Source of the DNA: a virus
IMG/VR virus record: IMGVR_UViG_3300028800_000028
Coordinates: 1-41,032 of that record
DNA: 41,032 bases
Strand: one strand, 5' to 3'
In this document: piece after piece, positions 1 through 41,032 of the stretch
Position numbering within the stretch: the first letter of the stretch is position 1
How the letters are laid out: every line of letters begins with the position of its first letter
Made by a program: the position numbers and the translations under genes
The notes under the pieces: model-generated
The model's database searches: none
What the model was told of the DNA's origin: nothing
What the model saw: the letters and a program-made list of their open reading frames with translations, nothing else

Positions 1-127
1 AATACCAGGAAATGTTAGATGCTATTGAGACGCTTAACAAGGTCGCACAAAAATATGTGATAATTCCACCGAAAGAGGCGAAAAAATAATGGAAGTCAAT
101 GAATTGACGCTTAAAATTGAGCTGAAC
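1..127. repeat. Terminal direct repeat, left copy (circular contig overlap)
   Basis: These 127 bases are identical to the last 127 bases of the window (40906-41032). One gene reads across the joined ends without interruption (the 60-residue protein at 40812-40994, followed by the 46-residue protein at 89-229). An exact 127-bp overlap is the size left by a de Bruijn assembler run with k=127, so this most likely marks a circular or circularly permuted genome, not a biological terminal repeat. Confidence 0.9.
3..89 (+). CDS. 3' part of small hypothetical protein (duplicate of 40812-40994)
   Basis: This is the last 28 codons of the 60-residue protein whose full copy lies at 40812-40994. It appears here only because the contig ends overlap. 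Its stop overlaps the next start as TAATG. It should be counted once. Confidence 0.8.
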   Translation, partial: YQEMLDAIETLNKVAQKYVIIPPKEAKK

Positions 128-229
128 TACAATGACACCATCACCTATGAGGGTAAAGATTTAGCTTTAGCAGCTTCTCTGATTACCATATCTCAGAATA
201 AACTTTTGTCAAAAAAGGAGGCGAAATAA
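89..229 (+). CDS. Small hypothetical protein, 46 aa
   Basis: The reading frame encodes 46 residues, acidic in the first half and ending in a lysine-rich tail (SKKEAK). The ATG overlaps the stop of the preceding gene (TAATG), and its own TAA overlaps the next ATG in the same way, so translation is probably coupled through three successive genes. A GAAAGAGG-type ribosome site lies in the end of the upstream gene. I recognise no family. Its N-terminus (MEVNELTLKIELNYND) resembles that of the upstream 60-residue protein (MAKFELHYNQSVGYDD), so the two may be related small beta-rich proteins (inference). Confidence 0.65.
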   Translation: MEVNELTLKIELNYNDTITYEGKDLALAASLITISQNKLLSKKEAK

Positions 230-603
230 TGTCAGCAAAAGAGTACAAGAAGCTTAATAAGGTTGCTAACTACGACCGAGAAGCAGCCGAGGAATTAGCT
301 GAAGCACTTAATGAGTTAGCTACTATTGAGGCGCGAGCTACGCATTTGCGCGAGTTAGTAAACGAAAATTCTGAGTTGCATAACTTCATATGGCGCACTG
401 GGGCCAATAACAATATTGCACTCCACAAGATTGAAGATAGCCATTTAGAAAATATTATGACTCACCTGTTGGCTACGGGTAGGCCAATTAGCCGTGAAAT
501 ACGTGCTGAGGCCATGAGCCGTAGTTTAACGATACCAACGGTATCAGTAAGTAGCTTGCTCATTGAAGCAGGCGACGAAGGAGATGAACTATGGCACGAC
601 TAA
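229..603 (+). CDS. Hypothetical early protein, 124 aa, helical
   Basis: A 124-residue, mostly helical, charged protein with a run of A/E/L/K residues at about positions 16-50 that would suit a coiled coil or helical bundle. An AAAAAAGGAGG ribosome site precedes the ATG at 229, which overlaps the previous stop (TAATG). The 3' end overlaps the downstream ATPase gene by 13 bp, so it belongs to the recombination operon. Family unknown. Position just before a Sak4-like ATPase would suit an accessory factor, but nothing in the sequence shows that. Confidence 0.7.
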   Translation: MSAKEYKKLNKVANYDREAAEELAEALNELATIEARATHLRELVNENSELHNFIWRTGANNNIALHKIEDSHLENIMTHLLATGRPISREIRAEAMSRSLTIPTVSVSSLLIEAGDEGDELWHD

Positions 604-1244
604 TTGTAATTATCGGTGACAGTGGCACCGGAAAAACCACTAGCCTTAAGGGGCTGAAAAAAGAAGATGTGAACCTGATATCACCAACCGGCAAAGAAAT
701 GCCGTTTAAGAGCGACATTAAGGTGGTCAAGACTGACCTGGAGAACCTACCAAGCCTGGCGCTCAAAGCACCGGCACCGATTGTGGTCATTGATGACACC
801 AACCAGTTCTTCACGCTGTTCCAGGGCAAGCACGCGCTCGATAAAGACCAGTTCCTGGTATTTAAGACGATTGCCAACACCTTCAATACGCTGGTGGAGC
901 GCATTGTGAGCAAGGACACGGACCAGAACTATTACGTTTTTGCCCACATTGACCGTGAGGACGGTGGCCGCCGCAAATTCAAGACCACTGGTAAGTTCAT
1001 TGGCGACAATCTACAGCCAGAGAGCCTAACCAACGTGGTGCTTGAGACGGTATACGATGACACCGAGGCTGACATCAAAGACCGCTACAAGTTTGCCGTA
1101 CATCGTACTGAGGGCAGCAGCCCAGTCAAAACGCCGGAAGATATGTTTAAGTCGGAACAAGACCTCATCCCTAATAACTTAAAGATAGTGGACAAAGTTA
1201 TACGGGATTACTATGCCCCAGTTAAGGAAAAGCGTAAGAAGTGA
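591..1244 (+). CDS. Sak4-like RecA-fold ATPase (phage recombination)
   Basis: A 217-residue P-loop ATPase. Walker A is GDSGTGKT at residues 9-16 and Walker B is VVIDD at about 65-69. The short length, the P-loop at the very N-terminus and a gene order of ATPase, SSB-like protein and YqaJ exonuclease match the Sak4 group of phage annealing/recombination ATPases, which work with single-strand binding proteins to pair DNA. Related phage AAA_24-type ATPases share these motifs, so the Sak4 assignment rests partly on context. It is followed with a 4-bp GTGA overlap by an HNH gene that splits it from the SSB-like gene. Confidence 0.75.
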   Translation: MARLIVIIGDSGTGKTTSLKGLKKEDVNLISPTGKEMPFKSDIKVVKTDLENLPSLALKAPAPIVVIDDTNQFFTLFQGKHALDKDQFLVFKTIANTFNTLVERIVSKDTDQNYYVFAHIDREDGGRRKFKTTGKFIGDNLQPESLTNVVLETVYDDTEADIKDRYKFAVHRTEGSSPVKTPEDMFKSEQDLIPNNLKIVDKVIRDYYAPVKEKRKK

Positions 1245-1657
1245 AAGAGTTAAAAGGCGAGTGCTGGCTCTGGGCCAAAGGAATTATGGGTACCGGATAT
1301 GGTCAGCTCTTCGTCAGAGGTTCTAAGCCTTACAAAATGGTACGCGCTCATATAGCAGTGTATGAAGCCCTGGTCGGCCCAGTTCCTGAAGGACTGGAGC
1401 TAGACCACTTGTGTAGGGTTAGAAGATGTGTTAATCCCGACCACTTGGAGCCGGTAACACACCGAGAAAATGTGCTTAGAGGAACAGCTATAGCAAAGGC
1501 TGTAGCACACCAACGAGCTAAAACTCACTGTCCAAGAGGACACCCGTACAACAAGGAGAACACTTATTATCGGCCTGGAAATGGCGATAGAGGGTGTAAA
1601 ATCTGTAGACGTGCGGCAGTACGAAAGCATAAACTAATGTTAAAGGAGATTTCATAA
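1241..1657 (+). CDS. HNH homing endonuclease (HNH_3 type) between ATPase and SSB-like genes
   Basis: A 138-residue free-standing HNH endonuclease. The core is LDHLCRVRRCVNPDHLEPVT at about residues 54-73 (H-N-H metal site), followed by a zinc-knuckle region with CPRGH and CKICRR. Such proteins cut intronless alleles and copy themselves into neighbouring loci. It starts with GTG at 1241 overlapping the upstream stop (GTGA) and ends in TAATG with the next gene, so it is translated from the operon mRNA and shows no promoter of its own. It has inserted between two genes that normally sit together in a recombination module (inference). Confidence 0.88.
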   Translation: MKELKGECWLWAKGIMGTGYGQLFVRGSKPYKMVRAHIAVYEALVGPVPEGLELDHLCRVRRCVNPDHLEPVTHRENVLRGTAIAKAVAHQRAKTHCPRGHPYNKENTYYRPGNGDRGCKICRRAAVRKHKLMLKEIS

Positions 1658-2235
1658 TGGCAGATTCAAAAACAGCAGCATTACCTGATTGGCTACAAGA
1701 GGGCATTGACGGTTCAGAAAAAACTGAGGGTGGCGCAACCGGCTTCACGCCTGGCGCACACACCGTCCATATCGGCATGGCCGAGGCTACTAAGGACAGC
1801 AAAGACCGTGACATCATCAAGGTCATCGTGCTTGGTGACAATGACGAAGAGGGTGAGGCTACACTGTGGCTGCACACTGAGGGCGGCGCTAAAATGGCTG
1901 TCACCAAGGTCTTAGGTATTCTGGTACACAACACACCGGAAGATAAAAAGGCAACCATTAGCGAGTTCGGCAAGCGTGTATTCGCCGGTGTTAAAGAGCC
2001 TGGCGACGTTAAAGATGGGCTGATGCGTATTCTCAATGAAAAACTGACCGGCAAGGAAGCATTTATCTTTGCTGAGGCTCAAGAGAAATACTACACTACT
2101 AAGTACGTTGACCTCTGGCACTATGACCAGGGTAAGCGTCAACCGGCTGCTACGCCACAGACACACACTGTCGATGGTCTAGGCGAGGTTAAAGAAATAG
2201 AATTGGGCGAAGATGACCCATTCGCAACCGACTAA
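1657..2235 (+). CDS. DUF669/SSB-like phage protein
   Basis: A 192-residue protein with an AAAGGAGATTTCATAATG start context. The body contains an OB-like run of beta strands (residues about 30-75, TVHIGMAEATKDSKDRDIIKVIVLG) and the C-terminus is acidic and ends DDPFATD, similar to the acidic DDxPF tip by which SSB proteins recruit partners. Position between a Sak4-like ATPase and a YqaJ nuclease is the usual place for DUF669 or SSB-like proteins. The function as a single-strand binding protein is inferred from context and the tail, not from a decisive motif. Confidence 0.6.
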   Translation: MADSKTAALPDWLQEGIDGSEKTEGGATGFTPGAHTVHIGMAEATKDSKDRDIIKVIVLGDNDEEGEATLWLHTEGGAKMAVTKVLGILVHNTPEDKKATISEFGKRVFAGVKEPGDVKDGLMRILNEKLTGKEAFIFAEAQEKYYTTKYVDLWHYDQGKRQPAATPQTHTVDGLGEVKEIELGEDDPFATD

Positions 2236-2503
2236 AAACATAACCTTCAGTGCGGCAGGCGCTACGCTAACGTGCCCCTATTGCGAAAAGCAGGCGACCT
2301 ATCCGATAGGCAAGCTTGACCGCGAGGAGTGGCGCAAAGATGAGTACACCCGTGGCAAGTGGGTTTGCAAGGACTGTTACTGGAAGCCAGTACACCGAGC
2401 AACCACTCCGCCGCCGGTGGGTCACTTTCCGAGCCTGTCTAAAGAAGAACCAACAGAGGGGAAATCCGAGCTAGATACTTTTCTAGGGATGATAGATGAT
2501 TAG
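2213..2503 (+). CDS. Zinc-ribbon hypothetical protein, 96 aa
   Basis: A 96-residue protein overlapping the SSB-like gene by 23 bp. It has a treble of CPYC at residues 21-24 and CKDC at about 54-57, a typical four-cysteine zinc ribbon. The C-terminal third is acidic and ends ELDTFLGMIDD, again resembling an acidic recruitment tail. Such ribbons are common in small phage nucleic-acid-binding proteins. No specific function can be given. Confidence 0.7.
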   Translation: MTHSQPTKNITFSAAGATLTCPYCEKQATYPIGKLDREEWRKDEYTRGKWVCKDCYWKPVHRATTPPPVGHFPSLSKEEPTEGKSELDTFLGMIDD

Positions 2504-2570
2504 CCAGCCAACAATAGTCAAGAACGGTACGTTTACCATAACGCAATATACGTTGCTACATGGAGAGTAA
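2496..2570 (+). CDS. Possible 24-aa peptide
   Basis: An ATG inside the last codons of the zinc-ribbon gene opens 24 codons (MISQPTIVKNGTFTITQYTL...). The following gene starts 3 bases after its stop, with the ribosome site GGAGAG lying inside its last codons. The tight packing is the only support. Confidence 0.3.
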   Translation: MISQPTIVKNGTFTITQYTLLHGE

Positions 2571-2573
2571 GAA

Positions 2574-2678
2574 ATGAAGTGGATAGCCCTTTGTCGTGAT
2601 ATCATTTTAATAGTTCTGGGAATCGTGACTCTGGTAGGACTGGTCGCCTTCGCTATGGACTGGGTACAGATAGGATGA
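2574..2678 (+). CDS. Small single-span membrane peptide, 34 aa
   Basis: A 34-residue reading frame with a good ribosome site (GGAGAG, 7 nt before the ATG). Residues about 9-27 (DIILIVLGIVTLVGLVAFA) form one strongly hydrophobic helix, with lysine at position 2 and arginine at 8 suggesting the N-terminus stays in the cytoplasm. Tiny membrane proteins of this kind are frequent in phage early regions and can block superinfection or modify the envelope, but no function can be assigned. Confidence 0.55.
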   Translation: MKWIALCRDIILIVLGIVTLVGLVAFAMDWVQIG

Positions 2679-2685
2679 TGAGGAA

Positions 2686-2736
2686 ATGATGAAAAAAACA
2701 GCACTTGTGAGTGGATTTTCAGTATTACAGGTATAA
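2686..2736 (+). pseudogene. Displaced N-terminal remnant of the GDP-mannose dehydratase gene
   Basis: The frame reads MMKKTALVSGFSVLQV and stops. Its segment KTALVSGFS lines up with KCALVTGWS at the start of the dehydratase beginning at 3175, the nucleotide-binding strand and GxxG loop of the short-chain dehydrogenase fold. A start context (AGGA before ATGATG) is kept. Between the two copies lies an HNH homing endonuclease gene with its own promoter. The simplest reading is that the endonuclease cassette inserted after the first ~11 codons of the dehydratase gene and supplied a replacement 5' end. The break falls at about 2721. Confidence 0.6.
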
Positions 2737-2753
2737 CTTATGCCTGCTATAAT
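2725..2753 (+). promoter_or_regulatory. Leaderless promoter of HNH gene 2760
   Basis: TTACAG (2725-2730), 17-bp spacer, TATAAT (2748-2753) with the extended -10 TGC before it. Six bases separate the -10 box from the ATG at 2760, which puts the ATG at +1, so the mRNA should be leaderless. No ribosome site is present upstream. Confidence 0.75.
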
Positions 2754-2759
2754 TAATAT

Positions 2760-3182
2760 ATGCCCAAGAAGATAATATTTAAGAATAAAATATGTTCCAA
2801 CTGTGGCAGATCCTTTAACCGAAGTTTGTCAAAAGATAATAGGTTAGAAGCTACAACAGACTTTCGTATTCGTAAGTTCTGCTCCCGTAAATGTTATGGC
2901 GAATTCAATACGGGAGAACACCACTGGCTATGGAAGGGCGGCACAAGAACTCGACCTGACGGCTATATCCGCGATAGCAGAACCGACCAATATATCCACC
3001 GGAAAGTCATGGAAGATCACCTAGGCAGGAAACTTACCCACGAAGAACACATACATCACATAGACGGAAATAAAGGAAATAACTCTGTAAATAATTTAAT
3101 GATTGTCAGCAATAGCGAACATCGTAAGCTCGAATGTTTATTCGCTAAGAGAGACAGCCTAGGAAGGTTTAGTATTGACTAA
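2760..3182 (+). CDS. HNH homing endonuclease inserted before the dehydratase gene
   Basis: A 140-residue endonuclease. The N-terminal part holds a zinc finger (CSNCGRSF at about 12-19 and CSRKC at about 41-45), and the C-terminal part the HNH core HIHHIDGNKGNNSVNNLMIVSNSEH (about residues 97-121), the form common in NUMOD-type phage HNH proteins. It has its own leaderless promoter, overlaps the dehydratase start at 3175 by 8 bp, and carries the ribosome site GGAAGG for that gene inside its last codons. The preceding remnant at 2686-2736 indicates that it interrupted the dehydratase gene. Confidence 0.88.
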   Translation: MPKKIIFKNKICSNCGRSFNRSLSKDNRLEATTDFRIRKFCSRKCYGEFNTGEHHWLWKGGTRTRPDGYIRDSRTDQYIHRKVMEDHLGRKLTHEEHIHHIDGNKGNNSVNNLMIVSNSEHRKLECLFAKRDSLGRFSID

Positions 3183-4215
3183 TATGAGTAAATGTGCTTT
3201 AGTAACTGGCTGGAGTGGGCAAGACGGCACGTTTTTAACGCGCCTGCTGCTTGACCAAGGCTATACAGTCATTGGATTGGTTAGGCGCATTAGCACCGAG
3301 CCACCATATCGCGTGCGTGGCAAGTTCGACTTCACCAAGGAGCTGGAACGTGGGCAACTGGTGCTAGAGGCAGGCGACTTGCTCTCCTCAGCTTCATTAA
3401 ATCGCATAGTCCAAAAACATTTTCCAAGCGAGATTTATAATCTGGCAGCGCAGAGTGATGTAGCCATAAGCTTTAAGGAGCCAGAGTCTACGATGCAGGC
3501 TGACTTTATAGGCTTGGTTAATCTGGTGACTGCACTTGAACTAATGAAAGATTGGCGTTGGAGATTGTATCAGGCCAGCACCAGTGAGATGTTCGGCGAT
3601 AGGCCACACGGCACGGTGCTGGGCGTAAACACGCCGCTCACACCTAACTCACCCTATGCTATCGCCAAGACAGCGGCACACCACTATATGCAAATGAAAC
3701 GTAGAGAGGGCCTATTTTGTGCTAATGGTATCTTATTCAACCATGAGTCCGAGATTCGCGGTGGCAATTTTGTCACCCAGAAAATAGCTCGTGGAGTCAT
3801 TGAGTGGCAACGTACTGGTAAGCCGCTGGAGCTGGGGAACCTGGATGCAGTACGTGACTGGGGCTATGCCGGTCAATTTGTAAAAGCCATGTGGCTCATA
3901 CTTCAACAAGAAACCCCTGGTGATTACATTATCGGTACAGGTATTTCTCACACAGTACGCCAATTCGTAGAAGCGGCATTTAAGGCTATTGGCCTAAAAG
4001 TGGAGTGGAATCAACAAGAGGGCATAAATGAAGTTGGCTACGTCAACGGCCATGAAGCTATCAAGATTAACCCGGAGTTCTACCGACCTGTAGACGTGAC
4101 CTACCTACAAGCAGATATTACAGAAGCAAAGAAAGTACTTGGCTGGAACCCAGATATGAGTTTTGAAGAATTAGTCAAGATTATGGTTGATTCCCAGAAA
4201 GGAGTTTACATATGA
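3175..4215 (+). CDS. gmd: GDP-mannose 4,6-dehydratase
   Basis: A 346-residue short-chain dehydrogenase that converts GDP-mannose to GDP-4-keto-6-deoxymannose, the first step to GDP-fucose, rhamnose or perosamine. Visible motifs are TGWSGQDG (residues 11-18, NADP site), STSEMFG (135-141), the catalytic YxxxK at 161-165, NHESxxRGGNFVT (about 189-201) and RDWGYAGQFVKAMW. Length is normal for the family. Start: a TTG at 3175 sits 7 nt after GGAAGG, while the ATG at 3184 is too far from it, so TTG is preferred. The 3' end overlaps the exonuclease gene by 4 bp (ATGA). A sugar-nucleotide enzyme in a small phage suggests modification of a glycan on host surface or virion. Confidence 0.93.
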   Translation: MTNMSKCALVTGWSGQDGTFLTRLLLDQGYTVIGLVRRISTEPPYRVRGKFDFTKELERGQLVLEAGDLLSSASLNRIVQKHFPSEIYNLAAQSDVAISFKEPESTMQADFIGLVNLVTALELMKDWRWRLYQASTSEMFGDRPHGTVLGVNTPLTPNSPYAIAKTAAHHYMQMKRREGLFCANGILFNHESEIRGGNFVTQKIARGVIEWQRTGKPLELGNLDAVRDWGYAGQFVKAMWLILQQETPGDYIIGTGISHTVRQFVEAAFKAIGLKVEWNQQEGINEVGYVNGHEAIKINPEFYRPVDVTYLQADITEAKKVLGWNPDMSFEELVKIMVDSQKGVYI

Positions 4216-4886
4216 TTCGGTTCTACCATTTCGACCAGCGCTCTGAAAAGTGGCACGCTATGCGTCGAGACAAGTGGAGTGGGTCTGTAGCAATTAAATT
4301 GCTCCAGGGCGCTAAAGTTCCACCAGTCTCTGACCCGACTTACGACAATAAATATATGCAGCGTGGCCGCATCCTTGAGCCACTAGCTGCTGAAGCGTAT
4401 GAGAAAAAGACTGGGCATAAGATGGCTCACTCCGGGCTGGTAACCAACTCGAAGTACAAGCACGCCTGCTACTCGCCGGATGGTATTGAGGAAGATATGA
4501 TTGACGAGATTAAGTGCGTGAATGTCGAGAAGCACATGGCTATCGGCAGCGGTGCCATGCCCATCCCTACCGAGTGGATTGCACAGACTCACTTCGGCAT
4601 CGTCATTACCGAGCTGCACAAAATCCGGCTCATCCTGTATAACCCCGATGCTGAGATACCGCTATTTATTCTGCCTATCGTCGTGCGCCAGGAAACGCTT
4701 GAAAACATTATTGCGCGTCTGATTGCTACGGCTCCTAAAGGTCGTCCAAGTGCCATCCGTGCCAAGCGCAAATACGTTGAGGACAACCCATTGAAGGTGC
4801 GCGAGAATCGCCGCAGGGCTTACCTAAAGAGCAAGCAGCATGAACATAAAAGTAGACCTGCCCGAACTCAATCCAAATCAGCGTAA
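4212..4886 (+). CDS. YqaJ-family (lambda exonuclease-type) nuclease
   Basis: A 224-residue PD-(D/E)xK nuclease. The N-terminus has RSEKWHAMR (10-18); catalytic residues are E56 in GRILEPLA, D90 in SPDG and the E99-x-K101 pair in IDEIK. This family degrades one strand of duplex ends to make 3' tails for annealing. With the Sak4-like ATPase and SSB-like protein it makes a complete phage recombination set, interrupted by the two endonuclease genes and the dehydratase. A basic tail (residues 180-224, rich in K and R) may bind DNA. Confidence 0.9.
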   Translation: MIRFYHFDQRSEKWHAMRRDKWSGSVAIKLLQGAKVPPVSDPTYDNKYMQRGRILEPLAAEAYEKKTGHKMAHSGLVTNSKYKHACYSPDGIEEDMIDEIKCVNVEKHMAIGSGAMPIPTEWIAQTHFGIVITELHKIRLILYNPDAEIPLFILPIVVRQETLENIIARLIATAPKGRPSAIRAKRKYVEDNPLKVRENRRRAYLKSKQHEHKSRPARTQSKSA

Positions 4887-4986
4887 GTGGCTCAAACGCG
4901 AGCTGCTGGCTATTACCAAAGCCTCTAGGGAGAAGGCGTTGCCGATTGCCTATATCGAGCATCAAATCGAAGAGTTATTTGGTTAA
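4840..4986 (+). CDS. Small hypothetical protein, 48 aa
   Basis: A 48-residue frame whose ATG lies inside the last 47 bases of the exonuclease gene. The protein (MNIKVDLPELNPNQRKWLKRELL...) is helical and amphipathic with no membrane segment. Overlap and operon position support translation, but no family is recognised. Confidence 0.5.
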   Translation: MNIKVDLPELNPNQRKWLKRELLAITKASREKALPIAYIEHQIEELFG

Positions 4987-5007
4987 GATAAGCTTAACCT
5001 ATATACT
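4979..5007 (+). promoter_or_regulatory. Promoter of the lysis/anti-defence block
   Basis: TTGGTT (4979-4984), 17-bp spacer, TATACT (5002-5007). The ATG at 5015 is 7 nt after the -10 box, so the mRNA would have a leader of about one base or none. This promoter lies before the coiled-coil, endolysin, sponge and holin genes and could drive them separately from the early operon. Confidence 0.5.
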
Positions 5008-5014
5008 GGATGAT

Positions 5015-5479
5015 ATGCATGGGGCCAACACTCAGACTGTTCAAGATATCATAGGGATAATCGTTATAGTTGGTGGTACCCTTCTTTATTGGAAATCTCG
5101 CGTGCCAGCTCAAACAATCAAGAACCTTCAAGCTTCTAATGACAGTTATGTTGAGCTGGACAGGGCGCGTGAGGCTTCGGTAGCCGCACTAAAAAAACAA
5201 ATAGAGGACAATGAAGATAAACACAGGGAAGAGGTCAAGGCATTCGTTCGACAAATAGGTGAATTAACAGGTCAAATTCAAGTTTATAAAGAACTACCCC
5301 TACGTGAGTTAGCTGATGGTATTAAACAAGTAGTGGAGCTGACTAAGGATAATGCCACAAGCAACCAACAGATTCTTGAGACGCTACGAGAGAGCGCTAC
5401 CACCCTCTCATCCGAGAAACGTGACGGTGGATTACTGGTTAAAACTAAAGATGGCACCCCTTTAGAGGTCAAAATATAA
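5015..5479 (+). CDS. Membrane-anchored coiled-coil protein of the lysis region
   Basis: A 154-residue protein. Residues about 10-30 (VQDIIGIIVIVGGTLLYW) form one transmembrane helix, followed by a long charged coiled coil (about 35-100) and a polar C-terminus. The topology (N-terminal anchor plus extended coiled coil) resembles inner-membrane spanins or holin-associated proteins, but there is no partner lipoprotein. The ATG at 5015 is chosen over an upstream in-frame TTG because a promoter ends 7 nt before it. The stop is directly followed by the next ATG. Confidence 0.6.
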   Translation: MHGANTQTVQDIIGIIVIVGGTLLYWKSRVPAQTIKNLQASNDSYVELDRAREASVAALKKQIEDNEDKHREEVKAFVRQIGELTGQIQVYKELPLRELADGIKQVVELTKDNATSNQQILETLRESATTLSSEKRDGGLLVKTKDGTPLEVKI

Positions 5480-5812
5480 ATGCATCGAGATGTTTTTCAA
5501 GCCATCTTATACTGGCTGGAAATCCACACCGGAACAGTGAATGAATCAGGCCCGTACTATGGATTTTTCAGCGGTTTTGGGAGTGACATAGCAGAGTTCG
5601 CCATCCTAGGCGGTGTTGTACAATTTTATCGTCAGCATAATTGTCACGTCAAAAGATGCAAGAGATTTAAGACTTTCAAGTTTGTCGAGAAAGCTACGGG
5701 CAACGAATACAAGCTTTGCAAAAAGCACCACCCTAGCCACAACACCCAGCTCAGTCATGTCGCCGTTATTAAAATGCACAAAGAAAATCACGCGGATGAT
5801 TATGAGAGGTAA
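5480..5812 (+). CDS. Conserved small phage protein with membrane and Cys/His segments, 110 aa
   Basis: A 110-residue protein starting right after the preceding stop. Residues about 25-50 (GFFSGFGSDIAEFAILGGVVQFY) are hydrophobic, followed by RQHNCHVKRCKRF and CKKHHPSH, a Cys/His-rich block able to bind a metal ion. Proteins with a membrane helix followed by a CHxxxC...CxxHH block sit near the lysis genes of many actinobacterial and related phages and have no established function (from memory of the family). It is not an HNH nuclease, since the paired core is absent. Confidence 0.6.
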   Translation: MHRDVFQAILYWLEIHTGTVNESGPYYGFFSGFGSDIAEFAILGGVVQFYRQHNCHVKRCKRFKTFKFVEKATGNEYKLCKKHHPSHNTQLSHVAVIKMHKENHADDYER

Positions 5813-5882
5813 GTGTAAGCAGGCCGCTTGCAACGATATGCTTGTAGTAGTAGCATAAAGCTATAATCGAAAGGACTCTATT

Positions 5883-6722
5883 ATGTACGATATCAACAGC
5901 AATCTCCTCACCAAAAGCGGCCTAAGCGCCGGTCAGTTACAGGCAGCCGAGGATGCTATGAAGCCTGACAACGGGTATCACCCTGATTTTTGGCAGGCAC
6001 TTGTAGATACCGAGAACGCCTACGACTTGAACGCGCTATTTATTCTTGCTCACGCCGACGTTGAGAGCGCCCACGGCACCAGCTACTACGCTACCACTCG
6101 CAACAACCTGTTCGGCTTCAATGCCGTAGACAGCGACCCTGATTTGGCGAGCGCTTACGCTTCACAGGCCGTTAGTGTACACGACTACGCTGACTTCCTA
6201 GCCACCCACTATCTCAAAGAGGGTGAGGAATACTGGGTCGGTGCTGCTACCCCTCACGGTATTTTCGTTCACTATTCCAGCTCGCACGATGCTGAGGCTG
6301 AAGAAGTCGTTGGTATTATGAACACGCTCGCTGGTCATGTTGGCACTACGCCAGTGGCTACACCTCCTGTTCACAGCACCGGCAACACTCACACTGTTGT
6401 CAGCGGCGAAAACATGAGCGCAATTGCTGCTGCTAATGGCATGAGCCTGGGGCAGCTCGAAGCATTGAACCCACAAGCTGGACACCCAGCCGGTAACTTT
6501 GGTGTTATCTGGCCTGGCGATACGCTAAGCCTGGGAGGTGGACAACCTCCAGCAACAAACAGCCCTGTCTATCACACGGTAGTCAGCGGCGATAATCTCA
6601 GCGCAATTGCCGAAGCAAACGGCGAGAGCCTTGCTACGATTGAGGCCATGAACCCTAACGCTGGTCACCCAGCAGGTAACTACGGCAACATCTGGCCTGG
6701 CGACCAAGTGAGGGTCAAGTAA
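5883..6722 (+). CDS. Endolysin: glucosaminidase (GH73-like) with two LysM repeats
   Basis: A 279-residue lysis enzyme. The N-terminal ~150 residues form a beta-N-acetylglucosaminidase domain, with LFILAHADVESAHGTS (catalytic Glu in VESAHG) and NNLFGFNA, typical of the GH73/glucosaminidase fold. Two LysM repeats follow (about 165-215 and 230-279), each starting HTVVSGxNxSAIAxANG and ending NPxAGHPAGNxGxIWPGD; the repeats are close copies. No signal peptide is seen, so release needs a holin. Ribosome site AAAGGA precedes the ATG. A TATAAT at 5862-5867 may add local transcription. Confidence 0.92.
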   Translation: MYDINSNLLTKSGLSAGQLQAAEDAMKPDNGYHPDFWQALVDTENAYDLNALFILAHADVESAHGTSYYATTRNNLFGFNAVDSDPDLASAYASQAVSVHDYADFLATHYLKEGEEYWVGAATPHGIFVHYSSSHDAEAEEVVGIMNTLAGHVGTTPVATPPVHSTGNTHTVVSGENMSAIAAANGMSLGQLEALNPQAGHPAGNFGVIWPGDTLSLGGGQPPATNSPVYHTVVSGDNLSAIAEANGESLATIEAMNPNAGHPAGNYGNIWPGDQVRVK

Positions 6723-6799
6723 TGACGGTATCTCTTTGGGTTGTAGTAGTGCTGGTAGTTTTAGCAGTGTTCGGGGTGATTTACATACTTAAGAAGTAA
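6722..6799 (+). CDS. 25-aa membrane peptide next to endolysin (holin-type candidate)
   Basis: A 25-residue peptide made almost entirely of one hydrophobic helix (residues 3-22, VSLWVVVVLVVLAVFGVIYIL) with a KK end. The ATG overlaps the endolysin stop (TAATG). Such tiny single-span peptides beside an endolysin may act as pinholin or antiholin, while the gene at 7349 looks like the main holin. No experimental family is recognised. Confidence 0.6.
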   Translation: MTVSLWVVVVLVVLAVFGVIYILKK

Positions 6800-6808
6800 G
6801 GGGAAATT

Positions 6809-7087
6809 ATGGACGATTCAGATAAGCAAAAAGACTTAACATTCGGTGGTAAGGCAGCCGCTGTCAGTTTCAACCCCAGTGCGGTGCCTGAAGTGGACGC
6901 GATTAAGACAGCAGCCGCTAATTTGATTGATGCCATTACTGGCCCATCAGGTGAGAAGATTCTGCCTGAACTGCAAGAGGCTGGCACTAAGCTTGACGGC
7001 GAAGTAGTAGCTATGCGTAAACTGGCCCAGCGCAAGGCTCAGGAAGCCTCAATGTGGGCAGTAAAAGCCGCTACGTGGCACCTGTAA
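6809..7087 (+). CDS. acb2-like: Acb2/Tad1-hairpin family protein (anti-CBASS/anti-Thoeris sponge)
   Basis: A 92-residue, all-helical protein with the hallmark segments of the Acb2/Tad1 hairpin family: LTFGGKAAAVSFNPSAVPEV at residues 10-29, a long first helix (30-45) and the closing AQEASMWAVKAATW at about 77-90. Known members assemble into oligomers that trap cyclic nucleotide alarms of CBASS and, in relatives, Thoeris, so defence effectors are not switched on. Ribosome site AAGGGG precedes the ATG. Its stop overlaps the Tad2 start (TAATG), so the two sponges are made together. Family assignment is by recalled consensus, not a profile search. Confidence 0.75.
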   Translation: MDDSDKQKDLTFGGKAAAVSFNPSAVPEVDAIKTAAANLIDAITGPSGEKILPELQEAGTKLDGEVVAMRKLAQRKAQEASMWAVKAATWHL

Positions 7088-7347
7088 TGGATTTTTCAGA
7101 AGCACTAAAAGAGTTACGAAATGGCCGCATCCTTTATAGGACTGGCTGGAACTCGACTGACCAATTCATTTACTTAGTGCCGCAAGGCAGCTATCCTCCT
7201 ACAACAGAGGTAGGCAAGACAATTAACAACGGCGGTGATGTGCCTTATGGCCCGTATCTCGCCATTAAATCAGTCAGTGGTCTAGTATATCCGTGGCTCG
7301 CAAGCCAATCGGATTTACTGAGCGACGACTGGGAAATGAGGGACTAG
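7087..7347 (+). CDS. tad2: Tad2 (DUF2829) anti-Thoeris sponge protein
   Basis: An 86-residue DUF2829 protein. The signature is complete: MDFSEALKELRNGRILYRTGW (1-21), FIYLVPQG (27-34), PYLAIKSVSGLVYPWLASQSDLLSDDWE (57-83). DUF2829 members were identified as Thoeris anti-defence 2 (Tad2), which bind glycocyclic ADP-ribose signals and, in some members, CBASS cyclic nucleotides. The ATG at 7087 is chosen over an upstream in-frame GTG-region start because it matches the family N-terminus and overlaps the Acb2-like stop. Coupled anti-defence pair with the preceding gene. Confidence 0.92.
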   Translation: MDFSEALKELRNGRILYRTGWNSTDQFIYLVPQGSYPPTTEVGKTINNGGDVPYGPYLAIKSVSGLVYPWLASQSDLLSDDWEMRD

Positions 7348-7348
7348 C

Positions 7349-7612
7349 ATGATCATCACAGGTAACGAGAAATCATTTTTGGGCGGCCTAGGAGCCGGTA
7401 TAACCGCGTTTGCAGGCCAGCTGTCCGTTAGTGGCAAGTTGGACGTTAAAACGGTAGCATGGAGCGTAGGAGCATGGGTAGCAACCCACCTCTTCGTGTA
7501 CTACACGACAAATACGCCCGTAGTTGATAAGGTAGTAAGTGAAGTAGTCGCTGCTGCTGACGGAACAACGACATTTGCAGACCCAGCTGGGCCTACGCCG
7601 CCGGCTGCCTAA
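7349..7612 (+). CDS. Holin, two-helix type
   Basis: An 87-residue membrane protein with two hydrophobic segments: residues about 9-25 (SFLGGLGAGITAFAGQL) and 35-55 (VKTVAWSVGAWVATHLFVYYTTN), then a Pro/Ala-rich tail. The small-residue first helix, the THxxVYYTxN end of the second helix and the position last in the lysis block match small holins of Gram-positive phages. It would open the membrane for the endolysin. A strong terminator follows 17 bp later. Confidence 0.72.
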   Translation: MIITGNEKSFLGGLGAGITAFAGQLSVSGKLDVKTVAWSVGAWVATHLFVYYTTNTPVVDKVVSEVVAAADGTTTFADPAGPTPPAA

Positions 7613-7629
7613 TTATTGTTTTTCTTATG

Positions 7630-7661
7630 ATAAGCCCTCTGACTTTTACCAGAGGGCTTAT
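7630..7661. terminator. Bidirectional intrinsic terminator between lysis and tail blocks
   Basis: A perfect 12-bp stem ATAAGCCCTCTG / CAGAGGGCTTAT with an 8-base loop (ACTTTTAC). It is followed by TTTGGTAATTC on the + strand and by TCATAAGAAAAAC on the - strand. It lies between the end of the + strand lysis block and the end of the - strand tail block. Confidence 0.85.
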
Positions 7662-7699
7662 TTGGTAATTCTTCGTAATATAATCTGAATTTGATTGAT

Positions 7700-7712
7700 G
7701 ACATACTATGTC
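7700..7712. promoter_or_regulatory. Perfect 13-bp palindrome over the tail-collar stop codon
   Basis: GACATA-C-TATGTC is a perfect inverted repeat overlapping the stop codon at 7706-7708. Its half site resembles the GACATGAT core found at the early promoters. It may be a protein-binding site or chance in AT-rich sequence. Confidence 0.3.
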
Positions 7713-8764
7713 TTGATTATATAATTGAGCGCCAAGAATGGGTTGCGTACATTGTGAGCGGTAGAACCACCCGTGAACCCTGATGAAGTGGGGTCAATTG
7801 ATGCAGCATTAAGACCGCCGGTACCCTGGGGCTTTTGTAGCAAGCCAGTCGGTACAGAGTGATTGTGCGAAGGAATTTCAGCTACCACCAAAGCGTGCTG
7901 CTCTTCACCACCCTGAGCAGCCAATGAATTAGTTGAAAGAGTTTGCGTGAGCGTATTCGTCCCACTACCTTGACCAGTCAACGTAATATTGTTCCCTTGG
8001 ATTGCATCAGCCAGAGAAGAGGCGAGCCAAATAAGTGTCGCACTTGCGCGCATAACATAATACGTAATTCCAGCGGTAAGCCCTGTCGGTACTGTACCAC
8101 CAGAATTAGTAAGCACCACTGGCGTACCTGTGAATAAGCTATTATTGCTTAGAACCGTAATTTGACTAGTGCTTGTATTAACAGCTGTGGAGGCAAATAA
8201 GAGTACAAACTGACCGGTGCCACTCCCGATTGCTGAACGGGCACGCATATCGGGCAAGTTAAAAGTAGTGCTGCCATCTCCAGCACCAAATGCCGTACTA
8301 ATAGCTGTGAATAAACTAGCATAGGTGCTACGTGATACTGCCTGGCCCTGGCAGAGCAACCATCCCGTAGGAGCTGATGCCCCGGCAAACGGAGTAAGCG
8401 CACCAGTAGGCACGCCAGTAGTAGCAAACGAGTTTACGGCTGTGGCTACCAAGTTAGCCCACTCAGTTGTAGGCTTGATAACAACTACATCACCGGCAGA
8501 GTTGCCGAGGTCAGTATAGCCAGGAGCAAAGCTCGTAATAGTAACGCTCGTACCACTGGCGGTAGCATAAAACACTTGAGGGCTGGCAATAGTGTTATCC
8601 GCCTGGAGCGTACCAGTCGTCACGATACATGCGCCAGTAGGCCAGTTGGTAATGGCATTTACGGGAATAACGCTTGAGCCTATAGAACGGCCAGGAGATT
8701 GGACGGTAGCTCGTATCGCCTCACCAGAACCATCACTCGCCTGCAATGCAGCAAAGTTTGTCAT
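7706..8764 (-). CDS. Tail-collar domain protein (receptor-binding tip)
   Basis: A 352-residue protein. Residues about 115-180 (GALTPFAGASAPTGWLLCQGQAVSRSTYASLFTAI...FNLPDMRARSAIG) are a phage tail-collar domain, and the C-terminus (EEQHALVVAEIPSHNHSVPTG...NPFLALNYIIKT) is the typical closing part. The stretch between them (about 182-275) is a Ser/Thr/Gly-rich insertion that splits the usual collar fold, a likely variable receptor-facing module. A TAGAAT box 6 nt before the ATG suggests its own leaderless promoter. Confidence 0.85.
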   Translation of the reverse strand: MTNFAALQASDGSGEAIRATVQSPGRSIGSSVIPVNAITNWPTGACIVTTGTLQADNTIASPQVFYATASGTSVTITSFAPGYTDLGNSAGDVVVIKPTTEWANLVATAVNSFATTGVPTGALTPFAGASAPTGWLLCQGQAVSRSTYASLFTAISTAFGAGDGSTTFNLPDMRARSAIGSGTGQFVLLFASTAVNTSTSQITVLSNNSLFTGTPVVLTNSGGTVPTGLTAGITYYVMRASATLIWLASSLADAIQGNNITLTGQGSGTNTLTQTLSTNSLAAQGGEEQHALVVAEIPSHNHSVPTGLLQKPQGTGGLNAASIDPTSSGFTGGSTAHNVRNPFLALNYIIKT

Positions 8765-8770
8765 ACCATT

Positions 8771-8799
8771 ATTCTAGTTTGCTCAGTCATTACTATTAA
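8771..8799 (-). promoter_or_regulatory. Leaderless promoter of the tail-collar gene
   Basis: On the - strand TTAATA (8794-8799), 17-bp spacer and TAGAAT (8771-8776), then exactly 6 bases to the ATG at 8764. No ribosome site is seen. The -35 box is weak. Confidence 0.5.
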
Positions 8800-8844
8800 A
8801 TACTACCACTTTTTACCGTAAGCGGCACTAATTATCTGCGGCAA

Positions 8845-8873
8845 TTATACCCTGAGTGTAGGTAGTGTATAAT
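8845..8873 (+). promoter_or_regulatory. Promoter of the 58-aa gene at 8892
   Basis: TTATAC (8845-8850), 17-bp spacer, TATAAT (8868-8873). The ATG at 8892 follows after a leader of about 12 bases containing TAGGA. Confidence 0.6.
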
Positions 8874-8891
8874 TTCTTCGTAGGAACCATA

Positions 8892-9068
8892 ATGAGCGAC
8901 CAAGAACAAGACGAGATTATCAGGAAACTGCGCGAGCAGATCGTCAAGGTGGACACCAAGAAACCCGATAAGCCAAATCAAGTTGACGAAGAAGAAGTCA
9001 TAGAGAAAGCCAAGGAAGCCGGCGACACTATAAATGATAACCCTATATCCTCCCCAGATAGCCAATGA
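8892..9068 (+). CDS. Small acidic hypothetical protein, 58 aa, on the opposite strand within the tail block
   Basis: A 58-residue, highly charged helical protein (MSDQEQDEIIRKLREQIVKVD..., later VDEEEVIEKAKEAGDTI). It is a lone + strand gene between two - strand tail genes and has its own promoter. The ATG at 8892 is chosen because the promoter lies between it and an upstream in-frame ATG. Family unknown. Isolated one-gene units like this (a moron-like layout) often act independently of the late genes, but this is only suggested by position. Confidence 0.6.
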   Translation: MSDQEQDEIIRKLREQIVKVDTKKPDKPNQVDEEEVIEKAKEAGDTINDNPISSPDSQ

Positions 9069-9100
9069 ACTTGAGGGGTATTTTATATTCTACCACCGAA

Positions 9101-9137
9101 AATTAAAGAACCTCACCGGGTCGAAACCAAGGTGAGG
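9101..9137 (-). terminator. Terminator after the spike gene
   Basis: Stem CCTCACC (9111-9117) / GGTGAGG (9131-9137), perfect over 7 bp, with a 13-base loop. On the - strand it is followed by TTCTTTAATTTT, a broken T-tract. The remaining gap 9138-9273 is AT-rich and holds nothing else recognised. Confidence 0.6.
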
Positions 9138-9273
9138 CGCTGTAATTGCTAGTATACGCTCCGGGTACTACCCATGTCAACACTTTATCCACATATTGTC
9201 AAATATTAGCTTAAGTTTTATAAAGTTTATTTTACTCACTTATAGTTATCTTTAGTGTAGCACGATGTTCGGG

Positions 9274-10983
9274 CTAGGCAATACGACTGAAAGTATAAGC
9301 ACTAGCAGAGCTGAACATCAGCCTGAAACAGGCTTGACCAGTTACGCCCGCTGGAATTGTTAGCGTTCCCCCCATGGCACTTTGAATGGCGTTTGTTCCT
9401 ACGGCCATTGTGATGGTGCTTGCGCCAGCCGTGTTATCGATATATAGGTCGAATATTGTGCCTTGAGCGGCTCCTAGCTGTGTACCGAGTAGTGTACCTG
9501 TTGGCATCGTCAGTGTGGTGGCAGCAGCCGAGGTTGACTTAATATAGCCAGTAGCAACCTGTGCGGCCGTCAGAGTAGCAGTAGCGTTCACGGAGGTTGG
9601 TGTATTTGTGTAGATTAAAGCAAGTATTTTGCTCGTTCCTGTTAATGTTGCAGCGCCCGAGGTTGTGATAGGGTACGCGGTACCAGCAACGCGTAGGCCA
9701 AGGTTTGAAAGAACAAGGCCAAGGTCAGTAGCGGCTGCTACTTGTACGACTGGTGTGGCGTTGAAGAAACCGAGTTTTTGGCCTGTAGCAGTACCGATCT
9801 TCATCCCAGTCGTGGTATCAGTTACGATATTGTGAGCAGCCATTGTGAGATTACCCGATAGTGACATGGCACCTGTGGTGTCATTAAGTATCTGATCTAC
9901 TGCACCAGCAGCTATTGTGCGTGCAGTGGCGACACCTCCATAATTGTTATCTATCTCAGTAACACCGGATGACGCATCTACTTTTATACCTGTTGAGCCA
10001 GATACTGAGCTATTGTCCTGGAAGCCTACTACGGTAACCCCTGTTGAGACACCCGTGACATAGATATCTATACAAGTCTTCGACTGGAAGCCGTAACAGT
10101 TATACATGCCGATCTGCGATGAGCCGTTAGACCCTGAATCGGCACCAAACTTCCACATGTTAGTAAGGGTATGGGTCCCGTCGAGCTCACAGCCACATCC
10201 GTAAAAACTGACTGCGCTACTCCCTAGGACGCTGTACATCTGGCCGGTAGTATTAGCGCCTATGTCTCCAGCACAACCAACGTATGAGATGTACGTATTG
10301 TCAGTACAGTTGTACCCGATGACTCCGTTGGTAGCCATATTTGCATAACAGTTTAGATAGGTGACTGAGGTTGATACTGAGTTGTATGTACCGCCCACTG
10401 CACCGTTAAGGTTGAATCCGTTTGCACAGGTGACAGCCATACAGGTATCAAAGGTGGTAACGATTGCACTTTCGGTGTTGAAACCGTATTTACCAGAGCC
10501 TTGGAAATTCTGGGCAACTACATTCTTGATATTCCACTGCTGGAATGATGGGCCGCCAGCGGCTTGCTGCGCCATGTAGATACCATTACCCGAGTTGGTA
10601 AGTGTGCCAGTACCCCAAGCCACGCAGAGATCCTGAATGGTGATATTTGTACTCTGGGCACCATTCGCTACATCGTTGAGTGCCTTAATGACATCTACAC
10701 CTGTGGTGGTCTGTTCAATGATCGTGCCATTGGTAGCGCTTGAACCTGAGCCAGCTAGAGTGATATTAGAATAGGCAACGATCGTAGGAGTCGTACCGCT
10801 ATATAATTTCAGAGGATTAGTTACGAGTTTATACGTTCCAGAGGGAAACCATACGGTACCACCACCGGCCGTATGACAAGCATTGATAGCGTTCTGGATA
10901 GCGGTAGTGTCATCGGTAGAGCCATCTCCTACTGCTCCGAAGGCTTTGACATTGAAGAAGGGCTTATTAATTAGATCACCCAC
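9274..10983 (-). CDS. Tail spike with pectate-lyase fold (putative depolymerase)
   Basis: A 569-residue protein. Residues 8-60 (FFNVKAFGAVGDGSTDDTTAIQNAINACHTAGGGTVWFPSGTY) are the start motif of the pectate_lyase_3/right-handed beta-helix family found in phage spikes; the body to about residue 370 has the repetitive N/T/G-rich pattern of a beta helix. The last ~150 residues form a separate beta-rich domain that may trimerise or bind receptor. Spikes of this type often cleave or bind host polysaccharide. The start is a GTG at 10983 inside the upstream stop (TAGTG), with the ribosome site GGAGGA before it. Confidence 0.87.
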   Translation of the reverse strand: MGDLINKPFFNVKAFGAVGDGSTDDTTAIQNAINACHTAGGGTVWFPSGTYKLVTNPLKLYSGTTPTIVAYSNITLAGSGSSATNGTIIEQTTTGVDVIKALNDVANGAQSTNITIQDLCVAWGTGTLTNSGNGIYMAQQAAGGPSFQQWNIKNVVAQNFQGSGKYGFNTESAIVTTFDTCMAVTCANGFNLNGAVGGTYNSVSTSVTYLNCYANMATNGVIGYNCTDNTYISYVGCAGDIGANTTGQMYSVLGSSAVSFYGCGCELDGTHTLTNMWKFGADSGSNGSSQIGMYNCYGFQSKTCIDIYVTGVSTGVTVVGFQDNSSVSGSTGIKVDASSGVTEIDNNYGGVATARTIAAGAVDQILNDTTGAMSLSGNLTMAAHNIVTDTTTGMKIGTATGQKLGFFNATPVVQVAAATDLGLVLSNLGLRVAGTAYPITTSGAATLTGTSKILALIYTNTPTSVNATATLTAAQVATGYIKSTSAAATTLTMPTGTLLGTQLGAAQGTIFDLYIDNTAGASTITMAVGTNAIQSAMGGTLTIPAGVTGQACFRLMFSSASAYTFSRIA

Positions 10984-12149
10984 TATATAATCCTCCAGTT
11001 AGAACCGTCTGAGATGAGGTCAATGCTGTCACCCACCTGAAGATTGGCGTATGTCGCTACCTGACCATCTATCGTCTGAGATGAAGTAGTTGCCATCGTG
11101 ACTATCCCACTAGTAGCACCATTCTTAATAGTGTACCGGTTGGAATTACCAACGGCAGTTGGCATAGTCATCGTGAGAGCACCAGTACAGATATAAACGT
11201 AATCCGTCAGTGCCGTAGCTGAGGCTGTAGTGTTGGACGACGTTGAGATAATGCTACGAGTAATACCTGAGCTGCCTCCAGCTGGGGTAGCCCAGGTGCC
11301 ATCACCCCTTAGATAGGTTGTAGAACTCGGAGTGCCAGTGGCAGACAACCCGCTGGGAACAGGTAAACCAGTAGCATTTGTTAGAGTGAGTACACTAGGT
11401 GTACCTAAACTAGGTGTAACAAATACAGGTGATGTAGCAGTTAGGATTCCGGTTAGTGTCACGGTTCCTGCCGTCCCCCCACTCAATGAAGCCGTGCTGT
11501 TCAGGTTTAGTGTGGTGGCGTAGAGGTTGGAGGCGTAGTGCGAGGTGTCGCCGATAGTGTAAGTACCGTTTGCAGAGAATGTCAGATTGCCTGTAGCTGT
11601 CAGACTCCCATTATTGACATTCAATATAGTAGAGCCTGACTGTATTTGAATAGCCCTAACGGTTCCTGTTCCAAAAGCCTGTGTCCGCAAATATAACTCA
11701 GAGCCAGACCACTGAAGTAGGCCAAACTCCGGGTTCGTAACCTCATCAACCGTGTTATAGAGGGTGATGCCTGAAGAAGTGCTTGAATGTTTTACGCCTG
11801 TTGTATATTGCTTTGTTCCGGCGATGTTCTGCGTACTACTCAAATCCACAAAGTTCTGTGTGGCTGACCCGGTGCCACCGTTAGAGATAGGTACTAGACC
11901 AGCACTTACGGTTGGGTTAGCCGTAGTCCCACCGACTACTATAGAAGCGTCAGCGGCAGTAACTGCTTGAACTACACCAGTAGCTCCTTGTGGCCCAGTA
12001 GCCCCTTGTGGCCCAGTAGCCCCTTGTGGCCCAGGTGGCCCGATACCACCGCCCGTAACCGTGGACGTGATAGTGCTACCAACAGTAACGGTACTGTTTA
12101 TTGTACCGCCCTGCGTGACTGTGCTGTTTATGGTAGCTGAGTTTTGCAT
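10983..12149 (-). CDS. Collagen-like tail fibre protein
   Basis: A 388-residue fibre protein. The N-terminus has a threefold TIxSTVTxG repeat (about 8-33), followed by a short collagen-like stretch GPPGPQGATGPQGATGPQGATG (about 37-58). The middle is the Ser/Thr/Gly-rich pattern of trimeric fibres (SNGGTGSATQNFVDLSSTQNIAGTKQ, SLSGGTAGTVTLTG). The end (SRYTIKNGATSGIVTMATTSSQTIDGQ) is like that of many siphovirus and podovirus fibres. It overlaps the spike gene and probably makes up the same adsorption apparatus. Confidence 0.82.
   Translation of the reverse strand: MQNSATINSTVTQGGTINSTVTVGSTITSTVTGGGIGPPGPQGATGPQGATGPQGATGVVQAVTAADASIVVGGTTANPTVSAGLVPISNGGTGSATQNFVDLSSTQNIAGTKQYTTGVKHSSTSSGITLYNTVDEVTNPEFGLLQWSGSELYLRTQAFGTGTVRAIQIQSGSTILNVNNGSLTATGNLTFSANGTYTIGDTSHYASNLYATTLNLNSTASLSGGTAGTVTLTGILTATSPVFVTPSLGTPSVLTLTNATGLPVPSGLSATGTPSSTTYLRGDGTWATPAGGSSGITRSIISTSSNTTASATALTDYVYICTGALTMTMPTAVGNSNRYTIKNGATSGIVTMATTSSQTIDGQVATYANLQVGDSIDLISDGSNWRII
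11980..12033. repeat. Three tandem 18-bp repeats encoding the collagen-like stretch
   Basis: Three head-to-tail copies of GTAGCYCCTTGTGGCCCA, differing at one base in the first, encode the GPQGAT repeat on the - strand. Such a tract can gain or lose units by slippage and so change fibre length. Confidence 0.85.
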
Positions 12150-12154
12150 AATTA

Positions 12155-12505
12155 TTACGAAGTTTCGTTGACGGTAGAGGCCAGCAACTGGAAGGTGCCC
12201 TGCTGTACAACGAACTCATCCCCTTCTGAATCAATAACTTTTACGGTGTAGTAGTACTTGCCAGGCTCTACAGTCACTGCCACGTCGGTAGGGTTAATCT
12301 TAATGGGCGTGGTCTGGGGGAAGGTGCTACCCGTCATGCTGATACGCTTGTAGGTCATTATCGCATTGGTGCTGTCCGTCGGGTCAGTATCATTTGGCAC
12401 TGATTTCACGCCGAATAAGAGGGTAGCACCCAGATACGTGGGGGCCGTATAGTTGTGGGTCAAGAAATATGTGGTGCCACGAGTATATTCAATAGCCGGA
12501 TTCAT
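12155..12505 (-). CDS. Small virion/fibre-base protein, 116 aa
   Basis: A 116-residue beta-rich protein (MNPAIEYTRGTTYFLTHNYTAPTYLG...GKYYYTVKVIDSEGDEFVVQQGTFQLL). The pattern of a first strand binding an extension (TRGTT), the KISMTGS-like middle and a GKYYYxVKV strand resembles the N-terminal domain of BppU-type baseplate or fibre-base proteins. It lies between the capsid and fibre genes. The ATG at 12505 is preferred over 12514 because TATAAT ends 7 nt before it and GAGGAGC directly precedes it. Confidence 0.6.
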   Translation of the reverse strand: MNPAIEYTRGTTYFLTHNYTAPTYLGATLLFGVKSVPNDTDPTDSTNAIMTYKRISMTGSTFPQTTPIKINPTDVAVTVEPGKYYYTVKVIDSEGDEFVVQQGTFQLLASTVNETS

Positions 12506-12512
12506 GCTCCTC

Positions 12513-12518
12513 ATTATA
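12513..12518 (-). promoter_or_regulatory. -10 box of the fibre-module promoter
   Basis: TATAAT on the - strand, 7 nt before the ATG at 12505, directly after the capsid-gene terminator. It would restart transcription for the fibre and spike genes. A second box, TATACT, overlaps upstream. No clear -35 box. Confidence 0.5.
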
Positions 12519-12532
12519 GTATAAGCACAAAC

Positions 12533-12557
12533 AAAAACACACTCCCGAAGGAGTGTG
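12533..12557 (-). terminator. Strong intrinsic terminator after the major capsid gene
   Basis: On the - strand CACACTCC, loop TTCG, GGAGTGTG, then TTTTTGTTTG. An 8-bp perfect stem with a stable UUCG tetraloop and a T-tract, 22 bp after the capsid stop codon. It would insulate the highly expressed capsid gene from the fibre genes. Confidence 0.92.
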
Positions 12558-12578
12558 CAATTGCTATCCAGTCACAAA

Positions 12579-13439
12579 CTAGGAGTTTGTGGCATAAATC
12601 AGACTCAGGTTTTGGACACGTCTGAGCATAGGAATGGTCGCGCCACGGTCACGAATCTGAACCTCGATACCGTCAAAGGCTGGAACCTGCGTAAGAATAC
12701 GGAAGTCCTCTGGTGACACTTTTGGAGTCACGTTAATGACGGCTCGCTTGTCACAGATGATGACGTAGGTGCCAGCCAGGAAGTATGCGTCAGGTGTTTC
12801 AACAGTGGTGACACCGTTGTACTTGCCGAGCATCCCTGTCTGCGCGTTTGCGAAACCAAGGTTAGAACCGGTGTAGTTGGTCTGAGCACGAAGGGCAGCA
12901 ACGAAGTTGTAGGAAACCCACGCAATCATGCTGTTCATGTTCGGATTACCAGCGACACGAGCCTTGTTCACGGCTTGCTGGAACAGGAGGTTTAGGCCCG
13001 TTGGGAGCGCACCGCTAGAAAGCGTTAGCGAAACTTTGTTAGCGAAAGGAACGGCTGCTTCGATTTTACTCAGGGAGTATTCATCGTGAGCAGGGATAAA
13101 CACATCCGACAGTTGCTGAGCGGCCCACTGAGCGCCGAGGCTGTCAATAGGAACGTCTTGCTGCGCCTGACGTGAGATACGGGTAATCATACCCTCATCG
13201 TAGTCAATGGTGTAGTCGTTGTTTAATGTGTTAGTGATGCCAGGAGTGCCCCAAGTAGCAGTTGCGGAACTGTTGTTAGTGCTAACAAGAGCACCATCAT
13301 TGAAGTACAGAGAACGGACGGTGTAAACACCAGTCCAAGTGTAACCGTTGTCGCCCAGGTGCTGGGTCACGACACTGAGTTGCTTCAGCGGCTTCTCAAG
13401 CAGATTGGCGGTTTTTATGCCGTACTGATTAGGATTCAT
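12579..13439 (-). CDS. Major capsid protein (HK97-fold, small)
   Basis: A 286-residue protein placed between terminase and fibre genes, preceded by GAGG before the ATG and followed by the strongest terminator of the window, as expected for a highly expressed capsid gene. The segment PIDSLGAQWAAQQLSDVFIPAHDEYSLSKI and the C-terminal strands (TYVIICDKRAVINVTPKVSPEDFRILTQVPAFDGIEVQIRDRGATIPM) match the spine-helix and P-domain pattern of HK97-fold capsids. No N-terminal delta domain precedes it; a separate scaffold exists. The upstream 84-bp gap has TATACC/TATGCG boxes and a TATGC...GCATA inverted repeat, likely its promoter. Confidence 0.8.
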   Translation of the reverse strand: MNPNQYGIKTANLLEKPLKQLSVVTQHLGDNGYTWTGVYTVRSLYFNDGALVSTNNSSATATWGTPGITNTLNNDYTIDYDEGMITRISRQAQQDVPIDSLGAQWAAQQLSDVFIPAHDEYSLSKIEAAVPFANKVSLTLSSGALPTGLNLLFQQAVNKARVAGNPNMNSMIAWVSYNFVAALRAQTNYTGSNLGFANAQTGMLGKYNGVTTVETPDAYFLAGTYVIICDKRAVINVTPKVSPEDFRILTQVPAFDGIEVQIRDRGATIPMLRRVQNLSLIYATNS

Positions 13440-13523
13440 ATTTACCTCGATTTAAAAGTCAATGTGAGCTTATGCTTACACGCATAGCATATCAGGTATA
13501 GCATTGCAAATCCAAATAAATTA

Positions 13524-14888
13524 TCAGAAATCCCACGAAGGGCCTTCATCCCAGTTTTCATTCTCAATCATCACTGGCTCTTTTTTCTTTGTAGGTAGCG
13601 TCATATATGGAGTACCGTCTGAGCGGAAGCCCTGCTCGATAGCGGCGTTCACATAGCGCCAGTTGTCGGCGTAGTGCGAGGTACTGTCGTGTTTCGGCCC
13701 TTCGTAGTCGCCAGTAAATTGATTGAACTTACGCTTGTACAGTGCCAGCTTACGCAGGAACTCGGTGTTGGTTGGCTCGTGGATGGTGGTAGTAGGCTCG
13801 GCCAAGAGGACAATGGCACGTCTAATGCCATCTTCCAACGCCTCTTTTCGGAGCAGACTTGCATTGATAATTCCTAGCTCGCGCCACTTCTGGATACGGG
13901 CAATAGCCTGGGCATCGTCTTTTTTGGCACCATCGTGCGGCAGGAAATGCCAGCCGTAGTTGTAGGGCTTGGCCTTGATAAATTTAATCAGCGCTTCGTC
14001 GCCAATGTCGTGTGTCTCGTGGGAATCAATAACATTGAGTCTCAGCTTGTGGTACTGCCAAAACAGCACCGTCATAGTACCGGAGCCAGAGCCAAGGTCG
14101 TAGGTGACGAATACCGGGAGCGCCGGGTTATGAGGGTGATTGCCGACACGTTTTTGCATCCGGGCTTTGGTAATCTGATTACCGTAGTAGCTAGTCGCCA
14201 ACGCCTGGCCTTCGTCAAGCAAGAACTCCTGGCGGTACATGAAATCGTTGCCGTACTCTGTTATGTAGTCCTGACGCACCTGCTCTAGCATCTGGTCGGT
14301 CATGTAGTGATGAGCGTCGATACGCATAGCAAACTGCGTAGGGTCTTTTTCGGCAGCTTCGAGTAATTTGATAAATGTGCCGCCTGAGACACCATCCTGC
14401 TTAGGGGTAGACTGAATGATAATTTGGCCGTGGTTGGCTGCAATTACTGGTCGGATAATACCGAGCACGCCCACTGGCTGGTCAACGAACTCCGGTAGGA
14501 TAAAGAGTTTGGTGTTTTGACCACGCAAGGATTCGGGGCTGTTAGCTGAACCCACGAGCGTAAGCGTTGAGCCATTTTTGAGCACCATGCTCATGTTATC
14601 AGAGGTCGAATAGAGGCTGGCAATCAGCTCCTTTGGCATGTGCTCGATGGTACGGAAGCCATCGTTTTCTACGCTATTCCAAAAAGAGGTGTAGCCCTGC
14701 GTCTTGGTAGGGTACACAATAACGACACCCATAGGCTCGTTCACCATGCGAGTAATCGCATAAGCAAAACAGGCTATGTCTTTACCGCCTCGCCTGGCTA
14801 CTTCCAGAACTATGAGGCGGTAAAGGGGAGCGTTTTTTAGGAACTCAGCCTGCCACGGGCGCGCTGTAAAATGGGCAGGGATGTTCAT
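13524..14888 (-). CDS. terL: Terminase large subunit
   Basis: A 454-residue DNA packaging motor. Walker A-like ARRGGKD is at 31-37, and the coupling motif IIIQSTP at about 156-162. The nuclease domain shows D264 (VTYDLGSG), D288 and the closing HDSTSHYADNWRY (400-412, D401/D408). Walker B reads LFILPEF (128-134): the glutamate is kept but the usual preceding aspartate is a proline, which is odd. Start ATG overlaps the upstream HNH stop (ATGA). It lies unusually between capsid and scaffold genes. Confidence 0.9.
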   Translation of the reverse strand: MNIPAHFTARPWQAEFLKNAPLYRLIVLEVARRGGKDIACFAYAITRMVNEPMGVVIVYPTKTQGYTSFWNSVENDGFRTIEHMPKELIASLYSTSDNMSMVLKNGSTLTLVGSANSPESLRGQNTKLFILPEFVDQPVGVLGIIRPVIAANHGQIIIQSTPKQDGVSGGTFIKLLEAAEKDPTQFAMRIDAHHYMTDQMLEQVRQDYITEYGNDFMYRQEFLLDEGQALATSYYGNQITKARMQKRVGNHPHNPALPVFVTYDLGSGSGTMTVLFWQYHKLRLNVIDSHETHDIGDEALIKFIKAKPYNYGWHFLPHDGAKKDDAQAIARIQKWRELGIINASLLRKEALEDGIRRAIVLLAEPTTTIHEPTNTEFLRKLALYKRKFNQFTGDYEGPKHDSTSHYADNWRYVNAAIEQGFRSDGTPYMTLPTKKKEPVMIENENWDEGPSWDF

Positions 14889-15436
14889 TTAAGCGTCGCC
14901 CTACTACCGTAATGAGGCTCTATTATCTTTTGGTGAGGACAAGTACCAAAATTACGTTGCTTACCGCAGTTGCAGTTGTAACACATAAGTTGTAGGTCAA
15001 CAGGGAATCCACTATCTATAAGATGCCTGTAAAAACCTCTACTGATATTCTTCTTACGATTTGCTCCTGGGAATGGACGAAGGCGCTCTTTGTACCCGTC
15101 ATTGTTTATATGGTCAAGAGTCAAGAACCAAGTATTAGTTTCTCCACAGCAAACACATTTATTACCGTAGTGTTTATAAACTATGACTTTAAGTTCTTCG
15201 CGCCACCTCCTAGCCTGTTGAAAAGCTTTTTCAGCGTTCCCCGGTTTAGAGAGCCACTCTTTAGTAGCTAATGTAGCGCAACTTTTGCATGGCCCTCTAT
15301 AATACCAATTTTCTACTCTTACCCCGTCTTTCTTCCGTATAAAAACATCTTTAGTTTTACCAAAATTAGCTACCGGTAAACTCTGCTTGCATACAGAACA
15401 CACTTTGTGAGCGTCTTTTACTTTTGATAATGCCAT
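14885..15436 (-). CDS. HNH endonuclease before terminase
   Basis: A 183-residue endonuclease with an N-terminal zinc knuckle (CSVCKQSLPVANFGK), CKSCATLA, then the HNH core CVCCGETNTWFLTLDHINNDG at about 95-115 and a closing LQLMCYNCNCGKQRNFGTCPH. The ATG at 15436 is preferred to one at 15454, since TATAAT ends exactly 6 nt before it and no ribosome site exists for either, suggesting a leaderless mRNA. The stop overlaps the terminase start. Confidence 0.85.
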   Translation of the reverse strand: MALSKVKDAHKVCSVCKQSLPVANFGKTKDVFIRKKDGVRVENWYYRGPCKSCATLATKEWLSKPGNAEKAFQQARRWREELKVIVYKHYGNKCVCCGETNTWFLTLDHINNDGYKERLRPFPGANRKKNISRGFYRHLIDSGFPVDLQLMCYNCNCGKQRNFGTCPHQKIIEPHYGSRATLK

Positions 15437-15442
15437 ATATGT

Positions 15443-15448
15443 ATTATA
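15443..15448 (-). promoter_or_regulatory. Leaderless -10 box of HNH gene 15436
   Basis: TATAAT on the - strand followed by ACATAT and the ATG (6-nt spacing). TGC lies just before an overlapping TATATA. The -35 region is weak (ATAATA at 17 bp). Confidence 0.55.
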
Positions 15449-15467
15449 TAGCATTTAGCAGGAAATA

Positions 15468-15935
15468 TTATTGAACCTTAGTCGGTCGGCCACGCTTGCC
15501 CTTTTCGGGGGTATCTTCCTCGCCCTCACCGCTAAGAAGTTTCTCGCGGGCCTTAGCAACCTCTTGCTCGTACTCGCTGGTAGCCTGTTCTTTATCGAGC
15601 GAATTTACCGTAGCACGACGCGCCAGTGCGCGGTTACGTGATACCTCATACATGAACACACGAAAGGCATTCATCATATCGAGCGGCGTAGTGGTGGCCT
15701 TAGAAATCTCTTCAAGCTTAAGTGGGTCATCAAGAATATCCCGAATCTGAGCTGTAATTGACGGGTCTAAGCGCCAGCCGTGGTCATTGTTTTTAGCGTT
15801 CTCCGGCTGGAGGTCGCCACTATCAATATAGGCACGAATTTTCTGAGGGCTAGTGATTGGGATAACCGCTATCTCATTTTTGCCCTTGCTGTCCTTGCGG
15901 AAGATGTTTACGAATTTTACTGATTCTAATTGCAT
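15468..15935 (-). CDS. Hypothetical head/packaging protein, 155 aa (possible small terminase)
   Basis: A 155-residue, mainly helical protein with ribosome site GGAG before the ATG. The middle (ITAQIRDILDDPLKLEEISKATTTPLDMMNAFRVFMYEVSRNRALARRA) suggests a helical DNA-binding or oligomerisation core, and the tail KGKRGRPTK is an AT-hook-like basic motif. Position between scaffold and terminase large subunit would fit a small terminase or head completion protein. No family is recognised. Confidence 0.55.
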   Translation of the reverse strand: MQLESVKFVNIFRKDSKGKNEIAVIPITSPQKIRAYIDSGDLQPENAKNNDHGWRLDPSITAQIRDILDDPLKLEEISKATTTPLDMMNAFRVFMYEVSRNRALARRATVNSLDKEQATSEYEQEVAKAREKLLSGEGEEDTPEKGKRGRPTKVQ

Positions 15936-15958
15936 GGTCTTGTTCTCCGATTAGTTTG

Positions 15959-16957
15959 TTACGACAAATACTTATCCAGCGCACTCTCAAGAGGGTGCGG
16001 CTTGCCCTTGTTCTCGCCGCCAGCTGCGGCCAAGTCGCCTCTGTCCTCTTGCTCTTCTTTGATTTTGGCGTCTCGCTCAGCCTTTTCAGTAGCTGCTTTT
16101 TCTTCGTCAGCCTTCTGAGTCACCTGGTCGGTAGCAACGCGGAATTTACCTAAGACCGGGGCATAGAACTCCATTGGGGGGATAGGTACGTCAGTAACGT
16201 ATTTACCATCATCAGAGGTCTTAAATGTCTTTTGGTAGGCAGCTAGTAGGTCTTTGGCAACATCAGGGAATGCCTTTAGGATGTCACCGAATTTCTGCTC
16301 AACCTCATCGGCCTGCTCTTTGAAGCTTACGTTTAGGTCCGTCAGCTCATCAACACGGTTCTCATAGGCCTTAAGGTTATCATCTACGACCTTACGAGCG
16401 TCCAGCAGCAACGTAGCTGCTTCCTCACGGGTGTACGGTTCTTCAGTCTCAGGGTTAATAACTTTAGTCAGCTGGTCTACGCTAGTAATCGGCGTACCGT
16501 CATCAAGCGCCACTGTCGTATAGGTAGAGTCCAGTTTGAGTGCCTCACGGACAGTATCGCGCACCTGACCGGCATAGCTGGAACGCTCACGGGCGACACT
16601 ATCACGCGCCGCCTGCTCTTCACGCATGGCTGCGCGAATATCCTCACGGGTTAGGGGTTTATTCTCTTCGGCAGAATCACCTGGTTTTTCTTCAGGTTTG
16701 TCGGCTGGCTTGTCGGCAGGCTTTTCGCCATCGGCTGGCTTCTCTTCGCCCTCTTTTTGGTCAGCAGGTTTATCGCCCTCAGCAGGCTTCTCCTCAGCAC
16801 CATCCGCAGGCTTCTCCGCTTCCTCACCTTTATCTTTTGCATCAGGTTTTTTCTCCTCCTCTTTAGCTCCATTTAGAAGAGACTCGGCCAGCAAATTTAC
16901 ATCAAATTCCTCTGCACCGGGTTCGCCAGCATCTGGTTTGTTATCGCCTGATTGCAT
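15959..16957 (-). CDS. Scaffolding protein
   Basis: A 332-residue, very acidic helical protein. Residues about 33-105 are low-complexity repeats of EEKPADG/EKPADKPA; residues 105-300 are charged helices with a coiled-coil pattern; a short basic segment near the end (ENKGKPHPLESALDKYLS) would suit capsid binding. Ribosome site GGGAGAAG precedes the ATG. Composition, size and position between portal and capsid genes are those of an internal scaffold of a podovirus. It overlaps the 103-residue gene by 17 bp. Confidence 0.82.
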   Translation of the reverse strand: MQSGDNKPDAGEPGAEEFDVNLLAESLLNGAKEEEKKPDAKDKGEEAEKPADGAEEKPAEGDKPADQKEGEEKPADGEKPADKPADKPEEKPGDSAEENKPLTREDIRAAMREEQAARDSVARERSSYAGQVRDTVREALKLDSTYTTVALDDGTPITSVDQLTKVINPETEEPYTREEAATLLLDARKVVDDNLKAYENRVDELTDLNVSFKEQADEVEQKFGDILKAFPDVAKDLLAAYQKTFKTSDDGKYVTDVPIPPMEFYAPVLGKFRVATDQVTQKADEEKAATEKAERDAKIKEEQEDRGDLAAAGGENKGKPHPLESALDKYLS

Positions 16958-17252
16958 TGTTTTGCTTCTCCCTTATACCATCAATGGCATTATTAACTGT
17001 CTTTTCCAAACTGATTAACAGCTCGACAAACTTGGCGCACATAGCCTCTCGCTGATCAGCATTGAATTTCTTGTCGTCAAACTGCTTCATGCCCTCGATG
17101 GTTTCGTAGCGCTTTTTTTGTTTGGTCAAAGCAGTAGACACCTTTTTGAGTGCCTTTTCGTCGTCGGCATCAATAGATGGCGGTTCTACTTCAGGAGTGA
17201 AAGGGTCTACTGAAGATATATAATCTAGTGTCTCGTCATCGTTGTCGTTCAT
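16941..17252 (-). CDS. Hypothetical head protein, 103 aa, acidic/helical
   Basis: A 103-residue protein with an acidic N-terminus (MNDNDDETLDYISSVDPF) and a basic helical C-terminal half containing one long helix (KKVSTALTKQKKRYETIEGMKQF...). It is the first gene behind the promoter at 17274-17302 and overlaps the scaffold start. It may assist assembly of scaffold and capsid. No family recognised. Confidence 0.6.
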   Translation of the reverse strand: MNDNDDETLDYISSVDPFTPEVEPPSIDADDEKALKKVSTALTKQKKRYETIEGMKQFDDKKFNADQREAMCAKFVELLISLEKTVNNAIDGIREKQNNAIRR

Positions 17253-17273
17253 AGGGAATTTGTCCTTATTGAC

Positions 17274-17302
17274 ATGATACTATGCTTATGATTACCCGTC
17301 AA
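17274..17302 (-). promoter_or_regulatory. Late promoter of the scaffold/terminase/capsid block
   Basis: On the - strand TTGACG (17297-17302), 17-bp spacer, TATCAT (17274-17279). The -10 box lies inside GTATCATGTCAA, the exact reverse complement of the TTGACATGATAC motif (17269-17280) found at three early promoters. Start of transcription near 17267, 15 bases before the ATG at 17252. Confidence 0.7.
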
Positions 17303-17619
17303 ACTTTTATTCTTTTACGCTGTTCATAATAATGATGTGGGCATAATCCTAACGTCCTAGACTTCTTTTCACAACTCTCAATCAAACAGATTAAGCCATA
17401 CGTTCGTTTACCTTTACGACCATCAATTAAGGCATGACAACTTGAACAAAGTTCAGCCCAATCGCTAAAGTCACGTTGATATTCTCCACTTAAATTAGCC
17501 CACTGAGTTTTACCAGGTTTTTTACAGTTCTCGCAAACCCCTGTTTTTTCCCAATGACGCAGGTTCCACTGGTGGATAGAATTATATGCGGTAGCTCCAA
17601 TCAGGTCACGAGATGTCAT
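17299..17619 (-). CDS. HNH-like endonuclease between portal and scaffold blocks
   Basis: A 106-residue protein with CENCKKPGKTQWANLSGEYQRDFSDWAELCSSCHALIDG at about 29-67, the compact HNH zinc form common in small phage endonucleases (CxxC...W..LCxxCH), plus CLIESCEKKSRTLGLCPHHY at the end, an added Cys/His finger. The ATG at 17619 has an extended -10 TGTTATCAT 6 nt before it and no ribosome site. It resembles the gene at 36598-36885 in the LxNxxxxYxxDxxxWxxLCxxCH pattern. Confidence 0.75.
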   Translation of the reverse strand: MTSRDLIGATAYNSIHQWNLRHWEKTGVCENCKKPGKTQWANLSGEYQRDFSDWAELCSSCHALIDGRKGKRTYGLICLIESCEKKSRTLGLCPHHYYEQRKRIKV

Positions 17620-17625
17620 GCATCC

Positions 17626-17634
17626 ATGATAACA
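17626..17634 (-). promoter_or_regulatory. Leaderless extended -10 promoter of HNH gene 17619
   Basis: TGT-TATCAT on the - strand (-10 box at 17626-17631), then GGATGC and the ATG: 6-nt spacing. No -35 consensus, as usual for extended -10 promoters. Confidence 0.55.
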
Positions 17635-17642
17635 CAGAGCTA

Positions 17643-19370
17643 TTATTGCTGGGGCGCGACTTGTAAGGCTGGAGGAGCCGGGGCAGCGCCTGGTACGGCA
17701 CCGGGCACACCGCCTGGCTGTACGCCAGTTGGGGCTGGGTCAGGCATGTTAGCAATTTCAGGGGCAGTCTTTTGGAGCAAGACGTTCTCAATCTTATTGG
17801 CGTTAGCAGCTGCCGTTGGGTCGCCTGGCTGAGCAGTCTGGCGTAGTACCGTAAGCTCATCCTGGAGGTTAGCGACATCCTCTTTGTTCGCAGCCTTTTG
17901 CCCCATCGAGAAGTCGATGTCTACCGTCCACGTTTGTATCGCCTCGTAGAAGTCATCCCAGTTAAGGGCATATTCGTTGTCAGGGCCGACAGAACCTGGC
18001 TGGATATTGTTGATGAGATTCTTACAAATGTCATCAATGATGAGAGTTCCTTCGCCCTGCTGCTCGCTAATGTAGAGGTCTAGGGCGGTCAACACGTACT
18101 GGCGCACGTAATTCTCCAGGGCGTTGGTAAACTGCGTTGTCTGGCTGTCCTGAACGGCCTGCTGAGCTTCCACCTGAGCTTGGTTGACGTAAGCACCACT
18201 CTGGCCGGAGCCGGTAGCAGCTGAGACACCCATAGTACTGTCAATCTGGCCTTCCATGTATTCGAGGACTTCTTGGAATTGCTCAAGCGTGGAGTTGGAT
18301 AATTCTTTGATGTTGGCCTGAGCGTTCGGGTCAAGCGTTTCCCACTTAGCGCCACGTTTCAGGCGCACTGGAGCGAGATATTGTCCACGAACCTCCACAG
18401 GAGCGTCTGCGTTAAGCAAGAGCATCTTAGCGACGCTCTGCAAGTAGATGTTGACGAAGTTGGCTGACGGGCTGGCCTGGCGCACACGAGAGACACCAAA
18501 TGGCGACAGTGGGTTCGGGTCAAGCACAAGCGCTGTGACACGGTTGTAGCCGAACTTACTGCGTGACTGCGTGTGGCGCAAAATCTTATCAGAGTTCGGG
18601 CTGAATACGTCGATGTCGTAATAAGCACCCGTACCGTATCGAGTAATAAAGTTATAGATATTGTTCGAGCTGTTGACCAACTCATTGAACTGAGGAATGG
18701 AGCTATCACGGATAGTGTAGCTGTAAGCCTGTGGGCCTGAGTCGTACATCTCCTGTAGCGCATCCACGTTCCACGAGGTCTTTTTCTGCTTCTTGAGCCG
18801 GGTAATCATGCCCTTCAGCTTGCTCTTCGAGATACGGGTACGAACGTAGAAATAATTAGAATTGGCAAAGTCAAGCACGCCACGTTCGATAGCGATATCC
18901 GAGTAGTGAATAAAGGTCATGTTGGTAGTAGTACGCCCCTGGGTCATCAGCTGCGCCATGCTGGACTGCCAGCCGTAGGTTAGCGCTGACTCAGCAATCA
19001 GCTGGGTAGTAGCCAAAACGCCTATGCCCTGCGTGTCCTGGTTCAGAATCTCACGTCGAACGATGTACTCACAAACGGCGCTCTTGATGCTCTGACGAGT
19101 ACCGTTGACCGGCACAGCGAACGTAGGGATTTGCTGGATACTAGCCCTCGGAAGTTGTTTTACGTCGTTGCCTAGTCGAACATCACCGACGCGAGGCGCG
19201 TTTTTGACGTTGTTCATAGCCACGCCGCCAACTAAGTTAGCCAGCGTCAGGTAGTCAATCGTGAAGTTGTAGCGCCACTGTGAATCCAGCAACCATTCGT
19301 CAATCAGCTCAGTTGCATCGTTGGGGTTGTCGTTATCGCTAGTGTCGGTTATTACGGGCGTCTTTGCCAT
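17643..19370 (-). CDS. Portal protein
   Basis: A 575-residue protein with the layout of a podovirus head-tail portal: an N-terminal helical region (NPNDATELIDEWLLDSQWRYNFTIDYLTL), mixed middle with the wing region (about 60-330), stem-like helices near SPFGVSRVRQASPSANFVNIYLQSVAKMLLL (about 290-325) and a helical region at 360-430 rich in QAQVEAQQAVQDSQTTQF. The last 30 residues are Pro/Ala/Gly-rich. It would form the dodecameric DNA channel and dock terminase. An extended -10 TGATACAAT ends 9 nt before its ATG, overlapping the upstream HNH stop. Confidence 0.82.
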   Translation of the reverse strand: MAKTPVITDTSDNDNPNDATELIDEWLLDSQWRYNFTIDYLTLANLVGGVAMNNVKNAPRVGDVRLGNDVKQLPRASIQQIPTFAVPVNGTRQSIKSAVCEYIVRREILNQDTQGIGVLATTQLIAESALTYGWQSSMAQLMTQGRTTTNMTFIHYSDIAIERGVLDFANSNYFYVRTRISKSKLKGMITRLKKQKKTSWNVDALQEMYDSGPQAYSYTIRDSSIPQFNELVNSSNNIYNFITRYGTGAYYDIDVFSPNSDKILRHTQSRSKFGYNRVTALVLDPNPLSPFGVSRVRQASPSANFVNIYLQSVAKMLLLNADAPVEVRGQYLAPVRLKRGAKWETLDPNAQANIKELSNSTLEQFQEVLEYMEGQIDSTMGVSAATGSGQSGAYVNQAQVEAQQAVQDSQTTQFTNALENYVRQYVLTALDLYISEQQGEGTLIIDDICKNLINNIQPGSVGPDNEYALNWDDFYEAIQTWTVDIDFSMGQKAANKEDVANLQDELTVLRQTAQPGDPTAAANANKIENVLLQKTAPEIANMPDPAPTGVQPGGVPGAVPGAAPAPPALQVAPQQ

Positions 19371-19377
19371 GTTATGT

Positions 19378-19878
19378 TCATTGTATCAGAACTGACTTCT
19401 TAGTACGATACTGCTTGAGGTAAAGAGCATGTCTACTTCGACACTCCTCACAACGGCAGCCAATCCTATAGGTAGTAAGATTACCATGTTTACGCTTTAA
19501 CATATTCTCAGGCGTAACACGCAGTCGGTTGCGTTCAGCAACTGTTTTATTCATGTGGCACTCATGACAAAGGAGCTGACATTTTTTAAGCTCCTCATCT
19601 AATCTCTCTTGGCTCAATGAGACTGCCTGAGTAATAGTATACTTTCTATCTCTTTTGATGTGGTCAAACTCTAAGTTTTCAGTAGAGCCACAAACGACAC
19701 ACTTACCGCCTAGCTTTTGTTTTGCAATCTCAATCCTCTTTTGCCTAAATGCCTTTTTATCGGCCTTGTATTTAGTAAGATTCTTGAGCCTATAAAGACG
19801 GTTATATAATCTACGATTTTCGACACACGCTTTACACCGACATCCCTTGTCGTAAGTCCATAATTTTCCATGTTCCAT
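19378..19878 (-). CDS. HNH endonuclease with duplicated CRCxxC domains, before portal
   Basis: A 166-residue endonuclease. The HNH core CVVCGSTENLEFDHIKRDRKYT...ELKKCQLLCHECHMNKT is at about 60-112. It is flanked by two copies of the same zinc motif: HGKLWTYDKGCRCKACVENRRLYNRLYR at the N-terminus and HGNLTTYRIGCRCEECRSRHALYLKQYR at the C-terminus. A paralogue at 23315-23704 shares the core and one CRC domain. TGATATACT lies 6 nt before the ATG, giving a leaderless mRNA. Confidence 0.88.
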   Translation of the reverse strand: MEHGKLWTYDKGCRCKACVENRRLYNRLYRLKNLTKYKADKKAFRQKRIEIAKQKLGGKCVVCGSTENLEFDHIKRDRKYTITQAVSLSQERLDEELKKCQLLCHECHMNKTVAERNRLRVTPENMLKRKHGNLTTYRIGCRCEECRSRHALYLKQYRTKKSVLIQ

Positions 19879-19884
19879 GACTAA

Positions 19885-19893
19885 AGTATATCA
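19885..19893 (-). promoter_or_regulatory. Leaderless extended -10 promoter of HNH gene 19878
   Basis: TGA-TATACT on the - strand (-10 box at 19885-19890), then TTAGTC and the ATG: 6-nt spacing. The -35 is not recognisable. Confidence 0.6.
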
Positions 19894-19901
19894 CACTTTA
19901 G

Positions 19902-22010
19902 CTACTGAATATCGCCTTTGGCACCGATTGAAACTCCTTCGTAAGACACGCCTCTAAAGGTAGCTGATGTCGGGCCACCACTTGCCGCACTGTTGGAAGC
20001 AAATTGCCACTGCATCTCATTGACGACCTCGTTGACTGGCACCGGTTGTCGGTACGATTGAGAAGGTTGCTGCGTGTCAGCAGGGTTGAATACGGGGTTA
20101 CCGCCCCATGCTAGTAACGGCACCTCGGAGGGCAGGAATTGGTACTGGTAGTCACTCCAGTTACCGTCGCTGCCGACACTATAATCCGGCCCCTCAATGC
20201 TTTTGGTGCGTGATTTGTACTTAAGCAGACCACTCGGAGAAGCCATGGCGTAGTTAATTGTTACGTCTATCTCACCGATGACATCTAGCACGTAGAAAAG
20301 CGCCTGCACAATCGCCAGGTAAGAAGCATGGTCAGGAGTTAGGCCACTCACTGGGCCAGTAGCACCGTAGTCGAACGGAGTCGGCACGCCGTTAGAATCC
20401 TCGTCTTGGGCAACAGAGCCTTGTTCTAGCCTGAAAATATGGTTGTCCTGACTGACATACAAGAAAAAGTCTGTGTTCGGAGGGCTGACAACGCCAATCC
20501 AATTTTGCCGGATATTCCACGGGTACCAGCGTGGGTTCTGGGGGTCGGTGTAGTCGTAGACTAGGATGATATTGTTGTAGTCAAAGCCGTTCACCGCGCA
20601 GGAGAAGTACATTTTATCGTCAATGCCACAGCCTACGATATTTGGTAGCTGAGAGGCGCTAATACTCTGGTACACGCTCGTAATCGGGATAGCAATATTG
20701 GTAACGGAGAGCACGTAGAAGTTGGTAGGCTTGGTGGTAAGCTCCTCGATTGTCGTAGCGGTCGGGAAGAACAGAGAGTTGTTGTACACGAAGCCAGCGT
20801 ATGGGCTGCTGGCAGCAGGCACACTTCGGCCCTGGTCAGTCATTGTCCATACGACGAATGATATGCTGCCATAGTTCACCGTCTCACTGGCAATCACCGC
20901 CTGCTTAGAGACACCCTGCGTGCTGGAATACAGCATGGTCCAGGCTGGCTCACTCTGGTTATTTCGGAATGATACCAAGTTCGTAGGGTAGTAGCTGGTG
21001 CCTTCGTTCATCACCAATCGGTAGCCGTTGTGGGTAGGGGTGAAGTCGAATGCGTTGCCTGGGTCGCCACCAATCATCAGCGCGTACTCGTCGCCTACGA
21101 TGCCCCATAGGAATACACGGCCATCAATCTCACAGCCGTAAGTAGCTATAAAGCCCTCAGTGGAGTTGTCGTCAGGAGCCGTACCGCCGCCAAGAATCGG
21201 TTGCAATGAACCATTATCAGCGAAAGTAGTTGTAGCTATAGGCAAGCCATTTGCGACCATAAGCATATCGGAGTTGGTGATGCTACCCGTAGCAGCAGCA
21301 GTAGCTATCCATAGGTTCACGCTAGTAGCTCCAGTCGGAGCGGTGTTGTTGAACGTCACTGTCAAACCATAGGTGTTATCACCTATCCAATCAGTACGGT
21401 CTATAGATGTCCAGCCTGTTACAATCGGGCTATTAGCAGTTTGCCCTATAGCGCCATTGTAATTAATCGAGTAATAAATCGGGTAAGGAGTAGTAGGGCC
21501 GGAAGTGCTAGAGAATGTCAGGCCGGTACCGAAAGCAGCTAATGTGGGCGCGTTTGCCGGGTTAGTAACTGAGACGAATACCACCATGTCCATAGTCGTG
21601 AGGTCAATGTAACGGCTCTTGTCATTACCATTAGCCACATACAGCTTGTTTTCAGCCTGGATAAAGGTGTACCGAACATTCCGCGTAACTGAGTTTGAAC
21701 CACCGCAGACCGTCCATGAGGTATCACCGTCCTGGCAGAATTTCACCACCTCATCATCACAAACGAAGTAGTACATAGCGCCGTTATAAAGTACTGGGTA
21801 CATCTGATACACAGTATCCACAGTGTCAGGCAGCCACGGCTTAAGCCCTGGGCGAAATGTCAAAAGCCCCTGTGTGGTAACAGAGACATTAAAAGCGTCA
21901 TTGAATGTATTAGGAGCGGCGTTTTGAGGGATACGAGTATCCAGCCCACCGTTAAAACTGACAATCGGAGAGCTGATAACATTGCCATAAAGTGACGATT
22001 TGTTTGACAT
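19902..22010 (-). CDS. Tail tubular protein B-like / tail nozzle
   Basis: A 702-residue beta-rich virion protein. The N-terminus SSPIVSFNGGLDTRIPQNAAPNTFNDAFNVSVTTQGLLTFRPGLKPW is typical of the podovirus nozzle/stabilisation family (T7 gp12-like or P22 gp10-like). Repeated W/Y-rich strands follow (YNGAMYYFVCDDEVVKF, ENKLYVANGNDKSRYIDL), suggesting a beta-propeller. It would form the distal tail tube. Its start follows the HNH stop by 1 base. Confidence 0.72.
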   Translation of the reverse strand: MSNKSSLYGNVISSPIVSFNGGLDTRIPQNAAPNTFNDAFNVSVTTQGLLTFRPGLKPWLPDTVDTVYQMYPVLYNGAMYYFVCDDEVVKFCQDGDTSWTVCGGSNSVTRNVRYTFIQAENKLYVANGNDKSRYIDLTTMDMVVFVSVTNPANAPTLAAFGTGLTFSSTSGPTTPYPIYYSINYNGAIGQTANSPIVTGWTSIDRTDWIGDNTYGLTVTFNNTAPTGATSVNLWIATAAATGSITNSDMLMVANGLPIATTTFADNGSLQPILGGGTAPDDNSTEGFIATYGCEIDGRVFLWGIVGDEYALMIGGDPGNAFDFTPTHNGYRLVMNEGTSYYPTNLVSFRNNQSEPAWTMLYSSTQGVSKQAVIASETVNYGSISFVVWTMTDQGRSVPAASSPYAGFVYNNSLFFPTATTIEELTTKPTNFYVLSVTNIAIPITSVYQSISASQLPNIVGCGIDDKMYFSCAVNGFDYNNIILVYDYTDPQNPRWYPWNIRQNWIGVVSPPNTDFFLYVSQDNHIFRLEQGSVAQDEDSNGVPTPFDYGATGPVSGLTPDHASYLAIVQALFYVLDVIGEIDVTINYAMASPSGLLKYKSRTKSIEGPDYSVGSDGNWSDYQYQFLPSEVPLLAWGGNPVFNPADTQQPSQSYRQPVPVNEVVNEMQWQFASNSAASGGPTSATFRGVSYEGVSIGAKGDIQ

Positions 22011-22011
22011 C

Positions 22012-22557
22012 CTATTCTACTTCCAATCCTAGAGTTCTCTCGATACTCCAACCATGGTCATAAAATCTATGCCCAGCTTGACGGACTGTTGTGCGTCCCA
22101 CTTCTCTAACCCACTGAGTGAAAGTTTGCGTTTTGCCGTTGATAGTAAAGAGTCGATTGGATCTGCGGTTGTTCTGTTGGTCACTTCGAGTAGCCCACTT
22201 ACAATTCGATGGCTCGTAGTTACCATTATTATCTTTTCGCTCAAGCGACATCCCCTCTGGCCGCTCGCCCATATCTTCAAGAAAATTGGCGAAATCATTC
22301 CATCTGTTGCACACTGTGATGCCTCTGCCACCGTAATTCTTGTAAGACTTATCATTCGGGTTACGACATCGACCTTTCATTGCCGCGTAACTCCTATAGA
22401 GAGGATGACTGAATCTACCATCCTTGTAATTACTTGGTTTCTTTTTAGGGCGCTCCATATCAATGCCCTTACGATCGCGGTCGTAATGGAGAGAGCAAAA
22501 TCCCTTTTCATAGTATGGAGATTCACAACCGGATATACTGCATATTCTATTTGGCAT
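22012..22557 (-). CDS. AP2/HNH-type homing endonuclease before the nozzle gene
   Basis: A 181-residue protein. The N-terminus is a zinc finger (CSISGCESPYYEKGFCSLHY), the centre is YKNYGGRGITVCNRWNDFANFLEDMGERPEGMSLERKDNNGNYEPSNCKWAT (about 72-124), the signature of AP2-associated homing endonucleases, followed by a helix-turn-helix region (TFTQWVREVGRTTVRQAGHRFYDHGWSIERTL) for DNA binding. Ribosome site GGATAGG precedes the ATG. Only 1 base separates it from the next gene. Confidence 0.87.
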   Translation of the reverse strand: MPNRICSISGCESPYYEKGFCSLHYDRDRKGIDMERPKKKPSNYKDGRFSHPLYRSYAAMKGRCRNPNDKSYKNYGGRGITVCNRWNDFANFLEDMGERPEGMSLERKDNNGNYEPSNCKWATRSDQQNNRRSNRLFTINGKTQTFTQWVREVGRTTVRQAGHRFYDHGWSIERTLGLEVE

Positions 22558-22565
22558 ATTAATAC

Positions 22566-23318
22566 CTATCCGTTTAGATAGTTCCCTCCGATATCACTTA
22601 AATCATCAGGCATAGCGTCATCGTCCATAGAAGTACCCCCGTTATCCTGAATAGCGGCAGCAAGTAGTTTATCATAACGAGTCTCTATTAGACTAGCCAA
22701 GCCACCTCGAACGAGGTCAGGTGGCAACTGGTCTTTGGCTACGCCTAAGATTAAGAGCTTGGGAGGGGTTACGGTCTGGAGCAGTGTGCTGTCCGTCATG
22801 GTGAGCTGTGGTATCCATGCAATCGTATCGGCCACGATAGTGCCGTTCAATTCATAGTCCTTCGGTGGGCGCGAGAACGTCAGGATACCATTGTCAAACA
22901 TCACGTAATCCGGCCCATTGTAGCCGTCGTTGTTGAGGTTGATGGTGTAGCGAGGGTCGGCCTGAATTTGGTCAGGGTCTACGATTGTCCACTTGGAAAC
23001 AACCACGCCGTCCTGCTGGATAGTAAGCAGACGCTGAGGGTGATAAATCAGCTTACGGATAGTTGAGTCGAGCGCATATTGTACGGTGTTAGCACTGATG
23101 GTGCCTATCGTATTGTTGTTGGTGCGTAGATATTTCCAGTCAGCAGCCAGCTCTAAATCTGAGGCAAAAAAGTTTGTCCACGTAATGGTGTCAGCCAAAA
23201 ATTGCTGCAAATCAGTACCGGTAACATCGTTATCAATACCATGCGTTTGGAGGTAGACAGCATTGGCAAAATATGGTATATCTATATTCGCGTTCCCTGT
23301 AAAAATATTCGGATTCAT
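22566..23318 (-). CDS. Tail tubular protein A-like / head-tail adaptor
   Basis: A 250-residue virion protein between the large internal protein and the nozzle gene, the usual place of the tail tubular A (gp11-like) gatekeeper. It is of suitable length and mixed alpha/beta, with helical ends (GIDNDVTGTDLQQFLADTITWTNFFASDLELAADW and PPDLVRGGLASLIETRYDKLLAAAIQDNG). The acidic C-terminus is MDDDAMPDDLSDIGG. Assignment rests on order and size. Overlaps the HNH stop by 4 bp (ATGA). Confidence 0.6.
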   Translation of the reverse strand: MNPNIFTGNANIDIPYFANAVYLQTHGIDNDVTGTDLQQFLADTITWTNFFASDLELAADWKYLRTNNNTIGTISANTVQYALDSTIRKLIYHPQRLLTIQQDGVVVSKWTIVDPDQIQADPRYTINLNNDGYNGPDYVMFDNGILTFSRPPKDYELNGTIVADTIAWIPQLTMTDSTLLQTVTPPKLLILGVAKDQLPPDLVRGGLASLIETRYDKLLAAAIQDNGGTSMDDDAMPDDLSDIGGNYLNG

Positions 23319-23704
23319 GCCATTACCCTCTTATTACGATAGTAATTTCGCATTTTATCAGCATTAGCTTTAGTACATGCCTCACACCGACAGCCTCTAT
23401 TCACATAAGCATTAGAAGTTCCATGTATCACCACGGTAGAAGGCAAGAATCCTCTATCAACCATACTTTTAATAGCATGACAATGACGACATAATAACTG
23501 ACATTTCTTTAATTCAGCTACTATTTTATCCCAAGCATAATCCCACATATTACTCAAAGTATGCTTATAATTCTCACGATCATTCCCTATGTGGTCAAAT
23601 TCTAGCCGTTCCTCAGCCCCACAGTTAGCGCAAACTCCACCTAAAAGGTCAATAGCTTTAGCCTTACGCTCAGCATTTTTTATTTGTCGTTCAGTCATAA
23701 CCAT
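23315..23704 (-). CDS. HNH endonuclease before the adaptor gene
   Basis: A 129-residue endonuclease with the core CANCGAEERLEFDHIGNDRENYKH...ELKKCQLLCRHCHAIK (about 25-78) and a C-terminal zinc motif GTSNAYVNRGCRCEACTKANADKMRNYYR. It is clearly related to the endonuclease at 19378-19878 but lacks the N-terminal copy of the CRC domain. Start ATG overlaps the preceding stop (TAATG) and its stop overlaps the next start (ATGA); no own promoter. Confidence 0.87.
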   Translation of the reverse strand: MVMTERQIKNAERKAKAIDLLGGVCANCGAEERLEFDHIGNDRENYKHTLSNMWDYAWDKIVAELKKCQLLCRHCHAIKSMVDRGFLPSTVVIHGTSNAYVNRGCRCEACTKANADKMRNYYRNKRVMA

Positions 23705-26700
23705 TACTTTACACCTTTCGTTACGCTAATGGCACGCACATATGGGTTAGCCTTCGTATCAGGTGTATATTTCAGCAGCGTAGGAGCCTTAAACGCTCTA
23801 GCGTTGACCGGTTTCAATCCCGTATCAGGCGTAGGCTTCACAAACGATTCAGAGATTGTGCCGTAAGGTAGGCCAGCTGCTCTGTCGGCGGCAGCTGCAC
23901 TAGTGGAGCTACTGCCGCTTGAACCGCCGCTGCTGCCGTCACCGATGCCGAACTTGTCGAGGACACCGTTAGCATTAAGTTGGGCAGCGTACTTAGCAAG
24001 CGCAGCGCTATCAGAGGCACTGATATCGCCGTCGTTGTACTCGGTCTTGGTGGTGTTTTTGTACAACTCCACTAAACTTTGTGGCACATTATTTTGCTTG
24101 TTAGTCTGAGCCACGGCTGCATTGACATAAAGTGTACCGCCCGCCCCACTCCAAGCGCTGCTCATATCAGTATCATCCGTCGTCAAAGCACCTTGAGCCT
24201 GCTTCTGGTTGATGTTAGCCTCGTAGTAATTAGCAGCGTTATCGTTGTCTTGGAGCCAGACACTCTTTTGGCCGTCCGTACCCAGTGTAGAGTAAGTCTC
24301 CAGCGAGTTCTTATCCTGCTGTGATAGGCTTGTCGGGATATCTTTGTTGAGTGATGCCGCCAATTCAGTGTCGCCCTGCTTGACTAGCTGGCCCTGGACG
24401 GACGCAGAACTGACAGCAGTACCACCCTTGTTAAGCGTATCAACGGCACTGACGTAACTGCCCTGGTCTTTCGCGGAGAGCTTGGAGAAGTTTTGAATGT
24501 CGGTCTGGTCAGTGATGCCGTACTTCTTAAGCGTGCTAGTAGCCTGGAGGTATTTTTGCTGCTGAGGCTGCGTCTGCGTGCCCAGGATTGCCGCCGACTT
24601 AGTGGTGTAGTTGTTACCCAGCTTATTGGCGACGTTAGCTTCCTGCTCGCCGGTAAAGTCTTTAGGAAACGCCACACTAGAACCGTTTTGAGCGCCCTTA
24701 ACGTTGAGGATTGAAGCACCAGGAGTAGTAGGGCTAACGGCCATATCACCAGCAACATGAGGTTCGTACAGACCAAAAGTATTGCCTACTTTCTCAGCAA
24801 CAGAATGGCCGTTATTTGCAAACATATTCGTTACAGGAGTGACACCAAGGGCGTTATTCAGCCGAGCTTTGCCAGGATTAGCAGAGCTAGAGAACTTGTC
24901 ACCGTACTGGTCTACGCCCAGGATTTGCTCAGCAGCTGTTGGGATTATGGGATTCACATGATTTATAAAAGGGTTGTTGACCGCTAGCTGCTGGAACTGA
25001 CCGTTTTTAAGCTGATCTGCCGTCTTGATAATATCGTTAGGGACACTCAGGACTCCAGGCACGCTTCCGTAGGCTTGCTTATTGCCAGTAACTGCTTTCT
25101 GAGCCTGGTCGCCACCATAGACTATCCCTGCAGCTACAACAGCCCGAATCAGAGGCTTAGTATCGCCTTGAGCAAATCGTGTGAACAGCCGAGGAAAATT
25201 AGCGTTTTGGCGCATAAAGTAGTTCCAGAACATACCAAACTGAGCGTTACCATTCCCATATACGCTCTTGCCGCCCTGTGACTTGTTAATTCTTTGGGAC
25301 GCCTGTTCTGGTGTCAATTTGTCATCTTCGGTAAATTTCCTGAACATACCATAGCGTATCCGCAAGTCAAGATCTGACAACGCTTTTTCATTTAGCTTAG
25401 AAGCGCCATGAGTCAATTTAGATAAAACTCCTACCTGGTTTTTTCCAAAGCTAGGTGTATAAGTTCCCCCCTTACGCATCTCGTACAGTACATTGTCATC
25501 TAGCTTCGGGTCTGCAGCATACTTTGCATACTTCGCTCCAGCCTCTATAAAGGCATTCGCAGCCAAGTTTTTCCCATGCACTGTCGGGTTCATCGTGGTG
25601 AGCTGAACCAAGCCTGACGTAGCCTTATTGAAGCCTTTTGTCAATAGTCCAGTCTTATCAGGGGGAGGGGTCAAAGCGTCCTGAACCTTAGCTGCCGTTT
25701 TCTTATCAGTGTAAAAGGTATCGTCCTTGCCATCAGACCCCTTAATAGCCACGGGTGTAGTTTTCCCTGTAGGTCTATCCTCAACCTTAGACAACCCTAC
25801 CTTTTCAGGATTATTCTTGAGATAGTCGGCGGCATCGGCTCGGTCTTTTTGGGCAAGCGTGTCTTTAACATAGGTCGTTAAGGCATCTTTCGGAGCCTGG
25901 AGCTTAACACCAGCATTACGCAACTCACGGCTGGTAGCAGGCGAGTAACTATAAGTCTTTTTGCCATCTGTATAGCCTCCCTTACCATCAGGTCTTAACC
26001 CTAGCTTCGGGTCATCAGCATCACCAACAATAGTATTCCCTTTTTCATCGGTAAATTTACCCATTGAGCTGTTCTCCGAAAAACGAGAACCAGTATTGAG
26101 CACGTCTTCAAGGTTCTGGACTTTACCCTTTGAAACGGTCTTAACCACATCGCTAGCTGAGCCTGGTGCTCTGACCTGTGGAAAGTGATTCTCACGGCTC
26201 TGGTAATCAGTACTCAAGTTAGTACGACTAACATCCGAGGGTTTTTCTACGTCATTCACTAATGATTTGACAACCGTACTCTCTTTGTCACTCAATCCTT
26301 TGGTGCTTCCGGTCTGTATAGCATGTTCTATGTTTCCAGCCTCAGTGTCTGTCAAATGAGTTCCAAACCGCTCTCCGAGAGTCTTCGCGAGTTGGTCGCC
26401 TGGACGGGCGTTAAGCTTATCAATTACAGTACCCAGGGCATCATTAGGCTTAACTCCTTCTCCGGCACCAAAATCACGGGGATTTTCCAGAGTATTACGA
26501 ACCGCAGCAGCCGCATTCTGCAAATCCTGTCCTGTATCCCCTGTCTGCGTCAATGATGGAGTACCAACACTCGGCGTAGCTGCTGGAGCAACAGGCTCAG
26601 CCGGTACGCCAGGTTCAACAGCCGGAGCAGCAGGTGGTTTGACTCCTGTTTCAGTCGCATTGGGTGCCTTTTCAGGAGGTGCGTTTTTGTCGCCAGCTGG

Positions 26701-27606
26701 AGCATTAGCCGGTTCACCTGCTGCTTTCGTGCCTGACTCTACAATAGCTTTATCACCCGTTACCCCAGCAGTTTCATCGCTCACTCTACCTAAACCTCGA
26801 ATAACTGGCACTGCGTCACCCACACCGCCAAGCGCACCACCAAATGCTGCCCCAGTACCAAAAGATTTTGCAAGTTGTATAGGATTCACTTGGCCACTAG
26901 CAACTGAATTAGCATCATTAAAAGCACCACCAAGCACCGCATTTGAAGCAACTTTAGGCAATAATGCCTTCGCCAGAGTAGGCGCAGCTTCAGGAACTGC
27001 CTTGGACGCAACCCCCTCAAGCGCACTATCAGCTCCAGGAGCTACCCCCATTAGTAAAGCTTCGGCAGAATTACCAGCCAATTTCTCAAGCCCACCTTTC
27101 AGATTAGTACCTGATGCTCCTAAGCCTAATTGCTCATTACTCTTAATATTCTGAGCATTAGAAGCAGCTTGGTTGCCAGTGGCTTGGTCAATTAGACTTT
27201 TAGCCGGATTAACAATATCAGTATTCCCTAAGTAAACAGCTGGAGCCGCTATAGACTTACCGACATCCTCGGCACCATGCAAAAGATGCCCAAATAGCGA
27301 AGTAGATGGAGCGGAGTACGAGGTAGTGCCAATTTTAGCCGGTTCAGCTTGGGGTGGAGCTTGGGGCTGGTCGAGCGGTCCAGGAGCATTACCAAATGCC
27401 ACTGGGTGAATAGGCTGGATTTGTGGTTTAGCCATCTGGAGCACGGCTGGCATATTGAGTTTGGGCGCATTATTTTGAGGCGCAGAAATAGTAGGCGCTT
27501 GCTGCTGCTGTTGCTGCTTCTTTTTTTGGTCGCTATTGCCGCCACCGCCAAAGATGTCACTAACACCATTCCCTACGCTTGAGATTATATCTGAGAACAA
27601 ACCCAT
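23704..27606 (-). CDS. Very large internal virion / DNA-ejection protein, 1300 aa
   Basis: A 1300-residue protein, the largest of the window. The N-terminus (MGLFSDIISSVGNGVSDIFGGGGNSDQKKK) is followed by a glutamine run and Pro-rich linker (about 30-95), Ala/Gly-rich helices (115-275) that could insert in a membrane, a long Pro/Ala linker (285-355), a folded domain at about 640-850 (LTTMNPTVHGKNLAANAFIEAG...FGMFWNYFMRQNANFPRLFTRFAQGDTK) and a helical C-terminus. This fits a podovirus ejection protein that passes into the cell with the DNA. The 640-850 domain resembles large polyvalent-protein domains (memory-based). Confidence 0.65.
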   Translation of the reverse strand: MGLFSDIISSVGNGVSDIFGGGGNSDQKKKQQQQQQAPTISAPQNNAPKLNMPAVLQMAKPQIQPIHPVAFGNAPGPLDQPQAPPQAEPAKIGTTSYSAPSTSLFGHLLHGAEDVGKSIAAPAVYLGNTDIVNPAKSLIDQATGNQAASNAQNIKSNEQLGLGASGTNLKGGLEKLAGNSAEALLMGVAPGADSALEGVASKAVPEAAPTLAKALLPKVASNAVLGGAFNDANSVASGQVNPIQLAKSFGTGAAFGGALGGVGDAVPVIRGLGRVSDETAGVTGDKAIVESGTKAAGEPANAPAGDKNAPPEKAPNATETGVKPPAAPAVEPGVPAEPVAPAATPSVGTPSLTQTGDTGQDLQNAAAAVRNTLENPRDFGAGEGVKPNDALGTVIDKLNARPGDQLAKTLGERFGTHLTDTEAGNIEHAIQTGSTKGLSDKESTVVKSLVNDVEKPSDVSRTNLSTDYQSRENHFPQVRAPGSASDVVKTVSKGKVQNLEDVLNTGSRFSENSSMGKFTDEKGNTIVGDADDPKLGLRPDGKGGYTDGKKTYSYSPATSRELRNAGVKLQAPKDALTTYVKDTLAQKDRADAADYLKNNPEKVGLSKVEDRPTGKTTPVAIKGSDGKDDTFYTDKKTAAKVQDALTPPPDKTGLLTKGFNKATSGLVQLTTMNPTVHGKNLAANAFIEAGAKYAKYAADPKLDDNVLYEMRKGGTYTPSFGKNQVGVLSKLTHGASKLNEKALSDLDLRIRYGMFRKFTEDDKLTPEQASQRINKSQGGKSVYGNGNAQFGMFWNYFMRQNANFPRLFTRFAQGDTKPLIRAVVAAGIVYGGDQAQKAVTGNKQAYGSVPGVLSVPNDIIKTADQLKNGQFQQLAVNNPFINHVNPIIPTAAEQILGVDQYGDKFSSSANPGKARLNNALGVTPVTNMFANNGHSVAEKVGNTFGLYEPHVAGDMAVSPTTPGASILNVKGAQNGSSVAFPKDFTGEQEANVANKLGNNYTTKSAAILGTQTQPQQQKYLQATSTLKKYGITDQTDIQNFSKLSAKDQGSYVSAVDTLNKGGTAVSSASVQGQLVKQGDTELAASLNKDIPTSLSQQDKNSLETYSTLGTDGQKSVWLQDNDNAANYYEANINQKQAQGALTTDDTDMSSAWSGAGGTLYVNAAVAQTNKQNNVPQSLVELYKNTTKTEYNDGDISASDSAALAKYAAQLNANGVLDKFGIGDGSSGGSSGSSSTSAAAADRAAGLPYGTISESFVKPTPDTGLKPVNARAFKAPTLLKYTPDTKANPYVRAISVTKGVK

Positions 27607-27607
27607 G

Positions 27608-28030
27608 CTATTTATGCTCCTCTAGGTAGTCTACAAGCTTTTGGCAATAATCTACATCTTCAACAATCGACAGCGCCATGTTACATTTTCTACACAAAAA
27701 CTTTCGGATAGCCCCTGTCGTATGATTATGGTCGAGACATAATTCAGTGCCTCGGCCAGCACCCGCAGTGGCCCCGCATATATAACATCGGTGGTCTTGA
27801 AGCTCTTTAAGGTTTCGATACTCCTCTAGAGTAATGCCATAAGCCTTTCTTACATTACAGTTAGCAGTCCTGTCTTTGTTAGAATAATAAGCATTCTTAT
27901 TCCTAGTAATTGCAGAAGTGTCTCTACATCCACTACAAAGAGACTGATACTCTTTCTTGTATCGAGTCCCATAACCCTGGTACCTTAGAGCCAAGTTTTT
28001 CTTGCATCTTACACATAGAGGTCGCCCCAT
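27608..28030 (-). CDS. Endonuclease VII-family homing nuclease
   Basis: A 140-residue protein. An N-terminal zinc region (CVRCKKNLALRY...CSGCRDTSA) precedes NVRKAYGITLEEYRNLKELQDHRCYICGATAGAGRGTELCLDHNHTTGAIRKFLCRKCNMAL (about 57-118), the full signature of the endonuclease VII family (YGIT..EY, CxIC, LDHNHxTGxxRxxLCxxCN). These cut branched DNA or act as free-standing homing nucleases. Strong AGGAGG ribosome site, so it is translated from the late mRNA. It lies 1 base before the 1300-residue gene. Confidence 0.9.
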   Translation of the reverse strand: MGRPLCVRCKKNLALRYQGYGTRYKKEYQSLCSGCRDTSAITRNKNAYYSNKDRTANCNVRKAYGITLEEYRNLKELQDHRCYICGATAGAGRGTELCLDHNHTTGAIRKFLCRKCNMALSIVEDVDYCQKLVDYLEEHK

Positions 28031-28038
28031 ACAACCTC

Positions 28039-28965
28039 CTAAGAATTATCTTTAGTGATAGACAGCGCTGAATTAGTTGGTGTCAAGCCAGCTGCTGGAG
28101 CTACCGGCGTGGTGCTGGGCTGGTTGTTCGCGAGCTTAACCGTGAACGGACTATTCGCTCCATAAGACGCCGTAGTAGCCTGCGAAACCGGAGTGACAGT
28201 AGGAGCAATGGGAGATATGGGAGCAGTATTAGCGACAGCAAGAGGCAGGTATTGTTTATACAATGAAGTATCACCAATGCTATTTGCTTGGTCGAGCAAG
28301 TCCTGGTACCCAGTAGCCTGTGCGCTCTTCTTATCAGCGTCGAGTGCTGTACCCAAATTAGCATTATCCTGATTATAGCCATTATCATAGCCAAGTTGTG
28401 CTTGCTGAATCGCGTTCTTGTTCGTTTCGTAGGTCTGATTGCCTGAACCGATATCGTTATTAGTAGTGTTAGCAACTGCACGTCCGGCCAGAATAGAGCC
28501 AGTACCGTTCAACGCACCGAGACTAGCGAGTACAGCATCAAGCCCCTGTAACCCTTGCGCACCAGCTGTCTCTGCTTGCTGGACTGATTGGGCACGACCC
28601 TCAGTATTATTGACGAGTTGAGTACCATATTGTGCATCACCGTTTGCCTGGTTCGCGTTATTCGTTGCGAGAGCCGTGTTGTAGTTACCTGTATATCCAG
28701 CAATATCGTTAGCGATAGACTGGAGCACCCCGTTGATAACGTCAGGAGAGAGAGTGCCGCCACCACCACTTGTAGTATTGCCTGAAACAGTAGCGCCACC
28801 TGTGGGCGCAGGCTGAGCGGTAGGAGCAGCAACTGCCGGTTTATTAGTCGGCACACTAATCGTATCAGTGTTTGGAGTATTAGATACCCCTAGAAAAGTA
28901 CCACTTGGTTGTGGTGCAAGACTAATGCTACCTGTATTGGGAGTATTGAGTACTGCCAATGCCAT
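28039..28965 (-). CDS. Internal virion protein, 308 aa
   Basis: A 308-residue protein of low complexity at both ends: an N-terminal Thr/Pro/Ala region with a repeated NTPNTxxIS motif (LNTPNTGSISLA and SNTPNTDTISVP), a helical Gln/Asn/Ala-rich middle (about 80-235) and a Pro/Thr-rich tail. It directly precedes the 1300-residue ejection protein in transcription order, so it is probably a second ejection/internal protein. Ribosome site AGCAGG. Confidence 0.6.
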   Translation of the reverse strand: MALAVLNTPNTGSISLAPQPSGTFLGVSNTPNTDTISVPTNKPAVAAPTAQPAPTGGATVSGNTTSGGGGTLSPDVINGVLQSIANDIAGYTGNYNTALATNNANQANGDAQYGTQLVNNTEGRAQSVQQAETAGAQGLQGLDAVLASLGALNGTGSILAGRAVANTTNNDIGSGNQTYETNKNAIQQAQLGYDNGYNQDNANLGTALDADKKSAQATGYQDLLDQANSIGDTSLYKQYLPLAVANTAPISPIAPTVTPVSQATTASYGANSPFTVKLANNQPSTTPVAPAAGLTPTNSALSITKDNS

Positions 28966-28967
28966 GA

Positions 28968-29147
28968 CTATTTACCTGCTAATTTCTCAAAAGTCTGTGC
29001 TAGACGAGCTTCCTTGCCTAATTTGCCACCAGCAGACGATTTCTCAGCAGCATACTTTGGTACGCTCATGCCAGCTTTCTTAGCCTTAGCTGTGAATAAG
29101 CCTTTGTGAGAAGGGATTACCGCGCTTTGCATCCATTTATTTGCCAT
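28968..29147 (-). CDS. Small basic virion-region protein, 59 aa
   Basis: A 59-residue basic protein (MANKWMQSAVIPSHKGLFTAKAKKAGMSVPKYAAEKSSAGGKLGKEARLAQTFEKLAGK). Small basic proteins with this MANKWMQ...KAKKAGMSVxxYA...ARLAQT pattern occur in many phages beside structural genes, function unknown. The ATG at 29147 is preferred to one 6 bases upstream because TACAAT ends exactly 6 nt before it. Confidence 0.7.
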   Translation of the reverse strand: MANKWMQSAVIPSHKGLFTAKAKKAGMSVPKYAAEKSSAGGKLGKEARLAQTFEKLAGK

Positions 29148-29153
29148 AAGCAA

Positions 29154-29182
29154 ATTGTACTACAACATAGGTGCGCCTTCAA
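29154..29182 (-). promoter_or_regulatory. Leaderless promoter of the internal virion gene block
   Basis: On the - strand TTGAAG (29177-29182), 17-bp spacer, TACAAT (29154-29159), then TTGCTT and the ATG at 29147: 6-nt spacing. Lies inside the end of the HNH gene. Confidence 0.65.
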
Positions 29183-29405
29183 TCTTAGTCTTAATTCTAT
29201 GACAATTTTCGCAAAGCATTTGGAAATTCGACTTGTCCCAATAGGGGCCGTCATAGCGCCACATTGGGATGATATGGTCTATTGACCGCTTAATTCGAGG
29301 CACCCAGTCGCCGCAGATACGACAAAATCTGAATCGGTTTAAATAGGTTTTACGTTCAGCTTTAAATAAGGGGTCGCTATCAGCCTCTTTATGGTAGCTT
29401 GACAT
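29160..29405 (-). CDS. HNH endonuclease, 81 aa
   Basis: A compact HNH protein with CRICGDWVPRIKRSIDHIIPMWRYDGPYWDKSNFQMLCENCHRIKTKIEG. The CxxC...DHI...N...LCxxCH pattern is the minimal HNH fold seen in McrA-type and packaging-associated nucleases. The ATG at 29405 has AAAAAGGG before it and is chosen over a GTG at 29426. It overlaps the end of the 175-residue gene. Unlike the others, its size and place near the head of the late operon would also fit an HNH nuclease that helps packaging. Confidence 0.8.
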   Translation of the reverse strand: MSSYHKEADSDPLFKAERKTYLNRFRFCRICGDWVPRIKRSIDHIIPMWRYDGPYWDKSNFQMLCENCHRIKTKIEGAPML

Positions 29406-29916
29406 TTCTTTTACCCTTTTTCCCACTCTGGTGTTTGAAGTTCACCTGGGCAAATTTCTTCTCCACGTTTTCAGGCAGTGTCGGGTAGTAGTATTTGCTC
29501 TTGGTGTCTTTGAGGTCACGAATCCAGTACTTGACCAGCTTGCCCTCGTTAATCAGCAGCTGCAACGCTACCTTCGAGACAGTCAGCGGAGCACCTACCC
29601 AGATAAATAGGTTCTCTTCCAAGATATCCTCTTGTACGCTGTTCAAATTGGTGATGGTTTCCATCATTATGCCTTTGATACGCTTAATGTCTTTACCAAA
29701 ATCAGCATCCACTTCGGGGCATTTTACCACCGTAATATTTTTCCAAAATGCTTTCATGCGGTCAGAGGTGAATAGCCCCTTTTTCTCACCGTAAAACAAG
29801 CCATTAACGATAAGCGAAGCTGGAATCTTAAACTCTAAAGCTATCGCGTCAACGTCATCCTTTGGGTTGTAGTACGAGTAAAATGCCAGAATGTTGGCTA
29901 CTTGGTCGCTATTCAT
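29389..29916 (-). CDS. Hypothetical protein, 175 aa, at head of late block
   Basis: A 175-residue protein with a basic tail (FKHQSGKKGKRNVKLP). Residues about 20-45 (DDVDAIALEFKIPASLIVNGLFYGEKKGLF) look like a helix-turn-helix and the region LTVSKVALQLLINEGKLVKYWIRDLKDTKSKYYYP like a winged helix, so DNA binding is plausible. It could be a late regulator or a small packaging protein. Ribosome site AAAGG. No family recognised. Confidence 0.55.
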   Translation of the reverse strand: MNSDQVANILAFYSYYNPKDDVDAIALEFKIPASLIVNGLFYGEKKGLFTSDRMKAFWKNITVVKCPEVDADFGKDIKRIKGIMMETITNLNSVQEDILEENLFIWVGAPLTVSKVALQLLINEGKLVKYWIRDLKDTKSKYYYPTLPENVEKKFAQVNFKHQSGKKGKRNVKLP

Positions 29917-29939
29917 TAAATTTGCCTTTCTAATTATGT

Positions 29940-30323
29940 TTAGTGTCTATGTATATTAGCATGACACGATTGGCATAACCACTGTACCTCAAGAGCCTTT
30001 TCATAATCGGTATGATGGGCTTCTATACGTTTATCATTTTCACCACATAATGAACATGATAACGGTTTTTCAATGTAACCAATCGTCACTGCATAAGCTA
30101 CAAGATGCCTAGCCATAGATTTTCTTGGATTGCTCTCGCGGCTCTTTTTCGCAGCAGCCAACATCCTTTTTTTACCCTCAGCAGTGCTAACATATTTTCG
30201 ATGATATCTGGTATTGCACTCACGGCATTTGTAATACTGAATAGTCTTAGTAGGATTTTTGGAACTTTTTAGCAAAGGTACATCTGTCCTCTTACACGTA
30301 TTGCAATATCTCTTATGAACCAT
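29940..30323 (-). CDS. HNH endonuclease, 127 aa, divergent from GH130-like gene
   Basis: A 127-residue endonuclease with an N-terminal zinc ribbon (CNTCKRTDVPLL...YYKCRECNTRYH) and a C-terminal HNH core LSCSLCGENDKRIEAHHTDYEKALEVQWLCQSCHANIHRH (about 88-127). The HxD/HH and W.C..CH pattern is that of a compact HNH nuclease. Start is divergent from the gene at 30363, with a TATAAT 8 nt before the ATG. Confidence 0.85.
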   Translation of the reverse strand: MVHKRYCNTCKRTDVPLLKSSKNPTKTIQYYKCRECNTRYHRKYVSTAEGKKRMLAAAKKSRESNPRKSMARHLVAYAVTIGYIEKPLSCSLCGENDKRIEAHHTDYEKALEVQWLCQSCHANIHRH

Positions 30324-30327
30324 AATG

Positions 30328-30356
30328 TTACATTATAACATGTCATATGCTACAAT
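30328..30356 (+). promoter_or_regulatory. Leaderless promoter of the GH130-like gene at 30363
   Basis: TTACAT (30328-30333), 17-bp spacer, extended -10 TGC-TACAAT (-10 box 30351-30356), then 6 bases to the ATG at 30363. The whole intergenic region is only 39 bp and holds promoters in both directions. Confidence 0.75.
30332..30337 (-). promoter_or_regulatory. -10 box of HNH gene 30323
   Basis: TATAAT on the - strand, 8 nt before the ATG, giving a leader of about 0-2 bases. The -35 is weak. It overlaps the divergent promoter for 30363, so the two would compete. Confidence 0.55.
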
Positions 30357-30362
30357 ACTTCC

Positions 30363-31301
30363 ATGTGGAAAGAAACAATAAGCTTACTAACAGCAAGAAT
30401 CACCATCTTGCCAGAGAACGACCCCAAAAAGCCTTACTACAACCCAAGCCTGGTGCGCTACAAGGGAAAGCTCTTAATAAGCATCCGCAGTAGCACCTGG
30501 ACACTCGGCCCCGGTGGTCGCTACACCAGTCTCACGCAGGACAAACTGCACACTGACGTGTTGCTCGGTGAGCTGGATGAGAAAACGCTTACCGTTAAAA
30601 ACCTCCGAAAATTGGCCTATAAGGGCGAAACGAACGATTATATCGACAATACCGGCTTAGAGGACGCAAGATTGTTCGTTCGGGATGACAAGCTCTATGC
30701 CATCGGCTGCTGCATGTCCGACACCAACCGAGCCGCCGAGACAGTTTTTATGGCAATCGGTGAAGTCAAAGGCGACGAACTATGGATGCAAGGTGTCATG
30801 CCAAAACCGTACAAAGACCGCATCGAAAAGAATTGGACACCGCCAGAGGTAGCCACTGACAAATTCGACTACATCTACTCGCCTACCCAAACGATTAAGG
30901 ATAATGTACTCCAGGGCGAAATTGAGTACCACGGGCTGTTGCATGGCGGCTCACCCGCTCTTGAATGGGAAGGCGGTTGGCTGACGTTCCAGCACAAAAT
31001 ACACCGCGCTCAGCTGCCCGGCACTACCGGCCTACGCCAATACTGCAACTACGCCATCAAGCACAATGCTGACGGTATCGCCACGGAAATTAGCCAGGGC
31101 TTCTTGCTCTTCGCTGACAACTGCGTTGAATTTATCTCTGGTGCCATCAAAGCCTCCGATGGACAGCTGCTAATCGGCATGGGTTATGGAGACGCGCATG
31201 CAGTACTTGCCGTAATCAACCCAGACGATTTACACTTCGAGCCGTATGACCCGCGTAGCGAAGCGATCAGGGCTTACTTACCGGATGTACGTCAAAAATA
31301 G
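30363..31301 (+). CDS. GH130-like five-bladed beta-propeller protein, copy 1
   Basis: A 312-residue protein resembling GH130 mannoside phosphorylases/hydrolases. Motifs are YNPSLV (26-31), GLEDARLF (98-105, carrying the family's catalytic-acid ED pair and R103), EKNWTPP (155-161), YSPTQTIK (172-179) and HGGSPALEWEGGWLTFQHKI (194-213). A paralogue at 34576-35559 has the same motifs in the same order. GH130 enzymes split beta-mannosides, usually with phosphate; activity here is inferred. It is a lone + strand gene with its own promoter, overlapping the VRR-NUC gene tail to tail by 35 bp. Confidence 0.72.
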   Translation: MWKETISLLTARITILPENDPKKPYYNPSLVRYKGKLLISIRSSTWTLGPGGRYTSLTQDKLHTDVLLGELDEKTLTVKNLRKLAYKGETNDYIDNTGLEDARLFVRDDKLYAIGCCMSDTNRAAETVFMAIGEVKGDELWMQGVMPKPYKDRIEKNWTPPEVATDKFDYIYSPTQTIKDNVLQGEIEYHGLLHGGSPALEWEGGWLTFQHKIHRAQLPGTTGLRQYCNYAIKHNADGIATEISQGFLLFADNCVEFISGAIKASDGQLLIGMGYGDAHAVLAVINPDDLHFEPYDPRSEAIRAYLPDVRQK

Positions 31302-31578
31302 TTTCAAGTTCACTTCTAATCTCATCCCAATTCTCAGGAAAAACAATTTTGCAATACGACCAATCGTCTAGCTTGGCGATAGTTAATTCCTGCAACGCTT
31401 GAAACTTTGATTTCTCTGATGCCTTCACTTCCAATGCCCCCCAAAACCCTTCTTTGAAAAATATAATATCTGGGCACCCTACCGGGACACCAGCCCCAGG
31501 CTGAGTCTTAACGACATAGCTTCCTCGATATTTAAGCCAACGAATAATGTTAGCCTGTAAGGTAGCTTCTGTCATCAT
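31267..31578 (-). CDS. VRR-NUC domain nuclease
   Basis: A 103-residue PD-(D/E)xK nuclease of the VRR-NUC family: E4 and Q8 in the first helix, GCPDI (D37), EVK (E50, K52) and Q60. These stand-alone small domains are frequent in phage replication blocks and act as structure-specific or Holliday-junction-type nucleases. Ribosome site AGGAAGG. Overlaps the methyltransferase stop upstream and the GH130-like gene on the other strand. Confidence 0.88.
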   Translation of the reverse strand: MMTEATLQANIIRWLKYRGSYVVKTQPGAGVPVGCPDIIFFKEGFWGALEVKASEKSKFQALQELTIAKLDDWSYCKIVFPENWDEIRSELETIFDVHPVSKP

Positions 31579-32098
31579 ATGCCTTCCTGCTTAATTCAAA
31601 CAAACCTATATCATTCCTGGTAAGCGTTACCAGTTTGCAACCAAAATCTTGCAAGTTAATCGACCTATATACACCTTCGTCGGTGTTAGGCTTGTCTTTC
31701 ACCTGCGGATTGGTGCTGGCAATCAGCCATTTGCTGCCGGAGCTGTAGATTTTCTGCAATATTGCCCTAACCTCCGCGTTCGGCATGAAGTCGAACAGGT
31801 CTTTGCAGATTATCACGTCACTCTGTGGCATGGTGGCGCGAAGCGCATCAAAGCGTATAAATGCTACGCTAGGGTGATTCCGTTTATTGTCGTCAATCAG
31901 GTCGCCGCAGAGGTCAGCGCCGATATATTCGATGCCTGGGATGTCCCAAATATGACTCTGCCCACACCCCACTTCAAAGACCGTTTTCGCCTTAATTAGC
32001 TTAAGCATTTCAGGTAAATAGGTTATCGAGGAGCGTAGATTGTCTCCGTTATTATAGTTACGCTGCCAGATTATGGCACGTTCTGTGTGGCTAAGCAT
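31550..32098 (-). CDS. Class I SAM-dependent methyltransferase
   Basis: A 182-residue Rossmann-fold methyltransferase. Motif I is VFEVGCGQSHIWDI (about 39-52), motif II-like IEYIGADLCGDLIDDN, a motif III/IV region RFDALRATMPQSDVIICKDLFDFMPN (about 80-105). No DPPY/NPPY DNA-methylase motif is present, so the target is more likely a sugar, a small molecule or protein than adenine in DNA. Strong GGAGGAG ribosome site. Given the dehydratase and GH130-like genes, glycan methylation is one possibility (inference). Confidence 0.78.
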   Translation of the reverse strand: MLSHTERAIIWQRNYNNGDNLRSSITYLPEMLKLIKAKTVFEVGCGQSHIWDIPGIEYIGADLCGDLIDDNKRNHPSVAFIRFDALRATMPQSDVIICKDLFDFMPNAEVRAILQKIYSSGSKWLIASTNPQVKDKPNTDEGVYRSINLQDFGCKLVTLTRNDIGLFELSRKAYDDRSYLTG

Positions 32099-32118
32099 AA
32101 TATTTCTCCTCCCTCTTT

Positions 32119-32382
32119 TTATAACTTATACTGCTCAACATACTCGTTGCCCTTAGAGCTACGACACCATCCAGAGCCAGCCACTTCACCGTCTTCGGTC
32201 ATTAGCCCACGCCAAAACTCAATCATGTCGTGCTTTTTTAATTCTTTGATGGCGACCATGTTCTCAGGTGTCTTGCCGCCAATGCCGTTGTACCCCACGC
32301 AGTACTCGCTAGTCGAATACATTGCCACCAGTGCGTCCTCGGCTGCGACGCTAAGGAACCCACTCGATACTTTTTTACTCAT
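32119..32382 (-). CDS. Hypothetical protein, 87 aa
   Basis: A small protein (MSKKVSSGFLSVAAEDALVAMYSTSEYCVGYNGIGGKTPENMVAIKELKKHDMIEFWRGLMTEDGEV...) with ribosome site AGGAGAG before a doubled ATG; the second, at 32382, is better spaced. The mix of helices resembles a small globular enzyme inhibitor or winged-helix protein but nothing is recognised. It lies between replication and methyltransferase genes. Confidence 0.6.
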   Translation of the reverse strand: MSKKVSSGFLSVAAEDALVAMYSTSEYCVGYNGIGGKTPENMVAIKELKKHDMIEFWRGLMTEDGEVAGSGWCRSSKGNEYVEQYKL

Positions 32383-33125
32383 CATTTCTCTCCTATTATC
32401 CTCTTAGTTATTTCCTGTGATTCCGGCGCGAGTCTGACTACCCACATGTTAGTGACCGCCTCATTCTCAGCTATCCATACACCATCCACCAGATGCGCGT
32501 TCATAGGCGCTTCCAGGGTGTGATAATCGTCTATAAAGACATCGTGACCACCAAGCACCTTAATGACCTTCTCCAGCTGCCCCTCAATCTGTAAAAATAT
32601 CTCCTCGATAGCGTTTGTGTTGCCGTCGTGAGCAATCACCAGCAGGTTGGCAGCTATGATTTTCCGCACACTAGCGTTCTTTACACTAAGCCCAGCAATC
32701 GGTAATTTCTTATCGACAGCGGCGCGGTAGGTTAGTATTGCCTGGACATCTGCCTTCGGCAACCGGCGCAGGGCATCTAAGGTGACACGTAGCGAGCCTG
32801 CAACGTCCGAGGTAACCGGAGGGTCATCATCGGGCAGCTCAAGCTCAGGAACGCCAGCAGTAGCCATCAGCTCGCGTGGTGGGCTGGCATTGTGGTAGCG
32901 CGTGTAGAACTTCGGCGTGTCGAAGCGGATAGGTATAGGCTGCTCGCCCTCCAGCCGCTCAAATGCCAGGTGGATTGCCCGTGTGCTCTTGGCATGACAA
33001 CATCTATCGAGCAGCGCCGCAACCACCTTGGCATCGGCATTTATACCGTCGCTATCGCCTATCAGCTTGAATTGCTTGTAGTCGAGCACGAGCATTGTGT
33101 CAAGTAGTTTAGTCAGGGATGGCAT
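32382..33125 (-). CDS. Hypothetical protein, 247 aa (terminase small-subunit/DUF5681-like segment)
   Basis: A 247-residue protein. Residues about 27-62 (DAKVVAALLDRCCHAKSTRAIHLAFERLEGEQPIPI) resemble the helical AxxLLxxAxxGDxxAxxxixxRlEGkp segment of DUF5681/small-terminase-like proteins. The rest, including a helix-rich region at 105-190, is not recognised. It directly follows the SF3 helicase with a 17-bp overlap, so a role in replication is equally possible. Call is tentative. Confidence 0.45.
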   Translation of the reverse strand: MPSLTKLLDTMLVLDYKQFKLIGDSDGINADAKVVAALLDRCCHAKSTRAIHLAFERLEGEQPIPIRFDTPKFYTRYHNASPPRELMATAGVPELELPDDDPPVTSDVAGSLRVTLDALRRLPKADVQAILTYRAAVDKKLPIAGLSVKNASVRKIIAANLLVIAHDGNTNAIEEIFLQIEGQLEKVIKVLGGHDVFIDDYHTLEAPMNAHLVDGVWIAENEAVTNMWVVRLAPESQEITKRIIGEK

Positions 33126-34497
33126 CTAATAGCTCCTGTAAATTTGACTTGGCTGGCCGCGTTTCAGCATAATCCTGCGGCGCATTTATCTGCCGGTAAA
33201 GGCCAAGCCGCATCCCTCCAATCAGCTCTAGGTCAGTGAATGTGTAGCCCTTTTTCACGTAGCGCTTGATGAGCCTGCTCTCTTCGCCGCGCACTGAGGT
33301 CGCGTGGAAATCGTAATCCTCAGTGGCCCGGCGCAGGTGCTGGTTACTGAGCGCCGTGTAGCCATTGTCGATGCACCAATTCTGGTAATCGGTAAAGAGA
33401 TTCCCGTAGGTGTTGAAGCCAAAAATGTACTGGTCGTTCAGCTCGTCGAGGTAAGTGGTCGCGCTGTTGGTGCCGACATCGTAACGCTCTTTCACCTCGG
33501 CGGTATGGTCGTCAAATTTGTAATGATAATCTTGTGCCTTGAGCTGTCTGGCCCACTGCACGAACAGGCCCAAATGCTGCTCATAAAACTCCTTGGTGAA
33601 TGTCCGGTCAATGAATGTCGGGTCGTCGGCAAACTTCGCCTCAAACGGGATGATAAGCGTGCGCCTGCGAGCACCGTCACTCTTATCCGCGAACGTCGGG
33701 ATATTGTTGCAGGAATAGAGGTGGTGCAGCGAGCCATCAATCATAACGCTCTGCTGCGAGTGGAATTTATGCACCGGGAAATCCTCGTGCGTACCGATGG
33801 ATTTGTAGGCTTTGGAGTCCTCAATATAGCCGTCAGATGACTCCTTCACTACGTTCGCCAGGTTGCCATTCAGCACCGGCGCGTCGCGCTCGTCCTCGAT
33901 TTGCTTGATGGTCAGGTTCGCTATGAAGCCGGGGAATAGGTCGTAAATCACCTGCGCCAGCGTGGTCTTGCCGTTGCGCCCAGCACCCTTCCACCAGATA
34001 ACACCAGCCGGTTTGTAGGCCAGAAATATGGGTGCGATTGTCTGCATAATAGTGCCGTAAATCTTGTCATCTCGCTTGGCAATATCGAGCACAAATTCAC
34101 TCACTTCAGGCTCTAATTGGGGCGTATATCGCGTCGCAAAAACACAGTCCTCAGCGGCAATATCCTGCGTAAATTCAACCGCTTTCGTATCCCAGACAAG
34201 TTGTCCCATACGGATATATTGGCTGTATTTTGTGAGGTCGGGCGTGCCAAATTGCATGTAATCCCAGACCTCATTGACGCGCGTTTTAGCGGCCACGCCA
34301 AGCAGTTCATACGCCTTGATTCTGAAGTAATCCTCGGTGATTGGTTGCCAGTAGCCGTTGTCAGCCATGTACACTAACGACCCCTTGAATCGGGCCACTC
34401 TAAGGCTCTTCCCAATGCGAGCAATATCGAGGGTTTTAATCTCCTCTTGCTTACTCTTTGCCGCTGTCGTTTTCTTTGGTACCTGCGCGTCTGCCAT
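33109..34497 (-). CDS. SF3 helicase (D5-like replicative helicase)
   Basis: A 462-residue protein of the D5/SF3 group. Walker A is GAGRNGKTT (171-179), Walker B-like LANVVKESSDG (about 214-224), motif C region HHLYSCNNIPTFADKSDGARRRTLIIPF (about 257-284, N..P plus arginine finger). The C-terminus (350-450) is a winged-helix-like domain of the poxvirus D5 type. The N-terminal 130 residues show no recognisable primase motif. It would unwind the phage origin; no polymerase is encoded, so host replication enzymes must be recruited. An extended -10 TGTTATAAG is present upstream (about 34530). Confidence 0.85.
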   Translation of the reverse strand: MADAQVPKKTTAAKSKQEEIKTLDIARIGKSLRVARFKGSLVYMADNGYWQPITEDYFRIKAYELLGVAAKTRVNEVWDYMQFGTPDLTKYSQYIRMGQLVWDTKAVEFTQDIAAEDCVFATRYTPQLEPEVSEFVLDIAKRDDKIYGTIMQTIAPIFLAYKPAGVIWWKGAGRNGKTTLAQVIYDLFPGFIANLTIKQIEDERDAPVLNGNLANVVKESSDGYIEDSKAYKSIGTHEDFPVHKFHSQQSVMIDGSLHHLYSCNNIPTFADKSDGARRRTLIIPFEAKFADDPTFIDRTFTKEFYEQHLGLFVQWARQLKAQDYHYKFDDHTAEVKERYDVGTNSATTYLDELNDQYIFGFNTYGNLFTDYQNWCIDNGYTALSNQHLRRATEDYDFHATSVRGEESRLIKRYVKKGYTFTDLELIGGMRLGLYRQINAPQDYAETRPAKSNLQELLDAIPD

Positions 34498-34575
34498 TGG
34501 ACTTCAAATTATGGCTGCTGATGTCACTTATAACAAGACTACACATAGGGGTTGTAAATTTAAAACTACGCTAGA

Positions 34576-35559
34576 CTAAAGTAAAAAGCCAGCAAATGGC
34601 TTCTGTCCGGCGTGTGCTTTGACGATTTTTTTGAGGCTGTCATCAATTGCAAATTGATGATAATACCCCCCCGGTTCCTGCCATTTCAAAGCCTTAACCG
34701 GCAACCTCACGAAGCCACATGTCTCATCACGCACCCCTAAACTGAGCAGCAATTCCTCGTCTTTTTTCGTCCAAATTGCGCCACTCACATACTCAACTGA
34801 CTCCTGCAAATTCTCGCGCCAGCCGGTGCCGAAATCGAAGAACTGGCTAATGTGCGTGACCTTCCCGTTGTAGTCGTGCAGCCGCGCTACAGTGAGGTAC
34901 CAGCGCCACGTCAAACCGACCACTGGAGTAACCCGGTGGGCTATGCTAATCCAGCCCTTTTTGTACGGCAATAATTGGCTACCACCATGAATCTCGCCCT
35001 TGTACGATTCGCCCTTGCGTGGCCGTCCGTATTTCACGACCTCTGTCATGGAATAAATGAAGTCAAATGCCTCGGTAGTCTGCGTCGGTGGCGACCAATT
35101 TTTCTCGGTGTGCTTGTACGGCTGGCCGTAGTCATGTAGCAATTTGTAGGTGCCCTGGTCGTAGTTAATCAAAATCTCGCCCTGGGTAATACCTTGCGGC
35201 GTGAATATAACGCCGATGCCATGCAGCCCATCGTAGCGCCAGAAAATCCGCACATCCTCGGTACCGTGCTTCAGCAAGAACTCAGGGCTGCCAGCTTCGG
35301 GCGTAATAAGCTTAAGGTCTGTGACGGCAAGAGTCGTCTCGTTAAGACGACCAACCATGAACCGGCTCGCCTCATTCGCATTCGGGTTATCCGGGTCGAG
35401 ATGCACCGTTAAAGGTAGGAGATCGTGGTGCCGCACGCCTATCCAAACATTGTCCTTATCATCTCTCGTAATAGTCGGATTGTGATTCCATGCTGGTGCC
35501 TCGTGTGGCTCCCACATAGTTACTGGCAAATCCAGGTGCTCAATCGTCCCTATTTTCAT
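34576..35559 (-). CDS. GH130-like five-bladed beta-propeller protein, copy 2
   Basis: A 327-residue paralogue of the gene at 30363. It has HNPTI (26-30), GTEDVRIF (99-106), EKNWSPP (152-158), YSMTEVVK (169-176) and HGGSQLLPYKKGWISIAHRV (191-210), all spaced almost as in copy 1. The catalytic ED pair and KNW are kept in both, so both are probably active. The ATG at 35559 follows AAAGGGCGACGAA. A 40-bp tandem duplication just upstream repeats the start region (MRIRTIEH versus MKIGTIEH). First gene leftward of the origin-like region. Confidence 0.72.
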   Translation of the reverse strand: MKIGTIEHLDLPVTMWEPHEAPAWNHNPTITRDDKDNVWIGVRHHDLLPLTVHLDPDNPNANEASRFMVGRLNETTLAVTDLKLITPEAGSPEFLLKHGTEDVRIFWRYDGLHGIGVIFTPQGITQGEILINYDQGTYKLLHDYGQPYKHTEKNWSPPTQTTEAFDFIYSMTEVVKYGRPRKGESYKGEIHGGSQLLPYKKGWISIAHRVTPVVGLTWRWYLTVARLHDYNGKVTHISQFFDFGTGWRENLQESVEYVSGAIWTKKDEELLLSLGVRDETCGFVRLPVKALKWQEPGGYYHQFAIDDSLKKIVKAHAGQKPFAGFLL

Positions 35560-35615
35560 TTCGTCGCCCTTTCGTGTGCTCAATCGTCCTTATTCTCATT
35601 TCAGCGTCTTTCCGT
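35536..35615. repeat. 40-bp imperfect tandem repeat over the start of GH130-like copy 2
   Basis: Two units, 35536-35575 and 35576-35615, match at 33 of 40 positions. Each holds a purine-rich ribosome-site-like stretch and an ATG (35559 and 35599) followed by codons for MKIGTIEH or MRIRTIEH. The upstream copy runs 19 codons and stops, so it is a decayed duplicate of the gene start. Confidence 0.75.
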
Positions 35616-35880
35616 GATTATGGCAATCATTGTATCACGATACCTGCCTGCGGCGGCCAGCCTGTAATGATTCATGAGAATCTGTAGCGAGAATGGTGGC
35701 GCAGCGTAGACCGTAATACTTTTATTACCTAAACCTTTCGTTAAAATTTTTTCCGCGCCTTATTGTGATATATATAACAACAGTTTTCAAAAACAGCCGC
35801 CCCCAAAATCATAACTATAGTGTTTATGCTATGTATGGTAGTTTGTTTTGGCATTGAATGATAACAACAATACATAATAC

Positions 35881-36072
35881 GAACAAAATACGAACATACA
35901 TAAATGAATGTATCATTCACTGTATACCAGCATTCAGACTATAGTTATATATATACACTACAGGGGTGGTACAGGGGTGAGATATGGGTATGCTATTATT
36001 AAAACTCACATATAAGATATATATATATATGGTTTACATAGAAAGAAAGTATCATTCGTTCGTATTTTGTTC
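35881..36072. repeat. Inverted repeat, 15-bp arms 162 bp apart
   Basis: GAACAAAATACGAAC at 35881-35895 and its perfect complement GTTCGTATTTTGTTC at 36058-36072. A further AATACGAACA lies just upstream as a direct repeat, and TATCATTC flanks both arms. Confidence 0.75.
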
Positions 36073-36130
36073 GCTCCAACACCTAAAAGAAAACCTACTA
36101 TAAAACAAACAGACAAAACTACAATAGCAT

Positions 36131-36199
36131 TTTACACTGGTTTACATTACAAATTTATCACCAACATTTTAGCAAGGATGTTATGTAAACCAGTGTAAA
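36131..36199. repeat. Inverted repeat, 17-bp arms with 35-bp loop
   Basis: TTTACACTGGTTTACAT (36131-36147) and ATGTAAACCAGTGTAAA (36183-36199) are perfect complements. The loop has a smaller nested pair, AACAT and ATGTT. Possible binding sites for an initiator or regulator, or a cruciform. Confidence 0.85.
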
Positions 36200-36225
36200 T
36201 CAATATCACTACTCACAAATTAATA

Positions 36226-36254
36226 TTGCCATTTACTACATTTACAACTATACT
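36226..36254 (+). promoter_or_regulatory. Main rightward early promoter
   Basis: TTGCCA (36226-36231), 17-bp spacer, TATACT (36249-36254); one mismatch in each box. The transcript has a leader of about 20 bases with AGAGGAG before the ATG at 36283. Confidence 0.78.
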
Positions 36255-36282
36255 ATCATTGTAATAAGTAAGAGGAGAATAC

Positions 36283-36552
36283 ATGAAAACACTAAGTGAT
36301 AACTCTATTGAACTTCACAACTACAAACAAAACCGTGAGAAATGCGCCCGCAACACGGCGAAGTACAATGCGTACACTGAATTGATCAGAGTCAATAAAA
36401 TGGAACGCAAATTGATAATCGAAGAGGATGCTATCAATAGACAAAATGACAAATTGCTGACACGTACGGAACGCTTGCGGCAATGGCAACGCTTACATGC
36501 TGACTTGTTAGAATTGACACGCACTAAAATAGAGAAATACATAGAATTATAG
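36283..36552 (+). CDS. Early hypothetical protein, 89 aa, coiled coil
   Basis: An 89-residue, strongly charged, helical protein (NREKCARNTAKYNAYTELIRVNKMERKLIIEEDAINRQNDKLL...), probably a coiled coil over about residues 15-85. First gene of the rightward early operon, with a near-consensus promoter and ribosome site, so it is expected to be among the first proteins made. Function unknown; host takeover or origin binding would suit the place. Confidence 0.65.
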   Translation: MKTLSDNSIELHNYKQNREKCARNTAKYNAYTELIRVNKMERKLIIEEDAINRQNDKLLTRTERLRQWQRLHADLLELTRTKIEKYIEL

Positions 36553-36562
36553 ACAATATCTG

Positions 36563-36591
36563 TTGACATGATACTAAGTGTTAGGCATACT
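36563..36591 (+). promoter_or_regulatory. Leaderless promoter with TTGACATGATAC motif, HNH gene 36598
   Basis: TTGACA (36563-36568, perfect -35), 17-bp spacer beginning TGATAC, CATACT (36586-36591), then AGTGTT and the ATG at 36598: 6-nt spacing. The first 12 bases are the motif shared with 36896 and 40019. Confidence 0.75.
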
Positions 36592-36597
36592 AGTGTT

Positions 36598-36885
36598 ATG
36601 ACACCAAATCAAGTAAACGCTTTGCACCAATATGTCAGACGACACAAACCTATACCTGATAAATGCGAAGAGTGTAACGATAGAGAAGCGTTAGACCTTG
36701 CAAATATCAGTCCAAGCTATAATCCTGATACTTATACTAAAGACATTAGCAACTGGCGTTATTTATGCCGTAATTGCCATGTGAGGTCAGATGGTAGATT
36801 AGCCAAAATGCATGAATCATTATGGTTAAAGCCACGTAAAAGAGACATGAAAACAGGGAAATTCATTAAAACTGTGCATAATTAG
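36598..36885 (+). CDS. HNH-like endonuclease of early region, 95 aa
   Basis: A 95-residue protein with CEECNDREALDLANISPSYNPDTYTKDISNWRYLCRNCHVRSDGR, a compact HNH-type zinc core (CxxC...LANISxxY...DxxxWxxLCxxCH) like that of the gene at 17299. The ATG at 36598 is chosen over an ATG at 36568, which lies inside the -35 box; the promoter is placed so that 36598 is +1. AT-rich codon use differs from the virion genes. Homing or regulatory nuclease. Confidence 0.75.
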   Translation: MTPNQVNALHQYVRRHKPIPDKCEECNDREALDLANISPSYNPDTYTKDISNWRYLCRNCHVRSDGRLAKMHESLWLKPRKRDMKTGKFIKTVHN

Positions 36886-36895
36886 TATGATACGC

Positions 36896-36924
36896 TTGAC
36901 ATGATACCTTGTCTGTGCTAGACT
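36896..36924 (+). promoter_or_regulatory. Strong early promoter with TTGACATGATAC motif
   Basis: TTGACA (36896-36901), 17-bp spacer, extended -10 TGC-TAGACT (36919-36924). It drives a transcript with a leader of about 170 bases before the gene at 37100. ATGATAC is also repeated 16 bp upstream. Confidence 0.8.
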
Positions 36925-36928
36925 GTAT

Positions 36929-37099
36929 GTAGGTTAAACGATAGGACGAATAACAAAGCTATTTAGCAGTTACCTACAATCTACCTACCAGATAATCGTA
37001 AGAAATTGCCACCTACATGTAGGTCACTAGCAGAAACAGCAACGAGTACCGCTAGTAACGATTACCCAAGCTTTCAATAAATCAAGGAGTACACCCACA
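36929..37099 (+). promoter_or_regulatory. Long leader with repeated ACCTAC/GTAGGT elements
   Basis: The untranslated leader between the promoter and the gene at 37100 holds five copies of one hexamer: GTAGGT at 36929, ACCTAC at 36972 and 36983 (11-bp apart), and the perfect palindrome ACCTACATGTAGGT at 37011-37024. A further stem ACTAGC/GCTAGT follows at about 37025-37055. These could be operator sites for a repressor or an RNA structure that controls translation. AAGGAG lies 13 bases before the ATG. Confidence 0.55.
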
Positions 37100-37276
37100 A
37101 TGAGCCGCAAAATTACCAACATGCACGTCGTAAGTGATGACGCAACATTGATTCACACGCAAGGCGGCCAGGCCGTAGCACTTGGAACTATCGAAGAGTT
37201 TGACGGTAAGAAATACCGCGTAATTGATAACTCAGCTTTTAACATCGTAGTTACCTACGAGCCAGTGGAGGAATAA
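37100..37276 (+). CDS. Early hypothetical protein, 58 aa
   Basis: A 58-residue protein (MSRKITNMHVVSDDATLIHTQGGQAVALGTIEEFDGKKYRVIDNSAFNIVVTYEPVEE), likely a small all-beta fold. CAAGGAG lies before the ATG. It stands behind the strongest promoter of the early region and a long structured leader, so it is probably made in quantity. Its own role in regulating that leader is conceivable. No family recognised. Confidence 0.6.
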   Translation: MSRKITNMHVVSDDATLIHTQGGQAVALGTIEEFDGKKYRVIDNSAFNIVVTYEPVEE

Positions 37277-37281
37277 CCCGA

Positions 37282-37557
37282 ATGATAACAACATCAATTA
37301 ACCCAAGCGCTTTACGCTACCTAGCGGATGAGCGTGGTGAAAATGCCGATGATTTTAGCACTAGCATGATTCACGGCTACCACTTTATAAGCACGCCTAG
37401 CCACGGCTATCTAGTTTTAGGTTCCGATGATAACGGCTACAGTGACGCATTAGCAATTTGCCGCAAGAGCAATTACAGTTACCTTCTTAATACGCTGGTG
37501 TTTTTGGAAGAGGATTGCGACGCTACAGAGTTTTTAGCGCTAGGATTGGATAACTAG
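37282..37557 (+). CDS. Early hypothetical protein, 91 aa
   Basis: A 91-residue acidic protein (MITTSINPSALRYLADERGENADDFSTSMIHGYHFISTPSHGYLVLGSDDNGYSDALAICRKSNYSY...), with ribosome site GGAGG in the end of the preceding gene and start 5 bases after its stop. No membrane segment or zinc site. Family unknown. Part of the 37100-38381 cluster of small early proteins, a common place for host-takeover or anti-defence factors. Confidence 0.6.
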   Translation: MITTSINPSALRYLADERGENADDFSTSMIHGYHFISTPSHGYLVLGSDDNGYSDALAICRKSNYSYLLNTLVFLEEDCDATEFLALGLDN

Positions 37558-37559
37558 CC

Positions 37560-37943
37560 ATGAATACGCCAATTAAGCAAACTAGTAAATGGCAGCTGAT
37601 TGCCATAAGCATAAAAGCTTATGAGAATGGGGCAATTTACACCGATACAACGAAACTATTAGAATTTAAGGATTTAACTAAAGAATATTTAACCGTAATT
37701 TACAAACGTGACTATAATGGCATGGTTCTTAAGACCAGCACTGATGATGGTGCTAAAGCTAACAAAGCATTTTCTGGTCGCCACGACACGCTCAGCACTA
37801 GCCATGCGTGCATACTGACCACCAGTAACGACAATGACAGTATTAAGCAAGTGCAAGGTCGCAGCAGCTACCGCATGATAATATCTGACGCGACAACCGG
37901 CGCTAAATTGCTTCTAGTGAAGCCGAAGGGAATCTACTTATGA
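37560..37943 (+). CDS. Early hypothetical protein, 127 aa
   Basis: A 127-residue protein starting 2 bases after the previous stop. It contains YKRDYNGMVLKTSTDDGAKANKAFSGRHDTLSTSHACILTTSNDND and QGRSSYRMIISDATTGAKLLLVKPKG, mixed alpha/beta. No family recognised. The 84-bp gap to the next gene holds only very short frames. Confidence 0.6.
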   Translation: MNTPIKQTSKWQLIAISIKAYENGAIYTDTTKLLEFKDLTKEYLTVIYKRDYNGMVLKTSTDDGAKANKAFSGRHDTLSTSHACILTTSNDNDSIKQVQGRSSYRMIISDATTGAKLLLVKPKGIYL

Positions 37944-38027
37944 TATACAAGACTATTACATCAATGCTTTTATCCGAGATATGAAAGCGCTAGGGGTGAA
38001 GTTTACCATAACCATTGAGGGAAAATG

Positions 38028-38381
38028 ATGGAACAAGAGGTCATATTTTTTGGCAGTTGTCGGATGGACAAAGGCGAAGGGCTACAATACATCACTGATG
38101 CAGTCGGCAGAGCAGCCAAGAACAAGCCGAAGCACGCATTTTTTGATATTGTTGCTAGGCCAGGCAGCGAAGCACAAGCAGCTACGTTGCTCGTCCATTT
38201 CTACCAGTTGGCACTACGACAATTCAAGGATTGCCCGACTAACCAGATATTCGGTGGCGTGAGCAGCAACACTGAAGTGCGGCCAGCAGCTATGGCACTG
38301 GTGCTCATGCAGCAGGTAAGCGGTAATAAGGTACAGTTTCTCGACCAGAACCCTGGCCGCGAGGAAGGTTGGAAGGCATGA
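38028..38381 (+). CDS. Early hypothetical protein, 117 aa
   Basis: A 117-residue protein with GAGGGA before a doubled ATG (38025 or 38028; the second is better spaced). The sequence VIFFGSCRMDKGEGLQYITDAVGRAAKNKPKHAFFDIVARPGSEAQAATLLVHFYQLALRQF alternates strands and helices as in a small Rossmann-like fold. It overlaps the helicase start (ATGA) and may work with it. Family unknown. Confidence 0.6.
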   Translation: MEQEVIFFGSCRMDKGEGLQYITDAVGRAAKNKPKHAFFDIVARPGSEAQAATLLVHFYQLALRQFKDCPTNQIFGGVSSNTEVRPAAMALVLMQQVSGNKVQFLDQNPGREEGWKA

Positions 38382-39556
38382 AACTATACGACTGGCAAGA
38401 AGAGTATCTAAAAACTCTGCCCAGAAATGTGATTATGACGGCCACGCTAGGTAGTGGAAAATCAGCCATGAGCCTAGAACACGCCAAACGCTACAATCCA
38501 GGCTTACCGATTATAGTAGTTGCACCTGCATCTAAAATCCGTACCAAAGACTGGGAGCGTGAGGCTAAAACATGGGGAGCACCATTATACATAGCAAAGT
38601 CTTTTGAAATGTTCCCTAAGCAGCCAATGCTGCCACCAAAATACGTTTTAATAGTGGATGAGGCTACATATATCAAGTCTGCTACTGCAAAGCGCTCTAA
38701 GGCAGTCATACGTGCGGTACAGAGCGCTGCATGTAAGCAATTCATACTGCTATCAGGTACACCATTGCCTAAAGGATGGCAGGACATCCAAACATTTGGC
38801 ATACTGTTCAATTTATGGCGTAATAAGACTGACTTTTTTAGACAACATGTATTGACTGACCGTACCAGAGGGTACCCACGAATTGTGGGTTATAGGAATG
38901 AGGAGCAGCTAAAGCATTATTGGCAAGCCATTTCTAAAGGGTTAGACCATATTTTGGACTTGCCACCGAAGCATGATATTAATGTGGATATAGAACTTAC
39001 GCAGGGACAGCTAAGGTTCTATAGAGAGGTTAAAACCACTCGTGTTACGCCAGAGGGTGAGCTTTTAGACATGCCTAGCAAACTACACGCTTATTTGCGT
39101 CAGTCTCTGAGCCACTACCGTCAAGACGCTTTACGCAATATTCTTGATGACACGCTCGACCATGTGATTGTGTTTTACAACTACAATGTAGAGCGCGATG
39201 CAATCTTGGAAGTGCTAAAAGACTATTCAGACCGGACCGTGTTTGAGCAATCGGGCCACGCTAGTAACCTACCGAATCGTAACAACTGGGAGACTATGGC
39301 ACCAAGCGTGACGATTGCTCAGTACCAGAGCGCTAGTACCGGCATTGAGCTTACGTACGCTCATATAACCGTCTATTATTCGCCCACTTACTCATACGCA
39401 GACTTTGCTCAAAGCTTAGGCAGGACGTACCGTACGGGCCAGAAATATACGACGCTGTACTACTTCTTTAAGTGTAAATATACCATCGACACTCAGGTTT
39501 ATAAGTGTCTAGCTAATCGCCAAAACTTTCAAGATAATTTAGAGGAGGACGACTAA
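38378..39556 (+). CDS. SNF2-family DNA helicase/translocase
   Basis: A 392-residue superfamily 2 helicase of the compact phage SNF2 type. Motif I TLGSGKSAMS (23-32), Ia VVAPASKIRTKDW, motif II VDEATYI (93-99), motif III LLSGTP (124-129), and a second RecA domain with HVIVFYNYNVERDAI and motif VI AQSLGRTYRTGQ. Such helicases remodel protein-DNA complexes and aid replication or recombination. ATG at 38378 is chosen over an in-frame TTG since it overlaps the previous stop and follows GAGGAAGG at good spacing. Confidence 0.9.
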   Translation: MKLYDWQEEYLKTLPRNVIMTATLGSGKSAMSLEHAKRYNPGLPIIVVAPASKIRTKDWEREAKTWGAPLYIAKSFEMFPKQPMLPPKYVLIVDEATYIKSATAKRSKAVIRAVQSAACKQFILLSGTPLPKGWQDIQTFGILFNLWRNKTDFFRQHVLTDRTRGYPRIVGYRNEEQLKHYWQAISKGLDHILDLPPKHDINVDIELTQGQLRFYREVKTTRVTPEGELLDMPSKLHAYLRQSLSHYRQDALRNILDDTLDHVIVFYNYNVERDAILEVLKDYSDRTVFEQSGHASNLPNRNNWETMAPSVTIAQYQSASTGIELTYAHITVYYSPTYSYADFAQSLGRTYRTGQKYTTLYYFFKCKYTIDTQVYKCLANRQNFQDNLEEDD

Positions 39557-39792
39557 TGGAAACTGTAACACTAGCACGGTACGATTGGGACTTAATACTA
39601 GCGTGCGTAGAAAACACAAAAACGGAATATGAGTTAAAGGGAATGGTCCATGCCTCAGCCCGGAACAGTGGATTGGTCAAGATATTGCGAGATTTAGCCG
39701 CACAAATCAGGGGTGAATTAGCCACACCGGAAATGCCTACTTTTCAGCCTGGAGACGGTGCTGAAGACCAGGGTGGTAGGTTAAGGATATGA
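39556..39792 (+). CDS. Hypothetical protein, 78 aa
   Basis: A 78-residue protein whose ATG overlaps the helicase stop (TAATG). The first 55 residues are helical (METVTLARYDWDLILACVENTKTEYELKGMVHASARNSGLVKILRDLAAQIRGEL), and the tail is Pro/Gly-rich. Translationally coupled to the helicase, so perhaps an accessory factor. Family unknown. Confidence 0.6.
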   Translation: METVTLARYDWDLILACVENTKTEYELKGMVHASARNSGLVKILRDLAAQIRGELATPEMPTFQPGDGAEDQGGRLRI

Positions 39793-40010
39793 GAAGTTTT
39801 ACCAATGCACGCGCCTACATCTTTTGGGGTAATGTCTGGCGGCATGTGCATGTACTCCGAACCTACGACCAGATGACGATTGAGGAGGGCTCAGTGAAAA
39901 TGGCTGAGTTCAAACTAAGCATAGGCACGAAGATTAGCTACGCGGCAGAGCTGTCCAGCTTCCGTAAGACCAGACCGGCAGCGTACAAGCCGAAAAGTCG
40001 ATTAGCATAA
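39789..40010 (+). CDS. Hypothetical protein, 73 aa
   Basis: A basic 73-residue protein whose start overlaps the previous stop (ATGA). It has a Trp/Arg-rich N-terminal half (FTNARAYIFWGNVWRHVHVLRTYDQ) and a basic tail (SFRKTRPAAYKPKSRLA), which would fit binding to nucleic acid or to a negatively charged surface. An internal ATG, FKLSIGTKISY, could give a shorter product. Family unknown. Confidence 0.5.
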   Translation: MRSFTNARAYIFWGNVWRHVHVLRTYDQMTIEEGSVKMAEFKLSIGTKISYAAELSSFRKTRPAAYKPKSRLA

Positions 40011-40018
40011 AAAGCCTA

Positions 40019-40047
40019 TTGACATGATACAAACGTCGTGATACACT
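40019..40047 (+). promoter_or_regulatory. Promoter with TTGACATGATAC motif for the recombination block
   Basis: TTGACA (40019-40024), 17-bp spacer starting TGATAC, extended -10 TGA-TACACT (40042-40047). Leader of about 28 bases with AAGGAAGG before the TTG at 40080. Confidence 0.75.
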
Positions 40048-40079
40048 GATAGAGTAATAAATTAAGGAAGGATAATCAA

Positions 40080-40325
40080 TTGGAAGAAGAAGATAAGTTA
40101 GCACAGTATATAGGAATGCCATTCATGTTCCTAGGTATGATTGTCGGTATGATAGGATTCTGGCAATCAAACCACGGTCCCCTAGTAAGTAAGATAATTA
40201 GCTTATTACTGGGCAACCTATTCGGTATGTTGGCGGGAGGGCTTTTAGGCGCCGGAGTTGGTTTTGGTGTTCGTAAGATAACAAATTTAAGTAAGAAGAG
40301 AGGAGACTTAGATAATGACAACTAA
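40080..40325 (+). CDS. Small membrane protein, 81 aa, two helices with glycine zipper
   Basis: An 81-residue protein with two hydrophobic stretches: about 10-30 (YIGMPFMFLGMIVGMIGFW) and 38-62 (IISLLLGNLFGMLAGGLLGAGVGFGV), the second a GxxxGxxxG glycine zipper that packs helices. Starts with TTG 8-9 bases after AAGGAAGG. First gene after the third TTGACATGATAC promoter. A role in superinfection exclusion or membrane remodelling is possible, not shown. Confidence 0.6.
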   Translation: MEEEDKLAQYIGMPFMFLGMIVGMIGFWQSNHGPLVSKIISLLLGNLFGMLAGGLLGAGVGFGVRKITNLSKKRGDLDNDN

Positions 40326-40668
40326 GCAATCAGACCTATTGGCTACCAAGCCAGCAACCAAGAAAGCACTCGCCATACTGCAAAAGTTTGCAGCTCAGGA
40401 AAAGGCTTTTAAGGAGTTAGAGGTTCAGAAAAAAGAGGCCGAGGCTACCATTTTGGAAGCTATGGTCGCTAACGACATCGTGAAGCTGGAAGGACCGTGG
40501 GGCTACATTACTAGGGCAGTTCGCAAGAGCTACAAAGGTACGAACGCTGACTTTATGAAGTCGGTGCTCGATACCACTAAAGTTGCAGCTCATGTTACGC
40601 TTAATGGTGAATTGCCTGAAGGTATCACCCAGAGCGAAACAAACTATATTAGCAAGAAATTCAAGTAG
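40315..40668 (+). CDS. Hypothetical protein, 117 aa, N-terminal coiled coil
   Basis: A 117-residue protein. The first 50 residues form a helical coiled coil (KPATKKALAILQKFAAQEKAFKELEVQKKEAEATILEAMVAN), followed by a globular part with GPWGYITRAVRKSYKGTNADFMKSVLDTTKVAAHVTLNGELPEGI. The layout of coiled coil plus a small beta domain resembles Gp157-like or host-nuclease inhibitor (Gam-like) phage proteins, but the match is not certain. It overlaps the membrane protein gene by 11 bp and has GAGGAG before the ATG. Confidence 0.6.
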   Translation: MTTKQSDLLATKPATKKALAILQKFAAQEKAFKELEVQKKEAEATILEAMVANDIVKLEGPWGYITRAVRKSYKGTNADFMKSVLDTTKVAAHVTLNGELPEGITQSETNYISKKFK

Positions 40669-40679
40669 GAGAGTTTAGA

Positions 40680-40802
40680 ATGTGGGGGTATTTGGAATTT
40701 CGGCAAATGGAACTGTACATGATACTGCTCATGCGCCGACTCAATATTAAGGAACAAGGTAAAATACGCTACGACGGTCAATTCATTTGGGTTATTAAAT
40801 AA
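40680..40802 (+). CDS. Small hypothetical protein, 40 aa
   Basis: A 40-residue reading frame (MWGYLEFRQMELYMILLMRRLNIKEQGKIRYDGQFIWVIK) with AGGAGAG before the ATG, 11 bases after the previous stop and 9 before the next start. The packing and ribosome site support it; function unknown. Confidence 0.6.
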   Translation: MWGYLEFRQMELYMILLMRRLNIKEQGKIRYDGQFIWVIK

Positions 40803-40811
40803 GGAGAATGT

Positions 40812-40994
40812 ATGGCAAAATTTGAACTACACTATAATCAAAGCGTCGGTTACGACGACAAGGTTGAGATTGATATTCGGCTCGAAAGCCGACCAACCAA
40901 AGCCGAATACCAGGAAATGTTAGATGCTATTGAGACGCTTAACAAGGTCGCACAAAAATATGTGATAATTCCACCGAAAGAGGCGAAAAAATAA
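40812..40994 (+). CDS. Small hypothetical protein, 60 aa, spanning the contig join
   Basis: A 60-residue acidic protein (MAKFELHYNQSVGYDDKVEIDIRLESRPTKAEYQEMLDAIETLNKVAQKYVIIPPKEAKK) with AAGGAG before the ATG: three short strands followed by a helix. Its 3' part is repeated at the window start. Stop and next start overlap (TAATG). Related in its first strands to the 46-residue protein that follows it. Confidence 0.65.
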   Translation: MAKFELHYNQSVGYDDKVEIDIRLESRPTKAEYQEMLDAIETLNKVAQKYVIIPPKEAKK

Positions 40995-41032
40995 TGGAAG
41001 TCAATGAATTGACGCTTAAAATTGAGCTGAAC
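40906..41032. repeat. Terminal direct repeat, right copy
   Basis: Exact copy of bases 1-127. Joining the two copies yields a circle of 40,905 bp. Confidence 0.9.
40994..41032 (+). CDS. 5' part of the 46-aa protein (duplicate of 89-229)
   Basis: The first 13 codons of the 46-residue protein, cut by the window end. The complete copy is at 89-229. Confidence 0.75.
   Translation, partial: MEVNELTLKIELN

Follow-up and report, generated by a model that had tools for sequence, protein, structure and literature searches.

Endonuclease genes within conserved genes usually survive only by means of a self-splicing intron or an intein. The mORFs of fungal mitochondria, which occur in atp6 of Allomyces macrogynus and in atp6, atp9, cox2 and nad3 of Glomus sp., consist of an endonuclease gene and a foreign gene end inserted in the coding sequence, the native end being displaced beyond the endonuclease (PMC3630166). 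The two copies of the atp6 end agree better as protein (91% of amino acids) than as DNA (63.5% of nucleotides) (PMC3630166). The ShiLan domain of mycobacteriophage DNA methylases is a homing insertion that conceals an HNH endonuclease gene and is neither an intron nor an intein (PMC11855218, PMC9957025). Its authors noted 11 similar residues as a possible sign of an intron, an explanation that they rejected (PMC11855218). In T4-like phages, free-standing homing endonucleases include mobE in nrdA of Aeh1 and mobA in gene 60 of T4 (PMC2988022, PMC3014915), and co-conversion of the flanks is a known consequence of homing (PMC2988022).

The locus considered here lies on a 41-kb viral contig from IMG/VR (IMGVR_UViG_3300028800_000028), analysed over its whole length of 41,032 nucleotides and referred to as the window. 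In an accessory slot between an SSB-like gene and a YqaJ/RecE-like exonuclease gene, a short frame is followed by an HNH_3 endonuclease gene and by a gene for a GDP-mannose-4,6-dehydratase-like protein (GMD). With a probability of roughly 60%, as estimated from the sequence, an HNH_3 gene of the homing type invaded the extreme 5' end of this phage GMD-like gene, bringing a second start and leaving one start stranded.

As in the mORFs, the endonuclease lies between two diverged copies of the same host-gene end, here at positions 2689-2721 and 3184-3216. The mORFs replace the 3' end and carry LAGLIDADG or GIY-YIG enzymes, whereas here the 5' end of a phage gene is concerned, the enzyme is of the HNH_3 type and only 11 codons are duplicated. 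Judged by its sequence, the element works like a mORF hybrid but, as an HNH_3 element at a 5' end, is no member of that group; by analogy, its outcome is the mirror image of the fungal one, with the 5' end in place of the 3' end. The T4-like systems share with the window the HNH gene beside or inside its target, the co-conversion of the flanks and the splitting of genes by insertion. There, however, the gene is split into two coding parts, and the available parts of these sources describe no duplicated recoded start.

Organization of the locus

The left flank of the slot is formed by the SSB-like gene and a small neighbour (1657-2503). A plus-strand gene for a 34-aa membrane mini-protein (2574-2678) follows, 74% identical to its counterpart in the closest relative, L082 (positions 1850-1954). 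This is the last gene that the window and L082 have in common before the accessory slot, and the DNA similarity between them stops at its stop codon. The left outer border is a gap of 7 nt between the mini-gene and the short frame, which contains a Shine-Dalgarno-like GAGGA (2680-2684, plus strand) placed 4 nt 5' of the ATG at 2689. The short frame itself (2686-2736, plus strand) comprises 16 codons, the putative stranded start MMKKTALVSGFS being extended by VLQV and a stop codon.

The stretch of 495 nt from the stranded start to the GQDG motif (2722-3216, plus strand) is composed of a spacer, the HNH gene (2760-3182, plus strand; 140 aa) and the 11 start codons in their second version; it is delimited by the codon-for-codon alignment of the two starts and by GMD relatives that are continuous at this point and have no HNH gene. 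Each edge of the HNH segment bears the hexamer AGTATT (2721-2726 and 3171-3176), which could be a junction microhomology or a chance repeat.

The GMD-like gene (3184-4215, plus strand) is apparently intact. Its frame from the ATG at 3184 reads MSKCALVTGWSGQDGTFL and begins with MSKCALVTGWS, the second version of the 11 codons (3184-3216), followed by GQDGTFL, with GQDG at 3217-3228. The product matches the Pfam family GDP_Man_Dehyd (PF16363) with 330 bits, keeps the nucleotide-binding motif and aligns at full length with GMDs of solved structure (5uzh, E=1e-78). Its score against the TIGR01472 equivalog, 339.5 bits, is below the cut-off of 415, so the exact substrate is not assured. An alternative start, TTG at 3175, stands nine bases before the ATG, with AGGAAGG (3161-3167, plus strand, within the 3' end of the HNH gene) at the proper spacing as a possible ribosome site. 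Translation of GMD from this TTG, or coupled to the HNH stop (TAA 3180-3182, ATG 3184), is possible.

The slot is bounded on the right by the YqaJ/RecE-like exonuclease gene (4212-4886, plus strand; 89% identity in L082); its ATG and the stop codon of GMD overlap by 4 nt. At both of its outer ends the interrupted GMD resembles a single gene, and a displaced GMD body is not seen 3' of it in the window sequence. The locus is known from one metagenomic contig and may be an assembly chimera of two strains.

The short frame as a probable dehydratase start

The short frame reads MMKKTALVSGFSVLQV, with ATG codons at 2686 and 2689 and a TAA at 2734-2736, and within KKTALVSGFSVLQV the 11 codons that match GMD are those at 2689-2721. 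The stranded and the working start align codon for codon. Seven of the 11 residues (M-K-A-L-V-G-S) are identical but only 17 of the 33 nucleotides, and five of the six shared residues other than Met are written with different codons. An earlier note on this DNA had described the 16-codon frame with its own ribosome site and had held it equivalent to the dehydratase start; the sequence, with GAGGA at 2680-2684, confirms the former, and the latter is borne out by this alignment and by a profile built from GMD N-termini up to the GQDG motif.

Among the 48,565 stop-free 11-mers of the window, this profile ranks the short frame second, after the GMD start itself. When the same profile is run over 139,387 start-codon 11-mers outside GMD genes in all loci, only three others that are not followed by GxDG score as high; they are near-identical (MKKVxLVTGAT) and belong to other Rossmann-type, dehydrogenase-like starts. 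The chance of such a match in the gap is about 1 in 2,000 or less, assuming an estimated two dozen start codons. The match is limited to 11 codons and ends exactly at the codon preceding GQDG.

The residue before Ser/Thr-GQDG provides a further point of comparison. Among 131 GMD starts, most have Ile or Val here, all six GMDs closest to that of the window (L002/L184, L185, L186, L187, L102 and L103) have Tyr or Phe, and none of the 125 others has Tyr or Phe. The short frame has Phe at this place and the window GMD has Trp. In members of the subfamily without an HNH gene, the equivalent [F/Y]T residues run continuously into GQDG. At the DNA level, the short frame shares on average 17.9 of 33 nucleotides with 161 GMD starts, and the real start 16.1.

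The resemblance could also be fortuitous, the upstream frame being a leader peptide or the start of a lost gene with no relation to GMD. The frame has only 16 codons, MKKTAL is a common protein start, and the two HNH flanks, compared without a profile, show no significant resemblance (z = 2.1). The significance rests, because of this last value, on the family profile together with the position, the frame and the ribosome site. The rarity of the profile score, the aromatic residue otherwise specific to the closest subfamily, the end of the match exactly at GQDG and the higher mean identity to GMD starts make a chance origin very improbable. The short frame is thus very probably a genuine GMD start.

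A self-splicing element would join MMKKTALVSGF to SGQDG, and the result would read as a perfect GMD start; one register even obeys the U/G rule, with exon 1 ending in U and the intron ending in G (2718/2719 and 3213/3214). However, only about 70 of the 495 nt lie outside the HNH gene, the folding is like that of shuffled sequence (z = -0.22) and the complete downstream start would be superfluous. Rfam gives no group I or group II core, either at the gathering threshold or at E up to 10, and a group I intron was rejected on the lack of its conserved catalytic RNA core. An intein is excluded by the stop codon that follows VLQV. Splicing of either kind is hardly credible here.

The HNH gene and its association with dehydratase genes

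The HNH gene is assigned by Pfam to HNH_3 (PF13392; 39.8 bits, cut-off 24.8), in agreement with PHROGs. Its product carries an N-terminal CxxC...CxxxC and an intact HHIDGN..NN..NL..SEH motif, encoded from 3054 onward. There is no Shine-Dalgarno sequence before the ORF at 2760-3182. A promoter-like ATTACA-18-TATAAT with an extended -10 TG (2724-2753, plus strand) is a consensus match only, 1.9 such sites being expected by chance per shuffled region. With it, transcription would begin at the HNH ATG and the transcript would be leaderless. The element TGCTATAAT (window 2748-2760) ends 6 nt before this ATG, as in leaderless transcripts.

Among 2.9 million viral contigs, the best relative of the window HNH is found in a different phage, L084 (IMGVR_UViG_3300020045_005352), with 45% identity; the next relatives are far weaker (bit score of about 78, against 109). 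In L084 the HNH gene stands directly upstream of a GMD gene and overlaps its start codon by 18 nt, and the two GMDs share 43% identity. The only other fetched HNH locus with any GMD is L080, where it lies 1.2 kb away. The HNH-GMD pairing thus recurs in unrelated phages, as is predicted for a homing enzyme with a GMD target. Both in the window and in L084 the HNH gene adjoins the GMD start. Unlike the window, L084 has no stranded GMD start upstream, and its HNH gene is placed cleanly between two genes. Over the 11 codons, the L084 GMD start ranks 7th of 161 in similarity to the second start of the window and is not especially alike; a conserved HNH/GMD junction does not stand out between the two against the other GMD starts.

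With its intact motif, its place outside any intron or intein and its patchy occurrence among relatives, the window HNH is probably a free-standing enzyme of the homing type. A second HNH_3 gene that looks unrelated to it is present at 1241-1657, and its GTG overlaps the stop of a Sak4-like ATPase gene. At the same position L082 has an ORF of 110 aa instead, and L267 has a 49% identical relative upstream of the ATPase. A different HNH gene is found in L082 just 5' of the membrane mini-gene. This region is an HNH hot spot.

Relatives of the locus

By means of the SSB-like gene, 23 relatives of the locus were found. The slot between this gene and the exonuclease is hypervariable across them, and both GMD and the window HNH gene are absent from all 23, GMD being an accessory gene in this phage group. 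L082 keeps the membrane mini-gene, but where the window has the stub, the HNH gene and GMD it carries two different small ORFs.

The accessory nature of GMD, together with the complete GMD directly downstream of the HNH gene in L084, would suit an arrival of both genes as one cassette. In that case a whole foreign GMD would have replaced, or landed in, an older one and left no more of it than the first 11 codons, with no rewriting in place. No remnant of an older GMD body is found downstream, and the tight overlap of the GMD stop with the exonuclease looks resident, which makes such a cassette quite improbable.

IMG/VR (2.9 million viral contigs, from which near-identical records may be left out) did not yield the HNH-free allele KKTALVSGFSGQDG. 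A search with the exact stub DNA gave no HNH-free allele of the locus either, and a degenerate search with ALVSGFSGQDG returned two other GMDs of the subfamily and no allele of this locus. Searches with GQDGTFLT, and for relatives by the exonuclease and by the SSB-like gene, found none with a GMD at the locus. In the same searches, with the same possible omission of near-identical records, no donor allele was found.

The earlier note had proposed that the HNH gene invaded the dehydratase gene and that a second 5' end arose with it. In its favour are the short frame as a very probable GMD 5' end, the end of its match before GQDG, the pairing in L084 and the ShiLan parallel; the allele that it predicted, an HNH-free GMD running from the upstream version into GQDG, is missing from IMG/VR, and this continuity is seen only in the [F/Y]T residues of the close subfamily. 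A relative that lacks the HNH gene and still has the short frame would speak against the proposal, and none was seen: the 23 loci have neither GMD nor the window HNH gene, and L082 is also devoid of the short frame.

Parallel with the ShiLan insertion and polarity of the copies

The ShiLan HNH is homologous to that of the window, with 35-37% identity over about 110 aa (E of about 1e-11 to 1e-9). Methylases that are not invaded read LK-PAFEPIVVARKPL, whereas ShiLan reads LK-PSYEPVCVAVKPY, then the HNH insertion and then TAFEPIVVARKPL (L256, 1391-2040; JN020143.1). The upstream ShiLan copy is identical to the native DNA at 16-18 of 39 nucleotides and the downstream copy at 32-33 of 39. By this comparison, PSYEPVCVAVKPY is the foreign spelling and TAFEPIVVARKPL the native one, of about 13 target codons. 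In the ShiLan literature, the 13-codon copy borne by the element has apparently not been read as a patch for the gene.

The two insertions have in common the absence of an intron or intein and a diverged copy of target codons at the edge. As related elements in different genes and hosts, they share the flanking-copy layout. On the other hand, the ShiLan insertion lies mid-gene, its host frame is open throughout and the foreign copy is upstream, whereas in the window the TAA at 2734-2736 ends the frame.

Transferred to the window, the ShiLan polarity would mean that the upstream copy came with the element and that the downstream MSKCALVTGWS is native. The DNA similarity to the 161 GMD starts favours neither copy, both being about equally distant from known GMDs, and the downstream copy agrees a little more closely with the codon usage. 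The upstream copy, however, has its own start, a ribosome site and an operon-like spacing after the preceding gene, and its Phe fits the GMD subfamily better than Trp. The ribosome site and the operon spacing would argue for a native upstream copy, and the ShiLan layout for a native downstream copy; the ShiLan-like polarity is, on balance, unlikely. If an HNH-free GMD of this locus began with MMKKTALVSGFSGQDGTFL, the downstream start would be the imported one; if it began with MSKCALVTGWSGQDG, the polarity would be that of ShiLan.

A scan of 62 HNH loci for duplicated flanks, which lacks power for copies of 11 codons, returned only two tandem inteins in L249 and noise. In L249 (IMGVR_UViG_3300050119_000174, 1292-4585), one long ORF contains two intein-like segments in tandem, ACLVAGTFIETDRGQ and ACLPGDTLISTDRGQ, and each of them has an overlapping HNH gene in a different frame (2917-3510 and 3793-4521). 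In the Streptococcus phage Javan616 (L257, 679-3064), a lysin gene is split around a related HNH, with exon-like ends ...WGKRGQSAG and GGHTGIF...; neither a duplicated edge nor an Rfam intron hit was found in this lysin gene. Owing to the missing duplication, the Javan616 HNH is judged intron-like, and the split is probably due to an unrecognised intron. In L271, a Dcm-type cytosine methylase ORF (6382-7461) overlaps a frame of 182 codons on the same strand in another reading frame (6551-7096), which has no NCBIfam match.

Possible origin of the arrangement

Two differently spelled versions of the same 11 codons bound the insertion, and therefore the invading DNA, or its repair, would have supplied the second GMD start. 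In the preferred reading, that of an invaded GMD 5' end, the insertion point would be the codons that immediately precede GQDG, the conserved NAD(P)-binding motif, and the enzyme would cut the resident GMD near the codons of this motif. The break would then be repaired from a phage in which, as in L084, the HNH gene immediately precedes the phage's own GMD. On the right side, recombination would take place inside GMD and import the donor start. On the left side, the ends would be joined illegitimately, without homology, at TTTTCA/G, and the resident start would be left stranded. Subsequently, GMD would be read from the second start, through coupling to the HNH stop or from the TTG at 3175. The recoded start, with its identity of 17/33 nt, may plausibly block re-cutting. 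We infer in this manner the cleavage site, the direction of transfer, the expression and the block of re-cutting by the recoded start.

Biological meaning

The principle is already known from fungal mitochondria, and what is new is that a phage shows it at a 5' end, where the stranded start can still be seen. ShiLan carries the same principle, unrecognised as such in its literature. By analogy, this locus and ShiLan together suggest that phages also use the fungal mitochondrial route, in which the invader cuts off part of a gene and itself provides the substitute.

It may tentatively be supposed, although it is rather doubtful, that HNH_3 elements of this group, found in unrelated phages in GMD and in the ShiLan methylases, are as a rule accompanied on their travels by recoded edge codons of their target. 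If so, the patch would at once restore the invaded gene, with neither an intron nor an intein, and abolish the recognition site. This would be a third, splicing-free way in which a homing endonuclease is tolerated in a conserved gene. Homing would then be a direct way of building hybrid phage genes and would explain some of the orphan mini-ORFs that stand before genes. For this uncharacterised HNH clade, it would also provide a testable target, the 5' end of GMD at GQDG.

Follow-up and report, generated by a model that had tools for sequence, protein, structure and literature searches.

A conserved cluster of GTTTACA repeats at a candidate replication origin of an uncultivated phage

The divergent intergenic interval at positions 35616–36282 (no strand assigned) of the window, which is the whole 41,032-nucleotide stretch of viral DNA analysed here, is almost certainly a conserved and functional cis element. 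Judged from its sequence, it is probably an iteron-type replication origin of the phage. This reading follows from the clusters of GTTTACA sites, which are kept at the same place in three relatives. An origin had been proposed here in an earlier note, and that interpretation has held in part: the clustering of GGTTTACA is kept and a skew minimum lies nearby, but the inverted repeats and the ACAGGGGTG words that the note showcased are not kept. It is very rare for the replication origin of an uncultivated phage to be known. In this case the motif, the layout, and the likely initiator can be named for such a phage from sequence alone.

The window carries a terminal direct repeat of 127 bp (1–127 = 40906–41032) and is therefore a complete genome, which as a circle measures 40,905 bp. 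The AT content of the interval is 67%, compared to 53% for the genome, and the AT-richest 300 bp of the genome, at 35989, fall inside it. The 667-bp segment contains no plausible gene. The genes on the helicase side are on the minus strand and those from 36283 onward are on the plus strand, so transcription diverges from the segment, and its description in the earlier note as gene-free, AT-rich, and divergent is correct. No cluster of DnaA boxes has been found within the interval, an Rfam scan matched no RNA family, and the early leader at 36930–37108 folds no better than shuffled sequences (z 0.27).

A search of IMG/VR with the phage SF3 helicase returned L001 (87%), L002 (75%), and L003 (73%), and a DNA pattern search for the Walker box returned a fourth relative, L010, which is 63% identical over the helicase. 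The window genome is referred to as G000, and the records of the relatives were read as G001–G004. The G001 record stops short of the interval, and the interval comparison comprises the window, G002, G003, and G004, with the G002 and G004 coordinates given in the orientation of the window. All three relatives have a divergent AT-rich interval at the same place. Over most of its length it does not align with the window sequence, which makes the words that are shared informative. The distant relatives L035, L037, and L038 (helicase 36–39%) have another gene arrangement and no comparable GTTTACA cluster; in L038, a 5' leader at 559–634 follows a sigma-70-like promoter and has TGTATACA words in both arms of a long inverted repeat. 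No additional relative holding the interval came from a search with the SNF2-type helicase, and a DNA search among annotated phages gave no match. No bacterial genome found by search encodes a close relative of the helicase. The GDP-mannose dehydratase, considered as a clue to the host, has matches of only 42–48% in many phyla and assigns no host.

The repeated word was identified by ranking 6-mers for enrichment in the interval relative to the remainder of each of the four genomes, with no motif given beforehand. GTAAAC/GTTTAC is first and TGTAAA/TTTACA is second. The counts of GTTTACA inside and outside the interval are 3/2 in the window, 4/4 in G002, 5/2 in G003, and 7/4 in G004. The four intervals together hold 19 copies where 1.5 are expected, and the maximum in 2,000 simulations is 7. 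A chance origin of the GTTTACA iterons is refuted by this clustering in four genomes. The strongest single result comes from a matrix trained on G002, G003, and G004 alone, with training sites picked by their GTTTACA core. The sites at 36031, 36139, and 36182 are the top three of the entire window genome, and since no training site was taken from the window, this ranking is a held-out test. Three copies of GGTTTACAT had been noted earlier, at 36031, 36139, and inverted at 36183; all are present, and the genome has no others.

The GTTTAC/TTTACA sites are grouped in blocks with 78–105 bp between them, and within this pattern the sites occur in both orientations with variable spacing. The blocks are at 28786–28860, 28965, and 29061–29088 in G002, at 4470–4477, 4565–4581, and 4662–4720 in G003, and at 22386–22453, 22531–22539, and 22623–22654 in G004; this three-block grouping was drawn by eye once the sites had been seen. 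The window has blocks at 36032 and 36131–36199, with no GTTTACA block to their left. A pair of iteron sets with AT-rich DNA between them is clear in G002 (five inverted sites, then four direct sites), and the other genomes have three blocks (G003 and G004) or two (the window). Block B of the window, CACATATAAGATATATATATATATGGTTTACAT (36006–36039, plus strand), consists of an AT stretch, the presumed unwinding element, followed by the GGTTTACAT iteron at 36031–36039 (plus strand). It aligns with G002 28941–28979 and G003 4540–4575 (0 of 500 simulations in each case) and weakly with G004 (P 0.2). The AT stretch ACATATAA...TATGGTTTACA around the 36031 block, on the left of the middle block, is kept in the window, G002, and G003. 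Thus, short sites clustered beyond chance lie next to an element that is AT-rich by composition, contains a conserved AT block, and is predicted to unwind, as is characteristic of iteron origins.

The base preceding the core differs among the genomes. G000 and G002 have G there in each of their seven sites, and G003 and G004 have T in 11 of their 12 sites. L027 (4200–5860), a fragment of a fifth relative, has GTATACA instead of GTTTACA at the same place. Since this fragment is without its helicase gene, a drift of the site alongside the helicase is suggested at most. A broader proposition, which we hold tentatively and consider rather doubtful, is that a lineage of phages lacking a polymerase and any recognisable primase initiates replication at an iteron origin that is modular and built of three blocks, and that the site drifts with the initiator from GGTTTACA in G000 and G002 to TGTTTACA in G003 and G004 and GTATACA in L027. 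If true, the drifting sites would form a natural series showing how the DNA specificity of an SF3 helicase shifts, and the G/T difference before the core would provide a handle on origin recognition by such helicases.

The candidate initiator is the SF3/D5-type helicase (DUF5906) encoded at 33109–34497 on the minus strand. Upstream of the helicase start, the gene at 34576–35583 comes first and the interval follows at a distance of ~1.1 kb. By family assignment, the helicase belongs under DUF5906 and phage primase/helicase families. Among solved structures, 7ola alone is a significant match (E 5.5e-16, residues 114–414), and this match reaches the C-terminal part, including the start of the C-terminal domain, which places the protein with the Rep helicases of the SaPI5/D5 type. 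The structure record of 7ola says “DNA primase”, and we take it to be the SaPI5 primase-helicase (PriRep). The AlphaFold model of the phage helicase (pLDDT 36) is too poor for a fold search or a fold check of the DNA-binding domain. A conserved protein whose gene overlaps the end of the helicase gene (32382–33125, minus strand) is a possible replication partner, and its model (pLDDT 40) is likewise too poor for a fold search. The proteins encoded at 34576–35583 and 30363–31301, beside the replication genes, are related copies, with 34–36% identity between the two kinds as measured in the relatives.

A search of the genome found no DNA polymerase of family A, B, or C and no AEP Prim-Pol, in agreement with the earlier statement that the phage has no DNA polymerase gene. 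In the proposed mechanism, the helicase would bind the GTTTACA iterons, most likely by its C-terminal domain, and would assemble on block B (36031) and block C (36131–36199). The AT stretch at 36006–36030 beside block B would then melt, allowing the helicase to load. A host primase and polymerase would be recruited, the phage being without a polymerase or a recognisable primase. The Sak4-like annealing protein and the YqaJ exonuclease of the phage could aid later recombination-linked replication, and the presumed origin would be flanked by divergent promoters.

As a probable origin, the interval resembles those described for other mobile elements. The alpha protein of phage P4 is an SF3 helicase whose C-terminal part binds short repeats (ori/crr) and which uses the host polymerase. 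P4 alpha itself includes a primase domain, and the repeats it binds differ in sequence from those of the window phage. The closest helicases among annotated phages are those of the primase/helicase modules of Lactococcus phi31 (pri31), S. thermophilus, and Paenibacillus phages, with just 23–28% identity over the helicase core in a comparison by helicase alone. SaPI Rep and SCCmec Cch2 bind iterons through the C-terminal domain (PMC7581432), and the origins of PICIs have an AT-rich region between two iteron sets, just 3' of rep (PMC6092414). The window phage shares with SaPI/PICI elements a sequence-related SF3/D5-type helicase, as indicated by 7ola, and short iterons clustered around AT-rich DNA. 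However, the SaPI origin is directly downstream of rep, whereas the window interval is upstream of the helicase with another gene in between, and for this reason membership in the SaPI/PICI group is not claimed. Also, SaPIs and PICIs are satellite islands, whereas the window is a complete phage genome in which no primase domain or AEP primase was found. The helicase of SCCmec, Cch2, is of the same broad family, and its C-terminal domain makes the specific binding, which relies on a few direct repeats (PMC7581432). Unlike in the window phage, Cch2 is accompanied by the CCPol-MP polymerase/primase and its binding site, at a putative origin, is directly downstream of cch2 (PMC7581432).

The GC skew, which the earlier note had suggested as a check, is compatible with the origin reading. 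In the window, the cumulative skew reaches its minimum at 37,493, to the right of the interval by 1.2 kb; the minimum is at 29,317 in G002 (42 bp past the interval), at 4,952 in G003 (inside the interval), and at 23,250 in G004. The distance from the interval is thus 0–1.2 kb in each of the four genomes. This is also where transcription diverges, which can account for such a minimum, and the skew is therefore not decisive. The skew maximum is 0.49 of the circle away from the interval in the window, 0.43 in G002, and 0.29 in G004, the fractions for G002 and G004 assuming circularity since these records have no end repeats. The maximum of G004, at 33,726, coincides with the point where transcription converges (34,080). 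When leading- and lagging-strand genes are separated, the skew at four-fold degenerate sites favours the presumed leading-strand genes in three of three genomes (P 0.04, 0.02, 0.08), although other origin placements do as well or better in G000 and G004. This result is weakly favourable to the replication reading.

Promoter-like elements flank the iterons. The GCCGCCGCAGGC element (35646–35657, minus strand), a presumed leftward promoter element at the left edge of the interval, has the core CCGCCGCAGGC and occurs as a single copy in each of the window, G001, G002, G003, G004, and L027. Where a TATAAT-like -10 box is visible, the element is 11–16 bp upstream of it, with no -35 TTGACA; it may serve the leftward operon as an activator site. 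A second leftward promoter-like block, GGGGCGG ... TTGAAA-17-CACAAT (35762–35803, minus strand), is conserved in G002 and G004. The rightward promoter of the early operon is TTGACATGATAC-TAGACT (36896–36924, plus strand), and similar promoters are located at G002 29115, G003 4774, and G004 22706 (TTGACAGCGATAC), and also in L027.

These promoters keep alive the main rival to the origin reading, namely that the GTTTACA sites are operators through which a phage or host regulator controls the leftward promoters as well as the early promoter on the right, and that the interval is merely a divergent regulatory region. The elements are conserved on both flanks, the rightmost iterons of G002, G003, and G004 precede the rightward promoter by roughly 40–100 bp, a zone where operators sit too, and the 17-bp perfect palindromic arms of block C would fit dimeric binders. 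We regard this explanation as unlikely but deserving of serious weight. The spacing and orientation of the sites differ among the relatives over about 220–380 bp, which is unusual for operators, and a conserved AT block lies beside the central site; also, no DNA-binding regulator (HTH) has been recognised among the proteins scanned. It is less likely still that the helicase has a dual role, starting replication at the iterons and regulating the flanking promoters, although initiators commonly double as regulators and the sites are both near the rightward promoter and within the presumed origin. If this dual use is counted in, an origin becomes more probable than stated above.

Some of the features that first drew attention to the interval are particular to the window phage. 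Two long perfect inverted repeats are present, and they are the only ones of at least 14 bp within 667 bp in the whole genome. The first (35880–35895/36058–36073) has arms 162 bp apart, as had been described, but these are 16 bp long and not 15. Its left arm is included in a segment (35877–35895, plus strand) with two ATACGAAC words 11 bp apart, and its right arm is GTTCGTATTTTGTTCG (36058–36073, plus strand); from the left segment, TTCGTATTTTGT is also present in G003 but absent from G002 and G004. The second has the 17-bp arms and 35-bp loop reported in the earlier note. It forms block C, with a left arm TTTACACTGGTTTACAT (36131–36147, plus strand) of two TTTACA words 10 bp apart and a right arm (36183–36199, minus strand) with the two words inverted. 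Two copies of ACAGGGGTG, in tandem one helical turn apart as claimed (35960–35979, plus strand; 35960 and 35971, an 11-bp step), occur nowhere else in the genome. Neither the inverted repeats nor the ACAGGGGTG tandem has a counterpart in G002, G003, or G004, so that of the repeats put forward, the GGTTTACA clusters are what the relatives share. The iterons of G004 make inverted repeats of their own (15 and 12 bp).

This absence from the relatives would fit chance repeats in an AT-rich spacer. Such an explanation is highly improbable for the interval, since GTTTACA clusters are found in four genomes and none of 2,000 order-1 and 2,000 order-2 Markov sequences gave a 17-bp inverted repeat; for the ACAGGGGTG pair, chance is possible. 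An attP integration region is hardly credible, for although tandem sites at 10–11-bp spacing resemble the arm-type sites of integrases, the genome search for a tyrosine integrase was negative while the control search matched in 14 of 14 genomes.

The TTGACATGATAC promoter is found at 36563 as well as at 36896, and the two copies flank a small HNH ORF (about 36601–36885) that looks like an insertion with a duplicated promoter. Further copies of this promoter are at 17269 and 40019. Between the structural genes at 1241–30323, the window has many free-standing HNH endonuclease-like ORFs, two of them recognised by Pfam (HNH_3) and the rest by eye.
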